Positions 1 through 64,000 of a stretch of 64,000 bases of DNA are shown piece by piece; the stretch's first letter is position 1; every line of letters starts with the position of its first letter. The notes beneath the pieces are model-generated. The model was not told the origin of the DNA. It did no database searches and saw nothing but the letters and a program-made list of their open reading frames with translations. The DNA comes from Mariniphaga sp. (GTDB lineage: Bacteria > Bacteroidota > Bacteroidia > Bacteroidales > Prolixibacteraceae). A program made the translations under genes and the position numbers. The stretch is from assembly GCA_024636975.1 (NCBI GenBank), contig JAGXGA010000042.1:1-64000 (forward strand). The letters are read 5' to 3'.

Positions 1-374
1 GGTCTAATGTTTGTTGGTTCGTTTCAAAATTATTTTTTATCATTGTAAAAGGGATGTTTGTTCTTGTACACCCTAAAAATACTGATACTTCAGCTATTTT
101 TAGGTAACAAACTCCCTTTTTTTATGAATAATAGAGGTTAGTATTGTTTGCCGGCGATATTTCCTTTTTTTCTTCCTTTAAAGTTTGTTTTTTGTTTTTT
201 GTTATTTTCCTTTTTATGTTTTTTGTTTTCTGTTTTGTTATTTGTTGCTTTGCTTTGTGTCATTTTTTCACTGTAACATTTTCCGGGAAAAATAAATTTG
301 AACCCGAAAAATGTTGTAAAATTGTGACTTTGACATAAACATTAAGATTTAAACCGGAATCAAATTACTTTGTA
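1..374. other. Gene-less left edge, T-rich
   Basis: This stretch holds one structured segment (51-123, listed separately) and a very T-rich run at about 150-270 whose only open frame is a phenylalanine-rich low-complexity translation. I see no convincing gene. The promoter of the symporter gene should lie in the last 100 bases, but I could not assign a clear TAnnTTTG box. The gene upstream of this edge is not visible. Confidence 0.5.
51..123 (+). terminator. Two-tier hairpin with T-tract, probable terminator
   Basis: GGGA (51-54) pairs with TCCC (113-116) and GTTTGTT (56-62) pairs with AACAAAC (106-112). Inside them, CCTAAAAATA (72-81) pairs perfectly with TATTTTTAGG (95-104). A run of seven T follows (117-123). 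This is an unusually elaborate rho-independent terminator shape, probably ending a plus-strand transcript that enters from outside the window. The A-run before position 51 would let it work in both directions. It could instead be the 3' end of a structured small RNA. Confidence 0.55.
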
Positions 375-2204
375 ATGAAATTAACAATTGTCGATGGGAT
401 CATCATCCTTGTTTACCTTCTTACCACTGTATTTATTGGATTAGTTCTTAAAAAGGTAGCTCAGAAGAGCAAGGCCAACTATTTGCTGGGAGGTAACAAA
501 CTTCCGTGGTATATGCTTGGGCTTTCGAATGCTTCGGGGATGTTTGATATTTCAGGTACCATGTGGCTTGTTACCCTTTTGTTTGTTTACGGGCTGAAGA
601 GTATCTGGATTCCATGGTTGTGGCCGGTTTTCAACCAGGTATTTTTAATGGTGTTTTTGAGTATATGGCTGCGCCGTTCAGGGGTAACCACAGGCGCTGA
701 ATGGATCAATACCCGGTTTGGAAGAGGACGTGACAGCAATCTTTCGCATGGGGTAGTGGTGGTATTTGCGCTTATTATGTGTTTGGGTTACCTGGCATAC
801 GGCTTCATCGGGCTGGGTAAATTTGTAATGATTTTCATTCCCTGGGATATTGTAGCACCTTATATTCCTTTTGAAGTTCCGTTGTCGTATGTTCCGCATA
901 TTTATGGTATTGCCTTTACGTTGTTTGCTGTTTTTTATGCTGTTCTGGGAGGTATGTCGAGTATTGTGTGGGCCGATGTGCTTCAGTATTTTATTATGAC
1001 CATCTCTGCCATCCTGATCGGGGTGCTGGCTATGAAAGCTATGGCTGTTGAAACACTTGTGGTTCCCGAAGGCTGGAATTCTCCTTTTTTTGGATGGCGG
1101 CTCGATGATCTGGACTGGCGGGGCATTATTGATGAGGTGAATGCAAAAATTGCCAGCGACGGGTATTCGCTGTTTACCATCTTTTTTATGATGATGGTGT
1201 TTAAAGGAGTCCTTGTTTCAATGGCCGGCCCGGCGCCAACCTATGATATGCAGAAGATTCTTTCCACCAAGACGCCAAAGGAAGCGGCAAAAATGAGTGG
1301 ATTTGTTTCAGTGGTACTTATGCCGGTGCGTTATTTTATGATTGCCGGATTTGCTGTTTTGGCCCTGTTGTATTACGACAGGCTAAATCTTATGGTAGCA
1401 GGGCAAATCGATTTTGAGCAGATATTGCCATCGGCCATTTCTGAATTTGTACCAATTGGTTTTATGGGACTGTTGCTGGCAGGTTTACTGGCTGCGTTTA
1501 ATTCGACGTTTGCTGGTACATTGAATGCGGCACAGGCTTACATTGTAAACGATATATACCTCCGGTATTTAAAACCCGAAGCATCAAACAAGGAAATACG
1601 CAATATGAACTACATAACCGGCGTGTCGGTAGTTATTGTGAGTATTATTTTCGGGGTATTTGCCCAGGATGTGAACAGCATGCTGCAATGGATTGTTTCG
1701 GCACTGTATGGAAGCTATGTGGTATCAAACGTGTTGAAATGGTATTGGTGGCGATTTAACGGGTATGGCTATTTCTGGGGAATGGTTACCGGTTTGATTC
1801 CCGCACTTATATTCCCTTATGTTTTTTCGGAGACACTCGATTTGTATTACTTCCCATGGTTGCTGCTTATCTCAATTGCGGGCGCAATGGCGGGAACCTT
1901 TCTTACTCCGCCTACCGATGAGAAGACGCTGAAAGATTTTTACCGGAATGTCAGGCCATGGGGGTTTTGGGGTCCCATTAAAAAGAAGGTGATGGAAGAA
2001 GATGCAGAATTTGTTCCGAACAAGGATTTTAAACGCGATATGTTCAATGTTGTTATTGGTACAATTGCTCAAACTGCGCTGGTGGCTCTTCCTATATACA
2101 TTGTGCTGAAAGAAGCTTTACCCGTTGGGATTACAATAGTTGTAACAGTGGTTTGTTTAATTATCTTGAAGAAAACCTGGTGGGACAGGTTACCGGAGAG
2201 GTAG
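375..2204 (+). CDS. Sodium:solute symporter (SSS family), probable mannoside importer
   Basis: A 609-residue polytopic inner-membrane protein with about 13-14 hydrophobic segments and an SSS-family layout (N-terminal YLLTTVFIGL helix, then the NYLLGGNKLPWYMLGLSNASGM region typical of SGLT-like carriers). It should couple sodium entry to uptake of a sugar or oligosaccharide. The next genes are a GH130 phosphorylase and a cellobiose/mannobiose 2-epimerase. The same trio (symporter, phosphorylase, epimerase) is the known Bacteroides beta-mannan catabolic set, so mannobiose is the likely substrate; that is inferred from context, not from transporter residues. The ATG follows AAATTACTTTGTA with no Shine-Dalgarno, as is usual in this phylum. 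Confidence 0.88.
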   Translation: MKLTIVDGIIILVYLLTTVFIGLVLKKVAQKSKANYLLGGNKLPWYMLGLSNASGMFDISGTMWLVTLLFVYGLKSIWIPWLWPVFNQVFLMVFLSIWLRRSGVTTGAEWINTRFGRGRDSNLSHGVVVVFALIMCLGYLAYGFIGLGKFVMIFIPWDIVAPYIPFEVPLSYVPHIYGIAFTLFAVFYAVLGGMSSIVWADVLQYFIMTISAILIGVLAMKAMAVETLVVPEGWNSPFFGWRLDDLDWRGIIDEVNAKIASDGYSLFTIFFMMMVFKGVLVSMAGPAPTYDMQKILSTKTPKEAAKMSGFVSVVLMPVRYFMIAGFAVLALLYYDRLNLMVAGQIDFEQILPSAISEFVPIGFMGLLLAGLLAAFNSTFAGTLNAAQAYIVNDIYLRYLKPEASNKEIRNMNYITGVSVVIVSIIFGVFAQDVNSMLQWIVSALYGSYVVSNVLKWYWWRFNGYGYFWGMVTGLIPALIFPYVFSETLDLYYFPWLLLISIAGAMAGTFLTPPTDEKTLKDFYRNVRPWGFWGPIKKKVMEEDAEFVPNKDFKRDMFNVVIGTIAQTALVALPIYIVLKEALPVGITIVVTVVCLIILKKTWWDRLPER

Positions 2205-2211
2205 AAGGAAG

Positions 2212-2351
2212 TAAAAAGTAAACAGGGAACGGTGAACAGTAATTTGTTCAGAAAGCTGTGGTTTTTAAGGTTTTGCTGAAGAGCTTCAGATAGGTTAGAC
2301 TGCCTGATGGGTTTAAGGAAGTGAACAGTGAAAAGTGAACGGTGAACAGTT
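2212..2351 (+). repeat. Degenerate GTGAACAGT-type repeat stretch
   Basis: Immediately after the symporter stop, short purine-rich words recur: GTGAACAGT, GTGAACGGTGAACAGT and GTAAAAAGTAAACAG at 2212-2240 and again at 2321-2351. The 31 bases at 2321-2351 match the reverse complement of 38330-38360 at 28 positions, so this is a dispersed family. It resembles the arms around the four-helix genes at 34.7 and 63.0 kb but has no gene inside. The reverse-strand open frame across it is a translation of the repeat. Confidence 0.6.
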
Positions 2352-2420
2352 TTTGAGGGAACAGGCAAAGGTGAAGGCTAAGTAGATAGAGTTAATAGCG
2401 GCAGTTTGTAAGAGGAATAC

Positions 2421-2500
2421 AGGTGCAACGCACCGGTAATATTTGTAGCTCTTAAATACAAACACAGTCCTTTAATGTGCAGAGCACCGTAATATTAACT
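2421..2500. repeat. Pair of REP-like short hairpin repeats
   Basis: Two related words occur 54 bases apart. The first is GGTGCAACGCACC (2422-2434, a 5-bp stem with 3-nt loop) followed by GGTAATATTTGTAG. The second is GTGCAGAGCAC (2477-2487) followed by CGTAATATTAAC. Both have the form GTGC-nnn-GCAC-CG-(G)TAATATT. This is the style of bacterial REP elements, which are often paired. No RAYT-type transposase is present in the window. Confidence 0.55.
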
Positions 2501-2533
2501 AGTTAAACGAAATAATATATAAATAGCAAATTT

Positions 2534-3715
2534 ATGATACGATCGAAAAAAGAATTTGAAAAGCGGGTGAAATGGCTGCAAAGGCAACATGAAAAGCTTA
2601 TAACAAAAAAAAATAAGCCTTCAAAAAAGCAATATAATGGAATTTATACCCGATATAAAAGGCCAATACTTACAGGGGAACATGCACCGTTGAACTGGCG
2701 GTTTGATTTTAATTATAAGACCAACCCGTTTTTGATGCAGCGCATTGGCATTAATGCTGCTTTTAACAGCGGAGCCATTTATTTTGATGGACGTTATTTG
2801 CTTTGTGCACGCGTGGAAGGATGGGATCGTAAATCCTTTTTTGCCATTGCTGAAAGCCCGAAAGGAATCGATAACTGGCGGTTTTGGGAGCGGCCTGTTA
2901 CTTTGCCTGAAACGGAAATTCCCGATACTAATGTTTATGATATGCGCCTGGTTCAGCACGAAGATGGCTGGATTTACGGAATATTCTGTGCCGAGCGCAA
3001 AGATATGTCAGCTCCTGAAGGCGACACTTCTATGGCCACTGCCAGCGGTGGCATTGCACGCACAAAAGACCTGGTAAGCTGGGAGCGACTGCCTGATTTT
3101 ATTTCGCACCACGGACAGCAGCGCAACCTTGTACTGCACCCTGAATTTATTGATGGAAAATATGCATTTTATACCCGCCCACAGGACGGCTTTATTGAAG
3201 TTGGAGGTGGTGGCGGTATTGGCTGGGCATTGGTTGATGACATTACCCATGCTGAGGCTCCGGAAGAAAAGATAATCGACGAGAAAGTTTATCATACCAT
3301 CAGGGAGCTGAAAAACGGACAGGGACCTGCCCCGTTGAAAACTGAAAAAGGATGGCTTCACCTTGCACACGGTGTGCGAAATTGCGCTGCCGGATTACGA
3401 TATGTGCTGTACCTGTTTATGACTGATCTGGAAGATCCTTCGAAGGTGATCGCCCGTCCTGGTGGTTATTTTATGGCTCCGGAAGGAGAGGAGCGGATCG
3501 GGGATGTATCAAATGTCTTGTTCGCCAATGGCTGGATAAGAAATGAGAAAGATGAGGTTTTTATCTATTACGGTTCTTCTGATACACGGATGCATGTTGC
3601 AACCTCAACCATTGAACAACTGGTTGATTACTGTTTGAATACCCCTGAGGACGGATTGCGTTCGGCGGAGAGCGTAAAAACCATCAACGAGATGGTTGAT
3701 AGAAATTCAAAATAA
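2534..3715 (+). CDS. GH130 phosphorylase, probable 4-O-beta-mannosyl-glucose phosphorylase
   Basis: This 393-residue cytoplasmic enzyme has the length and sequence of the GH130 subfamily that phosphorolyses Man-beta-1,4-Glc to mannose 1-phosphate and glucose. The N-terminal [17 protein letters not shown] block and the [19 protein letters not shown] strand begin the five-bladed propeller. Asp136 in the TNVYDMRLV block matches the catalytic proton-donor aspartate of characterised GH130 enzymes. The [13 protein letters not shown] and [12 protein letters not shown] blades are intact. With the 2-epimerase at 4.8 kb it would convert mannobiose to mannosylglucose and then to mannose 1-phosphate. A mannan-oligosaccharide phosphorylase is less likely given the length and neighbours. 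Confidence 0.88.
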
Positions 3716-3777
3716 CATTGAAACCGAAACACTGCCTGAGCTTAAAGAAATTTGCAGGTAGTTAAAAATTAGTTCGA

Positions 3778-4770
3778 ATGGGAAATAAAACATACAACTG
3801 GGCTGTATTGGGATGTGGAAAGATTGCCAGGAAGTTCAGCAACGATTTGAAGTTGCTTCCAAATGCACGCCTTTATGCAGCTGCCTCGAGAGACTATAAG
3901 CGAGCTCAGGATTTTGCTGATGAATTCGGCTACGAAAAGGCTTATGGCAGTTATGAAGAGATGGTAAATGATCAGAATGTGGATGCAGTATATATTGCCA
4001 CGCCCCACTCGTTTCACCGTGAACATACACTACTTTGCCTGAATCACAAAAAGGCAGTGCTTTGTGAGAAAGCTTTTGCCATCAATAAAAAAGAAGCAGA
4101 AGAAATGGTGGCCTGCGCAAAAGAAAACAACACATTTTTGATGGAAGCTTTCTGGACCATGTTCCAGCCCAGTTTCCGGAAAGCATTGGAGGTTATTCAG
4201 TCGGGTGAACTTGGACACCTTAAAATGGTCAGGTCCGATTTTGCTTTTAATGGCCCCTACGAACCACAAAAGCGGTTATACAATATTGCCCTTGGCGGGG
4301 GGTCATTGCTTGATATAGGTATTTACCCGGTATTTGCGGCACTTACTTCATTGGGTAAACCTGAATCCATTAAAACCATAACTGATTTTAGTTCTACCGG
4401 AGTGGAAGAAAGCATATCCATGCTTTTTCAATATCCGGGTGGTGAAATGGCTTCGCTTTCTTCCAGTTTTGCATCCTACTCTCCCGTTCAAACCGAATAC
4501 TGGTGCGAGGGCGGCTACCTGGTACTGAATACCCGCTGGCATGCACCTACCAGCATTACTATAAACAGAGCAGGGGAGAAACCTGAAATCTGGCCATCAA
4601 TGCACAAGGAGGGAACAGGTTACCAATATGAAGCGGAACATGTTATGAAATGCCTTGATGAAGGGAAAACAGAAAGCGATATTATGACATGGCAGCTTAG
4701 TATTGATATAATGGAAACGCTTGACCGGATCAGGAAGAATGCAGGCATTGTGTTTCCGGACCATGACTGA
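3778..4770 (+). CDS. Gfo/Idh/MocA family NAD(P)-dependent oxidoreductase
   Basis: 330 residues: an N-terminal Rossmann fold with the nucleotide loop VLGCGKIARKFS (about residues 8-20), then the family's AVLCEKAFAINKKEAEEM segment (EKP-like, with Ala in place of Pro) and a C-terminal alpha/beta substrate domain. The family oxidises or reduces sugars and sugar-like compounds. The nearest recognisable subtype is the trans-1,2-dihydrobenzene-1,2-diol dehydrogenase-like group, but the substrate cannot be read from sequence. It lies between the GH130 gene and the epimerase with gaps of 62 and 35 bases, so it is probably co-expressed and may act on a product of mannoside breakdown. Confidence 0.85.
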   Translation: MGNKTYNWAVLGCGKIARKFSNDLKLLPNARLYAAASRDYKRAQDFADEFGYEKAYGSYEEMVNDQNVDAVYIATPHSFHREHTLLCLNHKKAVLCEKAFAINKKEAEEMVACAKENNTFLMEAFWTMFQPSFRKALEVIQSGELGHLKMVRSDFAFNGPYEPQKRLYNIALGGGSLLDIGIYPVFAALTSLGKPESIKTITDFSSTGVEESISMLFQYPGGEMASLSSSFASYSPVQTEYWCEGGYLVLNTRWHAPTSITINRAGEKPEIWPSMHKEGTGYQYEAEHVMKCLDEGKTESDIMTWQLSIDIMETLDRIRKNAGIVFPDHD

Positions 4771-4805
4771 TAAAGAAATGCTTTATAAACTAAACACTAA
4801 ACGCC

Positions 4806-5993
4806 TTGGAATTAAAAGATTTAAAGAAAGAGTTTGAAAGTGAACTCACCAAAAACATCCTGAGTTATTGGGTTAAGGAAGTTTATGATCCCGAACGCAG
4901 GATATTTTACGGGCGTATTACCAATGACGGAAAGAAATATCCTGAAGCAGCTCTTTCGGCTGTGTTTACTACACGAATATTGTGGACATTTTCTGCTGCA
5001 TATCGCTGTTATCCGGCAGCTATATACAGGCATATGGCGGGTGAGGCTTTCCGCCTATTGCGCGAAATGTTCTGGGATAATGTTAACGGAGGCATATACT
5101 GGAGCATCCTTCCAAATGGAACCGCCCTTGAAACAAAGAAGCAGTTTTATGCCCAGGCCTTTTTTATCTATGCTTTATCGGAGTATTACCTTGCTTTTGA
5201 AGATGAACAGGCAAAGCAGCTTGCGGTTAAAATGTTTGAGCTGATGGAGAAACATGCCTTCGATAATAAATATGGAGGGTACATTGAAGCAATGACCAGC
5301 GACTGGCAGGATATCGATGATCAGCGACTTAGTTCAAAGGAGCTAAATGTTAAAAAGTCGATGAATACGCACCTGCATATCCTTGAGGCATATACCAGTC
5401 TTTACAGGATTTGGAAAACAAAAGAACTGGAAAAACAATTGCGCCACCTCATCCGTTTGTTTCTTGATAGAATAACAGACACTAAAACTTTTCATTTTCA
5501 CCTTTTCTTTGATGCTGACTGGACAGTTCGTTCTGATATTGATTCCTATGGTCATGATATAGAAGGCAGCTGGCTGCTGTGTGAAGCAGCCGAAGTATTG
5601 GGTGACAAGGAATTATCAGAGGAAGTTGAACAGGTTGCATTGAAAATGGCTAAAATTACAGCCATGGAAGGGATTGGAAAGGATGGTGGCATTTACTATG
5701 AAAAGGATGGTGACCACTTGCAGGAACAATATGACTGGTGGCCTCAGGCAGAGGCAGTGGTTGGTTTTTACAATGCCTGGCAACTTAGCGGGGATGAGAG
5801 TTACCTTACATTGTGCAGGCAAAGCTGGGATTTTATAAGAAGATACATCTTCGACAGTAAAAGAGGGGAGTGGTTCTGGGGCGTTTCCGCACATCTCGTT
5901 CCACTAAATGAAGATAAGGTAAATGGATGGAAAGCACCTTACCATAACGGGAGAATGTGTATGGAAATGCTGCGAAGGCTTGAAAGTGGATAA
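4806..5993 (+). CDS. Cellobiose/mannobiose 2-epimerase (AGE superfamily)
   Basis: 395 residues forming an (alpha/alpha)6 barrel of the N-acylglucosamine 2-epimerase superfamily. The expected histidines are present in MNTHLHILEAYTSLYR, SYGHDIEGSWLL and APYHNGRMCMEML, together with the aromatic QYDWWPQAEAVVGF block that binds disaccharides in cellobiose 2-epimerases. It should epimerise the reducing-end sugar of beta-1,4-mannobiose to give mannosylglucose, the substrate of the GH130 enzyme two genes upstream. The reading frame starts at TTG (codes MELKDLKKEFESELTKN); there is no ATG nearby that keeps the conserved first helix. Confidence 0.88.
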   Translation: MELKDLKKEFESELTKNILSYWVKEVYDPERRIFYGRITNDGKKYPEAALSAVFTTRILWTFSAAYRCYPAAIYRHMAGEAFRLLREMFWDNVNGGIYWSILPNGTALETKKQFYAQAFFIYALSEYYLAFEDEQAKQLAVKMFELMEKHAFDNKYGGYIEAMTSDWQDIDDQRLSSKELNVKKSMNTHLHILEAYTSLYRIWKTKELEKQLRHLIRLFLDRITDTKTFHFHLFFDADWTVRSDIDSYGHDIEGSWLLCEAAEVLGDKELSEEVEQVALKMAKITAMEGIGKDGGIYYEKDGDHLQEQYDWWPQAEAVVGFYNAWQLSGDESYLTLCRQSWDFIRRYIFDSKRGEWFWGVSAHLVPLNEDKVNGWKAPYHNGRMCMEMLRRLESG

Positions 5994-6023
5994 CGATAAT
6001 TATTTTTAAAAAATTTGAGCGCC

Positions 6024-6560
6024 ATGAAATTAAAGATTGCCTTGATAATATGTATATTATGCCTGATAATTCAAAGTGGATGCAGAACCATAAAGACAGA
6101 TAACATGAATTTTTCTACAATACAGCAACTCGATCTGGAGCGATATATGGGCGAGTGGTACGAAATAGCGCGTTTTGATCACCGGTTCGAGCGAAATCTT
6201 GTGGGCGTAACTGCTACCTATGAATTGCGTCCGGATGGAAAAATTACTGTCATTAATGCTGGCTATAAAAACAGTTTCGATGGAAAATACAAAGAATCGA
6301 CAGGAAAAGCAAAGCAACCCAATCCGAATGAACCGGGAAAGCTGAAGGTAGCGTTCTTTCTTTTCTTTTATGCCGATTATTACATTTTTGAGCTTGATAA
6401 GGATTATGAGTGGGCACTCATAGGAAGTTCATCCGATAAGTACCTATGGATATTAAGCCGGACACCTTCACTTGACGAGAAAACTCTTGACCGGATTTTG
6501 CAGAATGCACGGCAGAGGGGCTTTGATACAAGCAAACTTATCTGGGTAGAACAGAAATAA
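6024..6560 (+). CDS. Lipocalin-family outer-membrane lipoprotein (Blc-like)
   Basis: About 178 residues from the ATG at 6024; an in-frame TTG nine bases upstream is also possible. The signal peptide ends in the lipobox IQSGC, so the protein is lipid-anchored. The lipocalin signature follows: LERYMGEWYEIARFDHRFER (the G-x-W strand), then the NAGYKNSFDGKYKESTGKA and YADYYIFELDKDYEWALIGSS strands and the ILSRTPSLDEKTL motif. Bacterial lipocalins bind lysolipids or other hydrophobic ligands in the envelope. It ends the mannoside cluster, but no functional tie is evident. Confidence 0.87.
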   Translation: MKLKIALIICILCLIIQSGCRTIKTDNMNFSTIQQLDLERYMGEWYEIARFDHRFERNLVGVTATYELRPDGKITVINAGYKNSFDGKYKESTGKAKQPNPNEPGKLKVAFFLFFYADYYIFELDKDYEWALIGSSSDKYLWILSRTPSLDEKTLDRILQNARQRGFDTSKLIWVEQK

Positions 6561-6603
6561 TTCCTGTGTCATTTTAATGTTTTATTAATAAAGCTATAAC
6601 TTT

Positions 6604-6645
6604 AATAAAGAATTTATTCTTTATTTGTTTTTTTTGTTATGTTTG
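6604..6645 (+). promoter_or_regulatory. rex promoter with overlapping 22-bp palindrome
   Basis: AATAAAGAAT (6604-6613) and ATTCTTTATT (6616-6625) form perfect 10-bp inverted arms separated by TT. A Bacteroidota -7 box TATGTTTG follows at 6638-6645. The palindrome covers the place where the -33 element would sit, so a dimeric repressor bound there would block transcription of rex. Rex autoregulation is the obvious guess, although the sequence does not match the Gram-positive Rex consensus TTGTGAA-n4-TTCACAA. Confidence 0.5.
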
Positions 6646-6680
6646 TAGTGTTTTAAAAAGCTTTGAGAAATTCTTTGGAA

Positions 6681-7340
6681 ATGGAAGAAACAGGTAAATA
6701 CAAAAAAGGAAGACAAGCACCGGAACCAACGCTTAAGAGGTTACCGGGTTATTTGTATTACCTGGAGCAGGTAAGGGAGGACGGGATCCTTAACATATCA
6801 GCACCAACCATTGGTAAAGATCTGAGCTGTGATCCTACCCAGGTGGTAAAGGATCTGGCTTTCACCGGTGTTAAGGGAAAGCCGAGGGTTGGGTACAATG
6901 TGTACGAATTGATACATTCCCTTGAAGAGTACATGGGGCACAATCAGGTAAACGAAGCTTTTTTGATTGGAGCAGGTAATTTGGGATCGGCATTGATGGC
7001 ATATCAACAGGAACAGGCCTTGGGACTGAGAATTATTGCAGCTTTTGATATTGATAAAAAGAAAATTGGTGAGAATATTGGTGGCGTTCACATACTTGAA
7101 TACAGTAAGTTGTTTAGCTTGTCCGGCAGGCTGAATGTAAAAATAGCCATTTTAACCACACCTAACCAGGCAGCACAGGAAGTTGCTGAAGACCTTATTA
7201 ACTGCGGGATCAAAGCTATCTGGAATTTTACATCTGTAAACTTGAATTTGCCGGAAGGCATTATAGTTCAGAATACATCTATTGGTTCTTATGCAGCAGT
7301 ATTACTGCGGCGTTTGAATGACGCTGGAAATAACCTTTAA
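6681..7340 (+). CDS. rex: Redox-sensing transcriptional repressor Rex
   Basis: About 219 residues from the ATG at 6681 (an in-frame TTG lies at 6663). The N-terminal winged helix (about 1-80) contains TLKRLPGYLYYLEQV and the DPTQVVKDLAFTGVKGKPRVGYNV block characteristic of Rex. The C-terminal Rossmann domain has GAGNLGSALMAY for NADH binding and ends with a swapped helix rich in Ala and Leu. Rex represses fermentative and respiratory genes until NADH rises. It begins a transcript that probably also carries the small ORF 11 bases downstream and ends at the hairpin at 7583. Confidence 0.93.
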   Translation: MEETGKYKKGRQAPEPTLKRLPGYLYYLEQVREDGILNISAPTIGKDLSCDPTQVVKDLAFTGVKGKPRVGYNVYELIHSLEEYMGHNQVNEAFLIGAGNLGSALMAYQQEQALGLRIIAAFDIDKKKIGENIGGVHILEYSKLFSLSGRLNVKIAILTTPNQAAQEVAEDLINCGIKAIWNFTSVNLNLPEGIIVQNTSIGSYAAVLLRRLNDAGNNL

Positions 7341-7351
7341 AATCAGAAAAA

Positions 7352-7552
7352 ATGAAAACGTTAAAATTAAAAATTACTGGCTTGGCATTACAATTAAAGA
7401 AAATTTTCTTTAAACATGGAGATTTAAATACTACTAACTGTAATGAAAACATCGTGAAAGAGAATATTACCTCCAAAAATGAAGTTGATAAAATGAGATT
7501 TGATGAATACTTGACAGTTTATAAAAACATTACCAGGTGGCAAACTGTATAA
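7352..7552 (+). CDS. Small basic hypothetical protein downstream of rex
   Basis: A 66-residue frame starts with ATG 11 bases after rex and ends 30 bases before a good intrinsic terminator, which supports it as the second gene of a rex transcript. The first 25 residues are lysine-rich and amphipathic (MKTLKLKITGLALQLKKIFF); the rest is Asn/Glu-rich. There is no signal peptide, no recognised domain and no cysteine cluster apart from one Cys. I do not recognise a family. It could be non-coding sequence that happens to stay open. Confidence 0.4.
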   Translation: MKTLKLKITGLALQLKKIFFKHGDLNTTNCNENIVKENITSKNEVDKMRFDEYLTVYKNITRWQTV

Positions 7553-7582
7553 GCCTGGTTTTTTAAGAATTTTCATTATCGG

Positions 7583-7611
7583 ATGGCATTCCTTTTTGGG
7601 TGCCATTTTTT
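7583..7611 (+). terminator. Intrinsic terminator after rex operon
   Basis: ATGGCA (7583-7588) pairs with TGCCAT (7601-7606) around a 12-nt loop, and T residues run from 7606 to 7611. It lies 31 bases after the small ORF and would end the rex transcript. Confidence 0.65.
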
Positions 7612-7672
7612 GAATCTATTAATTGTCTTACTTATTTGAATTATTCCTGTTTTCATTGCAGTTAAACAAATG

Positions 7673-7712
7673 TGAGGAAAAAAATCCACAGATGAAGGGA
7701 TTTTTTTCCTCA
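7673..7712. promoter_or_regulatory. Perfect 15-bp inverted repeat before the GH65 gene
   Basis: TGAGGAAAAAAATCC (7673-7687) and GGATTTTTTTCCTCA (7698-7712) are exact reverse complements around a 10-nt loop. They lie 58 bases before the first ATG of the GH65 gene. No T-tract follows on either strand, and a terminator already exists 62 bases upstream, so an operator or an RNA hairpin in the GH65 leader is as likely as a second terminator. Confidence 0.5.
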
Positions 7713-7769
7713 TAATATTTTATAAGTTGCTGAACTATAGCTCCTGAAGTTTTGGTTCAATTATTTCTT

Positions 7770-10253
7770 ATGACTGCTGAAAGAATAAAAAATTATTTTT
7801 CAACAGACAGAAAATATTTCATAATGGAACCAGAAAAAGATCCCTTTAAGTTAAGCCAAAATGATGACTGGAAAATAATATATAACGACTGGAATCCTGA
7901 TGAACATCAATTACGGGAAGCTTTATGTACCCTTGGAAATGGGTATTTTGCAACACGCGGTGCAATGGAAGAGCAAAAAGCAGAAAACTTCAATTATCCC
8001 GGGACCTATCTGGCAGGAGGTTATAATCGTGCAATATCCCGTATTAAAGAGAAAGATATTGAAAATGAAGACCTGGTTAACTGGCCCAACTGGCTTTACC
8101 TCACCTTTAAAATAGAGGACTCTGACTGGCTGAGTATTGATAAGGCCGAAGTGATGGAGTACAATCTTACCCTGAATTTAAAAGAAGGCATTCTTGAACG
8201 TAAAATCCGTTACCGGGATGATAAATTCAGGGAAACATCGTTGATAAGCAGAAGGATTGTAAGCATGGACAACCCGCATGTGGCTGCCATTGAATGGATT
8301 CTGGTTCCGGAGAACTGGTCTGGAGAGATTTCAATACGATCGGGAATTGATGGTAATGTCAGGAATCATGGAGTTGAACGATACAAGGAATTAAATAATA
8401 ATCATCTCGATATCATTGAAACAGGTGAACTGGAAGACAAAGGGATTTTTATAACAAGTCAGACCAGGCAGTCAAAAATCCGCATGACACAAGCCTCATC
8501 ATTAAATGTTTTTGTTGATGACAACGCGGTTGATACTTCCCCGGAAGCAGTCATTGAAGAGAAAGCTGTTTACCAGGATTTACATATTAGCTGTAATAAA
8601 CTTCAAACAATCCGGCTGGAAAAGTTCCTTACTCTATATACATCGAAAGATACTGCTATCAGTGATTCCTATACTGAAGCCAGGATAAAGTTGAGCCAGC
8701 TGGTTTCCTTTAATCAGGTTTACCAGAAGCACAGGATTGCATGGTCTTATATCTGGGGACTAAGCAATGTGGAGTTGCAGTCTTCCGGAAACCAAATCCT
8801 GATTCTTAGGCTGCACATTTTTCATTTACATCAGACTGTATCTGATAACAGCATAGGACTAGATATTGGTGTTCCTTCAAGAGGCTGGCACGGTGAAGCA
8901 TATCGTGGGCACATCTTTTGGGATGAGCTTTACATATTCCCGTTCATTATTCTACATTCTCCACAATTGGCGCGTTCGCTGCTTATGTACCGTTACCATC
9001 GTCTGGCGGCAGCCCGACAGGATGCAAGAGACAATGGATATTTAGGAGCAATGTTCCCATGGCAGAGCGGCAGCAACGGAAGAGAGGAGAGTCAGGAGAT
9101 TCACCTGAATCCAAAGTCAGGAAGATGGATTCCTGATAACTCCCGCCTGCAAAGGCATATCAGTGCAGCTATTTCATATAATGTCTGGCAGTATTACCAG
9201 GCCACTGACGATAAAGATTTCCTGTCGACTTTTGGAGCTGAACTAATTTTGAACACTGCCTTGTTTTGGTCCGATATAGCGGAATATAATGAAGAAACGA
9301 GAAGGTTCGAAATAAAGGGAGTGATGGGACCTGACGAGTATCATACCAACTATCCTGATTCTGATAAGCCCGGGTTGAACAATAATGCTTATACGAATTT
9401 TATGGCTGCATGGAATATACAATGTGCCATAAACCTGCTGGATTTATTTAAAGGCGAGAATGCCCAAAAGCTCGCTCAAAAAGTAGGATTTGATAAGCAA
9501 ACTACTGCCCTTTGGAAGGAAATAGTAAAAAGTATGTATATCCCCTTTCTCGAGGATGAAATTATACTGCAATTCGATGGGTTTAATGATCTGAAGGATC
9601 TTGATTGGGAAAAATATCAAAAGAAATATGGCGATGTTTTGCGCCTTGACCGTATCCTTGAAAAGGAGGGTGATTCACCAAATAATTATAAAGCATGCAA
9701 ACAAGCCGATGTACTAATGCTTTTTTATCTTTTTTCAGCTGATGAACTGGTATCTTTCTTTAAGCAATTGGGGTATAAATTCAAACACGAAAGCATATCC
9801 AAAAATATAGAGTTTTACAGGAAGATTACTTCACACGGATCTACATTAAGCCAGGTAATTTATTCGTGGGTATCAGCCAGGTCAAACCGTAAACGCTCGT
9901 GGTATAATTTTAGTAAGGCTCTGTTAAGCGATTTCAGGGATGTTCAGGGAGGAACAACACCTGAAGGGATTCACCTGGGTGCAATGGCGGGAACAGTGGA
10001 TATAATCCAGCGCTGTTATACCGGAATGGAAATCAGGGAAGATGTATTATGGTTTAATCCAAAGCTACCTGACGAAATAGAAGAATTAAAGTTTCAAATT
10101 CGTTATCGAAGCCACTGGATTAAAATTAAACTCAATCAACAAAAAATGTGGATTGAGTTTGATAAGGGGTGGGCTGACCCTGTTAAGGTTAATATAAAAG
10201 GAAAAACAAAAATATTTGACCGAAATGATTCAGCAGAGTTTGAAATTAAGTAA
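7770..10253 (+). CDS. Glycoside hydrolase family 65 protein, probable disaccharide phosphorylase
   Basis: About 827 residues. The N-terminal beta-sandwich contains REALCTLGNGYFATRGAMEE; the (alpha/alpha)6 barrel has SRGWHGEAYRGHIFWDELY, and the acid Glu lies in GVMGPDEYHTNYPDS. GGTTPEGIHLGAMAGTVD is the phosphate-binding loop of GH65 phosphorylases, so the reaction should be phosphorolysis of an alpha-glucoside (maltose, trehalose, kojibiose or nigerose) to beta-glucose 1-phosphate. No beta-phosphoglucomutase lies beside it, so specificity cannot be deduced from context. Three starts are possible: TTG 7752, ATG 7770 and ATG 7824. The conserved region begins at about 7860, so the last is also credible. 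Confidence 0.87.
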   Translation: MTAERIKNYFSTDRKYFIMEPEKDPFKLSQNDDWKIIYNDWNPDEHQLREALCTLGNGYFATRGAMEEQKAENFNYPGTYLAGGYNRAISRIKEKDIENEDLVNWPNWLYLTFKIEDSDWLSIDKAEVMEYNLTLNLKEGILERKIRYRDDKFRETSLISRRIVSMDNPHVAAIEWILVPENWSGEISIRSGIDGNVRNHGVERYKELNNNHLDIIETGELEDKGIFITSQTRQSKIRMTQASSLNVFVDDNAVDTSPEAVIEEKAVYQDLHISCNKLQTIRLEKFLTLYTSKDTAISDSYTEARIKLSQLVSFNQVYQKHRIAWSYIWGLSNVELQSSGNQILILRLHIFHLHQTVSDNSIGLDIGVPSRGWHGEAYRGHIFWDELYIFPFIILHSPQLARSLLMYRYHRLAAARQDARDNGYLGAMFPWQSGSNGREESQEIHLNPKSGRWIPDNSRLQRHISAAISYNVWQYYQATDDKDFLSTFGAELILNTALFWSDIAEYNEETRRFEIKGVMGPDEYHTNYPDSDKPGLNNNAYTNFMAAWNIQCAINLLDLFKGENAQKLAQKVGFDKQTTALWKEIVKSMYIPFLEDEIILQFDGFNDLKDLDWEKYQKKYGDVLRLDRILEKEGDSPNNYKACKQADVLMLFYLFSADELVSFFKQLGYKFKHESISKNIEFYRKITSHGSTLSQVIYSWVSARSNRKRSWYNFSKALLSDFRDVQGGTTPEGIHLGAMAGTVDIIQRCYTGMEIREDVLWFNPKLPDEIEELKFQIRYRSHWIKIKLNQQKMWIEFDKGWADPVKVNIKGKTKIFDRNDSAEFEIK

Positions 10254-10335
10254 ATTAGTTTCAGTGATTATTTACTGGATCAGATTGTTCTTACTGCAGT
10301 TGTTAATAATAAACAGGTTTTAAAAATTTAATGAT

Positions 10336-11238
10336 TTGAAAAAAATTTTGCTTGTAATAAATTTTAAATCAGGCGTGGGTAATGTTAAGACATTCCATGC
10401 CAAAATTCTGGACATTGCAAAAAAGCATGACCTGCAGATTGAATTGTATGAAACGACCGGAAACGAAGATCGTAAGGCAATCAGGCGCTCTATTAAAAAA
10501 TTTAATCCTGAAATTGTTTATGCTGTCGGTGGTGACGGAACGGTAAATACCGTTGCTTCTGAACTTATAAATACCGACATTGTATTGGGCATATTTCCGG
10601 CAGGTTCGGCCAACGGACTGGCATATAATCTCGGTATTACAGATGATATTGAAGCTACAATAGCTAAAAATCTAAATGAACCTCCACTTGAAATGGATGT
10701 AATAAAAATTAATAAGGAACATTACTGTTTTCACCTAAGCGATATAGGAGTGAATGCACGTATTGTAAGCCGCTTTGAGAAAGAAGGTTCAAAGGGTATG
10801 CTGGGGTATGGCAAGCAGCTTATGAAAGAAATTTTTACAAAGAAAACATGGTTTACATTTTATATACAGGTACCGGGGCATCGTCGGAAGAAAATGAAAG
10901 GCGAAATGCTGGTCTTTGCAAATGCGAAAAGTTATGGAACCGGAGCCAGTATTAATCCAACAGGTAGTGTAAGCGATGGCAAATTTGAGATAATTGTTCT
11001 CAGACCTTATCCCTGGTGGTTTGTATTGACTTTTATATATGCTTCATTTACAGGGAAATTACATCAAATGAGGTACATTAAGGTTTATTCAGCCAAGAGT
11101 GTCAAAATTGAACTTATCAAGCGGCATGAATTACAGATTGATGGAGAAATTTTTCGAGATATCAAATTAATAGAAGCCGAAATTATTCCCGGAGCATTAA
11201 AAGTCCTGACTGGAAATTCTGGCAAAACTGAATTTTAA
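10336..11238 (+). CDS. Diacylglycerol/sphingosine kinase-family lipid kinase (YegS-like)
   Basis: 300 residues with the DAGK catalytic fold: NFKSGVGN at the start (the N-P-x-G-like nucleotide loop), then the GGDGTVNTVASEL motif (about 72-84) and GIFPAGSANGLAYNLGI. The second domain carries the beta-sandwich and the ELQIDGEIF motif near the C-terminus. It should phosphorylate a membrane lipid such as diacylglycerol with ATP at the inner membrane face. The start is TTG; an ATG five bases earlier is out of frame and hits a stop at once. It stands alone between the GH65 and kinase genes. Confidence 0.87.
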   Translation: MKKILLVINFKSGVGNVKTFHAKILDIAKKHDLQIELYETTGNEDRKAIRRSIKKFNPEIVYAVGGDGTVNTVASELINTDIVLGIFPAGSANGLAYNLGITDDIEATIAKNLNEPPLEMDVIKINKEHYCFHLSDIGVNARIVSRFEKEGSKGMLGYGKQLMKEIFTKKTWFTFYIQVPGHRRKKMKGEMLVFANAKSYGTGASINPTGSVSDGKFEIIVLRPYPWWFVLTFIYASFTGKLHQMRYIKVYSAKSVKIELIKRHELQIDGEIFRDIKLIEAEIIPGALKVLTGNSGKTEF

Positions 11239-11386
11239 TCATAATGTATTTTACCCACAAATGAAATCCTTTAAAATATGTTTTAAAGATTAAAGGTAAA
11301 ACAGAAAAAAAGAAGTTCTTTTTGTAATTTGCGGCTTTTTAGAACCAGATCTGATATTCTGCCGGAAATAATTTAAAAAAGAAAGT

Positions 11387-13099
11387 ATGCCTTTCCTTAA
11401 TAAACTATATTTTAAGAATAATAAAATCAACAATTTTATTTATAAGTATCTGAGGTTTAAGTCCTCTATATATGCCCGTGTGGTTTATATTATTGCTATT
11501 CTTTCCTTTGTTCTATTTATAGCTTTTGGGTTCATTTTTAATTCAGTTTACGGAGAGTATCTCGATACCATGATCCGGCAGAGGGGTAATGATATCGGCT
11601 CCATTATTGAAGGATCGCTGTATTATTCGATGCTGAAAAATGATGATAATGCACTTCAAAGTACGCTTGATATCATCAATACCATTGAGGGAGTTGACGA
11701 AGTAAGCTTATACGATCATGAAAACGAACTTGTTTATTCTTCTCATTTTACTGATACAACCACCCACAGTAACCCAAACTGCATAGGTTGCCATCTCGAT
11801 TTTAGCAGTATGTTTCCTCAAAACGAAAAGTCATACCGGATAATTGACCTGGAGAGTGCATGCAACATGAGAGGAGATGACGATGGTCATCGCCAGTTGC
11901 TCATTCGTACTCCTATTTTAAATGAAAGCTCCTGCTACACCAGTGCCTGTCATGCACACAGTCCTGATGAGGAAGTTTTGGGTTCGCTCATTATTAAGGT
12001 ACCGCTCGAATCGCTGGATACTGCCGTAAGCAAATCGTCCACTGAGTTTTTTCTGTTTGCTGCTTTAATTACCTTCCTTTTAGTTTTAACCCTGATCTTT
12101 TTTACCAATAACAAAATACGAAAGCCCCTGAATGCCATAGTAACTGCCAGCGAAGCAGTATCCGGAGGCGACAGGAACCGCAGATTGGAAATAAAATCAA
12201 ACCTGCTCGACGATATGCGAATGGTTTCCCTTGCATTCAACAATATGCTCGACAATCTTGATTCTGCCAATAAGGAACTGGAAAACTGGTCTCATCAGCT
12301 CGAATATAAAGTTCAAAAGAAATCGGAGGAGCTGTCTGAAATACAAAACGAACTGATTCATATTGAACGTATAGCATCATTGGGGAAATTATCTTCCTCG
12401 GTTGCACATGAACTTAATAATCCGCTCTCAAGTATCCTAACCTATTCAAAGCTTGTATCAAAAAAAATTAACCGGCTTAATATGGACCCTGCCCTTTCCC
12501 AAAATCTATTAAAACATCTCAACGTAATTGAAGCAGAAACCAAGCGGTGTGGTGAAATAGTAAAAGGATTAATGGATTTTTCCAGGAAAGATCAGGAAGA
12601 TTTTAAAGTTACAAAACTTAATTCGGTGCTGACAAAAACCTATGAATTAATAGAGCATCAGATGAAAATGGCCAATGTTAATTTTTATATTGAATTAAAT
12701 GCTGCACATGATCTGATTAACTGCAATGAAAACCAGATAAAGCAGATATGTGTGGCTCTGTTGGTTAATGCTTCGGAAGCAGTTACTGAGCACGGTGAAA
12801 TATTGATACGAAGCAGTAATCCTGATGAGGAGCATGTTAAATTTGAAATTGTTGACAATGGTGTAGGAATTTCTCCGGAAGACTTGCCTCACATATTTCA
12901 ACCATTTTTCTCTGCTAAAAGAAAAGCCAGTGGAATAGGACTGGGACTGGCTATTGTCCATGGTATCGTCCAAAGCCACAAAGGAAAGGTGGAGGTAGAT
13001 TCTGAACCCGGTAAGGGAACTGTTATGTCGGTTATACTGCCATTGGTATCAAAGGAAAGTGTAACAAACTCCCGGTCTGCAGAACTAAATCAAGCTTAA
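11387..13099 (+). CDS. Sensor histidine kinase with periplasmic haem-c motifs
   Basis: 570 residues. TM1 (about 30-56) and TM2 (about 221-240) bracket a periplasmic domain holding C132-I-G-C-H136 and C183-Y-T-S-A-C-H189, a CxxCH and a CX4CH motif consistent with covalent c-type haem. HAMP (about 240-295), a short coiled coil, a dimerisation/phosphoacceptor helix with His341 in VAHELNNPLSSIL, and an HATPase domain with FEIVDNGVGI and SGIGLGLAIVHGIV follow. It is NtrB-like and lies 27 bases before a sigma-54-type regulator, so the two form a two-component system, probably sensing redox state, oxygen or NO through haem. Haem loading is inferred from the motifs. Confidence 0.9.
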   Translation: MPFLNKLYFKNNKINNFIYKYLRFKSSIYARVVYIIAILSFVLFIAFGFIFNSVYGEYLDTMIRQRGNDIGSIIEGSLYYSMLKNDDNALQSTLDIINTIEGVDEVSLYDHENELVYSSHFTDTTTHSNPNCIGCHLDFSSMFPQNEKSYRIIDLESACNMRGDDDGHRQLLIRTPILNESSCYTSACHAHSPDEEVLGSLIIKVPLESLDTAVSKSSTEFFLFAALITFLLVLTLIFFTNNKIRKPLNAIVTASEAVSGGDRNRRLEIKSNLLDDMRMVSLAFNNMLDNLDSANKELENWSHQLEYKVQKKSEELSEIQNELIHIERIASLGKLSSSVAHELNNPLSSILTYSKLVSKKINRLNMDPALSQNLLKHLNVIEAETKRCGEIVKGLMDFSRKDQEDFKVTKLNSVLTKTYELIEHQMKMANVNFYIELNAAHDLINCNENQIKQICVALLVNASEAVTEHGEILIRSSNPDEEHVKFEIVDNGVGISPEDLPHIFQPFFSAKRKASGIGLGLAIVHGIVQSHKGKVEVDSEPGKGTVMSVILPLVSKESVTNSRSAELNQA

Positions 13100-13126
13100 C
13101 ATTATTGAGCAAAATCTGTTTTTGAT

Positions 13127-14476
13127 ATGATAAATTCTATTTCGCTGCTAATTGTTGATGATGAAGAATCGGTAAGGGATTCGCTTTACAACTGGTTCAT
13201 TGAAGATGGCTTCCAGGTAAAATGTGCAGAACATGCCAAGGAGGCACTTACAATGCTTGAGTCGGGAAATTATGATATTATTTTGGCCGACATCAAAATG
13301 CCAGGCATGGATGGTTTGGAAATGCACCGCCGGATAAAATTGCTCAATCCTGAGGCCATTGTAATTATTATGACTGCCTTTGCCTCGGTGGAAACAGCAG
13401 TTCAGGCGCTGAAAGACGGAGCTTACGATTACATTACAAAACCGTTTGATCCTGACGACCTTTCACATTTGATACGTAATGCAGCAAAGCAAATTGAAAT
13501 GAAGGTTGAAAACCAGGCACTCAAAGACCGCATTGTGTCGCTTGACAACATTGAGGACATTGTTGGAACCAGTGATGCAATGATTAGTGTTTTGAAGGAA
13601 GTTGAGAGTGTGTCCCAATCCAATTCTTCGGTTATTATTACAGGCGAAAGCGGTACCGGCAAGGAACTCATAGCAAGGGCAATACATGCAAATTCCTCAC
13701 GTAAGTTTTTTCCTTTGGTTACAGTTCATTGCGGTGCACTTTCTGAAGACCTGCTTGAGAGCGAACTGTTTGGCCATGAGAAAGGAGCCTTTACAGGCGC
13801 TATGTTTAACAGAAAAGGGAGGTTTGAAATTGCCGATGGGGGAACTATTTTTTTAGATGAAATTGCCACCATCTCCGGTAAAATGCAAATTGAACTGTTA
13901 AGGGTACTTGAATCAAAGAAATTTGTCCGTGTAGGAGGAAATAAAGAAATCCAATCTGATTTCAGGGTGATATGTGCAACTAACAGGGACCTGAAAAAAA
14001 TGGTGGATGAGGGGCTTTTCCGGGAAGATTTATATTACAGGTTAAACGTTGTTAATATTTCAATTCCACCACTTAGGGAACGTGTTAATGACATTCCGAT
14101 GCTTGTTGACCATTTTATAAGAAAATACTGTACATCAATGAGCCGTGATATGGTGAACATTGAGCCCGCAGCCTTAAAGCGCCTGGAGCAGTACAATTAT
14201 CCCGGAAATGTGCGTGAACTCGAAAATATGGTTGAGCGGGCCATTGTTGTGGGAAATGGTAAAGAAATCAGGTTGAAAGACCTTCCTTTTGTAACTGCTG
14301 CCTCTAACGATACTGCCGATAGCCTTCACGATCTGGAAAAAAAACACATTAATCAAATTCTTGATAAGTTTGACTGGAACATCAGCCGTTCGGCAAAAAT
14401 TCTTAAAGTCGACCGGGTGACGCTTTACAACAAAATAAAGAAGTATAATCTTAAAAAAAGAAAAGCGAAGAAATAG
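13127..14476 (+). CDS. Sigma-54-dependent response regulator (NtrC family)
   Basis: 449 residues: a receiver domain (1-120; acidic DDEE pocket, phospho-Asp in ILADIKMPGMDG, Lys in ITKPFDP), an AAA+ domain with Walker A GESGTGKE, the ESELFGHEKGAFTGA loop that contacts sigma-54, the ADGGTIFLDEIAT Walker B, and a C-terminal Fis-type helix-turn-helix (WNISRSAKILKVDRVTLYN). It activates sigma-54 promoters once phosphorylated, presumably by the haem-motif kinase encoded immediately upstream. Targets are unknown. The archaemetzincin gene follows 38 bases later. Confidence 0.94.
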   Translation: MINSISLLIVDDEESVRDSLYNWFIEDGFQVKCAEHAKEALTMLESGNYDIILADIKMPGMDGLEMHRRIKLLNPEAIVIIMTAFASVETAVQALKDGAYDYITKPFDPDDLSHLIRNAAKQIEMKVENQALKDRIVSLDNIEDIVGTSDAMISVLKEVESVSQSNSSVIITGESGTGKELIARAIHANSSRKFFPLVTVHCGALSEDLLESELFGHEKGAFTGAMFNRKGRFEIADGGTIFLDEIATISGKMQIELLRVLESKKFVRVGGNKEIQSDFRVICATNRDLKKMVDEGLFREDLYYRLNVVNISIPPLRERVNDIPMLVDHFIRKYCTSMSRDMVNIEPAALKRLEQYNYPGNVRELENMVERAIVVGNGKEIRLKDLPFVTAASNDTADSLHDLEKKHINQILDKFDWNISRSAKILKVDRVTLYNKIKKYNLKKRKAKK

Positions 14477-14514
14477 TTGTACTGCTTGTCTCCGCTTAAA
14501 AAACTTATTTTAAT

Positions 14515-15057
14515 TTGAATAAGCAGCGTATATTAATAGTTTCATATGGGCAATTCGAAAAAAGTTTTCTCGAAAAAATTGCTACATCTGTGAAAGAGCG
14601 CTTTGGTTATAACACCGACATCAGTATTAGCTATGCCGATCTTGCAAAATTCTTTGATCCTGCCCGGAGGCAATACGATGGCAACCAGCTTCTCAATCAT
14701 ATGCATTCCGAATATTCCGGAGGTCACATTAAGGCAATCGGACTTTTTCGTGTCGATTTATTCATACCAATTCTTACCTATATAATCGGACAGGCTGTAT
14801 ACAAAGGAAATGCAGGGGTAGTGTCTCTTTTTAGGCTTAAAAATGAACTTTACGGGATGAAGCGAGATGATAAATTACTTTTCGAACGATTCAAAAAAGA
14901 AGTAATTCATGAATTGGGACATACTTTTGGATTAACCCATTGTTTCTCTCCTTCTTGTGTAATGCGATCAAGCACTTACATCGAAGATGTTGATCAAAAG
15001 GATTCAACTTTTTGTTTAAGGTGCTACGAAAAATTAAAAAGTAATGGAAAAGGTTAA
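14515..15057 (+). CDS. amzA: Archaemetzincin-family zinc metalloprotease
   Basis: 180 residues with the full archaelysin signature HELGHTFGLTHC followed by CVM and a CLRC pair. The three His residues bind the catalytic zinc, and the cysteines probably hold a second structural zinc as in AmzA structures. There is no signal peptide, so it is cytoplasmic. Peptide substrates of the family are undefined. The frame starts at TTG (MNKQRILIVSYGQF), 38 bases after the response regulator, so it is likely in the same operon; the link of an archaemetzincin with a redox two-component pair is unexplained. Confidence 0.9.
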   Translation: MNKQRILIVSYGQFEKSFLEKIATSVKERFGYNTDISISYADLAKFFDPARRQYDGNQLLNHMHSEYSGGHIKAIGLFRVDLFIPILTYIIGQAVYKGNAGVVSLFRLKNELYGMKRDDKLLFERFKKEVIHELGHTFGLTHCFSPSCVMRSSTYIEDVDQKDSTFCLRCYEKLKSNGKG

Positions 15058-15181
15058 CTTGCTGATAGCCATCGAATATTCTCAATTCGCAGTTTATCCT
15101 TACACCTTAATAAAAAAAATGCTGTAAACTCTGATGTGCAGTTTTTGTTATAAATAGTTGAAATTTAAAACTTGATTAAAA

Positions 15182-17224
15182 ATGAATTCCGAGCTTTCTG
15201 CAGCAAGTCAGGAAAATAAGGGAGAAGCTGATAATCCATTTTCAACTGATATCCTGAAAATGGTATTTGATAATGTGCAGGATGGAGTAATTCTTTTCGA
15301 TGCAGAAGGTTATTTGCTTGATATTAACCCCGAAGGATTAAGGCTGCATGGGCTGGATGAATCAGACAAAGAACTTCTTAAAAACAATCCATTATTTTTT
15401 CATAAGGTTTATAATGCTGAACACCAGGAGCTTCCTTCTGCAGAATGGCCTGTAATGCAACTTCTGAACGGTGAAGCCTTTAATAATGTACCCTATATAA
15501 TAAAAGTTTATGAACATGGACCTGAAATTCGCATCAGTTACAGTGGAGTTTCCCGGTTAAACAAGGAAGGAAATTTTACTTCCGGTATCTTGCTTGCCCG
15601 TAAGGCTGCTGAACCAATTGTTAAGGTTGACCTTGTTAAAGATGTATTTGAAAAGGATGAGCAAATTAAAAAACTTGAACTTTTTCAACAACAAATAAAA
15701 GACGACAGGGAACTCCTGCACACCATAATTGATACCATTCCTGTTATGGTAACCATTTACGATAAGCGAGTAAATTCATTTATCATGAACCGTGCGGTTG
15801 AAGAAATTACAGGGTGGACTCCTAACGATATAAAAGAAATAAGCATCATGGAGCTTGCCTATCCTGATCCTGTATACCGGGAAGAAGTGTTGGAATATAT
15901 GCATTCGCTTACCCCGGGATTTAAAGATATAATAATGCGCACCCGCGATAGCTGCGAAATTGAAACCAGCTGGGCTAATTTAGAACTACCCGACGGAAGA
16001 CAGATAGGAGTGGGGATTGATATTTCAGACAGAAAACGCCTGGAAAAAGAACTTATTAAAGCCAGAAAAAAGGCTGAACGCGATAATCAGGTTCAGTATG
16101 CTTTTATACAAAACATTTCACATGAGGTGCGTACTCCCATGAATTCGATACTTGGCTTTACTGAACTTTTGCAAAAAGAGGTGACCCGGAAAAAAGAAAC
16201 TGAGTTTTTGAATGCAATATCTCATAATGGAAAACAGCTCCTGCGCTTAATCGACGACATTATTGATTTCTCACAGCTCGATAACAACCAAATCTCATTG
16301 CAAAAAGAAATTATTGTTATCAGCAATTTTATGAAGCGGATTGAAATGCAGATGGTGGGCACAAAAAAAGCCTATAAAAAAAGGCATCTTGAAATTGTAG
16401 TGAAAAAGCCGGAAAACAATGTACGGGTTATTGTTAATACCGATAGCTTTCGTTTGCAGCAGGTATTAATGAATCTGATTGGCAATGCTATAAAATACAC
16501 TGAGGAAGGAACAGTTGAAGCAGGGTATGAAATTCGTGAATCGAAAAAAGATATTCTTTTTTTTGTGAAAGATACCGGGATAGGTATTCGTGATATTGAT
16601 AAAGAAAACGTGTTTAAACGGTTTAACCGGTTGCATAACACCCGAAGTCATGAATTCAGGGGAACCGGACTGGGACTGGCAATATGCAGGCATCTGGTTA
16701 ATCTGCTGGGGGGTAATATCTGGTTTGAATCAGAATTTGGCAAAGGAACATCATTTTATTTTAGTCACCCATACAAAGAATTGGAAAGAATAGAAAATAA
16801 ATCTGCTGTGGCATTAGCGGAAAATGATAAGCAAACCAGTGATTTCAGTTTGCCTGATTTAAACGACAAGGTGATACTTATTGTTGAAGATGATAGCTTT
16901 AGCTATATGATGATGTATCATATGCTGGAAGAAACTAAGGCATTAATTCTCCATGCTGATTCAGGCAGTAAGGCGGTCGAAATCTTCGACAAGTACAAAA
17001 CCGATCTGGTTTTTCTGGATATACGCATACCGGAAATGGATGGTTATCAGGTTATTAAGCATATTCATGAATCTAATAATAAAGTACCTGTAATAGCCCA
17101 AACAGCTAATGCCTTGCCCGAAGACAGGAGAAAGATTGTTGAGGCAGGTTTTAATTTCCATATAACCAAACCAATATCAAGAGACAGCCTGTTTAGTGTG
17201 CTTAACAATTTTCTTCCGGTATAA
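15182..17224 (+). CDS. PAS-containing hybrid histidine kinase/response regulator
   Basis: 680 residues with no transmembrane segment. Domain order: PAS (about 25-150, DGVILFDAEGYLLDINPEGL), a short coiled coil, a second PAS (about 180-285, DTIPVMVTIYDKRVNSFIMN), a HisKA helix with His314 in ISHEVRTPMNSILGF, HATPase (NLIGNAIKYTEEG, DTGIGI, GTGLGLAICRHL), and a receiver (about 560-680) with phospho-Asp613 in VFLDIRIPEMDGYQ and Lys in ITKPIS. It is a soluble cytoplasmic hybrid kinase. A separate Hpt-domain protein is encoded at 59 kb and could serve as relay partner, but that is speculative. Confidence 0.92.
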   Translation: MNSELSAASQENKGEADNPFSTDILKMVFDNVQDGVILFDAEGYLLDINPEGLRLHGLDESDKELLKNNPLFFHKVYNAEHQELPSAEWPVMQLLNGEAFNNVPYIIKVYEHGPEIRISYSGVSRLNKEGNFTSGILLARKAAEPIVKVDLVKDVFEKDEQIKKLELFQQQIKDDRELLHTIIDTIPVMVTIYDKRVNSFIMNRAVEEITGWTPNDIKEISIMELAYPDPVYREEVLEYMHSLTPGFKDIIMRTRDSCEIETSWANLELPDGRQIGVGIDISDRKRLEKELIKARKKAERDNQVQYAFIQNISHEVRTPMNSILGFTELLQKEVTRKKETEFLNAISHNGKQLLRLIDDIIDFSQLDNNQISLQKEIIVISNFMKRIEMQMVGTKKAYKKRHLEIVVKKPENNVRVIVNTDSFRLQQVLMNLIGNAIKYTEEGTVEAGYEIRESKKDILFFVKDTGIGIRDIDKENVFKRFNRLHNTRSHEFRGTGLGLAICRHLVNLLGGNIWFESEFGKGTSFYFSHPYKELERIENKSAVALAENDKQTSDFSLPDLNDKVILIVEDDSFSYMMMYHMLEETKALILHADSGSKAVEIFDKYKTDLVFLDIRIPEMDGYQVIKHIHESNNKVPVIAQTANALPEDRRKIVEAGFNFHITKPISRDSLFSVLNNFLPV

Positions 17225-17301
17225 TAATCAGTTTAAATTAATGGTTTACCTGGCAGAAAATAATTAAGGGATTGATATTGTCAGTTTCTGAATTCAATTC
17301 A

Positions 17302-17616
17302 TTATTGATCCTTCATCCGTCCGATCATTGAACCCAGTGCAGCTTTAATTTTGCCGGTTGCTCCTGCAGCGGCTTCAATATATGATTCTGCCTGGTCGGT
17401 TACTGCTACCGGCTGGCGTCCTTCCATACGTGCTTCTATTAAGCAACGCTTATCATTTGGGCCACTTTTTGCACTGTTTTCATCCGAAAGGTGCACCTCA
17501 AGGCGAGTTACATATTTATCAAACCTCCTGAGTTTATCTGATATCATCGAAGTTAATTTTTCCCTCAGATCTTCTCCTGCGCCAACATTATTTTCAGTAT
17601 TGAATTGAATTTTCAT
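17302..17616 (-). CDS. HPF/RaiA-like ribosome-associated protein
   Basis: 104 residues with the beta-alpha-beta-beta-beta-alpha pattern of the hibernation factor/sigma-54 modulation family: KIQFNTENNVGAGEDLREKLTSMISDKLRRFDKYVTRLEVHLSDEN, then CLIEARMEGRQPVAVTDQAESYIEAAAGATGKIKAAL. It is the short form without the HPF C-terminal dimerisation domain. Members bind the 30S decoding site in stationary phase, and the divergent sequence leaves room for a related function. It stands alone. Its upstream region contains two perfect inverted repeats (17649-17703). Confidence 0.72.
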   Translation of the reverse strand: MKIQFNTENNVGAGEDLREKLTSMISDKLRRFDKYVTRLEVHLSDENSAKSGPNDKRCLIEARMEGRQPVAVTDQAESYIEAAAGATGKIKAALGSMIGRMKDQ

Positions 17617-17648
17617 GTATTTATGGTATATATATATTATTCTAAATA

Positions 17649-17703
17649 GTAGCTGTATTTTTTTATTAAACAGCTACAGGGGCTTTTTGTTAAATTTTAA
17701 CAA
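17649..17703. promoter_or_regulatory. Two perfect inverted repeats upstream of the HPF-like gene
   Basis: GTAGCTGT (17649-17656) pairs with ACAGCTAC (17670-17677), and TTGTTAAA (17687-17694) pairs with TTTAACAA (17696-17703) around one base. They lie 33 to 87 bases upstream of the reverse-strand HPF-like start, in its promoter/leader. They may be repressor sites or leader hairpins. No TAnnTTTG box was found here. Confidence 0.4.
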
Positions 17704-17905
17704 GGGGTAGTTTTAATAAGTATTTCACCGGAAGCAATTCATTTATCAAGAATGAATTTAGGAGTGTCTTTTATTTTGTTGATTTTTATGGTTTTGTAAA
17801 TACAAATTCCTGCTACGGAAAAATATTCTGTCAGTAAAAGAACGTATATTCAGTTCAATTTGGTTAGTTTTGGGGGCTAAAAAATCACAAGAACAAAGTC
17901 GATCA

Positions 17906-18577
17906 ATGACATCTGTTAGTATTTCAGACGATTTAAAAGCCAGTGTTCCTCAATTGATGCTTTCATGCATTGAGTGTGATGTTGTTGTTATGGAAAATAA
18001 CGAAACACTGTGGGAACAGATAGATGAAAAATTGGCAGAGATTGCCGGTTCGATTCAGATGGACGACATCAGCCGTTTACCTGCTTTGGCTGCATCCCGC
18101 AAAGGATACCGGCAATGCGGGAAGGACCCCTCGCGGTACAGGTTATCGGCTGAGGCACTGTTGCGGAGAACAGTTCAGGGGAAAGGGCTGTACAGGGTAA
18201 ACAATGTGGTTGATTTGCTCAACCTGGTGTCGCTGTCAACAGGTTTTTCCATCGGGGGATATGACGCTGAAAAAATTGAAGGCGGAGTGGTATTTGGTAT
18301 CGGCCGGCAAAACGAGCCTTACGAGGGAATAGGTCGCGGTGAGCTTAACATTGAATTGCTTCCGGTTTTTCGTGACAGGAAAGGCGCTTTTGGTACACCA
18401 ACAAGCGACTCAGTGCGGACTTCAGTAACATCGGGAACAACTCGTTTTCTAATGATTATTATTGATTTTGGCACTCAGGAACTGCTGGAACAGGCGACAT
18501 TCATTGCAACAGAACTTCTCAGGAAATATGCCCGGGCGGAGAATCTGGAGATTTTGAAAGTTGATGGGAAAAGCTAA
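17906..18577 (+). CDS. B3/B4 tRNA-binding-domain protein
   Basis: About 223 residues from the ATG at 17906; an in-frame TTG lies at 17870. The protein is a stand-alone B3/4 domain of the phenylalanyl-tRNA synthetase beta subunit: RLPALAASRKGYRQCGKDPSRYRLSAEALLRR and NVVDLLNLVSLSTGFSIGGYDAEKI are the diagnostic blocks, ending with DSVRTSVTSGTTRFLMIIIDF. Free-standing B3/4 proteins may edit or bind mischarged or non-cognate substrates; their role is not established. The gene is monocistronic by spacing. Confidence 0.8.
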   Translation: MTSVSISDDLKASVPQLMLSCIECDVVVMENNETLWEQIDEKLAEIAGSIQMDDISRLPALAASRKGYRQCGKDPSRYRLSAEALLRRTVQGKGLYRVNNVVDLLNLVSLSTGFSIGGYDAEKIEGGVVFGIGRQNEPYEGIGRGELNIELLPVFRDRKGAFGTPTSDSVRTSVTSGTTRFLMIIIDFGTQELLEQATFIATELLRKYARAENLEILKVDGKS

Positions 18578-18644
18578 TAACTGGCAATTTACAAATGAAG
18601 AAGAAGTTTTGGTTAAATAAATGAAACTAATTTGTTGAAAAAAT

Positions 18645-19196
18645 ATGAAGTACATCTGTAAAGCTCTTTTAAAGATTTTTGGATGGAAAGCCCACGGTAC
18701 AATAATACCTGAACCGAAATGTATTTTAGTTGGTGCTCCCCATACAAGTGGTTGGGATTTTCTTTTATCCTGGGTATTTTACACTTCTCTTGGTGGTACT
18801 GCCAGCATTGTAATAAAAAAGGAATTCTTTTTTTGGCCCGTAGGATGGGTTCTGAAAAAGATGGGAGGATTACCTACCGATCGCTCAAAAGGTTCAAATG
18901 TGGTCAGGCAAATTATTCACCAGTTTAACTCCCGGGATTATATGCACCTGGCAATCACTCCTGAAGGCACCCGCAAACGCACTAAAAACTGGAAGGCAGG
19001 ATTTCACATCATTGCACGATCGGCAAATATTCCGGTTTACCTGGTTAGTTTCGACTGGGGCAGGAAAACGATGACCATCTGGGGGAAGCTTGAAATAACC
19101 GATAACGAAAAAGAAGACATTAAACGGATGAAAGACTTTTATCGGGAAAAGGGAGTTCAGGGAAAGCATCCCGAACGTTTTACCACCGAGTATTGA
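18645..19196 (+). CDS. 1-acylglycerol-3-phosphate acyltransferase-like (PlsC fold)
   Basis: 183 residues, shorter than typical PlsC (about 240). The catalytic HX4D motif is visible as PHTSGWDFLLSW (about residues 29-40), followed by a hydrophobic stretch and the PEGTRKRTKNWKAGFHIIA block that binds acyl donor and phosphate, then IPVYLVSFDWG. It should transfer an acyl chain to a lysophospholipid or similar acceptor at the inner membrane. Its terminator hairpin overlaps the end of the convergent AI-2E gene. Confidence 0.85.
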   Translation: MKYICKALLKIFGWKAHGTIIPEPKCILVGAPHTSGWDFLLSWVFYTSLGGTASIVIKKEFFFWPVGWVLKKMGGLPTDRSKGSNVVRQIIHQFNSRDYMHLAITPEGTRKRTKNWKAGFHIIARSANIPVYLVSFDWGRKTMTIWGKLEITDNEKEDIKRMKDFYREKGVQGKHPERFTTEY

Positions 19197-19211
19197 TTCG
19201 TGTGTTGTATT

Positions 19212-19259
19212 GCCGGGAAAATTAATGAATTCCTGAATTTTTATTTTTCCGGCTTTTTT
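19212..19259 (+). terminator. Terminator of the acyltransferase gene
   Basis: GCCGG (19212-19216) pairs with CCGGC (19249-19253), extended by GAAAA against TTTTT, and six T follow (19254-19259). The 3' arm lies inside the last codons of the convergent AI-2E gene. Confidence 0.6.
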
Positions 19260-20296
19260 GCTCCGGAGTCACCTACCAAAAATCCAACAGGCCTTAATGA
19301 CGATATATGAGCCGATATGATTTTAAACATGGCAAACATGGGAACAAATAAAATCATTCCTGCAAGACCCCATACCATTCCACCAATTATAATCATGATA
19401 ATCACAGCCAGTGGATTCAGTTCTATTTGCTTCCCCATTATTAAGGGTTCAAGCACATAGCTTTCTATAAGCTGAATAATTACAACAATAATTGCAAAAA
19501 TCACAGTTTTTTGAATATCACCAAAGAAAATTATGGCAAACAGTACAGGAAGTAATCCGCTTATTAGTGGACCAAGGTAAGGGATAATCGTTATCAGTGC
19601 ACCAAATATTGTTAATAAAATAGCGTAGGGTAAATCGAAGAGCAGAAAGGTAATAATGTACATGATGGATAAAATACCCATAACCTTTATTCGGCCAAGC
19701 AGATATTGGAAGGCAACGCCGCTCGTTTTATGCAAAATATCCCTCACCTCTGCCTTGTCTTTATTTTCGGAATACATCATTGCAAATTTCGTAAACTTCG
19801 TTCTGTAAATCAACAATAAAAATACATATATTAACATAATCAGGAAGTTCCCAAGGGTAGTTAAAATATTTCCAAAAGCGCCGGTTGCCCAGGATTCAAT
19901 TATATCCATTACCCCTTTTGATCGCTTTTTCCAAATCTCATTCTGCTCATATTCAGAAAGATTTGTTAGTGAAGAAATTTGTTCCTGCAGGTCGTTAATG
20001 AAAGATTGGATTTGTTCCCTGGAATCTGAAAAATCGGATACAAAATGGTTAATCTGGTATATTAAAAGAAACAGGATACTTCCTGCAGCAACAAACAGAA
20101 TAATTGTACTGGCCAACGCAGCTAAAATGTGGTTTAAATTCAGCCGGTTCTGGAAAAACCTGGATAAAGGGATAATCAGAGTTGTAAAAAATATACCAAA
20201 TACGAAGGGAATTAAAAAAGAAGAACCATAATAAAGAAAGGTAAAAAGAAGTGCAAGAAATAAAAGCACCTGGTTCGCTTTTTTCAAATTATCCAT
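19241..20296 (-). CDS. AI-2E family transporter (YdiK/PerM-like permease)
   Basis: 351 residues with about eight membrane helices in the PF01594 pattern: two N-terminal helices (NQVLLFLALLFTFLYYGS, FVFGIFFTTLIIPLS), a soluble insertion with amphipathic helices (about 85-145), and the C-terminal conserved PYLGPLISGLLPVLFAI and ESYVLEPLIMGKQIELNPL blocks. Members transport small solutes or sodium/protons; the autoinducer-2 name does not fix the substrate. It is monocistronic and convergent with the acyltransferase gene. Confidence 0.9.
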   Translation of the reverse strand: MDNLKKANQVLLFLALLFTFLYYGSSFLIPFVFGIFFTTLIIPLSRFFQNRLNLNHILAALASTIILFVAAGSILFLLIYQINHFVSDFSDSREQIQSFINDLQEQISSLTNLSEYEQNEIWKKRSKGVMDIIESWATGAFGNILTTLGNFLIMLIYVFLLLIYRTKFTKFAMMYSENKDKAEVRDILHKTSGVAFQYLLGRIKVMGILSIMYIITFLLFDLPYAILLTIFGALITIIPYLGPLISGLLPVLFAIIFFGDIQKTVIFAIIVVIIQLIESYVLEPLIMGKQIELNPLAVIIMIIIGGMVWGLAGMILFVPMFAMFKIISAHISSLRPVGFLVGDSGAKKPEK

Positions 20297-20509
20297 ATCC
20301 TGTTTAATCGATTAATTATGTAATTTTTTCAGTAACAGCTTCCTCTTAATAAATGGAACAAATTGAATGAAGCAGCAAAATTGTAAGTAGCTGTATATTA
20401 AATACAATCAAAATGTTAAATTGTTTTCAGGAGCCGGAATTTTTTGTTCCCGTGCTGGAGCAGGAAACTGAATGGCAAGGAATGGCAATGTTTTATTGAT
20501 TTAACAATG

Positions 20510-21772
20510 CTATATAATAACCTGAAACAATGAAGGTTCATTATTTAGGTACTCATAAACAAATCCATTATCCTTCATTCGCTGAATTAAACCGTCAAAA
20601 TCCTCCTTTTTTCTTATTTCTATTCCAATAATAGCAGGCCCTTTTTCGCGACTGGTTTTTTTTGAATATTCAAAATGCGTGATATCATCATCGGGGCCAA
20701 GCACCTGGTCGACAAAAGTACGCAGTGCACCAGCCCGCTGAGGAAACCTTACAATGAAATAATGCTTCAGGCCTTCATATAAAAGTGAACGTTCCTTTAT
20801 TTCCTCCATCCGGGTAATGTCGTTATTGCTTCCGCTGACGATGCATACTACTGTATTGCCTTTTATCTCCTTGCGGAAAAGATTGAGGGCTGCAATCGAA
20901 AGTGCGCCTGCCGGCTCCATAACTATCGCATCACGGTTATACAGGTCCAGAATTTTTGTGCAAACCCTGCCTTCGGGAATTGTTACCATCTGATCAATTA
21001 CCTTGCGACAGATTTCAAATGATAATTCACCCACCCGTTTCACAGCTGCCCCATCCACAAATTTATCAATTTCTTCCAGCTCAATTACTTTTCCTGCCTC
21101 TATTGATTTTTGCATTGAAGGCGCACCCTCAGGTTCCACTCCTATAATCCGGGTATTGGGGCTCATCTGTTTAAAATAAGCCCCCACACCGGCTGCAAGT
21201 CCTCCTCCTCCTACCGGTAGCAAAAGGAAGTCAACAGGCTTTTGTGTATCCTGCAAGATCTCAAGCCCTACAGTTGCCTGCCCTTCAATGATCTGCATAT
21301 CGTCGAACGGATGAATGAAAGGCTTACCTGTCTGCCTGCTTTCTTCCCGCGCAGCCAGTTCAGCCCCATCATAGGTGTCACCCGTAAGGATTACCTCAAC
21401 TTTATTCCTGCCAAACATTTCCACCTGCCTTATCTTCTGCTTCGGGGTAGTGGCAGGCATATATATTTTTCCGTTTATGTTCAGTTTATTGCAGGCATAG
21501 GCAACACCCTGGGCATGATTTCCCGCGCTCGCACATACAATACCCTTACTGGTTTCACTTGCCGGTAATCCTGAAATCTTGTTGTAGGCTCCCCTGATCT
21601 TATAAGACCTTACGACCTGCAAATCCTCTCTTTTCAGAAATATATTGGCTTCAAATTCTTCCGAAAGATTAAGATTGTATTGCAGTGGTGTATGAACCGA
21701 TACCTCTTTAATGTTTATTTGTGCCCGGGTTATATCCTGAATCTTTGGAAAATAATTGTCTGACAGGTCCAT
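20510..21772 (-). CDS. ilvA: Threonine ammonia-lyase (threonine deaminase)
   Basis: 420 residues. The PLP lysine is Lys58 in VRSYKIRGAYNK; the phosphate-binding glycine loop PVGGGGLAAGVGAYF and the CASAGNHAQGVAYAC motif are intact. A C-terminal regulatory region of about 80 residues (HYFIVRFPQRAGALRTFVDQV) is a single ACT-like domain, the short-form arrangement. The enzyme converts threonine to 2-oxobutyrate, the first step to isoleucine. No other ilv gene is adjacent. Its promoter shares the 480-bp divergent interval with the 11-bp repeat array. Confidence 0.93.
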   Translation of the reverse strand: MDLSDNYFPKIQDITRAQINIKEVSVHTPLQYNLNLSEEFEANIFLKREDLQVVRSYKIRGAYNKISGLPASETSKGIVCASAGNHAQGVAYACNKLNINGKIYMPATTPKQKIRQVEMFGRNKVEVILTGDTYDGAELAAREESRQTGKPFIHPFDDMQIIEGQATVGLEILQDTQKPVDFLLLPVGGGGLAAGVGAYFKQMSPNTRIIGVEPEGAPSMQKSIEAGKVIELEEIDKFVDGAAVKRVGELSFEICRKVIDQMVTIPEGRVCTKILDLYNRDAIVMEPAGALSIAALNLFRKEIKGNTVVCIVSGSNNDITRMEEIKERSLLYEGLKHYFIVRFPQRAGALRTFVDQVLGPDDDITHFEYSKKTSREKGPAIIGIEIRKKEDFDGLIQRMKDNGFVYEYLNNEPSLFQVII

Positions 21773-22253
21773 GCTCTTTTTTAATTACAGTAAATTGCTT
21801 TTTAATAACATACAAATAAATAAATATTTGTGTTACCTCCTGGTGGAAAATAACTCACTTTCTCACTGATCTGAACAAACTTAACAAATCAATGTTCCCC
21901 CGAATGCATACATGTTCCGGAATTTCTTAGCCACTGAATGAATAATGCAGCAACAAGAATATCTTTTCGCCATAATAAGCCTGTTTTGCTCCGGACCTGG
22001 TACAGTGTTAATTCAATGTAAACTCAATATAAACTCAATATCAACTCAATGTAAATTCAATTATAATTGAATTTACATTGAGTTATCACTGAATTATCAC
22101 TGAATTAACACTGAGTTTATACCGTACTTGATTAGTCCCTTTCCAGAGTTATATGTTAAAGAGTATGGCAGAGATGAACATTTATGGAATTTTTGCTTTA
22201 TAGATTTAGTATACTGAAACAAGAAATTTAAATACCCAAAGGAGGACACAATT
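21773..22253. other. Divergent intergenic region ilvA/cupredoxin
   Basis: This 481-bp interval separates two outward-pointing genes and must hold both promoters. Apart from the inverted 11-bp repeat array at 22007-22120 I see no ORF or RNA gene. The final bases before the cupredoxin gene contain a strong AAGGAGG ribosome binding site, which is rare in this window. Confidence 0.5.
22007..22120. repeat. Inverted array of 11-bp units: 5 units, TATA, 5 inverted units
   Basis: Read in phase, 22007-22061 is five 11-bp units of form [GA]T[ATC]AA[CT]TCAAT. Then comes TATA (22062-22065), and 22066-22120 is five units of the same form ([GA][TA][AT]AA[CT]TCA[AG]T) on the opposite strand. The centre is a perfect 42-bp palindrome (22043-22084). 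A second perfect 13-bp inverted match joins 22003-22015 to 22101-22113. The 11-bp period puts every unit on nearly the same face of the helix, as expected for a cooperative operator array or a cruciform. It is too short-period for CRISPR. Confidence 0.85.
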
Positions 22254-22580
22254 ATGAAAAGAATACTGTTCATTATATTTCTGACACTTTTATTTACTGC
22301 AGGTTGTAACGATGACGATAATGACGATACGCAACCCGCCAACGAGGTTCAGATGAGTACCAGTTCATTTATGCCACAAACACTTACTGTTCCGCTCGGA
22401 ACTACAGTCAGATGGGTTAACAGCAGTTCAGTAAATCATACTGTGACAATCAACGATGAACTATTTGATGAAGCTGTGTCGCCAGCCGAAGCGTTTAGCT
22501 ACACTTTTTCCACAGCAGGTACTTACAATTACATTTGTACCATTCATGCAGGTATGTCGGGAACCATAGTGGTTCAATAA
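22254..22580 (+). CDS. Cupredoxin/plastocyanin-like lipoprotein
   Basis: 108 residues. The signal peptide ends in the lipobox FTAGC18, then an acidic Asp/Asn linker (about 19-28) and a single cupredoxin domain. The four type-1 copper ligands are present: His62 in VNHTV, then Cys95, His98 and Met101 in YICTIHAGM. It is a membrane-anchored blue-copper electron carrier facing the periplasm or surface. An AAGGAGG site sits nine bases before the ATG, unusually canonical for this organism. Next downstream (91 bases) is a PQQ-type sugar dehydrogenase, so it may accept electrons from it. Confidence 0.9.
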   Translation: MKRILFIIFLTLLFTAGCNDDDNDDTQPANEVQMSTSSFMPQTLTVPLGTTVRWVNSSSVNHTVTINDELFDEAVSPAEAFSYTFSTAGTYNYICTIHAGMSGTIVVQ

Positions 22581-22671
22581 TTATTAATTTCATCCATATT
22601 GGGCTTTCAGACACAGCCAGACTTTCTCTTTGATAATGAATGAATTTTGTATAATTTAAAATTCTTACAAT

Positions 22672-24339
22672 ATGAAATCAAAATTTTTACTTTTATTTTT
22701 ACTTTTATTTGGAATTATAACATCTTCTTTTGCACAGCCACAGCTCGATCTTGAGCTTTTTGCATCCGGATTGGATTCACCCATCGGAATTGTAAATGCT
22801 GATGACGATCGCCTGTTTGTTATAGAACAGCGGGGGCATTTACAAATTCTGGACGAAGAAGGAAATATAGCAGAAACTCCTTTCCTCGATTTATCGGATG
22901 TTGTAAGCCAGTCGGGATTTGAAACAGGGTTGCTGGGGGTGGCATTTCACCCCGATTACAGCAATAACGGCTATTTTTACGTGAATTATACACGTCAGTC
23001 GGATGGCAATACTGTAGTGTCGCGATTCTCAGTTGATCCTGATAATCCTGATCAGGCAGACCGTGAAAGTGAAGTCCAGATGATTATGGTAGAGCAGCCT
23101 TATGGCAACCACAACGGCGGGCAGTTACTTTTTGGTCCCGATAATTACCTTTACATTGCCCTTGGTGATGGCGGTGATGGTGGCGACCCCCACAACAATG
23201 GTCAGGATTTAACCACTATGCTGGGTAAAATGCTCCGCATTGATGTAGACGCTGACAACGATTCGGCATATGTTATTCCGCCTGACAACCCATTTGTTGA
23301 TGATGAAGACGCCCTTGATGAAATATGGGCATACGGCTTGCGAAACCCATGGCGCAACAGCTTCGACCGGCATACAGGTGACTTCTGGATTGCAGACGTG
23401 GGGCAAAACGATTATGAAGAAGCGAACTTTCAGCCGGCAGGCAGCAGTGGGGGAGAGAATTACGGCTGGCGTTGTTATGAGGCGAATATGCCTTTTAATA
23501 CCGAAGATTGCGGGGATCAAGCGAATTATGTATTTCCGGTTTTTGATTACCCCCATGAAGGTGAAAGCTGTACAGGTTCCGTAACCGGAGGGTATGTTTA
23601 TCGTGGAGCGTTATACAGCGGGCTGTTTGGCGTTTATGTATTGGCCGACTTTTGCACGGGAAATGTTTATACTATTACCTCAACTTCCGGTGAATTTGAA
23701 GGCACGCAGGTTGGGAATTTTGGTGCGACTGATGTTACAGCTTTTGGTGAAGACCAATATGGAGAATTATATGTTGTTTTGCAAGGCTCGGGAGAAATTC
23801 ACAAGCTGGTTGAAACAGGCGACTGTAACCCGGTAGCTATGATTGCAACAGGTGATACTGCCCTGGTTATTGAACCCGATAGCAGTTTGGTAATTCAGGC
23901 TTTTTATAATCCTTCACTCACTTACCAGTGGTATAAGAATGATGAACTCTTGGCAGAAGAGGTTCAGCACGAACTGGAGGTTACAGAAGAAGGTAACTAT
24001 TCGGTTCATGTAACAAATCCGGCTAATGAATGCACGAGCATTTCTGAACCGTTGGAGGTTACAATGATGTCAACTTCTGTGGCACTTAAAGAACTTAAAG
24101 GTGTAAGGGTTTATCCAAACCCGGCTACTGATGTACTCCGTGTTGAAGGATTACCTCAAACTGGAAACCTGCAAGTCGGCCTTTTTGATTCAAGGGGTGT
24201 TTCACTTTATTCAAAAACTGCAGTCAGTGTTGGTTCAATGTCAATCCCAACCAATAATTTTCCGGATGGGATGTATCACTTGAGAATAATCTATGATGCA
24301 GAAGTTCTACAAAAAAAGATTTTAATAAGAGGACATTAG
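22672..24339 (+). CDS. Secreted PQQ-dependent sugar dehydrogenase with Ig-like and T9SS sorting domains
   Basis: 555 residues. After a signal peptide (1-21, ending SFAQ) comes a six-bladed glucose/sorbosone dehydrogenase propeller (about 25-385) with the catalytic-His strand NHNGGQLLFGPDNYLYIALG, a LGKMLRIDVD blade and NPWRNSFDRHTGDFWIADVG. Residues about 390-465 form an Ig/PKD-like domain, and the last about 80 are a T9SS type A sorting domain (VYPNPATDVLRVEG to the terminal KKILIRGH). The enzyme should oxidise an aldose at the cell surface using PQQ. The cupredoxin encoded just upstream is a plausible electron acceptor. Confidence 0.9.
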   Translation: MKSKFLLLFLLLFGIITSSFAQPQLDLELFASGLDSPIGIVNADDDRLFVIEQRGHLQILDEEGNIAETPFLDLSDVVSQSGFETGLLGVAFHPDYSNNGYFYVNYTRQSDGNTVVSRFSVDPDNPDQADRESEVQMIMVEQPYGNHNGGQLLFGPDNYLYIALGDGGDGGDPHNNGQDLTTMLGKMLRIDVDADNDSAYVIPPDNPFVDDEDALDEIWAYGLRNPWRNSFDRHTGDFWIADVGQNDYEEANFQPAGSSGGENYGWRCYEANMPFNTEDCGDQANYVFPVFDYPHEGESCTGSVTGGYVYRGALYSGLFGVYVLADFCTGNVYTITSTSGEFEGTQVGNFGATDVTAFGEDQYGELYVVLQGSGEIHKLVETGDCNPVAMIATGDTALVIEPDSSLVIQAFYNPSLTYQWYKNDELLAEEVQHELEVTEEGNYSVHVTNPANECTSISEPLEVTMMSTSVALKELKGVRVYPNPATDVLRVEGLPQTGNLQVGLFDSRGVSLYSKTAVSVGSMSIPTNNFPDGMYHLRIIYDAEVLQKKILIRGH

Positions 24340-24355
24340 TTTTATTCAGGAGGTT

Positions 24356-24422
24356 AGTCATCCGGTGATTATTAAGTTCATATTATCGATATAATTGATA
24401 TTTAATCAATCATCGGATGACT
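24356..24422. terminator. Bidirectional terminator hairpin
   Basis: AGTCATCCG (24356-24364) pairs perfectly with CGGATGACT (24414-24422), and the stem continues imperfectly inward (GTGATTATTAA against TTAATCAATCAT). It lies between convergent genes and probably serves both. Confidence 0.6.
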
Positions 24423-24446
24423 TGCAGATTTTGAGTGTCAGTCCGC

Positions 24447-25217
24447 TTAGCGACAAGTATATCCACCATCGATTACCAGTTCGCTACCTGTTAAAAACTT
24501 AGCCTCATCTGATGCAAGGTAAACAATGCCATAAGCTATATCTTCAGGTTCGCCTACATGACCGATGGGGTGCAGGTTATCGAGGTTTTTTCTGAATTCT
24601 TCAAGCCCTTCTTCCGACTCTTTGCCCATGGCCTCTACCAAAGGGGTCCAAATGAATCCGGGATGTACTGAATTTACCCGTATATTATCTGCTGCATAAT
24701 TCAATGCGTCGGTTTTGGTCATTAATCTTACTGCTCCTTTTGAAGCATGGTAGGGGGGAATATCGGGCGCACCTACTAAACCATAAATAGATGAGAGATT
24801 GATGATGCTTCCGTTATTGTTCTGCCGCATGTAGGAAATAACGTGTTTGGTGCAAAGAAACACTCCTTTTACATTAACGCTCATTACCTTATCCCATTCT
24901 TCTTCAGTAATCTCATGTGTGGGTTTATTTGCTCCCGAGATGCCTGCATTATTTACAAGAACATCAATTTTTCCGAATACTTCATTTATTTCAGAAAAAA
25001 CTTTCCGTATGTTGCTTTCACTGGCAACATTCAGATTCCAATAACGGGCGGTATTGTTATTCGAGATCATTTCCTTCTCCAATTTTTTACCTTCCTCATC
25101 CAGAATATCGGTTATCGCAACTTTTGCTCCTTCATTTGCAAGGGCAATACAGGTGGCTTTGCCAATTCCGAGTGCTCCGCCTGTTACAACTACTACTTTT
25201 CCTTCTAATCTTTTCAT
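24447..25217 (-). CDS. SDR-family NAD(P)-dependent oxidoreductase
   Basis: 256 residues from the ATG at 25217 (MKRLEGKVVVVTGGALGIGK); the longer open frame adds 26 residues without family support. Classical short-chain dehydrogenase features are present: TGGALGIGKAT nucleotide loop, NNAG (LVNNAGIS), catalytic Ser in INLSSIYG, YHASK in PPYHASKGAVRL, and the C-terminal LTGSELVIDGGYT. It has the look of a cyclopentanol or 3-oxoacyl-type dehydrogenase, but the substrate is not evident. It is monocistronic and convergent with the sugar dehydrogenase. Confidence 0.9.
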   Translation of the reverse strand: MKRLEGKVVVVTGGALGIGKATCIALANEGAKVAITDILDEEGKKLEKEMISNNNTARYWNLNVASESNIRKVFSEINEVFGKIDVLVNNAGISGANKPTHEITEEEWDKVMSVNVKGVFLCTKHVISYMRQNNNGSIINLSSIYGLVGAPDIPPYHASKGAVRLMTKTDALNYAADNIRVNSVHPGFIWTPLVEAMGKESEEGLEEFRKNLDNLHPIGHVGEPEDIAYGIVYLASDEAKFLTGSELVIDGGYTCR

Positions 25218-25770
25218 GATATATGGTTTTAGGATTAAAGGCCAGAAATGTGCCAGAATTAAATACCATACTTTTATTGAAGATGTATGAAGCAACGAAT
25301 GATCTGTTCACAAGCTGTTTTAGGATGTGTAAACAGGTTGGATTGACAGGGCAAACAGAATTAAATCCAATGATTAATAAAAAACTAATTATATTGTTTC
25401 AATACCCTGGTTCTAAAAGAAAAATATGGGGAATCATTGTCACACTGTAGGAAATATTCAGCAGAAATAATTACAGCAAGTTAATACTACTAAGTCCCCC
25501 CTCGGTATTCTCCCGAACATCAAAATGAATAACTTCGATTGGAAATTAATCCTTTTTTCAAATGAAGGCAGCTGCACTTTAGCTTGAGATTGCTTTTCCG
25601 CCAACTGGTCGGGGCTGCAATGACGGCTTCGTGGCGGGGGCAGAATGCGGCGTAACAAGTATCTTGATATATGAGGTAACATTTACGCCGCAGACAAAAC
25701 CTACCTCAAATTAGTTATATAGTAGTCAGCTGATTGGTAGCAGGTAATGATTAAGTAATTAAAACAGGAA
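25218..25770. other. Gene-poor interval with a GC-rich patch
   Basis: A 553-bp interval between two reverse-strand genes. Most is AT-rich and featureless. Positions about 25560-25700 are distinctly more GC-rich and hold a 74-codon reverse-strand frame (25458-25682, containing LRRILPPPRSRHCSPDQLAE). That frame has no family I can name and its composition differs from neighbouring genes. It may be a remnant of a dispersed element or an unannotated small gene. I see no promoter or tRNA. Confidence 0.35.
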
Positions 25771-26376
25771 TTAAATATTGAAGCTGTTGATTATTCCGCA
25801 GCCTTTTTCAGTAAGGTCTTTTTTTATGCTTTCAAATTTTTCCTGATTAATAGGTTTTGTGGCATCTTCAATCAGAGTAGCAGAAAACCCTTCTTTAAGG
25901 GCATCAATAATTGAAAAGTAAACACAGAAATCGGCTGCCAGGCCGCAGAAAAATAGTTCAACTGCATTTCGTTCACGCAAATATCCGGCAAGCCCTGTAT
26001 TTTTTTTATGGCCGTTATCATAGAAACCACTGTAGCTATCGATTTTCCAATCCATGCCTTTTCTGAAAATAGCTTCTACTTTTTTCATTTCCAGTTGAGG
26101 ATGAAAATCGGCGCCTGGTGTGTTCTGCACACAGTGGTCGGGCCATAATACCTGCTCCATCTCCTGCCATTCCATTGTGTCAAATGGGTTCTTGTTCTCA
26201 TGATTGGAAGCAAAACTGATATGATTTTCCGGATGCCAGTCCTGGGTAGCTATTACCAAATCAAATTTTTCCTGTAGTTTATTAATCACCGGTATGATTT
26301 TATCTCCTTCAGGAACTGCCAAAGCGCCCCCGGGTGTAAAATCGACCTGCATGTCGGTTATTATCAATATATTCAT
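25771..26376 (-). CDS. pncA: Nicotinamidase (isochorismatase fold)
   Basis: 201 residues with the complete catalytic triad: Asp8 in ITDMQVDF, Lys106 in FRKG and Cys151 in GLAADFCVYFS. The metal site is Asp46-His48-His52 in TQDWHPENHISFASNH. The cis-peptide and the WPDHCVQNTPGADFHP segment match nicotinamidases rather than other isochorismatase-like hydrolases. It deamidates nicotinamide to nicotinate for NAD salvage in the cytoplasm. It stands alone. Confidence 0.93.
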   Translation of the reverse strand: MNILIITDMQVDFTPGGALAVPEGDKIIPVINKLQEKFDLVIATQDWHPENHISFASNHENKNPFDTMEWQEMEQVLWPDHCVQNTPGADFHPQLEMKKVEAIFRKGMDWKIDSYSGFYDNGHKKNTGLAGYLRERNAVELFFCGLAADFCVYFSIIDALKEGFSATLIEDATKPINQEKFESIKKDLTEKGCGIINSFNI

Positions 26377-26506
26377 TGCAGTAGTTTATCGAAATTATAA
26401 TAATATGTAGTTAGCCGGTTTCTTTTATTTCCAAAATATACATAAATTTTTTTTTGAAGCAAATGATATCGTAGGATCAATTTACCAGGGTTGCACTGAA
26501 AGGAAA

Positions 26507-26559
26507 TTAAAAAGCCGGCAACAGCCTGCATGAATTTTCTGCATTTTGCTGTTTCCGGC
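26507..26559 (-). terminator. Intrinsic terminator of the frameshifted membrane-protein gene
   Basis: On the reverse strand a 12-base arm GCCGGAAACAGC pairs with GCTGTTGCCGGC (one mismatch) and is followed by TTTTTAATTT. In plus coordinates the arms are 26514-26525 and 26548-26559. A second inverted repeat, GGGTTAAGT/ACTTAACCC (26581-26589, 26627-26635), lies between it and the gene. Confidence 0.65.
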
Positions 26560-26649
26560 CTTTATCTGGATACTTTATTCGGGTTAAGTTATTTATTCTG
26601 AAATTTATTTCAATACAAGCAAAGTCACTTAACCCATTAATTCCGGGGA

Positions 26650-27683
26650 TCAGAATGTAAAAGCTAATATACCTCCAAGTACTGAAGCTCCGCCTGAAAC
26701 CACTGCTGCAATAAAAAACCACCAGGCTGCTGTTGCTGCGGTTTTTCTTGTTGCTTCTGCCTGATTGAGGGCATCTTGCTTCAATTCATTCAGTTTTATG
26801 GTTACTTTCCGTTCAATCTCCTCGGTTTTACTGATAACAGAATCTCTTGCTTCCTCAATTTTAGTAACCGCTTTTTCTGCCTGTTCATGTGTAATTCTTT
26901 TGTTATTGCTTAAAAGTGCAATCAGCGATTCGCGGTCAAGGTTTCTCAAACGGTTTCTCAATATGCCGGGGGCGGCTTTTGGATCGTCCATCATATGTTC
27001 CACATCCTGTCTCAGTCGATCATATTCCAGTTCGGGTTGGTCCATTCGGTCAAACCAGTTCTGGATGGCTGATTCTGCCTTGGCTTTTACGGTTTCCTGT
27101 GCCGTAGTTTTCGCCTGGCCCTTTTCGCTTTGGCTAAAAATATTTCCAACAGTTGAAGCGCCTGCTGAAAGCGTATCTTTTATCGCCCCAAAGATTGTTC
27201 CTGTTAATGCGCTGATTAGTTTCGAATCAAAATAAACTGCAAGCAGGAGTGTACCTGCCCAAATCACCATTCCTAATGTGAACCCAATAAGGTTACTGGA
27301 AATCAGACTTAGTTTTACTGCAATCAGGCTGGCAAAAAACAATGAAACCGATAATGCCACCAGCATAAACACGCCTGCCGCGGTCGATATTTTCACTCCT
27401 GTGGGAGTTGAATCTTTTTCATCTGAAGAGGGTGAACCAGAGTCCGACTTCTTGTTTTTATGCCCCATTTCACTAATGTCACCAATAGCAGAAATGCCCA
27501 GTGCCACAGCCAGGTTGGCAAGTAAAAACTGGAAAGCAAATGCAAGAATTATTCCTGCTGCAATGGCAATAAAAAACTGCCTGTTGCACGGTTAACCAAT
27601 ATGGCTCCGTCTTGTCCATATGCTGCTATGGAGCTTAGAAATATAAATGCAAAAAATAATAACTTATTCATGTGTGTTCTCAT
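26650..27683 (-). CDS. Membrane protein split by a -1 frameshift at U-UUU-UUA
   Basis: Frame 1 begins at ATG 27683 or 27671 and encodes a signal peptide (MNKLLFFAFIFLSSIAAYGQ) plus DGAILVNRATGSF, then stops. The -1 frame continues FIAIAAGIILAFAFQFLLANLAVALG and runs through two more membrane segments, a soluble helical region with LLSNNKRITHEQAEKAVTKIEEA and a coiled coil, and a final membrane segment, ending at 26650. The downstream frame has no proper start of its own: its first candidate is GTG inside a membrane segment. The join is at T-TTT-TTA. This is either programmed -1 frameshifting, a real mutation, or a one-base error in a six-T run. No known family is assigned. Confidence 0.7.
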
Positions 27684-27795
27684 GGTATAAAATTTTTATG
27701 TGTTTGAACCATAATACAATTTAATAAGGATAGGTTCAAATAGCACAAAGAAAAATAGTTAATGGCCCAGAATAATAAAAACTTTCGTTCGCAAA

Positions 27796-27833
27796 TAAAA
27801 AAGGATGACACCCTTAGAAGAATGTCATCCTTT
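27796..27833 (-). terminator. Intrinsic terminator of the T9SS protein gene
   Basis: Perfect 11-bp arms AAAGGATGACA (27800-27810) and TGTCATCCTTT (27823-27833) surround a 12-nt loop. On the reverse strand a T-run (plus-strand A-run 27796-27802) follows. It lies 22 bases after the stop of the gene ending at 27855. Confidence 0.8.
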
Positions 27834-27854
27834 ACTACTGCTTTACTATTTCTT

Positions 27855-29219
27855 TTATCTTTTTATCAACTTTCCTGAATAGATCGTCTGATTATCATTT
27901 AATAATTTCAGAATATACATCCCGTTGGTTAATGTTGAAACTGGGATATCCATACCAGAAGAAATTTGTTTTTCCATAACTTTAGCTCCTGTCATATGAA
28001 ATACTTCAAGTGAAAGTATATCATATCCATGCCATTTTAGGGTAATGTTATCTGAAGCAGGATTTGGATATACAGAAACCTGAGCTTTTGTTAAATCCCT
28101 GGTGCTTGTTGCAGTTCCTTCGGAATAGTAAAACATCGTTCTGTCGGTGAGGCTCCATTCACCTACCAGATTTGAAGAGGTAACAATTTCGGTAACGGCA
28201 TAATTAAAATTATTTGTTTCTTCATTAACCCCCCAAAATTGCAGATAAGAAGGGAAAATAACCTCTGAAAAACTGGTGTTGCTGTAAGTATATTCAAATT
28301 TTTGTTCTTCAATCCATTCCTCTGTTTCCGGGTCCCAGTATGAGTAAGTTTCTACCGACACATCACCAGTTGAATTGTATTCATAGTCAGTACGGGAACT
28401 GAGTTCTACCATAAATGTGAAAAGATTCAGTCCTGTATCCTCACTTGCAATCAATCTGCCTGAATCATCATAGAAAAATTCGGTTTCTGAAAAGAGAACC
28501 TCCATTTCACCGTCGATGAAAAACATGCTGGATGTTTCCATTTGTCCGGCATCGTTGTAGGTATACACAAAACGCATTGTTTGCAAATATTCCTCACCTT
28601 CATCCTCTTCAAGGGATTCGAAATCCATTTGTACCACTTGACCTGACTCATTGTAATGGTAGACTTGTTTTCCTATAGGTTTCCAGTCAACTGAAATTAC
28701 TGCTTCATAATGCAAAACGGAATCGAGACGACCTGCCGGATTATAATGGGCAACAGTTCTGTTTAAATAGATCAGTTCACCTGTTGTTTCATCCTGAGTA
28801 TAGATATTCATTGCGTTCACCTTTCCATCATCAGTGAAATCAAGTTCAACTTTTTCTATATCTTCCCATGCACTGGTAGTAGTATTCCACTCCTTTTCAA
28901 CCCAGGCTGTGTTTTTCATTTCAGAATTATATTGGTATTCATCTTTCCACAAATTAATCCAGGTCTCATTTTCTAAAGTAAATTCCTGGTAAATAACACT
29001 GTCGAGTTTTTGTTCGGCAAGTGCATTTTTTAACAATACATTTTTATAATTCACTGGAGCAATTTGAAAACCAGCTTTTGAGAAATGTTTTGTTTGTTGG
29101 GTGAATCGGGAATAGCTCTCCTGTAATTTGTTAATTTTTTGCTGCAGGTTATTGATTTCCTGTCCGCTTGCCACCATGGCAACTAAAAGAATGAGTGAAA
29201 GAAAGGTAAAATTTTTCAT
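27855..29219 (-). CDS. Secreted protein with RHS-like strand repeats and T9SS sorting domain
   Basis: 454 residues from the ATG at 29219 (MKNFTFLSLILLVAMVASGQE, a clear signal peptide); the longer frame adds 19 unsupported residues. A short coiled coil (INNLQQKINKLQESYSRF) precedes a beta-rich region made of repeating YxYNxxG / DDSGRL units (YHYNESGQV, YTYNDAGQM, FYDDSGRL, EYNSTGDV), like short YD/RHS repeats. The C-terminal 75 residues are a T9SS type A sorting domain (VSVYPNPASDNITLKW to KLIKR). The protein is exported and probably anchored or released at the surface; ligand unknown. Confidence 0.8.
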   Translation of the reverse strand: MKNFTFLSLILLVAMVASGQEINNLQQKINKLQESYSRFTQQTKHFSKAGFQIAPVNYKNVLLKNALAEQKLDSVIYQEFTLENETWINLWKDEYQYNSEMKNTAWVEKEWNTTTSAWEDIEKVELDFTDDGKVNAMNIYTQDETTGELIYLNRTVAHYNPAGRLDSVLHYEAVISVDWKPIGKQVYHYNESGQVVQMDFESLEEDEGEEYLQTMRFVYTYNDAGQMETSSMFFIDGEMEVLFSETEFFYDDSGRLIASEDTGLNLFTFMVELSSRTDYEYNSTGDVSVETYSYWDPETEEWIEEQKFEYTYSNTSFSEVIFPSYLQFWGVNEETNNFNYAVTEIVTSSNLVGEWSLTDRTMFYYSEGTATSTRDLTKAQVSVYPNPASDNITLKWHGYDILSLEVFHMTGAKVMEKQISSGMDIPVSTLTNGMYILKLLNDNQTIYSGKLIKR

Positions 29220-29383
29220 ACTTTTGAATTTTAAGTTGTTAAGAAAATCGTGATTTATAACGATAGAAATAAACAAAGAATCAGTATAAAAGTTTTTTCC
29301 AAATACCTTTACTTTTGGGCATTGCAGCTTTTTTTGCGAGGGATTATCCTGAAAAACTTTTTCTTTAAGTTTGGCTCAAAAAG

Positions 29384-30370
29384 TTAGTTTTCTTCACCGG
29401 CCTGCATTTGGAATGACCCCAGATTTGTTACTTTGTAGTCGGCCATACTAAAATGGGTATTGGAATTTTCATCAACGCGATTAACCTGCATGAATGATTT
29501 CTCGCCCGTTTCCTTATCAATTGTAGTGGCCTCCATCATGTATCCCCAGGGGATTCCATGCGAGTAAAGGCTGGTTTTGAAAAGTGTGCTAAAAAAATCC
29601 TGCGTGTTCATTTTAAGGTCAGTAGTAATCCATACTTCTGATTCCGATTCTTCATCATTGTATTTATATTCTTCGCATTTGTATCCTGCAATTGTTTTTG
29701 TGCGGCCGGTTTTCGATACATTCGGATTAAGCAGGTAGGCTTCCGGAGATTCCTCTATTGCTTCTTCCTCATAAGCTTCACCAATAGATGAAAAGAATGC
29801 CCCCATACCATATACAAGTCCTGTTTTTTCACCGTTTTCTTCACTTAAAATGATTGTTGCTCCGTTCTCGGCATCAATAATGAATAATCCCTGACCGGGG
29901 TCTCCCATATCTCCCGATACCATCTGATAGGCCATGCTTTTCGATTCAGGATTCAAATGGGTTATAAACTCACCTTCGCTTTCCTTTTTGCCCTTTTTAT
30001 CGAATGATTCGATGTGCATTTGAATAAGATGGTTGAAACTGTAGCTGTCGGCTACCGGAACAGGCTCCCCTGACATTCCTATTCCTTTAAGCAGGTTCTG
30101 CATTCTTGCCTGCCGTTGAAGATCCTTTTCCTCACTGGTAGTTGAAGAACCCGCACTGCCGCTTTCATTACCTTCAAGTGATTCTTCTATTTTATCGAGC
30201 TGGTTATCGATTGCTTCATCTACTTTTCTTTCAGCACGCTCTTCCACTTTTTCTTCAACTCTTTCCTGAACTTTATTCTGAAGTTTTCTAAGTAATCGCT
30301 GACTATGAGCTGGTTGTATCATAAGAATGGAGAAGAATACCAATAGTGTAATTTTGATCATCGCTTTCAT
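29384..30370 (-). CDS. DUF4412-domain periplasmic protein
   Basis: 328 residues from ATG 30370; a 14-residue longer frame exists. The signal peptide ends at QPAHSQ. A long charged helix follows (QNKVQERVEEKVEERAERKV; about residues 28-70), then the DUF4412 beta domain: SMAYQMVSGDMGDPGQGLFIIDAENGATIIL and GRTKTIAGYKCEEYKYNDEESESEVWITTDL. The YKCEEY element is typical of this Bacteroidota family of unknown function. It has no co-directional neighbour close enough for an operon. Confidence 0.75.
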   Translation of the reverse strand: MKAMIKITLLVFFSILMIQPAHSQRLLRKLQNKVQERVEEKVEERAERKVDEAIDNQLDKIEESLEGNESGSAGSSTTSEEKDLQRQARMQNLLKGIGMSGEPVPVADSYSFNHLIQMHIESFDKKGKKESEGEFITHLNPESKSMAYQMVSGDMGDPGQGLFIIDAENGATIILSEENGEKTGLVYGMGAFFSSIGEAYEEEAIEESPEAYLLNPNVSKTGRTKTIAGYKCEEYKYNDEESESEVWITTDLKMNTQDFFSTLFKTSLYSHGIPWGYMMEATTIDKETGEKSFMQVNRVDENSNTHFSMADYKVTNLGSFQMQAGEEN

Positions 30371-30571
30371 AATGTAGTTTTTATTATGTTTGAACTCTAA
30401 GTATCTAAACAAAATTCGACTAAAATTTTGAGAAATACAAGGGTAGTTAGCAAGAATATTATGCTCATAACAGGTATGAGTTTATTAAGTTTGTATTTAA
30501 CCATTACAGAGCAGGATAGTAATTCCAACTGAGGAATTTTATTTTGATAAATTACTTGAAATGTAAATAAA

Positions 30572-32041
30572 ATGAAAAAGCATCATTTTTTGGCTTTTGA
30601 TTTGGGAGCCTCCAGTGGAAGAGCAATGTTAGGTACTCTTGAAAATAAACGGTTAAAACTCACCGAAGTGCATCGGTTTGAAAACAGGATGACCCGGATC
30701 CATGGCAGTTATTACTGGAATATTTACAGTTTATTTGAAGAACTGAAGACAGGATTAAAAAAATGCATCTCCGGGTTAAATATCCGGCCTCAGTCGATAG
30801 GTATTGATACCTGGGGAGTAGATTATGCACTGGTAATGCCCGACGGAAGGCTGACGGGTTTGCCTTATGCTTACCGGGATCACCGGACAGACAATGCTAT
30901 GGAAGATTTTTTTAGGATTATGCCCAAAAAAGATACCTATCTTATTTCGGGGATCCAGTTTATGCAGTTCAATACTTTATTTCAGCTATTTTCTTCTGTA
31001 CTTCAAAAAGACCCTGCCTTACGGGTTGCTGAGGATTTATTATTTACACCCGATGTGCTTAACTACCTGTATACCGGTGTAAAGAAAAATGAGTATACCA
31101 TTGCAAGCACTTCTCAGCTTTTGAAACCAGGGAAGCCCGAGTGGGAATACAAATTGATTGAAGCGGCAGGCATTCCTGGAAAACTTATGGGGGATATTGT
31201 TCTGCCCGGAACAGTTTTGGGGACTGTATTGCCAGAGATAGATGAACAAACCGGCTGTGGAAACATTCCTTGTATTGCTGTTGCATCGCACGATACGGCA
31301 TCTGCTGTTGTGTCAGTTCCTTCAGAAGGCGAAAACTGGGCGTACCTTAGTTCGGGCACCTGGTCGCTGCTAGGAATTGAAACAGCCGCACCGGTAGTGT
31401 CGGAAAAATCATTGGAAATGAATTTCACGAATGAGGGTGGGGCAGAGTTAACTACCCGTTTCCTTAAAAACATAATGGGTATGTGGCTCATCCAGGAGTG
31501 CAAACGCATCTGGGATCATGAAGAGAAATTGTCGTGGCAGCAAATAGTTGATTTAAGCAATGCTGCCAAACCTTTTAAATGTTTCATTAACCCTGATTCA
31601 CCCAGCTTTCTGAACCCTGAAAATATGTCTGTTGCCATACAGGAGTTTTGCAGGAACAGCCATCAGCCTGTTCCTGAAAGTAAAGGGGAAATTGCCCGGT
31701 GCATATATGATAGCCTTGTGTTAAAATATAAATATACACTTAAACAAATTGAAGATGTAACCGGCAGGAAAATTGAAAAGATTCATATTATAGGTGGTGG
31801 AGCCAATAATGTAATGCTGAATCAACTAACAGCAGATGCAACCAATATCCCTGTGGTGTCAGGTCCAACGGAGGCTACCGCTATCGGCAATCTGCTTATG
31901 CAGGCCAAAGCCCTGGGAGTGGTTGACTCGCTGACTGAAATAAGACAAATAGTAAGAGATTCTTTTGAAGTAAAAACCTACCAACCCGCTGCCAACCCGG
32001 GTTGGGAAGATGCATTTGAAAAGTTCAAAAACATTATTTGA
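30572..32041 (+). CDS. rhaB: Rhamnulokinase
   Basis: 489 residues, FGGY-family kinase. The N-terminal FDLGASSGRAMLG (about 9-21) is the phosphate-1 loop with RhaB-type residues; GIDTWGVDYALV and AYRDHRTDNAM are specific to rhamnulokinase, and the second domain has YLSSGTWSLLGIE and the adenosine-binding IIGGGANNVMLNQLTADA. It phosphorylates L-rhamnulose to rhamnulose 1-phosphate. No rhaA, rhaD or rhaT lies in the window, so the gene is separated from the rest of the pathway. Confidence 0.93.
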   Translation: MKKHHFLAFDLGASSGRAMLGTLENKRLKLTEVHRFENRMTRIHGSYYWNIYSLFEELKTGLKKCISGLNIRPQSIGIDTWGVDYALVMPDGRLTGLPYAYRDHRTDNAMEDFFRIMPKKDTYLISGIQFMQFNTLFQLFSSVLQKDPALRVAEDLLFTPDVLNYLYTGVKKNEYTIASTSQLLKPGKPEWEYKLIEAAGIPGKLMGDIVLPGTVLGTVLPEIDEQTGCGNIPCIAVASHDTASAVVSVPSEGENWAYLSSGTWSLLGIETAAPVVSEKSLEMNFTNEGGAELTTRFLKNIMGMWLIQECKRIWDHEEKLSWQQIVDLSNAAKPFKCFINPDSPSFLNPENMSVAIQEFCRNSHQPVPESKGEIARCIYDSLVLKYKYTLKQIEDVTGRKIEKIHIIGGGANNVMLNQLTADATNIPVVSGPTEATAIGNLLMQAKALGVVDSLTEIRQIVRDSFEVKTYQPAANPGWEDAFEKFKNII

Positions 32042-32163
32042 CCTGTTTTTTTCATATAATTTTTAATTTGTTTAGAATTTTATTTTTTAACTTTAAACAA
32101 AAGTGTTCTCCTGTATGTTTTTAGGTAATGTTTTTTTAACTATGAATAATAAATCGTGAGGTA

Positions 32164-33042
32164 ATGAAAGATACGGGCTATTCTATAAAGGATCTTGAAG
32201 TTTTATCAGGAATAAAAGCACACACAATACGTATATGGGAAAAAAGATACAATCTGCTTGAACCAGATCGTACCGATACAAACATCCGCTATTATAACGA
32301 TCAGGATCTGCGCAGGATGCTGAATGTATCACTTCTTGTACGTAATGGATATAAAATCTCTAAGGTGGCCAAATGGGATAATGAATCAATTAACAAAACT
32401 GTACTTGATATTTCCCAGAGAAAAACATCGGAATCCGACTACATTGACAGGCTCATTCTTTACATGATTAACTTCGATAATGTGAGTTTTTATAACCTCA
32501 CCAGTGAAATTATTGACGAGAAGGGTTTGGAAGAAGCGACCACAAAAATTTTCTTTGAATTCTTCGTTAAGGTTGGAATATACTGGCAGGTAGGGTCAAT
32601 ATTTCCGGCACAGGAACATTATGTTACCAATCTTTTCCGTCAAAAGATGATCACGGAGATCGATAAACTTGGTATTAACAATGAAAAAAATCAAAGCATT
32701 CTTTTCTTTCTTCCCGAAAAAGAGCTGCACGAATTAAGCCTCTTGTTTTACCATTACATGGCTCAGAAAATGGGTTATCATGTAATTTACCTGGGGCAAT
32801 TTGTTCCATGGGATGATTTGGTTAAGATTCAAAAGCAGGTTAAAGTTGATTTTGTATTTACAGCTTTTATTAATTCCATTTCAAAAGAAGATCTGGAAAG
32901 TTACCTTGAATCGCTGAAAGAACTGTTTAGCAATCAGAAGATTTTCATTACAGGCTGGCAATTGCAGATGCACCAACCTGCTGTTCCAAGGAATGTAAAA
33001 GTCATCAAAGACTATCGTGAATTTAACAAATACATGAAGTAG
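32164..33042 (+). CDS. MerR-family regulator with CarH-like cobalamin-binding domain
   Basis: 292 residues. The N-terminal MerR winged helix (about 1-70) carries YSIKDLEVLSGIKAHTIRIWEKRY. The C-terminal half is a helical bundle plus Rossmann-like B12 domain. The W-x9-EH motif that packs against adenosylcobalamin in CarH is present (Trp141, Glu151, His152), and a candidate lower-ligand His189 sits in ELHELS, a variant of ExHxxG with Ser for Gly. CarH proteins are light-sensitive repressors of carotenoid genes, so photoresponse is possible but inferred. No carotenoid gene is nearby; a DUF2721 gene follows by 77 bases. Confidence 0.87.
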   Translation: MKDTGYSIKDLEVLSGIKAHTIRIWEKRYNLLEPDRTDTNIRYYNDQDLRRMLNVSLLVRNGYKISKVAKWDNESINKTVLDISQRKTSESDYIDRLILYMINFDNVSFYNLTSEIIDEKGLEEATTKIFFEFFVKVGIYWQVGSIFPAQEHYVTNLFRQKMITEIDKLGINNEKNQSILFFLPEKELHELSLLFYHYMAQKMGYHVIYLGQFVPWDDLVKIQKQVKVDFVFTAFINSISKEDLESYLESLKELFSNQKIFITGWQLQMHQPAVPRNVKVIKDYREFNKYMK

Positions 33043-33119
33043 CCGGTATATTATTGCCACTGGCATTACAAAATGCAGACAGTCTTTTTGTGCTTTTAAT
33101 AAAGGTAAAATAAACGAAT

Positions 33120-33518
33120 ATGGATGAAGCCTTTACTTTAACCACTCCCGCATTATTGTTTTCAGCGATATCTTTAATTCTGCTTGCCTATACCAATCGA
33201 TTTGTCGCCTATACTGCAGTTATCAGAAACCTGTATAAACAATACAAGGAGAACCCTACAAGTGTGCTGAAGGGTCAGATTGAAAACCTGAGAAGGCGGT
33301 TATATCTTATCCGTACCATGCAAATATTTGGAGTAGTGAGCTTGTTTCTGTGTGTTGTAACTATGTTTATGATTTTTATTGGTTCAAAACTTATTGCAGC
33401 TTATATATTTGGTGTTGCACTGATCCTTCTTTGTATATCCCTTGCTGTATCCTTGCGGGAAATACAGATCTCAGTAAAATCAATGGAACTGCATCTGAGT
33501 AATATGTCGGATGATTAG
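33120..33518 (+). CDS. DUF2721 membrane protein
   Basis: 132 residues with three hydrophobic segments (LLFSAISLILLAYTNRF, MQIFGVVSLFLCVVTMFMIFI, LIAAYIFGVALILLCISLAV) and the family's basic loop QIENLRRRLYLIRTMQ between the first two. Inner-membrane location is clear; function is unknown. It starts 77 bases after the MerR gene in the same direction and may be co-transcribed. Confidence 0.75.
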   Translation: MDEAFTLTTPALLFSAISLILLAYTNRFVAYTAVIRNLYKQYKENPTSVLKGQIENLRRRLYLIRTMQIFGVVSLFLCVVTMFMIFIGSKLIAAYIFGVALILLCISLAVSLREIQISVKSMELHLSNMSDD

Positions 33519-33546
33519 GTTTCTGATGAAAAAAATGAAACCCGTA

Positions 33547-34665
33547 CTAATTTGTTTTTCGATAACGCCAGATAGCCAGGCTTAAAAATGTAATACCCAA
33601 AACTGACAGCCCCGCTATTTCATCCATCATATCGAATATGCCTGAGCCTTTCAGTGTAACCTGTCGCATTATGCGCATGAAATAATATACAGGATTTATA
33701 TGATTGATGGTTTGCGCCCATTCAGGCATACTTTCCACAGGAGTGAAGATACCTCCCATAAGGATAAAAATAAGCATAAAGAAGAAATTCATAAACATTA
33801 CCTGCTGCTGGGTATGGGTAACGGTTGATATAAACAAGCCTAACCCCAAAACACTAAAAAGGTAAAGCCCTGCCATACCAAACAACACAACCATACTTCC
33901 CTCAACCGGTAATTTGAAAACTACCCGTGCAATGATTAATCCGAATGCCAGTTCAAACAAGGCTATTATCCAGAATGGTACCAGTTTACCAATTATAAGC
34001 TGGTGTTTTTTTATAGGGGTGACATTCAGTTGTTCAATGTTTCCAAGTTCCTTTTCACGGACAAGGTTCATTCCCGACATAAACATTCCAATAATGGTTA
34101 CCAGTACCGACAGAATACCCGGTGCCATGTACCATTTATAATCCAGCTTCTCATTGTACCAGTAGCTTTCGGAAATGTTGACCCGGGCAGGGGGATCAAA
34201 AGCTGGCATTCCCATTTGTTCTGCAATCAGCTTCCTGTTGAAATCGCTGATTATTTTTGATGAATAGGAGTAAATCAGCTGGGCAGAATTGCTTTCAATT
34301 GCGTTTACAAGGAGCTGCAATCCGGCTTCATTTTCCCTTATAAGCTTTTTCTCCATGCCGGAAGGTATTACGAGTACCAGGTCAGTGGAACCACTTAGCA
34401 GGAGTTCTTCTCCTGAAGAAACTTCCAGAAAAGCATGTTCAACATTGTAGAATGGAATTGCATCAAATTTTGCTATCAACTGGCGCGAGGTTTCCGACAG
34501 ATCGTTATCAACCACCGCCATGTCTATTTTTTTCATGTCATAGGTGGCGGCAAAAACAAGGATAATCATCTGCATCAGCGGCACCCAAAAAATCATTGGA
34601 AGCAGCGTCTTATTCCTGAAAATCTGCAGGAACTCTTTCTGTAATATGTATCGGATTGTTTTCAT
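33547..34665 (-). CDS. ABC-2 type transporter permease (drug/efflux), second permease
   Basis: 372 residues: an N-terminal helix (TLLPMIFWVPLMQMIILVFA), a large extracytoplasmic domain (about 45-180), then five membrane segments including MSGMNLVREKELGNIEQLNVTP (the ABC-2 coupling region) and the C-terminal FTPVESMPEWAQTINHINPVYYFMRIMR motif. It is the last gene of the efflux operon and pairs with the permease at 35232 to form the membrane channel. It is separated from that gene by 566 bases containing a four-helix element, while other joins in the operon are tight. Confidence 0.9.
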   Translation of the reverse strand: MKTIRYILQKEFLQIFRNKTLLPMIFWVPLMQMIILVFAATYDMKKIDMAVVDNDLSETSRQLIAKFDAIPFYNVEHAFLEVSSGEELLLSGSTDLVLVIPSGMEKKLIRENEAGLQLLVNAIESNSAQLIYSYSSKIISDFNRKLIAEQMGMPAFDPPARVNISESYWYNEKLDYKWYMAPGILSVLVTIIGMFMSGMNLVREKELGNIEQLNVTPIKKHQLIIGKLVPFWIIALFELAFGLIIARVVFKLPVEGSMVVLFGMAGLYLFSVLGLGLFISTVTHTQQQVMFMNFFFMLIFILMGGIFTPVESMPEWAQTINHINPVYYFMRIMRQVTLKGSGIFDMMDEIAGLSVLGITFLSLAIWRYRKTN

Positions 34666-34680
34666 TGATATGCTTCAAGG

Positions 34681-35233
34681 AAATAGCTGCAAGCTGCAAG
34701 ATGGCTATCAGGATGGAGGTTGCTTGCAGATTGTAATTATTGACCTTTTATTCATTTAATTCTTTTTTGTAACCCAGAAATCATTTTTTGTTCTTCAATA
34801 ACTTTATCAGTCAGATCAGTGAAATCCTGATCCTTAAGAAAATTCAGTTTCTGAGCAATAATAATTTGAGTCTCCAATTCAAAAGAAGATCCTAATGCTA
34901 TATCAAGAAAGCGACTAAAATCTTTATCTGAATTTTTTCCGGAACCTTCAGCAATATTTGATGGTATTGAGACAGCAGATCGTCTTATTTGGCTTGTTAA
35001 ACCATAAAGCTCTTCCGGGGGAAACTTTTTTGATGCATTATATACATCTAATACAATACTAATTCCTTGTCGCCAAATTTTTAAGTTTTTAAAAACTTTC
35101 ATAATTAATAAATTTGAGTTGTTTTTTAATTTTTATCTTTTTATATTCATTCTTGTATCTTACTGGCAATCGATTACAGCCTTTTATCTTTTTCTCTAGC
35201 TTGCAGCTTGAAGCTAAATTCTTGCAGCTATTT
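34681..35233. repeat. Inverted-repeat-bounded cassette carrying a four-helix gene
   Basis: AAATAGCTGCAAG (34681-34693) is the exact reverse complement of CTTGCAGCTATTT (35221-35233), and CAAGCTGCAAG (34690-34700) of CTTGCAGCTTG (35200-35210). The arms enclose the S23-like gene 34752-35102. The cassette begins 16 bases before the start of the last permease, and its other edge overlaps the stop codon of the preceding permease, so it fills the whole gap inside the efflux operon. Boundaries are those of the visible arms; true ends could be slightly wider. Confidence 0.65.
34752..35102 (-). CDS. Four-helix bundle protein (S23 / 23S rRNA intervening-sequence family)
   Basis: 116 residues with the S23 family pattern: FKNLKIWRQGISIVLDVYNA helix 1, then FPPEELYGLTSQIRRSAVSIPSNIAEGSG and two further amphipathic helices. 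The family is basic on one face and forms pentameric bundles that probably bind nucleic acid. It was first found inside 23S rRNA intervening sequences, but here it lies in an operon gap between two permease genes, bounded by inverted repeats. It shares FPxEELxGLTSQ-R with the second copy at 63.0 kb but is otherwise divergent. Function unknown. Confidence 0.85.
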   Translation of the reverse strand: MKVFKNLKIWRQGISIVLDVYNASKKFPPEELYGLTSQIRRSAVSIPSNIAEGSGKNSDKDFSRFLDIALGSSFELETQIIIAQKLNFLKDQDFTDLTDKVIEEQKMISGLQKRIK

Positions 35234-36338
35234 ATTCCAGTCTCACCTTAAACTTTTTCACACTTATTGAGATAAATAGCAGGGTCATCCCCAGCAGAAT
35301 TAAGGTTTCTTTCCAGATAAACAGTATGCCCACACCTTTGAGCATAATTGCACGGATGATTGTAATAAAATACCTTGCAGGCATGATGTGACTGAACCAT
35401 TGCAGCACTGTGGGCATGTTTTCGATTGGAAAAATAAAGCCTGACAATATAATAGTGGGCAACATCAGCGCAATCAGGGAAATAAACATAGCTACCAACT
35501 GTGTTTTTGCGATTGTAGAGATGAGTATTCCCAGGCAAAGTGCCATCGTTATAAATAATATTGTTTCAAGCATCAGTAGTATAAAACTACCGGCAACAGG
35601 CACTCCAAACACCAGCCTGCCTATAAAAACAATTACAAATGCATTGGCTACTGAAAGCAGCAGGTAAGGCAATACCTTTCCCACAATAATCTGCACCGGC
35701 CTCAGGGGAGAGGCAAGCAATACTTCCATTGTTCCGGTTTCCTTTTCACGGGTGATTGAAATGGAAGTCATCAGGGCTGATACAAGCATCAATATGAGGG
35801 CCATTGTGCCGGGTACAAACTGGTAGGCGCTTTTCATTTCCTCGTTAAAGTACATTCTCACTTCAGGCTTTATCCGCAATGGCATTTGAAGGTTGGGATG
35901 CATTTTCGTTATGTAATCGTTAATAATGCCTGTTGTATAGGAAGTAACCAGCCGGGCCATATTGGGGTCGGACGCATCGGCAATGAGCTGCACATTCGCA
36001 ACACCTTCCCTTTGAAGCTTTTCCCCGAAATCGTTTTCAAAAATGATAACCTGCTTAACAGTGCCTTCCCTGAATATTTCGTCGATACCGGCAATGCTTC
36101 CAAGGTTTTCGTTCAGCTGGAAATAACCTGAAGAAAGGATTTTGGCACTCAGCTCCAGGCTCACATCATCCTTCGACTGGTCATAAATGGCAACAGGGAC
36201 ATTACTGATTTCGTTTTTAATTACCGTACCAAATATCAGGAGTTGGGTAATTGGAATACCAAAAAGTATAAGCATGGTCCGCACATCCCTGAAGATGTGA
36301 TAGAATTCTTTTTTTATGAACGATTTGAGTTGCTTCAT
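35232..36338 (-). CDS. ABC-2 type transporter permease (drug/efflux), first permease
   Basis: 368 residues with the same plan as the permease at 33547: one N-terminal helix (MLILFGIPITQLLIFGTVI), an extracytoplasmic domain of about 150 residues and five C-terminal helices; the coupling segment is TSISITREKETGTMEVLLASPLRP and the conserved FIFPIENMPTVLQWFSHIMPARYFITIIR closes the protein. Its start overlaps the stop of the ATPase gene by four bases (36335-36338), a translationally coupled arrangement. Confidence 0.9.
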   Translation of the reverse strand: MKQLKSFIKKEFYHIFRDVRTMLILFGIPITQLLIFGTVIKNEISNVPVAIYDQSKDDVSLELSAKILSSGYFQLNENLGSIAGIDEIFREGTVKQVIIFENDFGEKLQREGVANVQLIADASDPNMARLVTSYTTGIINDYITKMHPNLQMPLRIKPEVRMYFNEEMKSAYQFVPGTMALILMLVSALMTSISITREKETGTMEVLLASPLRPVQIIVGKVLPYLLLSVANAFVIVFIGRLVFGVPVAGSFILLMLETILFITMALCLGILISTIAKTQLVAMFISLIALMLPTIILSGFIFPIENMPTVLQWFSHIMPARYFITIIRAIMLKGVGILFIWKETLILLGMTLLFISISVKKFKVRLE

Positions 36339-37075
36339 TGCTTTTTCGCTTCAGGCTTTCGTGCAATTTGTATAAATACCTCATCCATATTTGCAGAATT
36401 GTAAGTTTGTTTCAATGCTGCAGGGGTATCGAGGGCCTCAATTTTGCCTTCATCCATTATTGATACCCGGTTACAGTATTCGGCCTCATCCATGTAATGG
36501 GTGGTGACAAAAACGGTGATTCCGTCGGCCGAAGCTTCATAAATCAAGTCCCAGAAACGGCGCCGGGTAATGGGGTCTACACCTCCGGTAGGTTCATCGA
36601 GGAACACTATTTTAGGCTGGTGAAGAATTGCCACCGAGAAAGCTAACTTTTGTTTCCAACCCAATGGGAGCCCCACTATCAGTTTATCCCGGGCTTCTTC
36701 CATTTCCAGCTTTTGCAGAAGTTCGGTTTCCTTTTTTTTTCGTTCCTTTTTAGGAATGCCATATATACCGCCATAAAAGCGGATGTTTTCAGAAACAGTT
36801 AAATCCTCATAAAGTGAAAACTTCTGGCTCATGTATCCAATGTTCTTTTTTACTTTCTCTGTTTCCCTGTAAATATCAAAACCTGCTACTTTTACATCAC
36901 CTGAGGTAGGGGCCGAAAGACCGCATAAAATACGTATAGCCGTTGTTTTTCCAGCACCATTGGCTCCCAGGAACCCGAAAATCTCACCCTTGTAAACATC
37001 GAATGTAAGGTGGTCGTTGGCGATAAATGAGCCAAACTGTTTAACCATATCATTAACTTCGATTATTTTTTCCAT
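36335..37075 (-). CDS. ABC transporter ATP-binding protein, efflux
   Basis: 246 residues, a single nucleotide-binding domain: Walker A GANGAGKTTAIRI (about 36-48), Q-loop MSQKFSLYEDLTVSENI, Walker B IVFLDEPTGGVD and the switch VTTHYMDEAEYC. The usual LSGGQ signature is replaced by the region VGLPLGWKQKLAFSVAI, where the glycine-rich motif is weak. It is cytoplasmic and energises the permease pair. A second ATPase gene lies 96 bases upstream, so the exporter may be an ATPase heterodimer. Confidence 0.9.
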   Translation of the reverse strand: MEKIIEVNDMVKQFGSFIANDHLTFDVYKGEIFGFLGANGAGKTTAIRILCGLSAPTSGDVKVAGFDIYRETEKVKKNIGYMSQKFSLYEDLTVSENIRFYGGIYGIPKKERKKKETELLQKLEMEEARDKLIVGLPLGWKQKLAFSVAILHQPKIVFLDEPTGGVDPITRRRFWDLIYEASADGITVFVTTHYMDEAEYCNRVSIMDEGKIEALDTPAALKQTYNSANMDEVFIQIARKPEAKKQ

Positions 37076-37171
37076 CTTTTATTTTCCTTTTAGTTCACAC
37101 TAATAATCTGGGTATTGCAGAATGGCCGCTTCTTTTAGCTTTTTTTTTTCGCAATCCCTTCACCTGGTTCT

Positions 37172-38119
37172 TTATTCTTTCTCCTGGCGTTCGCCTTCAC
37201 CTACAACTTTTTCTTTGTCAGTGCTCATCAGTTTCATAAATACATCCTCTATATCTGGTTCAATATATTCTGCCTCTATATTTTCATGGTTGCAGCCTGC
37301 CAGGTAGATTTCCAGTTCAGATGGTTCAACCTTATTATCAGTCCCGGTGAAATGCACATACTGCCCGAAAGCAAAAGCCGATTCAGCCTTTTTAAACCTT
37401 CGAAGGTCTGCGATCAGCCTATGCATATTATCCGACCTTACTTTTATAATTTTTCCCGGAAACCTGGAGGTGATATTTGACGGTGAATCTACCTCAAGTA
37501 ACTGTCCGTTTTGGATTAAAGCTACCCGGTCGCACAGATTGGCTTCGTCCATATAAGGCGTGGAAACCAGAATTGTAATTTCTTTTTCCTGCAGTTTTTT
37601 CAGCATTTCCCAGAATTCCTGTCGCGAAACGGCATCTACGCCCGTGGTTGGCTCGTCGAGTATTAGTATTTGAGGTCGGTGAATCAACGCACACGACAAG
37701 GCCAGCTTCTGTTTCATGCCGCCTGAAAGATCGCCCGCACGTCGTTTTTTGAAGGGTTCAATCTGGTGGTAGATTTCTCGGATCAGATCATAATTTTCTT
37801 CCAAAGTAGTTCCAAATACAGAGGCAAAAAATCGAAGGTTTTCCTCTACACTTAAATCCTGGTAGAGAGAAAAACGGCCGGGCATATAACCGGTTTTCCG
37901 GCGTATTTTCCTGTACTCTTTAACCACATCCAGCCCGCCCATCTGAGCATTCCCCGAGTCGGGAAGGAGAAGGGTCATAAGGATTCGCATCAGCGTGGTT
38001 TTCCCCGCTCCATCGGGCCCAATCAGACCATGCAGTTCACCTTTTTGAATCTCAAGAGAGATCTCCTTAAGTGCCTGTGTCGCCTTGTAGGACTTTGATA
38101 TGTTATTAATTTTTATCAT
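37172..38119 (-). CDS. ABC transporter ATP-binding protein with C-terminal extension
   Basis: 315 residues. The N-terminal 225 form a complete NBD: Walker A GPDGAGKTTLMRI, signature DLSGGMKQKLALS, Walker B ILILDEPTTGVD and switch STPYMDEANLC (with Pro for the usual switch His). The last about 90 residues, including FAFGQYVHFTGTDNKV, are an extension of unknown role seen in YhiH-type efflux ATPases. It should pair with the 246-residue ATPase downstream. A 296-bp gap with a repeat remnant separates it from the HlyD gene upstream. Confidence 0.9.
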   Translation of the reverse strand: MIKINNISKSYKATQALKEISLEIQKGELHGLIGPDGAGKTTLMRILMTLLLPDSGNAQMGGLDVVKEYRKIRRKTGYMPGRFSLYQDLSVEENLRFFASVFGTTLEENYDLIREIYHQIEPFKKRRAGDLSGGMKQKLALSCALIHRPQILILDEPTTGVDAVSRQEFWEMLKKLQEKEITILVSTPYMDEANLCDRVALIQNGQLLEVDSPSNITSRFPGKIIKVRSDNMHRLIADLRRFKKAESAFAFGQYVHFTGTDNKVEPSELEIYLAGCNHENIEAEYIEPDIEDVFMKLMSTDKEKVVGEGERQEKE

Positions 38120-38415
38120 GTACCTTTAAACTATTAGCTTTGAAAATGAAGGAGTTTTAACTAATGTCTGTAACCTATCGCAACCAGTACAGTTCACTTC
38201 ACTTTTAAGACCAGCAGCAGCTATGGCAAACTTCAATCATTTCGGTTTCTGCACCTGGATTCGTCTTACAATATTTAATGGCTGCTAAATCATTAAAGTC
38301 ATCGATTAAAAAATATTGTCAGTTAAATAAACTGTTTACCGTTCACTTTTTACTGTTTACATTTCCTATAATTATAATTGTCTGCTGCCATTTGCAAACT
38401 GCCAACTGTTGCTAT
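38120..38415. repeat. Operon gap with dispersed repeat remnant
   Basis: This gap inside the efflux operon contains, at 38330-38360, a copy of the GTGAACAGT-type repeat (reverse complement matching 2321-2351 at 28 of 31 positions). A second low-complexity stretch (TTTGCAAACTGCCAACTGTTGC, split over 38391-38412) abuts the HlyD stop codon. There is no ORF with family support. It looks like a gene-less relative of the four-helix cassettes. Confidence 0.5.
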
Positions 38416-39297
38416 CTATTGCCACTTAATTTCCCCCGGCATGCCAATCTTCAGGGTGCCGTTGTTTTTAACTGCCACTTTAACGGCATAAACCAGTTTC
38501 ACGCGCTCTTCCTTGGTTTGAATAATCTTTGGTGTAAACTCAGCTTCAGGTGAAATCCATGTGACAGTTCCGTTGAAAGATTGATTTTCGGTCTCCGATT
38601 CGTCAACCAAAACCCGCACTTCCTGTCCTAATTTCAAATGAGGCAATTGTGCCCCGCTGACATAAACCTTTAGGGTAAGTTCATCAATATCCGCTATTTT
38701 GAATATTGGTTTTCCTGGTGTTGCCAGTTCACCCTCTTCAATATACGTTTCGAGAACAATCCCTGTAACCGGTGATGTCACCCTACAACGCTGTAATTTG
38801 TCTAAAGCAGCAGCTTGTTGTGCCTCAAGAACCGCCAGCTCACTGTTAATCCTGGTAAACTGTGTCTTCACGCTGGCAATCTGTCTGTCCAAAACATTCA
38901 TCTCACCCGTCAGATCATCCAATTGTTTTTGCGTGGCGGCACCGTCTTTAAGCATTGCCTCCAGTCGCTTTTTATTGGTAAGCAAATTGTTTTTCTGCTC
39001 TTCAAAAACAGCTACCTGGGCTTCCACAGAGTTTCTTCCTGCTCTTACTGCTGCTTTCTGTGCTTCAATCTGTTCAAGGTTTAATTTGATTTGTGCAGTA
39101 TCAATTAATGCAGCCAGAGTTCCTGCTTCTGTTATTTTGCCTCGTTCAACATTCAACTGCAGGACTTTCCCCTGCGCCTCGGCAGCAACTATCACGGCCT
39201 CGGTTTCAAATATTCCATATGCATCCGATTCTCCGGTTTCATTGTTGCACCCGCCAGCCAGGATGGCTATAAGGATAATGATGATTTTGTACTTCAT
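38416..39297 (-). CDS. HlyD/EmrA-type periplasmic adaptor lipoprotein
   Basis: 293 residues. The signal peptide ends at the lipobox LAGGC; residues about 30-60 form the first half of the lipoyl domain (VIVAAEAQGKVLQLNVERGK), 70-150 a coiled-coil hairpin (LEQIEAQKAAVRAG...QKQLDDLTGEM), and the second lipoyl half plus beta-barrel follow (CRVTSPVTGIVLETYIEEG). It bridges the inner-membrane ABC exporter and the TolC-type channel encoded next upstream. Confidence 0.92.
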   Translation of the reverse strand: MKYKIIIILIAILAGGCNNETGESDAYGIFETEAVIVAAEAQGKVLQLNVERGKITEAGTLAALIDTAQIKLNLEQIEAQKAAVRAGRNSVEAQVAVFEEQKNNLLTNKKRLEAMLKDGAATQKQLDDLTGEMNVLDRQIASVKTQFTRINSELAVLEAQQAAALDKLQRCRVTSPVTGIVLETYIEEGELATPGKPIFKIADIDELTLKVYVSGAQLPHLKLGQEVRVLVDESETENQSFNGTVTWISPEAEFTPKIIQTKEERVKLVYAVKVAVKNNGTLKIGMPGEIKWQ

Positions 39298-39402
39298 AAT
39301 CTGCTAATTTAATCGTGTCACTTTCAATCTGGTATTTTCTTTTATCTGTCTGATAATAAATTATGCCCGCTCCCAAATTTTTGGGGAGAGTAGCAAAAAC
39401 TA

Positions 39403-40665
39403 TCACTCTTTCCCCTTTATGAGGTGAAAATCCTCGCGGGCTTCATTTAGCTGTATTTTATGCAGTTCATAATTTAGTTTTGCTATGGTTTCAGCCTGCA
39501 CTTCCCTTATGTATTCCGATGTAGTAAGGGTTTCATTCTCCAGTTTTGAAGTGGCAGCTGCTGTAATTTCACTTCGGATGGCTACCATTTCTTTATCGGC
39601 TTCGAGCATTTCTTCAAGTTTGTTTAACTCTTCCTGTTTTCGTGCAAGTAACAGGTTAATACTTTGAAGAAAAGTTTGCTCCTGTACATTTATCCTTTCC
39701 TGTTGAAGCTGCAATACCTGTTTCTTTCGTGTGGTTTTTTTCCAGTCGAACGGATTCCATGACAGGCCGGCTCCCACCAGGTAATACGTGTCGAACTGAT
39801 CGCTGAGCATGTTTAATCCCGGCTTACCATATCCTGCCTGCCCAAATCCAAATACTTTCGGGTTACGGTTTTTATCAAGGAGGCTCATCTGATCTTCCAT
39901 CTGCTGGCGTTGACTTTCGAATAAATGTCTTTCCGGTCGTGAAACAGATCCGACTTCATATGGCTGTGGTTCACTGAAATTAAATTTTGAATCGCTGTTG
40001 ATAGTCCTTCCGGTGAGTACAGAAAGCATCCCGATGGCAGCAGATTTAACCGATTTTTGCTGTACTTCGGTTTGTTTTAGGTTCAGGATTTCAGCCCGTA
40101 TAAGCAATCCCGAAGTTTTTTCAGCAGTGCCATGCCGGACAGCTGATTGGGTGGCTTTTAGCCGTTCTTCCAGAACAGTTTTCTGTGCTTCCAGTACTTC
40201 GTTTTGTTTATTGGAAATCAATACCGTGAAGAAAGCCTGGGCCACCTGTTGGTTCAGCTTGTAGAGCTCCACTTCCAGCTCATTGAGGTGATTTTGCAAA
40301 AGGGCGTCCTCCAGCCTGGCATTGGCTGCCGACATCCCTCCGTCCCAAATCGACTGGCGAATTTCGGCATAAGCTTTATATTGATCTTTTGAGGGCCTGG
40401 GAACTGAAATATTGGGCAGGGGTATGTCGATGCCCGTCACATCCGACTGATAAGTAGCCTGTCCGTTTAAAGTTACCTGGGGCAGCGAATTTGTTTGAAT
40501 ATTTTCCTTTTGCAGTGTTGTAATCTCTGTCCAAATACCAGCCTGCTTCAGATTCGGATAATTATCTCTTGCCCATGCATAACAGCTGTCGAGTAAAACT
40601 TCATCCTGTGCATAAAGCATCCGAAAGGGCAACAGGCAAAGCAATATGAATAGTGTATGTTTCAT
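39403..40665 (-). CDS. TolC-family outer-membrane efflux protein
   Basis: 420 residues: signal peptide (cleavage near LYAQ), then two helical repeats of the outer-membrane efflux protein domain, long heptad-rich helices about 140-220 and 330-420, and the YLVGAGLSWNPFDW strand before the second helix pair. It forms the trimeric outer-membrane exit duct of the efflux system. Its ATG overlaps the tetR stop by four bases, so translation of regulator and channel is coupled. Confidence 0.92.
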   Translation of the reverse strand: MKHTLFILLCLLPFRMLYAQDEVLLDSCYAWARDNYPNLKQAGIWTEITTLQKENIQTNSLPQVTLNGQATYQSDVTGIDIPLPNISVPRPSKDQYKAYAEIRQSIWDGGMSAANARLEDALLQNHLNELEVELYKLNQQVAQAFFTVLISNKQNEVLEAQKTVLEERLKATQSAVRHGTAEKTSGLLIRAEILNLKQTEVQQKSVKSAAIGMLSVLTGRTINSDSKFNFSEPQPYEVGSVSRPERHLFESQRQQMEDQMSLLDKNRNPKVFGFGQAGYGKPGLNMLSDQFDTYYLVGAGLSWNPFDWKKTTRKKQVLQLQQERINVQEQTFLQSINLLLARKQEELNKLEEMLEADKEMVAIRSEITAAATSKLENETLTTSEYIREVQAETIAKLNYELHKIQLNEAREDFHLIKGKE

Positions 40666-41276
40666 TTTAACAGAATTGAGTTTAATACAAACGATTTGAC
40701 CGTTTCCTTTCTTTGTACCAGGAACTCTTTATATGCTTTTTTATCGTTGCTGAAGAACATGATTTGCATGAGCGGCCTGGAGGCAAATGGGAAAATGCTC
40801 AGGCTAAGAATGTTTATCATCAGATCGCGGGGATCCATTTTCCGGATTTGCCCTTTCTCCATTTCCTTTTCAAGTAACTGCAGGATGTCGGCAGGATTAA
40901 TGCCCTGCTTTTTAATTACAGAGGCCAAAAACTCAGGATCACGATTAACTTCTTTCAGGATAAAAGTGGGAAGAAAAGGATTCCTCATCAGCAGGTCGAT
41001 GTATTTTTCAATAAAAACACCCAACTTTTCATCAATGGGTTTTTCCGAATAAATGAGGCTTTTAATGTCGGGAAAAATCTGGCTGAACACTTTGCTGAAG
41101 ATCGCTTCAAAAAGCTTCTGCTTGCTTCGGAAGTAATAGTGCAGCAATGCCTTGTTAATGCCGGCTTCATCTGCTATTTCCTGCATCCGTGTGCCGTCCA
41201 TGCCTTTTTGTGTGAAAACTGTCTGGGCTGCATTAAGTATTTTCTCTTCGGTATTGTCTTTCTTTGCTTCATTCAT
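40662..41276 (-). CDS. TetR/AcrR-family repressor of the efflux operon
   Basis: 204 residues with the N-terminal TetR helix-turn-helix (KILNAAQTVFTQKGMDGTRMQEIADEAGINKALLHYYFRSKQKLFEAIF) and a divergent C-terminal ligand domain. It is the first gene of the reverse-strand efflux operon and is preceded by two matching 18-bp palindromes (41301-41318, 41363-41380), which fit autoregulation and ligand-induced derepression of the pump. Confidence 0.94.
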   Translation of the reverse strand: MNEAKKDNTEEKILNAAQTVFTQKGMDGTRMQEIADEAGINKALLHYYFRSKQKLFEAIFSKVFSQIFPDIKSLIYSEKPIDEKLGVFIEKYIDLLMRNPFLPTFILKEVNRDPEFLASVIKKQGINPADILQLLEKEMEKGQIRKMDPRDLMINILSLSIFPFASRPLMQIMFFSNDKKAYKEFLVQRKETVKSFVLNSILLK

Positions 41277-41300
41277 GGCAAATAAATTTTAACTATATTG

Positions 41301-41380
41301 TTTAACCAGTTGGTCAAAATTAAATAGTTTTCTTTTATTGGCCAAATATTTTAGGCAAAAAGTTTAACCATCTGGTTAAA
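41301..41380 (-). promoter_or_regulatory. Two 18-bp TetR-type operators
   Basis: Both sites fit TTTAACCA-nn-TGGTyAAA: 41301-41318 (one arm mismatch) and 41363-41380 (perfect 8-bp arms). Their centres are 62 bp apart, close to six helical turns, and they lie 25-104 bases upstream of the tetR start. The size and symmetry match sites for a TetR dimer. No other sequence of this form was noticed in the window. Confidence 0.75.
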
Positions 41381-41497
41381 TTTAACACATTATGGCGTTT
41401 TGCATTATTGGAAAACGACAATAGGCAACAGAAAAAATTCTGCTGCCTGCATCGTTAGTCAGGTGAAATACTTATATGTGAGGAAAAATTTTTTCTT

Positions 41498-42031
41498 TTA
41501 TGGAAGCGGACTTCCAACAGCAATATCGCACCGGTGCCATGGTTGTCCATGCGGAGGATTGTTGGCTGGCTTAGGTCCGGTTTCAGGTGCTGCCGTACTT
41601 GGTCTTTGAGAAGGATTTATACGATTGGCATTTTCTATGGTTGGAGACATTGAATTATTGCTTATTGTTGGTGCAGTAGCTGCTGGTGCAACTGTAGCAG
41701 GTTGCTGAATAGTATTGGCTGCCGGGGTGCTTAACGGAGCTCCCACCGGAATTTCACAGCGGTGCCCTGGTTGTCCGTGGGGGGGATTCAACATCACCCC
41801 ATTGTTGTTGTCGTTTTGAGTCTGCCCTGTATTTTCATTGGTTGCAGGTGAAGCAGCTTTTGTATTGACATTATTATCCTGAATCTGGTTTTGTTGTTGG
41901 ACCGGCTCAGGTGGTACCTGTTTTGAGTCGTTTTTCGAAGGAGCACAGGAATTCAGTCCGATAAATAACATTAAACCCATTGCGATAAAACTATAGCAAA
42001 GTTTGTTTTTCCAATTCATTCTATTCTTCAT
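41498..42031 (-). CDS. Lipoprotein with two NPPHGQPxHRC motifs
   Basis: 177 residues. The signal peptide ends at a lipobox-like GLNSC29; most of the chain is disordered (Asn, Gln, Pro, Thr, Ala rich). Two copies of an 18-residue motif stand out: NPPHGQPGHRCEIPVGAPL near the middle and NPPHGQPWHRCDIAVGSPL at the C-terminus. Conserved His, His, Arg and Cys suggest metal or haem binding or a sorting tag, but no function is established. It is monocistronic, preceded by about 215 bp of AT-rich sequence. Confidence 0.7.
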   Translation of the reverse strand: MKNRMNWKNKLCYSFIAMGLMLFIGLNSCAPSKNDSKQVPPEPVQQQNQIQDNNVNTKAASPATNENTGQTQNDNNNGVMLNPPHGQPGHRCEIPVGAPLSTPAANTIQQPATVAPAATAPTISNNSMSPTIENANRINPSQRPSTAAPETGPKPANNPPHGQPWHRCDIAVGSPLP

Positions 42032-42248
42032 TTTATTAATTTATGATTTCAACGAAAACATATATTTAAAGCATATACTGCCAATTATCTACTAATCTGT
42101 CTTTTATTAATAAATCAAACATACAGCAACTGCTTTTGGTTTGCAAAGTAAAGAATTTAAATAAGATTACCATCAGGATTACTGTAAGTTAACACTAAAC
42201 TGGTAACAGGTACTTGAGACAGTATCCTCATGAGTCCCTCCCTGCTTG

Positions 42249-42629
42249 TTAGGGTCTGAGTCTTGTTTTATACGGCAATCCGTTGGTTTTCCATGCCTCA
42301 AAGCCCCCGTCTAAATTAGCTGCGTTTGAAAAGCCTTGTTCCATAAGAACCCGGGCAACATGTGCACTTCTTATGCCCATTTTGCACAAAATAATAACCG
42401 GTATGTCGGTTGGAACAGCAGGCAGCCAGCTTAAGATCTGATCCATTGGGTGGAATCGCGCATTTTCGATGTAGGAGACCGTTTCATAGTCTTCCCTGAC
42501 ATCAATTATTACTGCAACATCATTTTTTATGGCTTCCCATGCATCTTCGGGCAACACATGTTTTACGCCTTCCAGATGGAATTCCTGCAGGGTGGGTATA
42601 TCTGTTGTTTTTATCATTTTTTCTTTCAT
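42249..42629 (-). CDS. Single-domain rhodanese-like protein
   Basis: 126 residues. The rhodanese fold is clear from VAVIIDVREDYETVSYIENARFHPMDQI and the active-site loop ILCKMGIRSAHVA with catalytic Cys, ending LDGGFEAWKTNGLP. It probably carries persulfide sulfur in the cytoplasm. A second in-frame ATG at 42617 is possible. No sulfur-metabolism gene is adjacent. Confidence 0.9.
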   Translation of the reverse strand: MKEKMIKTTDIPTLQEFHLEGVKHVLPEDAWEAIKNDVAVIIDVREDYETVSYIENARFHPMDQILSWLPAVPTDIPVIILCKMGIRSAHVARVLMEQGFSNAANLDGGFEAWKTNGLPYKTRLRP

Positions 42630-42810
42630 TCATTGTTATGCGAATTCTGACTTTTGGAAATTTTTTAATACATGCGAGCAAGCTTTACCGGTTATTCAGG
42701 GTAAAGTACAATTATAACGATTGATTCCTGAAATGGATTAATTTTTTTCCTGATATTTCCGGATGGCAGGGGAAATAATTTCAAATTATTCACTGCATCG
42801 ATTATTGAAC

Positions 42811-42818
42811 TACTTTTG
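42811..42818 (+). promoter_or_regulatory. -7 box of the rluA-family gene
   Basis: TACTTTTG fits the Bacteroidota -7 consensus TAnnTTTG and lies 26 bases before the start at 42845. No clear -33 TTTG was found at the expected distance. Confidence 0.45.
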
Positions 42819-42844
42819 TATCAGGAAATCAATTTTTTAATTCA

Positions 42845-43762
42845 ATGGATCGTAAAAACAGCAGCTCACATAAAACACCCGGAGGAAATCAGAAAAGTAC
42901 CGGTTTTACCGTTGCCGAAAAAAGCATGTTGATGGAATTTCTTGAAAAACAGATGCCTCACAAGAGCCGGAACAATATCAAGTCGCTGTTGACACACAAG
43001 CAGGTTTTTGTTGACGGAAGGCAGGTATCGCAGTATAACCATCCGCTTACCCCTGGTCAGAAAGTTGAAGTGGGCAGTAATCGTGTAGCAGCGGAACAGA
43101 AATTCAGGGAATACACAATAGTGTATGAAGACCAGCATTTAATTGTAATTGATAAGGCGGCAGGTTTGTTGTCGATGGCAACCGAAAGCGAAAAGCGGAT
43201 TACGGCCTACAGTTTATTGAGCAGGCATGTGAAGAAGCAGGACCGTGAAAACAAGATTTTCATTGTGCACCGGCTCGACAGGGAGACTTCAGGGCTGATG
43301 CTGTTTGCCAAAAATGAAGAGATAAAAAACCGTCTTCAGGAATTCTGGAACGACACTGTTCTCGAACGGACCTATATTGCCGTGGTAGAGGGTAGGGTAG
43401 AGCAGCAGGAAGGAACTATTACTTCGTATCTTTCGGAGGATAAAGTTTTCAAGATGCATTCGTCGGCTGCACCCGACAGCGGACAGAAGGCAATTACCCA
43501 TTATTCGGTAATTAGAGAAAGCGACTCTTTTTCGATGCTGAAGGTTAATCTTGAAACCGGGCGGAAGAACCAGATACGAATTCACATGCAGGAAATGGGA
43601 CACCCCATTATTGGCGACAAGAAATACGGGGCAATATCCAATCCCATTAAACGACTTGGTCTTCACGCACAACAGCTATCATTCGTGCATCCTGCATCTG
43701 GTAAAAAAATGGATTTTGAATCAAAAATTCCGAGGGCTTTTTTGAGAACGTTTAAAGGTTGA
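42845..43762 (+). CDS. RluA-family rRNA/tRNA pseudouridine synthase
   Basis: 305 residues. An S4 RNA-binding domain (about 30-85, LLTHKQVFVDGRQVSQYNHPLTPGQKV) precedes the catalytic domain, whose Asp lies in VHRLDRETSGLMLFAK; ETGRKNQIRIHMQEMGHPIIGDKKYG is the conserved C-terminal block. It isomerises uridine in rRNA or tRNA; the exact site cannot be assigned. The N-terminus (KNSSSHKTPGGNQKSTG) is a disordered basic extension. Confidence 0.92.
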   Translation: MDRKNSSSHKTPGGNQKSTGFTVAEKSMLMEFLEKQMPHKSRNNIKSLLTHKQVFVDGRQVSQYNHPLTPGQKVEVGSNRVAAEQKFREYTIVYEDQHLIVIDKAAGLLSMATESEKRITAYSLLSRHVKKQDRENKIFIVHRLDRETSGLMLFAKNEEIKNRLQEFWNDTVLERTYIAVVEGRVEQQEGTITSYLSEDKVFKMHSSAAPDSGQKAITHYSVIRESDSFSMLKVNLETGRKNQIRIHMQEMGHPIIGDKKYGAISNPIKRLGLHAQQLSFVHPASGKKMDFESKIPRAFLRTFKG

Positions 43763-43770
43763 TATCCTTA

Positions 43771-44232
43771 TTATTTCTTATAATGCATACCCAATTCCTC
43801 AGCAGAAATAAAACCATATTTCCTGAAGATTTCCTTACCATTGTTGTCAAGAATTAAATGAGTTGGGACAGCAGAAATGCCAAAATATCTCATCATGTTC
43901 TGGCTGTTGGGGTTCATTACATTCAGCACAGCTACATTTACTTTGTGGCTGGCATCGTTTTTTATCTGTTCAATTTCCGGTTCCATTTGCTTGCAGACGT
44001 TACAACCGGTCGATTTAAACTGCATAAGGGTATATTCGAAATCTTTCCCGTTATGGGCGTAGTTGAAAAGTGAATCGACCCACTGCTGCCCGGTAAGCAC
44101 GATTTCTGTTCCAGCCGATTCCTGCATCTTTTCCGAAATTAATTCATTCAGGTTGTCTTTCAGGAAGTACGCGATCAGCAGCAGCACCACCAATAGTGCT
44201 GATAGAATTACCGGAAGATTTTGCCTGTTCAT
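43771..44232 (-). CDS. Membrane-anchored thioredoxin-like protein
   Basis: 153 residues with an N-terminal membrane helix (PVILSALLVVLLLIAYFL) and a periplasmic thioredoxin fold. The redox motif is C-N-V-C in FKSTGCNVCKQMEPEIEQ, and the cis-Pro strand is SAVPTHLILDNNG. A thiol-disulfide or sensing role in the periplasm is likely. The gene is convergent with the pseudouridine synthase gene and divergent from the DksA-like gene. Confidence 0.85.
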   Translation of the reverse strand: MNRQNLPVILSALLVVLLLIAYFLKDNLNELISEKMQESAGTEIVLTGQQWVDSLFNYAHNGKDFEYTLMQFKSTGCNVCKQMEPEIEQIKNDASHKVNVAVLNVMNPNSQNMMRYFGISAVPTHLILDNNGKEIFRKYGFISAEELGMHYKK

Positions 44233-44368
44233 TTAATTCATGTTTATACAAAGATAACAGTCTCAATTAAATTAAATAATAGATAAATCGTGATTTAATT
44301 CCGACTGCTTCAAAGAAGCTTTTTTCCTTAAATTTGAATAACGCTGATTTTTTTCCTTATTTCGAATA

Positions 44369-44704
44369 ATGACAATTGAAGAAAGAGAAGAACTTGCTGA
44401 AATTATCAACCAGGACATTATAAAGCTTTCGCAGAAGGTTGAAGAGCTTAAGGAATTTACAGCACCGGTTGAGCCCGACAGTGCCATAGGGCGTATTTCG
44501 CGTATGGATGCCATTAACAACAAAAGCATTGTTGAGGCAAGCATGCGTAACCTGCAATCGCGACTCAATCAGCTCCAAAAGATTTCGCAGGTAGTATATG
44601 ATAATGATTATGGCATATGCATCAATTGCCATAAACCCATTCAGTTCGAACGGTTGAAAATACGACCTGAGATCCGTTTATGCGCCGGTTGCCTTAGAAG
44701 TTGA
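44369..44704 (+). CDS. TraR/DksA-type C4 zinc-finger protein
   Basis: 111 residues: a coiled-coil (LAEIINQDIIKLSQKVEELKEFT and EASMRNLQSRLNQLQKISQV) followed by a C4 zinc finger CINCHKPIQFERLKIRPEIRLCAGC. It resembles a shortened DksA, which binds the RNA polymerase secondary channel, but the coiled-coil tip acidic pair DxxDxA is not clearly kept (the tip reads PDSAIGRISRMDAIN). RNA polymerase-directed regulation is likely but not certain. Confidence 0.85.
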   Translation: MTIEEREELAEIINQDIIKLSQKVEELKEFTAPVEPDSAIGRISRMDAINNKSIVEASMRNLQSRLNQLQKISQVVYDNDYGICINCHKPIQFERLKIRPEIRLCAGCLRS

Positions 44705-44742
44705 TGGGGGCCGGCTACATTGCATTTGCTATTCGATTCAAT

Positions 44743-46803
44743 TCATGGTAAATTAATAAATGGGGAAATTTTATTTACACAGGTGAGGTACAGCCGGTGC
44801 ATGGCACGTGTACAGGCAATGTACAGGAGGTTTCGGTCGTTCGGCTCGTGGTAATTTTTTGCATCTGTGCCCGGAATTACTACTTCATCGAATTCGAGCC
44901 CTTTCGACATAAATACTGCACAAACAATAATGCCCGTTGAAAAGGCAGCACTCTCTTCAGTAAGCAGAACGGCTTCAGGAAATTCAACCGCCAGGTCTTC
45001 ATATATATGTTTCGCCAGCTTTTGTGTTTTACAAATCACACCCATGGAATGATGATCTGATTTTTTGTATTCAGTGATACGATGTTTTATTGTATCCAGT
45101 TCTGCTGCTTTATTCCGGCATACTATAATTTCAGGTTCTTTACCATGTCGTTCCATGGCTTCCATTTCGGCATTTGGAATTATGGTTTGAGCGAATGTGG
45201 CGATTTCCCACGTTGAACGATAGCTTTTATTCAGCTTCATAATATCGGCGCCCGGAAATACCTTTGCGATTTCTTCGGATGAAGAAGAGCTAAAGGTGTT
45301 AACCGACTGACTGGCGTCACCCAATATCGTTTTTTTACAGGTAAACAATCTTGCCAGTACGGCATATTGAACAGGGGTATAATCCTGCATTTCATCTACC
45401 AGCAGATGTTTAACCTTACTGAAGGAAGTGATGCCCTCCAATTTATTTTTCAAATAAATCAGCGGGAATACATCGGCATGTTCATAGGTGCTGCCGGAAG
45501 CCATCTTCAGCATGCCGGGCATTTCCATCCATTGGAAGAAGTCTTTGTACAACGCACGAAGGGTTGTAATCCGGAACATGTTTTTTACCGATTTACGCAG
45601 CATATTTCGCTGTGTCGCCGAAATTTCATACTGGTTGTAAAAAAACAAATCACGCTCAATGTCCTCTACTATTTTGTTGAACCGTGCAAAAATAGGGAGG
45701 CGATGCCACGATTTAAACCGCTCGGAGATATAAGTATGAGGAACGGGATAACGGCTAACCATCAGTGTTTCGGCTTTAAAATAGTGGTTTTCGATGTAAG
45801 TAAGGTAATCATTTAGTCTGGCAATAAACTTAAAATCCGATTTAAACCGGATCCGTTCGGGCAGTGTTTCATCCTTCTTTTCAAGAAGGGCAGTCACCTG
45901 CTGGAAAAAGGTCTGGAATTTATACTTGTCCTCCAGCAGTTTGGTGGCAAGTTCTTCCATCCCCATTTCAGGAATGTTCTCCTCACCAAGTTCCGGTAGC
46001 ACGTTCGAAATATAATCGGAAAATACCTTATTGGGCGAAAGGATCAGGAGGTCTTTTGAGGAAATCTCCTCTTTAAAACGGTAGAGCAAAAAAGCTATCC
46101 TGTGAAGTGCAATGGAGGTTTTACCTGAGCCGGCCACTCCCTGTATTATTAGTTCTCTTGAAGTTTCATTCCGGATTATGGCATTCTGGTAGCGCTGAAT
46201 GGTTGCCACAATGTGATTCATTTTATCGTCCGACGATTTGCTTAGCTCCTTCTGCAAGACATCATCGTGGATATTAAGGGAACTTTCCAGCATATATTCC
46301 ATTTTTCCTCTGCGAATGCGGAACTGCCTTTTCAGCAGAATGTTCCCTTCAACCTGTCCTTCCGGAGTTTCATAATGAGCAGGGCCATTTTCGAAATCAT
46401 AAAAAAGGGTGGAAACAGGCGCCCGCCAGTCGTGGATAAGATTCTCCCTTTTATTCTCATCGAAGTATGCATGAATCCCTACATATACACAAAAAGCGTG
46501 TTCAGTTCCGTTTTCTATAAAATCGAACCGGCCGAAGTAGGGGGATTGCAACAGTTTCTGGATTCTTTTTTTTCTTTCCAGTGCAACTTCACCTGTCATA
46601 ACAGCGGCTGATACCGACTGACGCACTGCAACTTTCTCAAGGCGGTCCATGCCGGTTTTGTTTTCATACAAATAGTTTTTCTGCTCCTTCAGGTCCCTGA
46701 TGTAACCCGAAACTTTTTTATCGATTTCATCAAGCGCTTTACCTAACCTCTCTTTTACTTCCTTCAAATGCGCCCGCTCTATTTTTTCTGTTTTATTCAT
46801 CAT
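44743..46803 (-). CDS. HelD-like UvrD-family ATPase/helicase
   Basis: About 686 residues from the ATG at 46803 (MMNKTEKIERAHL). The 61-residue longer frame crosses the predicted promoter at 46910-46939 and is rejected. The N-terminal coiled-coil (HLKEVKERLGKALDEIDKKV), split UvrD domains with Walker A GVAGSGKTSIALHRIAF, LLVDEMQDYTPVQY and the C-terminal IACTRAMHRLYLTC match HelD, which releases stalled RNA polymerase. An exonuclease domain is absent. It is divergent from mgtE, with both promoters in a shared 202-bp region. Confidence 0.88.
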   Translation of the reverse strand: MMNKTEKIERAHLKEVKERLGKALDEIDKKVSGYIRDLKEQKNYLYENKTGMDRLEKVAVRQSVSAAVMTGEVALERKKRIQKLLQSPYFGRFDFIENGTEHAFCVYVGIHAYFDENKRENLIHDWRAPVSTLFYDFENGPAHYETPEGQVEGNILLKRQFRIRRGKMEYMLESSLNIHDDVLQKELSKSSDDKMNHIVATIQRYQNAIIRNETSRELIIQGVAGSGKTSIALHRIAFLLYRFKEEISSKDLLILSPNKVFSDYISNVLPELGEENIPEMGMEELATKLLEDKYKFQTFFQQVTALLEKKDETLPERIRFKSDFKFIARLNDYLTYIENHYFKAETLMVSRYPVPHTYISERFKSWHRLPIFARFNKIVEDIERDLFFYNQYEISATQRNMLRKSVKNMFRITTLRALYKDFFQWMEMPGMLKMASGSTYEHADVFPLIYLKNKLEGITSFSKVKHLLVDEMQDYTPVQYAVLARLFTCKKTILGDASQSVNTFSSSSSEEIAKVFPGADIMKLNKSYRSTWEIATFAQTIIPNAEMEAMERHGKEPEIIVCRNKAAELDTIKHRITEYKKSDHHSMGVICKTQKLAKHIYEDLAVEFPEAVLLTEESAAFSTGIIVCAVFMSKGLEFDEVVIPGTDAKNYHEPNDRNLLYIACTRAMHRLYLTCVNKISPFINLP

Positions 46804-46909
46804 TCTATTACAAGTCAGTCTGGGATTTATGTGTTTGTTCGAAGTTTTGCAGATTCCTTTCAGTTTACAATATCTCCGGATGATTTTACCGTTTTGTTTT
46901 TTGATGGCA

Positions 46910-46939
46910 CAAAAATAGAAAAAACAGGCGAGGGAACAA
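46910..46939 (-). promoter_or_regulatory. Reverse promoter of the HelD-like gene
   Basis: On the reverse strand TTG (46939-46937) and TATTTTTG (46917-46910) are separated by 19 bases, a good Bacteroidota -33/-7 pair. Transcription would begin near 46903, leaving a leader of about 100 bases. Confidence 0.6.
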
Positions 46940-46949
46940 TTACGACTTA

Positions 46950-46978
46950 TTTGCCATAAAGAAAAAACAATATCTTTG
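46950..46978 (+). promoter_or_regulatory. Promoter of the mgtE leader
   Basis: TTTG (46950-46953) and TATCTTTG (46971-46978) are 17 bases apart, matching the Bacteroidota TTTG/TAnnTTTG promoter. The start would be near 46985, which gives mgtE a 5' leader of about 290 nt. Confidence 0.65.
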
Positions 46979-47005
46979 TGCAGCAAATTTTAAAAGTTAC
47001 AACTC

Positions 47006-47056
47006 ATGGACGAAGGCCCGTGTCATAGAAATAAATTAATTCTAAATCATCACTAG
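47006..47056 (+). CDS. Leader ORF 1 (16 codons) of mgtE
   Basis: ATG at 47006 encodes MDEGPCHRNKLILNHH and stops at 47054-47056. It begins about 20 bases after the predicted transcription start. Its stop codon touches the first base of the GGAGGC segment that starts the switch, so a terminating ribosome would cover that segment. No Shine-Dalgarno is visible. Coding is inferred from the geometry, not from conservation. Confidence 0.4.
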   Translation: MDEGPCHRNKLILNHH

Positions 47057-47095
47057 GAGGCTCTTCTGTTGCCTCCAGAGATTAAAATAGGAGGC
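47056..47095 (+). promoter_or_regulatory. Candidate translational attenuator in the mgtE leader
   Basis: Segment A GGAGGC (47056-47061), segment B GCCTCC (47071-47076) and segment C GGAGGC (47090-47095) allow B to pair with A (9-nt loop) or with C (13-nt loop), but not both. Segment C holds the AGGAGG ribosome site of the next small ORF. Pairing B:C hides that site and A:B frees it. It is not an M-box by eye. The arrangement matches ribosome-mediated attenuators. Confidence 0.55.
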
Positions 47096-47101
47096 AAAAA
47101 C

Positions 47102-47182
47102 ATGTTTAAACTTTATTCATCCATCCGGATTACCCACATTACGTTATCTCTTTTGTTTCTTCGTCGGCACACTTATAGCTAA
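47102..47182 (+). CDS. Leader ORF 2 (26 codons) of mgtE
   Basis: ATG at 47102 lies seven bases after AGGAGG, one of only two strong Shine-Dalgarno sites noticed in the window. It encodes MFKLYSSIRITHITLSLLFL plus RRHTYS: a basic peptide with a short hydrophobic core. It ends 92 bases before mgtE. It is either a regulatory leader peptide or a genuine micro-protein. Confidence 0.45.
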   Translation: MFKLYSSIRITHITLSLLFLRRHTYS

Positions 47183-47274
47183 ATCCATACTTCTTCTGCC
47201 GTTCAAATCATTGAAATGTATTGATTTGACTCGCTTTTAATTTTTAATTCTTAACAACCGAAAGAAATTGGAAC

Positions 47275-48627
47275 ATGGAAGACGTAATGGTGCCGGTACA
47301 GGAATTCCAGGAGTTGATAGACCAGCGCGAATGGAAAAATTTAAGAGAGGAACTAAAAAAGCTTGACCCTGCCGATATAGCAGAAATAATAGAAGCCCTA
47401 AAGAGGGAAGGCGACGACATCATTCTGTTCAGACTCCTGCCGCGTGAAACAGCCAGGGAAACCTTCTTCAGGCTGGAATACGACAAGCAGGAAGAACTGC
47501 TGGAAGGCCTTGCCGACAGGAAGCATCTGCTTGCTGAATTACTGAACGATCTGGCTCCTGATGACCGTACCGCCCTGTTTGAAGAATTGCCTGGTCCGGT
47601 GACTCAGCGGCTCATCCAGTTACTTTCTCCGGAAGAACGGCGCATATCCATCCAGTTACTGGGCTATCCGGAAAGCAGTATCGGGCGATTGATGACTCCC
47701 GATTATGTTGCAGTTAAACCGGGAATGACAATTGAACAGGCACTTGACCACATTCGTCACTTTGGCAAAGATTCGGAAACACTGAACGTAGTTTACGTTG
47801 TGGATAAAAGCTGGAAGCTTATCGATGAGATCAGGTTGCGGGAGATACTTCTGGCGCGTCCTGACCAGACCATTGCCGACCTGATGGATAATCGTTTTGT
47901 TTCGCTGAACGTGCTCGACGACCAGGAACGGGCTATCAGTGCGTTTCACGACTATGACCGGATCGCCCTGCCGGTTATAAATTCAGAAGGTGTGCTTCTA
48001 GGAATCGTAACGTTCGACGATGTAATGGATGTGGAAGAAGAAGAAGCTACAGAAGACTTTCATAAATTCGGGTCTATTCAGGATTTTATTTTTAACCCGC
48101 TAAAGGCAAAGATTACTCTTCTATATCGAAAGCGAATCCTGTGGCTTGTTGTTCTGGTATTTATGAATGTATTTTCGGGAGCGGCACTGGCCAATTTTGG
48201 AGATGTTATTGAGTCGATGGTATCACTCATTTTTTTTCTGCCCCTGCTCATTGGCAGCGGCGGGAATGCCGGGGCACAATCAGCTACTCTTATGATACGT
48301 GCATTGGCCACAGGCGATGTGGAACTTTCCGACTGGCTTAAGCTTTTGGGTAAAGAATTGCTTGTAGCCCTAATGCTTGGGATAACCATGGCATTGGCAG
48401 TGGGACTAGTAGCCAGTTTTCGTTCACCGGAAATAATTGTTGTGGTGGGATTATCAATGATCTTTACTGTGCTTATAGGCAGTATTCTGGGCCTGTCGCT
48501 TCCGTTTGTATTTACCTTGCTGAAGCTTGACCCTGCAACGGCAAGTGCACCACTTATTACTTCGCTGGCCGATATCTCGGGAGTATTTATTTATTTTTCA
48601 ATAGCTACCTGGTACCTGGGAATATGA
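47275..48627 (+). CDS. mgtE: Magnesium transporter MgtE
   Basis: 450 residues with the full MgtE plan: N-terminal superhelical domain (about 1-130, DPADIAEIIEAL and LLAELLNDLAPDDRTALFEELP), two CBS domains (about 130-255, with SIGRLMTPDYVAVKPGMTIEQAL and DRIALPVINSEGVLLGIVTFDDVM), a plug helix and five membrane helices with the pore motif GSGGNAGAQSATLMIRALATGD. It admits Mg2+ and closes when the N and CBS domains bind it. The long leader with a mutually exclusive hairpin suggests expression control. Confidence 0.95.
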   Translation: MEDVMVPVQEFQELIDQREWKNLREELKKLDPADIAEIIEALKREGDDIILFRLLPRETARETFFRLEYDKQEELLEGLADRKHLLAELLNDLAPDDRTALFEELPGPVTQRLIQLLSPEERRISIQLLGYPESSIGRLMTPDYVAVKPGMTIEQALDHIRHFGKDSETLNVVYVVDKSWKLIDEIRLREILLARPDQTIADLMDNRFVSLNVLDDQERAISAFHDYDRIALPVINSEGVLLGIVTFDDVMDVEEEEATEDFHKFGSIQDFIFNPLKAKITLLYRKRILWLVVLVFMNVFSGAALANFGDVIESMVSLIFFLPLLIGSGGNAGAQSATLMIRALATGDVELSDWLKLLGKELLVALMLGITMALAVGLVASFRSPEIIVVVGLSMIFTVLIGSILGLSLPFVFTLLKLDPATASAPLITSLADISGVFIYFSIATWYLGI

Positions 48628-48693
48628 AAAAAAGCCGTAGAGAAAAGGTGCCCCGATACAGGAGGACCTGAACAGGAACCTGGCAGCTAAAGC

Positions 48694-49467
48694 TTATGGT
48701 TTTATTTTGTTGTAGAGCCCCAGTAGTTTAGTGTTCAGAGTATTTTTAATTTCCTCTTCGTTATCACTGATGGGTTTTACCGGAATCAGGTCCATCACCT
48801 CTGTGGGGGTCAGTCCTGATTTAAAATAGAGATCGGCAGCCCGTTTCAAAGTAGAAAGTATAGCTTTCCGGGATTCTTCAGGCGATAACCCCGTTTGCTG
48901 GGCAATATTTTCAAGTTCCTGCCATTGAAACCAGAAATAGGTGGGAAGCATTCCGGATACAATAGCATAACCCTCAAGTTTATATTCTTCTGTGCGGAAG
49001 GTTCTACCCAGGGGACTGAAGAGTTTTTTGATAAACTTCTGCTCCTGTTTTAACATGGCCTCGTGATATGTCACCGGATTATAACCTCTGTTAATGAATG
49101 AAGTGGCATTTGGAATCATCCTTACGACATTGGCTATTTTTAGCTTATCTGTAATCTGTGCGATTGTAATTTTTGGAGCCAGCGATACCACATACGTTTT
49201 TTCATTTACCGTGCCTGCAATTTTTTCAAGTATTTCCATTACCACCGGGGGATGCACCGCAATGACCACCACCTCAGCCTTTGCAGCTTCGGCAGGGCTT
49301 TCTGTACGCTCAACCTCCGGAAATTCATTTTTCAGTGCTTCCACTGTGTCGGGATTATGATCATAAACCTTTATCGATTTAAATTCAACCGATTTGTTTT
49401 GAAATCCCTGAAGAAAAATCCTTGTTATTCTTCCACCGCCGATAAATCCTATTGTTGTTGGTTTCAT
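48694..49467 (-). CDS. Pyrroline-5-carboxylate reductase-like NAD(P)-dependent protein
   Basis: 257 residues. The Rossmann loop GFIGGGRITRIFLQGF (about 6-21) and MIPNATSFINRGYNP (about 116-130) follow the ProC pattern, and the C-terminal helical dimer domain has the expected length. The sequence is divergent: the MPN/T motif region and the ALSGSGPAY stretch of true ProC are replaced by IVSGMLPTYFWFQWQEL. It is therefore a ProC-family paralogue whose substrate may differ. It stands alone. Confidence 0.78.
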   Translation of the reverse strand: MKPTTIGFIGGGRITRIFLQGFQNKSVEFKSIKVYDHNPDTVEALKNEFPEVERTESPAEAAKAEVVVIAVHPPVVMEILEKIAGTVNEKTYVVSLAPKITIAQITDKLKIANVVRMIPNATSFINRGYNPVTYHEAMLKQEQKFIKKLFSPLGRTFRTEEYKLEGYAIVSGMLPTYFWFQWQELENIAQQTGLSPEESRKAILSTLKRAADLYFKSGLTPTEVMDLIPVKPISDNEEEIKNTLNTKLLGLYNKIKP

Positions 49468-49721
49468 ATTACGTATCTTTTAATTGAATTAAAAATAATG
49501 TAGATAATTGATTTCCGCTACGACATGCGGAAAACCGATTATCAAGTTACTAAAAAAATACCGATATTAAAATTCTCGATCATGCCATTATGTTTATGGG
49601 AATTGGTTTAATTAAAAAACGGGATTCTGTTGGCCGAAATTGAAAAATAACTTCATTTCCATATTCGGAAGGTATTAATTCAGGTTTTTTTTACACATTT
49701 GCACCTTTCGAAAAAAAGGCA

Positions 49722-50768
49722 ATGGATAAATATATACGACTGCTAAAATCATTAATATCAACTCCTTCCTTCAGTAAGGAGGAAGAGCAGGCAGCAGGAA
49801 TTGTAAGGCAATTTTTGATGCAGGAGGGTATTCCCTTTAAAACAAAAAAGAACAATACCTGGACCCTTAATAAGCATTATAAAAAAGGCAAGCCCGTACT
49901 TTTGCTGAATTCGCACATTGATACGGTGAAGCCGGCCAAAGGATACACCTTTGATCCATTTTCGCCGCTTGAAGAAGGGGATAAGTTGTATGGTCTGGGC
50001 AGTAATGATGCCGGGGGACCATTGGTGTCGCTATTGGCTGTATATAGCCATTTTTACGAGCGTGAGGATTTGCCATGGAATCTTGTCTTTGCTGCAACTT
50101 CCGAGGAAGAAATTTCAGGCAGGCAAGGGCTTGAAATTGTGTTGCCGGAAATTACACCTGTGGCATTTGCTATTGTTGGAGAGCCCACCCGTATGGAACT
50201 TGCCATTGCTGAAAAAGGGTTACTCGTACTCGATTGTTATGCCTATGGTAAATCGGGGCATGCTGCCCGCAACGATGGCGTTAATGCACTTTATAAAGCT
50301 TTTGATGACATCCGGAAACTGAGGGACTATGAATTTAAGAGGAGGTCGGAGCTTCTGGGTGAAGTGAAAATTACGGTTACACAGATTGAAGCAGGAACAC
50401 AGCACAATGTGATACCAGACGTATGCCATTTTGTTGTTGATGTGCGTACAAATGAATTTTATCCGAATAAGGAGGCTGCCCGGATAATTACTGAAATGAT
50501 TGAGTCGGAAGTTAAACCACGATCCTTTAGGTTAAATTCTTCAGGTATCAGTGTCGATCATCCATTTGCCAGAAAGGCTGAGGAATTAGGTATAAAAATT
50601 TATGGTTCGCCAACTACCTCCGACCAGGCAATAATGCCTTTCCCCTCTGTGAAAATGGGACCGGGAGACTCTGCCCGTTCGCATTCGGCAGATGAGTTTA
50701 TATATAAGAGTGAAATACTGGAAGGCATCAAGCGATACATTCAAATGCTTGAAGGTTTGAAAATATAA
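49722..50768 (+). CDS. M20-family amidohydrolase, probable N-acetyl-amino-acid deacetylase (ArgE-like)
   Basis: 348 residues. Dinuclear zinc ligands and catalytic residues are visible: LLLNSHIDTVKP (His, Asp), GLGSNDAGGPLVSL (bridging Asp), ATSEEEISG (Glu-Glu), VGEPTRMELA (Asp/Glu-type) and the distal DSARSHSADEF (His). The dimerisation domain begins at AEKGLLVLDCYAYGKSGHAA. Its short size and sequence resemble the ArgE/acetylcitrulline deacetylase group used by Bacteroidota in arginine synthesis, but no other arg gene is near. The VF530 gene starts one base after it. Confidence 0.82.
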   Translation: MDKYIRLLKSLISTPSFSKEEEQAAGIVRQFLMQEGIPFKTKKNNTWTLNKHYKKGKPVLLLNSHIDTVKPAKGYTFDPFSPLEEGDKLYGLGSNDAGGPLVSLLAVYSHFYEREDLPWNLVFAATSEEEISGRQGLEIVLPEITPVAFAIVGEPTRMELAIAEKGLLVLDCYAYGKSGHAARNDGVNALYKAFDDIRKLRDYEFKRRSELLGEVKITVTQIEAGTQHNVIPDVCHFVVDVRTNEFYPNKEAARIITEMIESEVKPRSFRLNSSGISVDHPFARKAEELGIKIYGSPTTSDQAIMPFPSVKMGPGDSARSHSADEFIYKSEILEGIKRYIQMLEGLKI

Positions 50769-50996
50769 ATGAATTCCAAAATGTCACAACCAAATAACCC
50801 CTTGCATGGAAAAACCCTTGAAGCCATAGTGGTATACCTGGTGAGTTATTACGGCTGGGAGGAACTGGGTGACCGCATCCGGATCAATTGTTTTCGTAAG
50901 GACCCCAGTATCATTTCAAGTCTAAAATTTCTCCGTCGCACTCCATGGGCAAGGAAACAGGTAGAGGATCTTTATCTGGAAACTATAAATCAGTAG
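50769..50996 (+). CDS. VF530-family DNA-binding protein (DUF2132)
   Basis: 75 residues with the family's compact helical core: [60 protein letters not shown]. The family is small, helical and reported to bind DNA; its cellular role is unknown. It begins directly after the M20 stop (TAA-ATG), so it is translationally linked. Confidence 0.85.
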
Positions 50997-51130
50997 TTAG
51001 TTGGTATGATGGGAAGCGTTTTATGTTTCAAAACATGTAATTCTACAGAATTTTATTAAACATTGGCTTAATCGGTATACGCTGAGGGCATGAATTTTGC
51101 TTTGCTTTCAGAAAATCAAAATTTGGAGTC

Positions 51131-51874
51131 ATGAAAATAAAATTTACTTTTCCTGCTGTATTTATAGTGAGCCTGTTTGTTTTTCAATCCTGCTTTACTC
51201 CCCAGAATGTGATCAGGCTTCAGCCTGAAAAAGAAGACGTCAACTGGCTTTATGGGCAACAATTTATTTCCGATTCCATTGACGGGGTTATATATGAAGT
51301 TGGTTTCTCTCAAATGACAGGGGGGCAATATTGGTTTGATTTCAACATAACAAACCGTTCGAACCTGCCGATATTAATTGATCCTGCTAACTTTTTCATC
51401 CAGCCACTCGATGGCAGAATGCAACCTCTGACTGAACAAAGAGTTGCCGCCGTTGATCCTGAAAATGAGATTTTGGAAATTGAAAAGCAGATATCGCGAA
51501 ATGATGCTCATGAATTGAATCAGATTGGAATAGGACTGGTTGCTGCTACCGTTGATGTGGCAACCGGGATTGCTGTTGTTTCTGATGATAATCCGCACAA
51601 TGATCATTTACGCACACACCTGACACATCATGTGATGGCTACGGCTGCCCATGATGCTGCAGACAACTCTTTCCAGGTGCAAAGCCTTAATGAGGTAAAA
51701 GAGGCCTGGGAAACCTCAACCATTCGCAAAACAACACTTAAAAGCAATTACAATATGAAGGGGAAAGTTTACTTTCCTGCTTTTCCCGATGCTGTTTATA
51801 TCAGGCTTTATTTGCCTGTTGATGATCAGTTCATTGAACTGGGTTACAAACAAATCCAGTTTCCGGCAAAATGA
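51131..51874 (+). CDS. Hypothetical lipoprotein
   Basis: 247 residues. The signal peptide ends at the lipobox FQSC, so the protein is lipid-anchored. A beta-rich part (YEVGFSQMTGGQYWFDFNITNRSNLPILIDPANFF) resembles the fold of proteins that keep an Ig-like domain for a solvent-exposed role. A central His-rich stretch (NPHNDHLRTHLTHHVMATAAHDAAD, residues about 157-181) is distinctive and could bind metal. The tail GKVYFPAFPDAVYIRLYLPVDDQ is strand-forming. I do not recognise a family. Confidence 0.65.
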   Translation: MKIKFTFPAVFIVSLFVFQSCFTPQNVIRLQPEKEDVNWLYGQQFISDSIDGVIYEVGFSQMTGGQYWFDFNITNRSNLPILIDPANFFIQPLDGRMQPLTEQRVAAVDPENEILEIEKQISRNDAHELNQIGIGLVAATVDVATGIAVVSDDNPHNDHLRTHLTHHVMATAAHDAADNSFQVQSLNEVKEAWETSTIRKTTLKSNYNMKGKVYFPAFPDAVYIRLYLPVDDQFIELGYKQIQFPAK

Positions 51875-51908
51875 AATCTGCTTATTTGGGAGTTCAGCCT
51901 AATTTTTC

Positions 51909-54401
51909 CTAAAGGGCAAGGTTTACCAGCGTAATACCGGCACCGCCAAAGTCGACATGCTCGTCTTTAAAGCTACGTATCATAGGTTCTGTGCGCAGAT
52001 AATTGCGTATGGTTTCCTTTAAAATGCCGTGTCCCTTTCCGTGCAGGATGCGCAGTTGTGCTACTTCAAACATAATGGCTTCATCAATGAACTCCTGGAT
52101 TTTGGGAATGGCTTCTTCAGCTCGTTGCCCCCGCACATCTATTTCGGATTTAAAACTTAGCCGTCTTTCCGAATAGTTATTCAACAATTGTGAACCCCCT
52201 TTCCTGTATGTTTTTTCTGCTTTTTTTGCTTCATTGTTACTCAACCGTTCCACCTGGTCGCGAGGCATGGTGGTAATCAGTTGTCCGAAGGCCACCACAG
52301 CATTTTTCTCACCAAACTCAATGAGCTCTCCAATTGTGTTCTGTCCTATTATACGTACCTTATCGCCCGGCTTTAGTTCTTTCTTTTTTTCGGATTGTTT
52401 CCCGGGAACTTCTTTTTTTGATTCATCTGGTCGTCGCTGGTTACGTTTTTCTTCCCTCCGCCGAAGCTTTTCCATTTTTTTATCAAGCTGCTGGTCGTTT
52501 TCTCCGGTGGCTTTTATAACTTCTTTTTTTAATTCTTCCAGACCCTGCCGTGCAAGTTTTGTTTTCTCCTTTTCAGCTTCAGCTTTTTTAATTTCGAGAA
52601 TTGTATTTTCAATGCGCTTGTTTACACCGGCTAAAAGTGCCTCCGCATCTTCACGTGCTTTTTTCATGATTTCCTTTCGGAGCTTTTTTGTTTCTTCCAG
52701 CTCCGATTGATAGCTGGCAGCCGTTTCATCGAGCGATTTCTCTACCTTTCTTATTTTCTGCCTTTTTATTTCCCAATACCTTTGGTCACGATTAATTTTT
52801 CTCAGGTTCCGGTCAAAGTCGATGTGTTTTACACCTACCTTCTGAGTGGCTTTTTCCAGGATTTCTTCGGGCAAACCTATCTTACGGGCAATTTCAAAAG
52901 CAAAAGAGCTTCCGGGCTTGCCAATTTCCAGCTGAAATAACGGGTTCATATTCTGCGCATCGTAAAGCATGGCTCCATTTACTATACCCGGAGCAGAGGA
53001 GGCAAAATGTTTCAGGTTGGTATAATGGGTGGTAATTAAACCAAAAACACGTTGCTGGTTCAGGCTGTCGAGAATGGCCTCAGCAATGGCGCCTCCCAGC
53101 ATTGGCTCGGTACCGGTGCCAAATTCATCGATGAGCACAAGTGTTTTTTCATTGCTGAATTTTACAAAATGCTTCATGTTCATCAGGTGAGAGCTGTATG
53201 TGCTTAGGTCATTTTCCAGCGACTGCTCATCACCAATATCAATAAATATCTGATCAAAAATACCGGTTTTGCTCCCTTCCTCCAGCGGGATAAGCAGCCC
53301 GCATTGCAACATGTACTGCAGCAATCCAACTGTTTTAAGGCAAACCGATTTTCCGCCTGCATTGGGACCAGAAATGAGCAGGATTTGGTTCTCCCGATCG
53401 AGTTGGATGTTGAGCGGAACTATTTTGCGATTTTCGCGCTTAAGCGCCTGTTGCAATAAAGGATGCACTGCCTTTTGCCACTGAACCAGCGGTGTGTCGT
53501 ATATTTCGGGGAGGATAGCGTTGAATTCCACTGCCAACAAAGCTTTGGAACGAATGAAATCGATTTCTCCCAGGAAATCGTAGGAGTAAAGCAAATCAGG
53601 GAGGTAGGGACGAATGTCGTTAGAAAATGCAGTAAGTATACGCACGACCTCACGCCGCTCGGCATATTCCAGTTCGCGGATTTCATTATTCATTTCCACG
53701 ATTTCGTTGGGTTCCACATAGGAGGTTTTACCCGTGCCCGATTCATCATAAACGATGCCTTTGATTTTGCGCTTGTGTGAAGCAGGAATTGGAATAACCG
53801 CCCTGCCATCGCGAATGGAAACCGATGCATCTTCATCAACAAGCCCATCCTTTTGCGCCTGTTTCAGGATAGCATGCAAACGTCTCGACATATTGGATTG
53901 CAATGAGAGGATGGTTTTTCGGATTTGAGCCAGCTCAGGTGAAGCATTGTCTCTTATTTTACCAAATTTATTAATGATTGTATCAATTCTATCGTAAATA
54001 TAAGGGAACACCTGAACACGTTCGGTTTTTTTCTTTAGCAAAGCAAATACATCATCCTCCTGTTTCTTAAAAAACTGCACAATTGCACGCACCGATTCAA
54101 GTGATCGTTTCAAATCGAACAATTCTTCCGGCTCCAGAAAGCGGCCTTCCAGTTTTATTTTATTTAGAGCGCTGCGCAAATCGTAAAAGTGGCTGGCAGG
54201 AAAGTTTTCAACTTCACGTATAATTCGTACGAATTCATTTACTTCTCCCAGCTGGCTGGCAATAACTTCAAATTGTTTTCCGAAATGCATTTCTTCTGTC
54301 CATTCCTTTCCCATTGTGCTCAGGCATTTGCTAAACAACATTGTGCGAATGCGATCAAAGCCTACTTTCTCTTCAAAATGATCCGGATATATATACTGCA
54401 T
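51909..54401 (-). CDS. mutS2: Endonuclease MutS2
   Basis: 830 residues. Order: N-terminal core and clamp helices (1-300), ATPase with Walker A SGPNAGGKS and Walker B LVLIDEFGTGTEPMLGGA, a long charged coiled-coil (about 500-680) and a C-terminal Smr nuclease domain (about 750-830) with IDVRGQRAEEAIPKIQEF and ILHGKGHGILKETIRNYL. MutS2 suppresses homologous recombination and rescues collided ribosomes in other phyla. Gly and Glu in the P-loop and switch are intact. Confidence 0.94.
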   Translation of the reverse strand: MQYIYPDHFEEKVGFDRIRTMLFSKCLSTMGKEWTEEMHFGKQFEVIASQLGEVNEFVRIIREVENFPASHFYDLRSALNKIKLEGRFLEPEELFDLKRSLESVRAIVQFFKKQEDDVFALLKKKTERVQVFPYIYDRIDTIINKFGKIRDNASPELAQIRKTILSLQSNMSRRLHAILKQAQKDGLVDEDASVSIRDGRAVIPIPASHKRKIKGIVYDESGTGKTSYVEPNEIVEMNNEIRELEYAERREVVRILTAFSNDIRPYLPDLLYSYDFLGEIDFIRSKALLAVEFNAILPEIYDTPLVQWQKAVHPLLQQALKRENRKIVPLNIQLDRENQILLISGPNAGGKSVCLKTVGLLQYMLQCGLLIPLEEGSKTGIFDQIFIDIGDEQSLENDLSTYSSHLMNMKHFVKFSNEKTLVLIDEFGTGTEPMLGGAIAEAILDSLNQQRVFGLITTHYTNLKHFASSAPGIVNGAMLYDAQNMNPLFQLEIGKPGSSFAFEIARKIGLPEEILEKATQKVGVKHIDFDRNLRKINRDQRYWEIKRQKIRKVEKSLDETAASYQSELEETKKLRKEIMKKAREDAEALLAGVNKRIENTILEIKKAEAEKEKTKLARQGLEELKKEVIKATGENDQQLDKKMEKLRRREEKRNQRRPDESKKEVPGKQSEKKKELKPGDKVRIIGQNTIGELIEFGEKNAVVAFGQLITTMPRDQVERLSNNEAKKAEKTYRKGGSQLLNNYSERRLSFKSEIDVRGQRAEEAIPKIQEFIDEAIMFEVAQLRILHGKGHGILKETIRNYLRTEPMIRSFKDEHVDFGGAGITLVNLAL

Positions 54402-54673
54402 TGTTCTGTTTTGAAATCACATGCAAAAATAGGGAAAGATGTTTAGAGTAGCACATGAATTTAAATGCCCAATGACATTAAAACCCTAATCCACATTTCT
54501 GCAGACACTAAATGCATCGTTTATTTTTTCTAATTTACATTTACCTGTATTTCGTATAGAAACCAATTGTAAAAAATGTGTATGAACAGGAAATTTAAAT
54601 TTTGTGTTGTTAAGTAAATCAGCCGGTTTTTAATGATATGATTTGATAAATGTGTACTCATTGATAGAACAAA

Positions 54674-55513
54674 ATGAATGAATATAAAACTTATGCTGAG
54701 AAACTTGCAGTATATGGCTGTTACTCTATAGCTGCAGTTTATATTTTGGTTGGTGTAATGGCAATCCTTTCATTTATGGGAATATTGGTAGCCAAAGCAG
54801 ATGAGGAGCGTATTGTTGGTGTTCTTCTTGAACTACCGCTGGGTTGGTTGATTATTGTTTTAATTGTTGCTGGTATGGCAGGGTATGTCATCTGGAGGAT
54901 TTTTGAATCGATTACAGATCCCTATAACTTTGGCAATGATCTGGGAGGAATTGCCAAAAGAGCAGGAATTGGCTTAAGCGCTGGTGGTTATGCAATGATT
55001 GGATATTCGGCAATACAAATACTTTTAACCGGTGAGGGGGGAAACAGCGAAGATGAACAGCAGATGATGGTTGCTCAGGTTCTTACTTTGCCCGGAGGAA
55101 CGTGGATGATAGGTTTTGTTGGTGTGGTTATTGGAATTGTAGGTCTTATTCAGATTAAATATGTTGCCGTTGGAGCGTATAAAAAAAGGTTAAAATTTCA
55201 TGCCATGTCGCGAAGCATGGAAACAGCTATACACATTTTTGCATGGGCCGGTTACATTGCCAGGGGAATTATACTATTGGTTCTCGGTTACTTTTTTATA
55301 TCAGCTGCCATTAAAACCGATCCTGAGGAAGTAGGTGATACAGATTCTGCATTCGATTTTTTGGGTGATTTTGGTACAATAGGGCATGTGGTTTTTATCG
55401 CTGTGGCAATCGGGACTATTTCCTATGGATTATATATGATACTTAATGGCTATTTTTATAGTTTCGAAGAAGATATAAAAAGGCCCCAAATAAATAATTC
55501 TAAAAAGGGCTAA
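54674..55513 (+). CDS. DUF1206 six-helix membrane protein
   Basis: 279 residues with three pairs of transmembrane helices forming the triplicated DUF1206 repeat: YSIAAVYILVGVMAIL..., KRAGIGLSAGGYAMIGYSAI... and WAGYIARGIILLVLGYFFI... Each begins with a small-residue-rich helix. It is an inner-membrane protein of unknown function. The hairpin at 55524 terminates it. Confidence 0.85.
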   Translation: MNEYKTYAEKLAVYGCYSIAAVYILVGVMAILSFMGILVAKADEERIVGVLLELPLGWLIIVLIVAGMAGYVIWRIFESITDPYNFGNDLGGIAKRAGIGLSAGGYAMIGYSAIQILLTGEGGNSEDEQQMMVAQVLTLPGGTWMIGFVGVVIGIVGLIQIKYVAVGAYKKRLKFHAMSRSMETAIHIFAWAGYIARGIILLVLGYFFISAAIKTDPEEVGDTDSAFDFLGDFGTIGHVVFIAVAIGTISYGLYMILNGYFYSFEEDIKRPQINNSKKG

Positions 55514-55523
55514 TAAGTTGATT

Positions 55524-55556
55524 CAGGTGAAATTTCTACCGGATTAGTTTCACCTG
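55524..55556 (+). terminator. Terminator of the DUF1206 gene
   Basis: CAGGTGAAA (55524-55532) pairs perfectly with TTTCACCTG (55548-55556) across a 15-nt loop, 11 bases after the stop. The following sequence is only weakly T-rich (CTGTTTAATTTA). Confidence 0.5.
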
Positions 55557-55692
55557 CTGTTTAATTTATTCCGCCGGCAAAATCATGCCAAACTGCCAAT
55601 CTATAGCGGGTTAGGCAATTGTTCATTCTTCTGATATGAGCATCACACCCAGCTATGGAATTAAATAATATTATATGCTAGAAAAACTTTGT

Positions 55693-55700
55693 TATTTTTG
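55693..55700 (+). promoter_or_regulatory. -7 box of the DUF5063-exonuclease-RlmI operon
   Basis: TATTTTTG fits TAnnTTTG and lies 26 bases before the DUF5063 start. A -33 TTG at the usual distance is not clear. Confidence 0.45.
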
Positions 55701-55725
55701 CATCGGGATTCAGATATAGAAGATT

Positions 55726-56355
55726 ATGAGTGACTCGGACTTACATTCAGTTGTTTATTCCAAAAACGTGGTAGAGTTTGTAACTGTGGCCAACGAATAC
55801 TGTAATCTGATAGAAAAGGTTCATCATTTCCCAGCTATGCAGAATCTGCAGAACCTGAGAAAAATTCTGCCTCTGCTTTATCTGAAAGCAACCATGCTTC
55901 CTGAGAATGAAAAAGTTCTTGAGGATGAGTTGGAGAAATATATAAGTGAGTTTGATTATAATTTATTGCTTCAGCGGTGGCTTTCATCGCTGGGTGAACA
56001 CGATAGTTTTTACGAAGTCTTTGATCCTGATATACAGTTTGGGGAAGAAATGGTTACCTCGGGCATTTCGGAAAACCTGTTGGATATATATCAGGATTTA
56101 AAAGATTTTACTACGTCATATAGCTTGGGAGACGAAAGCATTATGAATGATTCTTTGAATGATTGTGCCCAGCATTTTGAAGATTTTTGGGGACAACGGC
56201 TTGTAAATGTATTGCGCGCAATTCATAAACTGGTAACTGACAGAACGGAATTTGATGATGAGCATAGGACCGGAGGCAGTGATGATATACAACCAGGAAA
56301 AGGGAATCCTGAATGGCTTGACAGATTTTGGGGTACCCAGTCCGATGAAGATTGA
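55726..56355 (+). CDS. DUF5063 protein
   Basis: 209 residues, all-helical and acidic: VVEFVTVANEYCNLIEKVHHFPAMQNLQNLRKILPLLYLKATMLPE is the family core, followed by HDSFYEVFDPDIQFGEEMVTSGISENLLDIYQDLKDF. No catalytic motif or signal peptide is seen. It sits three bases upstream of a DEDD exonuclease gene, the usual Bacteroidota pairing, so a nucleic-acid-related role is plausible but unproven. Confidence 0.8.
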   Translation: MSDSDLHSVVYSKNVVEFVTVANEYCNLIEKVHHFPAMQNLQNLRKILPLLYLKATMLPENEKVLEDELEKYISEFDYNLLLQRWLSSLGEHDSFYEVFDPDIQFGEEMVTSGISENLLDIYQDLKDFTTSYSLGDESIMNDSLNDCAQHFEDFWGQRLVNVLRAIHKLVTDRTEFDDEHRTGGSDDIQPGKGNPEWLDRFWGTQSDED

Positions 56356-56358
56356 AAA

Positions 56359-56931
56359 ATGTTTAAAGAAAGTATAACAAAGGAAGAATTAACAGATTTG
56401 CCATTACGATGGTTCGAAGGTGAAATTCAGATTATTGAAGATCATGATCAGGTGGATGATATCGCTAAGTTCCTTTCTTCACAAAAAGTAATCGGGTTTG
56501 ATACAGAAACACGCCCTGCTTTTAAAAAAGGGGTATTCAATAAAGTGGCCCTTTTACAGCTATCTACCACCGATAGGGCATTTTTGTTCAGGGTAAATAA
56601 AATAGGAGTACCTTCTCAGATTTTAAAGATATTATCCAATCCCGGTATTGTTAAGCCCGGTGTTGCTATTCGCGACGATGTCAAAGGACTTCAGGCTATA
56701 TCAATGTTTAAGCCGAAGGGGTTTGTCGAATTACAGGATCATGCAAAAGAGATGGGAATTCTAAATTTCAGTCTTAAAAAGCTTGCTGCAATTGTTCTTG
56801 GTTTTCGCATATCCAAATCGCAGCAATTATCGAACTGGGAAGCTCCCACTCTGACCGATGCTCAGAAGATTTATGCAGCTACTGATGCCTGGGCTGCCCT
56901 CGAAATTTATAAATCCCTGTTTAATTATTAA
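56359..56931 (+). CDS. 3'-5' exonuclease, DEDD (RNase D/WRN-like) family
   Basis: 190 residues. Exo I is VIGFDTETRPAF (Asp, Glu), Exo II lies in KPGVAIRDDVKGLQAI (Asp), and Exo III in AATDAWAALEIYKSL, where a DEDDy-type tyrosine is expected at YAATDAW. The length equals a bare exonuclease domain without HRDC. It should trim RNA or single-stranded DNA 3' ends. It ends two bases before the start of the rlmI gene and follows the DUF5063 gene by three bases. Confidence 0.88.
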   Translation: MFKESITKEELTDLPLRWFEGEIQIIEDHDQVDDIAKFLSSQKVIGFDTETRPAFKKGVFNKVALLQLSTTDRAFLFRVNKIGVPSQILKILSNPGIVKPGVAIRDDVKGLQAISMFKPKGFVELQDHAKEMGILNFSLKKLAAIVLGFRISKSQQLSNWEAPTLTDAQKIYAATDAWAALEIYKSLFNY

Positions 56932-56932
56932 A

Positions 56933-58123
56933 ATGGCTCAAGAATTCGTGAAAGTAACCCTGAAATCGGGGAAAGATCAATCATTGAAACGTTTTCATCC
57001 CTGGGTGTTTTCCGGCGCCATAAAGAAAATTTATGGGCAGGTATCTGAAGGAGACCTGGTATCGGTGTATTCCAACAAAGATGAGTTTCTGGGGACAGGT
57101 CATTACCAGATAGGCTCTATTGCCGTCCGTATGGTTTCATTCGACGACATAGTGCCCGATTTCGACTTTTGGAGAGGAAAAATACAAAAAGCATGGAACT
57201 TCCGGCAAAATGTTGGATTTGGCGATAACCCGGACACCAATGTCTTCAGGCTCATCCATGCTGAAGGGGATGGCTTGCCCGGCCTGATAGTGGATTATTA
57301 CAACGGGACTGCTGTATTGCAAATGCACTCGGTGGGTATGTTCATGATTCGTGAATTACTGGTTAAGGCCTTAAGGGAAGTACTGGGCAATAGTTTGCAA
57401 GCCATTTACGATAAAAGTGAAAAAACTTTACCATTAAAAGCTGATATTCAGCCTAAGGATGAGCTGGTTTTTGGTCAACCTGTAACCGACCTGGTAACCG
57501 AACACGGTTTGAAATTTAAGGTCGACTGGGAATCGGGACAGAAAACCGGTTTCTTTATCGATCAGCGGGAAAACCGGTTACTTGTTCAGAGCTATGCCGG
57601 CAATCGTGATGTGCTTAATATGTTTGGCTATACGGGAGGCTTTTCTATCTACGCACTAAAAGGCGGAGCCCGAATGGTCCATTCAGTGGATGCATCTGCA
57701 AGAGCTATCGATTTAACCAATGAAAACGTTGAGCTTAACTTTTCTAATGATAGCAGGCATAAAGCCATTGCAGCTGATGGGTTTGAGTTTCTGAAAGATA
57801 TCAAGGATAAATACGATTTGATAATCCTTGACCCTCCTGCCTTTGCCAAACACCGGAATACATTGCCACAGGCGCTTCAGGGATATAAGCGAATCAATAC
57901 ACGGGCTTTTGAACAAATAAGGCCGGGAGGTATTGTTTTTACTTTTTCCTGTTCCCAGGTGGTTTCAAAAGACCGTTTCAGAGAGTCTGTTTTCTCTGCT
58001 GCAGCCATTTCAGGACGTACAGTAAGAATTTTGCATCAGCTAACACAACCGGCAGATCATCCTGTCAATATTTACCATCCGGAAGGTGAATATTTAAAAG
58101 GACTGGTGGTTTATGTTGAATGA
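56933..58123 (+). CDS. rlmI: Class I SAM-dependent 23S rRNA methyltransferase (RlmI-like)
   Basis: 396 residues from the ATG at 56933; an overlapping longer frame from 56858 is rejected because it runs back over the exonuclease gene. The N-terminal PUA domain (about 1-80: KRFHPWVFSGAIKKIYG, VSVYSNKDEFLGTGHYQ) precedes an EEHEE domain and a Rossmann methyltransferase with SAM loop VLNMFGYTGGFSIYALKGG and catalytic LDPPAFAKHRNTL, plus FSCSQVVSKDRFRE. RlmI methylates C1962 in E. coli 23S rRNA; target identity is inferred. Confidence 0.9.
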   Translation: MAQEFVKVTLKSGKDQSLKRFHPWVFSGAIKKIYGQVSEGDLVSVYSNKDEFLGTGHYQIGSIAVRMVSFDDIVPDFDFWRGKIQKAWNFRQNVGFGDNPDTNVFRLIHAEGDGLPGLIVDYYNGTAVLQMHSVGMFMIRELLVKALREVLGNSLQAIYDKSEKTLPLKADIQPKDELVFGQPVTDLVTEHGLKFKVDWESGQKTGFFIDQRENRLLVQSYAGNRDVLNMFGYTGGFSIYALKGGARMVHSVDASARAIDLTNENVELNFSNDSRHKAIAADGFEFLKDIKDKYDLIILDPPAFAKHRNTLPQALQGYKRINTRAFEQIRPGGIVFTFSCSQVVSKDRFRESVFSAAAISGRTVRILHQLTQPADHPVNIYHPEGEYLKGLVVYVE

Positions 58124-58180
58124 AATGTTTTCTCTGAATTTAGATTTGAGTTTTGTATTTTTAAGAAAACTAGTTTAAAA

Positions 58181-58891
58181 ATGATGAATCTACAAGAAAC
58201 TGCACTTCAACTGAATGATATTTTAAGAGGAAAGTCAATATCCGAAAAGCTTAGCCACCTTGTTGAAAGATTCCCCGGGAAGGTTATATTTACCACCAGC
58301 TTTGGTTATGAAGACCAGGTTGTAACCGACATACTTTTCAGAAACGATATGCCGGTAAGGGTGGTTACACTTGATACCGGGCGGATGTTTGAAGAAACCT
58401 ATAAGGTTTTTCGCAGCACCATTGAGAAATACAATAAAACAATTCATGTATACTTTCCTCCTTCCGATAAAGTTGAAAAACTGATGACCGAAAAAGGTCC
58501 GTTCAGCTTTTATGAATCGGTGGAGAATCGAAAAGAGTGTTGTTTCATCCGAAAAGTAGTTCCCCTGCAAAGAGCCCTGGAAGGGAATCAAATCTGGATT
58601 ACCGGTTTACGTGCCGACCAATCGGTTAACCGTAGCAGCCTTCATGAATTTGAGTGGGATGAAGCCAATCAGATTGTGAAATACAATCCTTTGATTGACT
58701 GGTCACTTGAGCAGGTGAAAGAGTACGTAAAGGAAAACCATGTTCCTTATAATATTCTTCACGATAAAGGTTTTGTAAGCATTGGATGTGAACCCTGTAC
58801 GCGGGCTATTAAACCGGGAGAAGATTTCCGCGCCGGACGATGGTGGTGGGAGCAAAATACCGGGAAAGAATGTGGGCTGCACGAAAAGTAA
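58181..58891 (+). CDS. cysH: Assimilatory adenylyl-sulfate (APS) reductase, CysH family
   Basis: 236 residues with the PAPS-reductase fold (TTSFGYEDQVVTDIL, SFG loop). Two cysteine pairs, CC in RKECCFIRKVVPL and IGCEPCTRAI, are the [4Fe-4S] ligands that mark the APS-type subgroup; the ECGLHEK tail keeps the catalytic Cys. It reduces APS to sulfite with thioredoxin as donor. No other cys gene is in the window, so it may be transcribed alone. Confidence 0.88.
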   Translation: MMNLQETALQLNDILRGKSISEKLSHLVERFPGKVIFTTSFGYEDQVVTDILFRNDMPVRVVTLDTGRMFEETYKVFRSTIEKYNKTIHVYFPPSDKVEKLMTEKGPFSFYESVENRKECCFIRKVVPLQRALEGNQIWITGLRADQSVNRSSLHEFEWDEANQIVKYNPLIDWSLEQVKEYVKENHVPYNILHDKGFVSIGCEPCTRAIKPGEDFRAGRWWWEQNTGKECGLHEK

Positions 58892-58894
58892 AGT

Positions 58895-59290
58895 CTACCA
58901 GCTTGAAATGCTGTCTGGCTTTGCATCCGATAATTCTGTCGATTCCTCCAGATATTGAGTTAATTCTATTAAGGCACGTTTCAGTGCTTTTTCCACGTTT
59001 TTCAAAAGAATCGGGATTTGTTCCGTTTGATTGTTTTCTGCCAGATACTGAATCTGCTTTAAGGTTTTTCCGGTTTCATCCATCATAAAAATTAATACCG
59101 ACGATTTGGCTGTATGCGCTTCTTTCGCCAGATTGTCGTTATCATTTTTTATCAGAAATTCATTCATGTTGGTAATGAATTCCGGAATTTGGTTCAAAAA
59201 AATCCCGATAAGCTCTTTCTGAAAACTGGAGTCACCACCCGATATTTCTTCAAGGTAGCCGAGGTTTACGGTTTCGAATAGGTTGCTCAT
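58895..59290 (-). CDS. Hpt-domain phosphotransfer protein
   Basis: 131 residues, a single four-helix Hpt domain with phospho-accepting His59 in EAHTAKSSVLIFMM. It lacks any kinase or receiver. Such proteins relay phosphate from hybrid kinases to receivers; the hybrid kinase at 15.2 kb is the only hybrid in the window. It is convergent with cysH, three bases from its stop. Confidence 0.9.
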   Translation of the reverse strand: MSNLFETVNLGYLEEISGGDSSFQKELIGIFLNQIPEFITNMNEFLIKNDNDNLAKEAHTAKSSVLIFMMDETGKTLKQIQYLAENNQTEQIPILLKNVEKALKRALIELTQYLEESTELSDAKPDSISSW

Positions 59291-59388
59291 TTCTTCTGTA
59301 AAAATAGAGGTGCAAGTTAATGAAATAATTGAATATACAAATCGTTTAAACGATGATATAATTCATAGACATAAAATTGCTGAATTCA

Positions 59389-59396
59389 TAGCTTTG
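59389..59396 (+). promoter_or_regulatory. -7 box of gcvT
   Basis: TAGCTTTG matches TAnnTTTG and lies 20 bases before the gcvT ATG. No -33 element was identified. Confidence 0.45.
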
Positions 59397-59415
59397 CATA
59401 TTTAAATAATTAAGA

Positions 59416-60498
59416 ATGAAATTAACTGCATTAAATAAAACACACAAGGCAGCCGGCGCTAAGATGGTGGAATTTGCCGGGTATGATATGCCTGTTGAAT
59501 ACAGTGGAATTAAGGATGAACATCTTACGGTGCGCAATGCTGTCGGAGTTTTTGATGTTTCCCATATGGGAGAATTTTGGGTGAAAGGGCCCCATGCACT
59601 TGATTTGGTGAAAAAGGTTTCATCTAACGATCCTACAATACTACGTCCGGGACAGGCTCAGTATACCTGCTTTCCCAACGGTAAAGGTGGCATAGTGGAT
59701 GATTTCCTGGTATATTGTTTTGATGCGGAAAAATACCTGATGGTAGTAAATGCTTCCAATATACAGAAGGACTGGGATTGGATAAACAGGCAAAATACTA
59801 TGAATGCACATCTGGAAAATGCATCCGACAGTGTAAGTCAGCTTGCCGTGCAGGGACCGTTTGCGACTAAAACTCTTCAAAAACTGACCGACGTTAGTCT
59901 GAGTGAAATGAAGTTTTATAGTTTTACTACCGGTAAATTGGCTGGCATCGATGATGTTATAATTTCAGCAACAGGGTATACCGGTGCTGGAGGCTTTGAA
60001 TTGTATTGTAAAAATGAAGAAGCTGAAAAGCTTTGGAATGCTGTATTTGAGGCAGGAGAAGAATTTGGAATTAAACCAATTGGCCTTGGGGCCCGCGATA
60101 CTCTGCGCCTTGAAATGGGATATTGCCTTTATGGAAACGATATTGATGATACAACTTCTCCAATTGAGGCCGGGTTGGGGTGGATAACCAAATTTAACAA
60201 CGGACGTGAATTTATTGATCGCGACTTTCTGATGATGCAGAAAAACGAAGGCGTCAATCGCCGGCTCCGGGGATTTGTTTTGCTGGAGAAAGGAATACCA
60301 CGACATGGTTATGAACTGGCCGATGCTAACGGTTCGATTATAGGTAATGTAACTTCAGGAACAATGTCGCCTGTGCTCCAGAAAGGAATCGGATTGGGTT
60401 TCATTGCCCGTGAATATGCAGCTACAGGTACCCGGATATTTGTGAAAGTAAGGAATAAATCCATTCCGGCCGAAATCGTGAAATTGCCCTTTATTTAA
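59416..60498 (+). CDS. gcvT: Glycine cleavage system aminomethyltransferase (T protein)
   Basis: 360 residues: [37 protein letters not shown] is the typical folate-binding start and the [17 protein letters not shown] and [19 protein letters not shown] blocks line the tetrahydrofolate site; the C-terminal barrel ends in [21 protein letters not shown]. It passes the methylene group of glycine to tetrahydrofolate. The gcvH and gcvP genes are not adjacent. Serine synthesis genes follow 270 bases later, so one-carbon and serine metabolism sit side by side. Confidence 0.95.
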
Positions 60499-60770
60499 AT
60501 TTGTTGAAAATTTATCTGATTTTTATTCAGAAACAGACAATCTTCTGCAGAATCGAATAAATTTGTAACATAAGGAAAAAAGCAATATGCAACAAAATGA
60601 ATGCATTTTTTTACGAATTACGAAACAAATATGTTTTATATCATGTATCTAAATTCTTGTTTTTTTCCGGAAATGATTTATTTCATCTGCAAATCACCGG
60701 TATTTCACGAAATTTGAAGCAGGTGAGGAATGAAAAATGATTTTATTAATTCACCTAAAAAGTTTATAGA

Positions 60771-61841
60771 ATGAAGAAACACAATTTCTACGCAGGACCT
60801 TCGATTCTGCCCGAGTTTACAAAAGAAAAAACGGCAGAAGCTGTGATTAATTTTGCCGGTACCGGTCTTTCCGTTATGGAAGTATCACATCGCAGCAAGG
60901 AATTTGTTGCAGTTATGGAGGATGCCAGATCTTTGGTGAAAGAGTTGCTTCAGGTTCCGGAAGGTTACTCTGTACTCTTTCTTCAAGGAGGCGCCAGCCT
61001 GCAGTTTCTAATGGCACCATATAATCTTATGGGTAAGAAAGCTGCATATTTAAATACTGGTTCATGGGCTTCAAAAGCAATTAAAGAAGCTAAACTTTTT
61101 GGTGAAGTGGCAGAGGTTGCATCTTCAAAAGATGCCAATTTTAATTACATTCCAAAAAATTATGAAGTGCCGGCCGATGCCGATTATTTTCATATTACCA
61201 CCAATAATACCATATTCGGAACCGAATTGCTTAACGACCCGAATGTAAACGTTCCTCTGGTAGCCGATATGTCGTCTGATATTTTTAGCAGGCCTGTTGA
61301 TGTTTCAAAATATAACCTGATTTATGCAGGTGCACAGAAAAACCTGGGGCCTTCCGGGGCAACCCTGGTTATTGTGAAGGATGAAGCCCTTGGTAAAATT
61401 AACCGGCCGATACCAACCATGCTCGATTACAAAGTGCATATCGGCCAGGATTCTATGTTCAACACTCCCTCTACTCTGGCCGTGTTTGGTTGTTTGCAGA
61501 CTCTTCTATGGCTCAAAAATGCCGGAGGTGTAGAGGCTATCGAGCAGGTGAATAAAGAAAAAGCAAATTTCCTTTACAGCGAACTGGATCGTAATAAACT
61601 ATTTGTGCCAACAGTACCAGATCCTGAAGATCGCTCACGAATGAATGTAACGTTTGTTATGGCACCGGATTATACAGAGCTGGAAAAAGATTTTCTTGAT
61701 TTTGCCACATCAAAGGGAATGATGGGAATAAAAGGACACCGCTCAATAGGAGGATTCAGGGCTTCTCTATACAATGCCATGCCGGTTGAAAGTGTGAAGG
61801 CATTGATTGAAACCATGCAGGACTTCGAAAAAAATAAATAA
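60771..61841 (+). CDS. serC: Phosphoserine aminotransferase
   Basis: 356 residues, class V aminotransferase fold. [16 protein letters not shown] opens the protein, [21 protein letters not shown] binds substrate, and the PLP lysine lies in [40 protein letters not shown] closes it. It converts 3-phosphohydroxypyruvate and glutamate to phosphoserine and 2-oxoglutarate. The next gene, serA, follows after a hairpin, so the two are probably one unit with partial readthrough. Confidence 0.95.
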
Positions 61842-61848
61842 AAAAAGT

Positions 61849-61874
61849 GCAGGTGAAATTCCTGCTTTTTTTTT
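61849..61874 (+). terminator. Hairpin with T9 tract between serC and serA
   Basis: GCAGG (61849-61853) pairs with CCTGC (61861-61865) and is followed by nine T, extended by an A-run on the 5' side. It lies seven bases after the serC stop and would reduce readthrough into serA, which has no other clear promoter. Confidence 0.65.
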
Positions 61875-61893
61875 TGAACTAAAACTTGTTATA

Positions 61894-62823
61894 ATGAGAA
61901 AGATTTTAATTGCTACGGAAAAACCATTTGCTCCGGCTGCACTTAAAAAAATCAGAAAGATTTTTGATAAGGCAGGTAAGGAATATCAGCTGGTAATGCT
62001 TGAAAACTATAGCCAAAAAAATGAATTACTTGATGCTGTTTCCGATGCTGAAGCTTTAATAGTCAGGAGTGATAAGGTTGATGCTGAAGTTTTTGAAGCG
62101 ATATCAAAATTAAAAATCGTTGTAAGGGCAGGTGCAGGTTACGACAACGTGGATTTAGATGCCGCTACTGCCAGGGGAATTGTAGTGATGAACACTCCCG
62201 GGCAAAACTCAAATGCGGTGGCCGAACTGGCTATCGGTCTGGCAATTTTAGGACTGAGGGAGCTGTTCAGCGGAAAGCCCGGAGGTGAACTGCGGGGGCG
62301 TACTCTTGGGTTACACGGTTTTGGCTATGTGGCACGGAATGTATTCCGGATTGCCAGGGCTTTTGGAATGAAGGTAATTGTGTATACCCGCTACAGTAGA
62401 GGAGCTGCTGCTGCCATAGGCCTGAAAGTGACCAACTCGTTGGAACAGCTTTATGAGAAAAGTGATGTGATTTCAATCCATGTACCTGCACGGGGAGAAC
62501 ACCTGAAATCGGTGAGCTACGAAATTCTGAAACATCTTAAAGATGGAGCAGTGATTGTAAATACAGCCCGGAAAGAGGTAATCAATGAACCCGACCTGGT
62601 AAAGGTAATGGAAGAAAAACCGAATATTAAATACATGTCGGATATCATACCCGATAATGAAAATGTGTTCGCAGAAAAATTTAAAGGACGTTATTTTTTT
62701 ACTCCCAAAAAAGCAGGTGCCCAGACAGCAGAAGCCAATATAAAGGCAGGCGTGGCTGCTGCTGAGCAAATTGTGGCGTTTTTTGAAAAGAACGATGTGA
62801 CCTGCCAGGTGAATAGGTGGTGA
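61894..62823 (+). CDS. serA: D-3-phosphoglycerate dehydrogenase, short form with Lys in place of catalytic His
   Basis: 309 residues from the ATG at 61894; the longer frame overlapping serC is rejected. It is the ACT-less short form. The Rossmann loop is GLHGFGYVARNVFR, and ARKEVINEPDLVKVM with the preceding TARK keep the substrate arginine region. The usual catalytic block SPHxG-xT reads TPKKAGAQTAEA (about residue 273), so the His is replaced by Lys, as in the type III enzymes described from Entamoeba and Bacteroides relatives. It makes 3-phosphohydroxypyruvate for serC. Confidence 0.92.
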   Translation: MRKILIATEKPFAPAALKKIRKIFDKAGKEYQLVMLENYSQKNELLDAVSDAEALIVRSDKVDAEVFEAISKLKIVVRAGAGYDNVDLDAATARGIVVMNTPGQNSNAVAELAIGLAILGLRELFSGKPGGELRGRTLGLHGFGYVARNVFRIARAFGMKVIVYTRYSRGAAAAIGLKVTNSLEQLYEKSDVISIHVPARGEHLKSVSYEILKHLKDGAVIVNTARKEVINEPDLVKVMEEKPNIKYMSDIIPDNENVFAEKFKGRYFFTPKKAGAQTAEANIKAGVAAAEQIVAFFEKNDVTCQVNRW

Positions 62824-62828
62824 GGGTT

Positions 62829-63668
62829 GGTGAATGGGGGAGTGAGTAAATGAGTGAAGGGGTGAATGAGTGAATGAGGGAATGGGTGATTGAGTAAATG
62901 AATAATTGTGTGGTTGAGTGAATGCAATTGCAGGTCTTAGTTAAATGTGATGCAGAGGGTAGAAGTGAATGAGTAATATGGTGAGTGTGTAATTGAGGAA
63001 AAGATTAAAAAAGTTATATTAGAGTATATATGTAAATGAAGGATAATTTTAGTCAATTTGATTTTGAATCTCTGGAATTGTATAAGAAAGCTTTGGAATA
63101 TATCGATTTTGTTTATGAAATTACTATCAAATTTCCCAGGGAGGAGTTGTTTGGCTTAACTAGTCAATTCCGAAATGCTGCAAATTCTATTGCATTGAAT
63201 ATTGGAGAAGGTTACGGAGAATCAATACCGATTGCATTGCGTTACTTAAAGATTTCGAGAGGCTCAATCCGTGAATGTTTGGTATGTTCAACAATAGCCC
63301 ACAGAAGGAAATATATGGAGGATAATAATTATTTTGAATCCAGAAGAAAACTTACTGAACTTTCTAAACTCTCTGCCGGTTACAAAAAATACCTGGATTC
63401 AAAAAAATAAAATGATGAGTTTATTAATTTATGCTCCTGTATTATCCTCAGTATTCCGTTTTAATTCAGTGGAGTTCACTAACTCAGTCACTCACTTATT
63501 CCCTCTGTCACACAATTACATAATCAATCAATTACTCTGTAACCCCCTCAGTAAAATACCTGGAAACATCCTTTTATTGTCACTTACTTCTTCAATAATT
63601 CAATTACTTTTGAACTTCCTCAATAACCCAATTACCCAATTACTCAATCACCCAATACCCCATTCACC
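62829..63668. repeat. Inverted low-complexity arms around a second four-helix gene
   Basis: The left arm (62829-62935) is built of words such as GTGAATGAG and GTGAGTAAATGAG; the right arm (about 63480-63668) is built of their complements (CTCAATCACCC, CAATTACTC). Exact nested pairs are GGTGAATGGGG (62829-62839) with 63658-63668 and TGGGTGATTGAGTAA (62883-62897) with 63640-63654. The element starts six bases after the serA stop and ends 54 bases before the DUF1015 gene. The 312-bp gene-free stretch 63411-63722 is mostly the right arm. Confidence 0.7.
63036..63410 (+). CDS. Four-helix bundle protein (S23 / intervening-sequence family), second copy
   Basis: 124 residues with the family core FPREELFGLTSQFRNAANSIALNIGEGYGE (positions split as FPREELFGLTSQ and FRNAANSIALNIGEG), preceded by FESLELYKKALEYIDFVYE and followed by a basic third helix (CSTIAHRRKYMEDNNYF). 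It is only distantly similar to the copy at 34.75 kb, so recent duplication is unlikely. It lies between serA and the DUF1015 gene, flanked by inverted low-complexity arms. RNA or DNA binding is the family expectation; the role here is unknown. Confidence 0.85.
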   Translation: MKDNFSQFDFESLELYKKALEYIDFVYEITIKFPREELFGLTSQFRNAANSIALNIGEGYGESIPIALRYLKISRGSIRECLVCSTIAHRRKYMEDNNYFESRRKLTELSKLSAGYKKYLDSKK

Positions 63669-63722
63669 CAATCGCCCAGAAACTGCATTAAAGTAATATC
63701 ATCAATAAACAACAACAAACAA

Positions 63723-64000
63723 ATGGCAACAATAAAACCATTCAAAGGACTACGTCCGCCAAAAGAAATAGTAAATGAACTGGCATGTCTTCCCTATGAT
63801 GTTATGAATCCTGCTGAAGCGGCACTTATGGCGCAGGGTAAGGAAAAATCATTGCTACGTATTACACGTGCCGAAATTGAATGCCCGGGTGTGGAAGATA
63901 TACATTCTGAAGCAGTGTATGAAAAAGCAGTGGAAAACTTTCGCAAGTTCCGCGAAAAGGGTTGGTTGGTACCCGACCTGGAACCCCGGTACTATATTTA
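63723..64000 (+). CDS. DUF1015-family protein (partial, cut by window end)
   Basis: The first 92 codons are visible from the ATG at 63723: MATIKPFKGLRPPKEIVNEL, then ACLPYDVMNPAEAALMAQGK and the start of the conserved domain with SLLRITRAEIE. The family is about 400 residues, of unknown activity, and often linked to serA/serC in Bacteroidota, which fits its place here behind the serine genes. Only the N-terminal quarter can be judged. Confidence 0.85.
   Translation, partial: MATIKPFKGLRPPKEIVNELACLPYDVMNPAEAALMAQGKEKSLLRITRAEIECPGVEDIHSEAVYEKAVENFRKFREKGWLVPDLEPRYYI

Follow-up and report, generated by a model that had tools for sequence, protein, structure and literature searches.

The window, by which we mean the whole 64-kb stretch of Mariniphaga sp. 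DNA that was analysed, contains on its + strand a gene for the Mg2+ channel/transporter MgtE (47275-48627, ATG at 47275), whose product of 450 amino acids matched Pfam MgtE (3.1e-34) as well as MgtE_N and CBS. Upstream of this gene lies a leader on the same strand, which consists of a promoter, two short open reading frames and three short segments. The promoter (46950-46978) is composed of TTTG at 46950-46953, a 17-nt spacer and the -7 box TATCTTTG at 46971-46978; it is of the Bacteroidota TAnnTTTG type with a -33-like TTTG, and it sits just upstream of 47006-47182, the region delimited by the original prediction. ORF1 (47006-47056, 16 codons, ATG at 47006, TAG at 47054-47056) encodes the leader peptide MDEGPCHRNKLILNHH, and segment A (GGAGGC, 47056-47061) shares its first G with the ORF1 stop. 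Segment B (GCCTCC, 47071-47076) resembles an anti-Shine-Dalgarno (anti-SD) sequence and could pair with either A or segment C (GGAGGC, 47090-47095), which is the SD-like site of the next frame and corresponds to the SD of corA or mgtE in relatives. This next frame, ORF2 (47102-47182, 26 codons, ATG at 47102, TAA ending at 47182), encodes MFKLYSSIRITHITLSLLFLRRHTYS and is possibly a remnant of a corA deletion. All of the parts that had been predicted (promoter, ORF1, A, B, C and ORF2) were present in the sequence of the window. On the - strand, a gene for a UvrD/HelD-like superfamily 1 helicase (44743-46818, Pfam UvrD-helicase) is divergent from the leader; the equivalent interval showed no such gene in Mariniphaga anaerophila (G002), which belongs to the same genus as the genome of the window (G000).

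Short open reading frames and repeats of six nucleotides are common, and a GGAGGC/GCCTCC arrangement next to short frames could have arisen by chance and have no function. However, the ordered triple GGAGGC..GCCTCC..GGAGGC occurred once in the 64-kb window and in none of 100 dinucleotide shuffles, and conservation and co-evolution extended across many families, so that chance is a negligible explanation. The fold of the 61-nt A-B-C stretch gave a modest signal (z = -2.04, with 8 of 200 shuffles equally good); the comparative evidence, in which ORF1 and the promoter box were kept elsewhere and A, B and C changed together, is stronger. With the Rfam covariance models, no family reached the gathering score in the 64-kb window and none reached E<=5 in 46900-47300, while six related loci gave two tRNA matches only, both in the locus L127. 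A riboswitch of a known class was rejected on these grounds, and the same result separates the leader from the known Mg2+ riboswitches (M-box/ykoK and the mgtA leader). In L127 (1100-1269, genome G541), two tandem tRNA genes lie directly upstream of the corA leader.

Conservation of the leader upstream of corA

A DNA search with the leader of the window matched the ORF1 start in 2 of 60 genomes, both times upstream of corA and not of mgtE. Leader-type CorA gave matches in 74 of 140 genomes of the family of the window, Prolixibacteraceae (E<=1e-30), and the ORF1 leader was found upstream of the gene for this CorA-type Mg2+ transporter in 59 of the 61 family genomes examined. The count was made on 60 upstream regions, 57 of them with ORF1 by pattern, together with L165, which also had it; 13 of the 74 corA matches were left out. 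One of the 60 regions was truncated where its contig ended, and the leader belonging to it turned up on a different contig (L163). The two exceptions in the family were L057, with a degenerate ORF1, and L071, without ORF1. A looser ORF1 pattern was found in 52 of the 140 family genomes, and comparison of the coordinates by eye placed 47 of the matches upstream of leader-type corA, two upstream of mgtE and three elsewhere. The strict patterns fit the MDEGPC type only, so that their low counts (8 of 140 family genomes for a strict degenerate form; 1 of 296 genomes in a scan of the phylum, namely that of the window; nine stretches in the wider genome contigs, of which that of L015, Bifidobacteriaceae, fell within a long, unrelated frame) are no evidence that the leader is missing elsewhere.

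Over the order of the window, Bacteroidales, CorA searches matched 34 of 159 and 84 of 393 genomes. Among 83 of these 84 corA upstream regions (G689, with 67 nt only, was left out), a short open reading frame starting with M-[D/E]-[D/E] was present in 60, and it occurred in 35 of 40 families. The forms of this upstream open reading frame (uORF) included MDEGPYH, MDDYHSEY, MDDPNSRTY and MDDSNPRTY. It was absent from the other 23 regions, two of which (L106 and L229) contained MDGVP- variants. In three of the 60 (L111, L181 and L182), the uORF stop lay 92-96 nt before the transporter start and there was no GGAG; these uORFs may represent a different device from the rest. Those of L181 and L182 (family f136), which stand before leader-type corA, also start with acidic residues and lack GGAG, and at 27 and 30 codons they are longer; this version is perhaps decayed or different. 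In the rest of the phylum, the short acidic-start frame was found in none of 30 canonical corA upstream regions, taken from the best-scoring 30 of 153 matching genomes; the query for this control was Pfam CorA (PF01544), and leader-type CorA was searched within the order only.

The features of ORF1 were examined in 62 leaders, consisting of 61 from the family, including those of the window and of genome G018, and that of L020 (Plebeiobacterium marinum), which was not among the family matches. ORF1 had 12 or 14-17 codons, and the distance from its stop to the transporter start (to ORF2 in the window) was about 41-59 nt, the shortest being 41 nt in L078. In the 61 distinct leaders, codon 2 was always Asp or Glu and codon 3 always Asp, Glu or Ser, and codon 5 was Pro in 52; the MDDYH type of ORF1 often lacked Pro. 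A TAnnTTTG box, the promoter consensus reported for Bacteroidota (PMC7366714), was found in the 60 nt before ORF1 in 55 of the 57 leaders of the family, with the end of the box 22-33 nt from the ATG, while in 200 letter shuffles of the same stretches it turned up in 1.2 of 57 on average and in 5 of 57 at most. A bias was also seen at the wobble positions: Asp-2 was encoded by GAC rather than its synonym in a ratio of 55:2 in the distinct leaders versus 61:49 in seven corA genes, and Pro-5 by CCG in 43 of 52 versus 25 of 96. The bias of ORF1 at the codon level is not explained by coding alone. It falls in codons 2-5, at 47009-47020 in the window. Pairing of the conserved ORF1 codons (P) with A, B or C was considered and rejected, as no clear co-evolution was found (256, 306 and 595 of 3000 permutations for P:A, P:B and P:C, respectively).

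Alternative pairing and the Shine-Dalgarno sequence of the transporter

The two starts of the leader differed in their use of the SD. GGAG or AGGA was present at -20 to -4 of 56 of 57 transporter starts versus 2 of 57 ORF1 starts in the family, and of 52 of 59 transporter starts versus 2 of 59 ORF1 starts order-wide (59 of the 60 leaders). Segment C contained GGAG(G) in 61 of the 62 leaders, and GGAG preceded the start of none of 36 long open reading frames of the window (six frames, first Met, at least about 160 amino acids, some of them possibly not genes). By these counts, ORF1 seems to start in the ordinary way, without an SD, and the SD-bearing start of the transporter seems to be the special case. 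Order-wide, 51 of 60 regions with the uORF had GGAG no more than 25 nt from the transporter start, versus 3 of 23 without it (Fisher 1.4e-9; p = 0.0026 with one genome per family), which implies that the SD and the uORF tend to occur as one unit.

Ribosomes of Bacteroidia have been reported to ignore SDs owing to sequestration of the 16S tail (PMC9976891). The transporter SD in C might be read by a subset of ribosomes with an exposed anti-SD, such as those lacking bS21, and shortage of Mg2+ would then both abort ORF1 and enrich such ribosomes; we consider this special-ribosome reading unlikely. If it were true, the leader would be an AND gate with two inputs, in which ordinary ribosomes would sense Mg2+ through their failure on the SD-less ORF1 and SD-competent ones would then translate the transporter.

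The competition of A and C for B was examined across leaders. The A, B and C regions were set by a fixed rule, and the duplex energies of each leader's own segments were compared with those of segments swapped between leaders, in set 1 (41 of 60 leaders after redundancy filtering, 40 from the family plus L020) and in an order set (56 of the 60 uORF-bearing leaders, distinct and with 40-75 nt from stop to start), with the leader of G004 in both. In set 1, A:B gave -13.39 kcal/mol for own versus -9.22 kcal/mol for swapped segments, and B:C gave -14.17 versus -11.40; in the order set, the values were -11.30 versus -7.13 for A:B and -14.01 versus -9.03 for B:C. None of 5000 permutations was as good in any of the four comparisons, and the A:C control was flat (2021 of 5000 in set 1 and 2237 of 5000 in the order set); since the leaders are related, these counts cannot be taken as strict probabilities, but the same relatedness applies to the A:C control, which shows nothing. 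The predicted A:B and B:C pairings thus co-evolve. RNAalifold on a MAFFT alignment gave no consensus pairs; in these leaders A and C compete for B, and the loop lengths vary.

The pairing was also placed relative to ORF1. In 105 of the 111 leaders that were folded (of 114), the hairpin predicted on the A:B side had its 5' arm overlapping positions -3 to +14 relative to the ORF1 stop, although the distance of the A arm was only slightly tighter to the ORF1 stop (sd 7.8 nt) than to the ORF1 start (sd 9.0 nt). With a ribosome modelled at the ORF1 stop, the mean probability that the SD was unpaired fell from 0.18 to 0.02, and it was lower in 47 of 59 leaders (59 of the 60). The original prediction held that translation of ORF1 covers A, so that B closes C; this core idea was supported by the comparative tests, in which related leaders retained the three segments.

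Folding at equilibrium favoured B:C even without the ribosome. In the window, the predicted energy was -13.3 kcal/mol for the A:B hairpin alone and -12.5 kcal/mol for B:C when A was blocked, and the probability that C was unpaired barely responded to blocking A (0.25 when free and 0.22 when blocked). When B was blocked, this probability was 0.02, as C then paired with TCTTCTG beside A. Because C is mostly closed at equilibrium and blocking B does not free it, the ON state would need co-transcriptional folding of A:B or a helper. The B-blocked result makes the attenuation reading slightly weaker and slightly strengthens a reading of the opposite sign, in which translation of ORF1 would make the start of the transporter accessible, either through reinitiation or by removing structure.

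Such a positive uORF has a precedent in MgtQ of Salmonella, which was reported to be required for the translation of mgtB (PMC8092293), and the mostly closed C of the ribosome-free leaders would fit it as well. On the other hand, the modelled ribosome at the ORF1 stop closes C further, and the stop lies on or beside A and not on B, a position that would protect B:C. In the family leaders, about 41-59 nt separate the stop from the transporter start, a long distance for reinitiation of a simple kind. We therefore regard the opposite sign as quite unlikely, and closure of C upon completed translation of ORF1 is the reading kept below. As one of the segments that can pair with B is the transporter SD, the layout of the leader favours SD occlusion over Rho-dependent termination.

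The mgtE version in the window

The version of the leader in the window differs from those of its relatives. The relatives keep an intact ORF1 and the promoter box, and ORF2 was seen in this window only. The original prediction had placed the ribosome site of ORF2 on C, but C is normally the SD of the transporter itself (corA mostly, and mgtE in G018), so that the regulated frame would be the transporter. The start of mgtE lies 92 nt downstream of ORF2.

ORF2 resembles CorA at both ends. Its N-terminus, MFKLY, resembles MLKIF/MIKIF of CorA, and its end, LSLLFLRRHTYS, resembles the CorA C-terminus: over 12 residues no other ORF tail in the window (2602 compared) scored as high, and over 14 residues 7 of 2602 tails and 119 of 20000 shuffles of the ORF2 residues did so, with the CorA stretch for this comparison picked after the resemblance had been noticed. 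DNA alignment of the ORF2 region to seven corA 3' ends and their flanks gave no match there. These observations are only suggestive of ORF2 being the scar of a lost corA, with the two ends of CorA fused.

In M. anaerophila, a leader followed by corA lies between a gene that we presume to be thioredoxin-like and an M20 peptidase gene. Since the matching interval of the window contains the leader and mgtE, this suggests that the transporter was swapped while the leader was kept, in inverted orientation. The leader of the window may be a relic, with corA lost, ORF2 as its scar and mgtE expressed outside its control. The leader and corA beside the M20 peptidase gene in M. anaerophila, the resemblance of ORF2 to fused CorA ends and the 92 nt before mgtE would all fit such a relic, and no coupling structure stood out. 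Structural coupling of ORF2 and mgtE was not supported by folding and was set aside (z = -0.65; 54 of 1000 shuffles, which is borderline).

Against a relic, ORF1, the promoter and A, B and C are all intact in the window, and no TAnnTTTG box was found from the ORF1 stop to mgtE. Furthermore, the closest MgtE found, that of G018 with 66% identity to the MgtE of the window, has the leader directly at its start with C as its SD, which shows that this type of MgtE can be a target of the leader. A relic is a real possibility on balance, if a doubtful one, and control of mgtE by the leader is less certain in the window. If the attenuator were still working there, the switch would act on ORF2, and mgtE, 92 nt on, would follow through polarity or coupling, or its control may be partly lost.

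Magnesium and the proposed mechanism

The same leader stands before CorA in most of the genomes that have it and before MgtE in G000 and G018, and these are unrelated families of Mg2+ transporters. At E<=1e-30, no leader-type CorA was found in G000 or G018, whose assemblies are 95% and 91% complete, so that its absence is not certain. Of the three putative Mg2+ transporters found in G000, one carries the leader; a second MgtE (C48:13498-14811), preceded by a gene that we take to be ksgA, and a canonical CorA (C12:65705-66571) do not. As the leader precedes both CorA and the unrelated MgtE, the ion rather than the protein is suggested as what is sensed. The original prediction had offered Mg2+, the state of the ribosome or an amino acid as the signal, and Mg2+ fits best because Mg2+ transporters of two unrelated families follow the leader and the start of ORF1 is acidic, usually with Pro.

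We consider that the leader is probably a ribosome-operated translational attenuator for Mg2+ importers, in which Mg2+-dependent drop-off from ORF1 opens the SD of the transporter. ORF1, which lacks an SD, would be started by ordinary ribosomes. Its start (M-D/E-D/E, usually followed by G/D-P or by Y-H) is acidic, usually with Pro, the kind of sequence that would destabilise the ribosome when Mg2+ is scarce. With sufficient Mg2+, the ribosome would reach the ORF1 stop on or just before A and cover A, so that B:C would form and close the SD of the transporter; at low Mg2+ it would drop off near the ORF1 start, A:B would form, C would be free and the transporter would be made. Comparison of sequences establishes several elements of this scheme: the conserved parts, the co-evolution of the two predicted pairings, an ORF1 stop that falls on A or close to it, and the association with Mg2+ transporters of two unrelated families. 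That Mg2+ is the signal, that drop-off at the acidic start senses it and which way the response runs are what we infer from them.

The acidic start also bears on an explanation in which the architecture is right and the signal is another one. ORF1 might encode a peptide that arrests or slows translation in response to some other state, such as that of an amino acid, of polyamines, of ribosome quality or of a factor like an ABC-F protein. Conservation of codons 2-7 in both amino acid and nucleotide, beyond the codon usage of corA, is as expected for a specific interaction, and some types of ORF1 (MDDYH and MDDSNPR) are not EPDP-like. This conservation is N-terminal, however, and a nascent chain is too short at 2-7 residues to extend far into the tunnel, which counts against this explanation. 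No codon of a single amino acid was repeated in the leader peptides, judged by eye, and the downstream genes encode Mg2+ transporters of two unrelated families. We regard a signal other than Mg2+ drop-off as unlikely. An amino-acid biosynthetic attenuator was likewise rejected, as no run of the codons of one amino acid was seen by eye in the leader peptides of the family and order. A point against drop-off at the acidic start of ORF1 comes from E. coli, in which an EE or DE pair alone was reported to have no EttA-dependent effect, with DPEE as the minimum (PMC11282234). The frequent lack of Pro in the MDDYH type, the 23 of 83 corA regions of the order that have no uORF and the wobble bias of ORF1 also weigh against the proposed attenuator.

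Among the systems described elsewhere, MgtL of E. coli and Salmonella is close to the Mg2+ attenuator proposed here. Its EPDP stretch was reported to act by destabilising the ribosome, with full translation repressing mgtA and drop-off at low Mg2+ derepressing it via alternative RNA folding (PMC11282234). The ORF1 leaders share with it a short uORF with an early stretch of acidic residues and Pro before a Mg2+ transporter; unlike them, MgtL is described in that source as acting on Rho-dependent transcription termination, whereas in the present leaders pairing involves the transporter SD and control looks translational. CorL, also of E. coli and Salmonella, is a uORF before corA whose translation was reported to control corA inversely through two competing structures (PMC11552253). 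It resembles the present leader in its position ahead of corA and in the competing structures, which are predicted here, and it differs, as presented there, in being Rho-dependent, with a three-way junction, a UUG start and fewer acidic and Pro residues, and in belonging to Gammaproteobacteria.

MgtQ, the uORF between mgtC and mgtB of Salmonella, was reported to act translationally, with Asp2 and Glu5 destabilising the ribosome and competing stems deciding the ribosome site of mgtB (PMC8092293). Competing stems, one of which hides the ribosome site of the transporter, are likewise indicated here by prediction and co-evolution. As that source describes it, however, MgtQ lies between two genes of an operon, has 8 codons and a strong SD, and uses stems 1:2 and 3:4 against 2:3, while 55 of 57 of the present leaders carry a promoter box of their own 22-33 nt ahead of ORF1, 2 of 57 have GGAG or AGGA before ORF1, and the stems are A:B against B:C.

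On the side of the SD, the parallel is rpsU (bS21) of Flavobacterium, which was reported to be autoregulated through its SD, a rare conserved strong one among ribosomes that hide their anti-SD (PMC9976891). The conserved strong SD at the start is common to both (GGAG(G) in C, set against its lack before the long ORFs of the window); unlike the present genes, rpsU encodes a ribosomal protein and has a longer SD, and the excerpted text of that source describes no uORF switch. The corA motif, a leader upstream of corA proposed to be a metal riboswitch, was reported from Gammaproteobacteria and metagenomic sequence only (PMC6429828), and the conserved parts here are instead a uORF and an SD switch. 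Small uORFs were also reported in the leaders of Mg2+ transport genes in TRPM7 mRNA of vertebrates and in the Mbox uORF of M. tuberculosis (PMC4227784, PMC12810186); the former is a eukaryotic leader and the latter a riboswitch acting on a uORF, and neither, as excerpted from these sources, has the A/B/C-SD arrangement.

No description of this element was found in the literature searched, whose coverage did not extend to most subscription journals or to bioRxiv preprints. We know of no earlier bacterial Mg2+ leader outside Proteobacteria in which the uORF's own translation is the likely sensor, and as far as is known the leader would be the first of this kind. If the proposed mechanism is true, a known trick, an acidic start that is left untranslated at low Mg2+, would be joined to a different output, SD occlusion, in an order with members in the gut and in the sea. 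An SD conserved at the transporter start, where ribosomes reportedly hide the anti-SD, offers a direct test case for regulated use of the SD; and if the special-ribosome reading were true, the leader would give a second example of regulated pairing with the SD, in a phylum believed to have almost given up such pairing.
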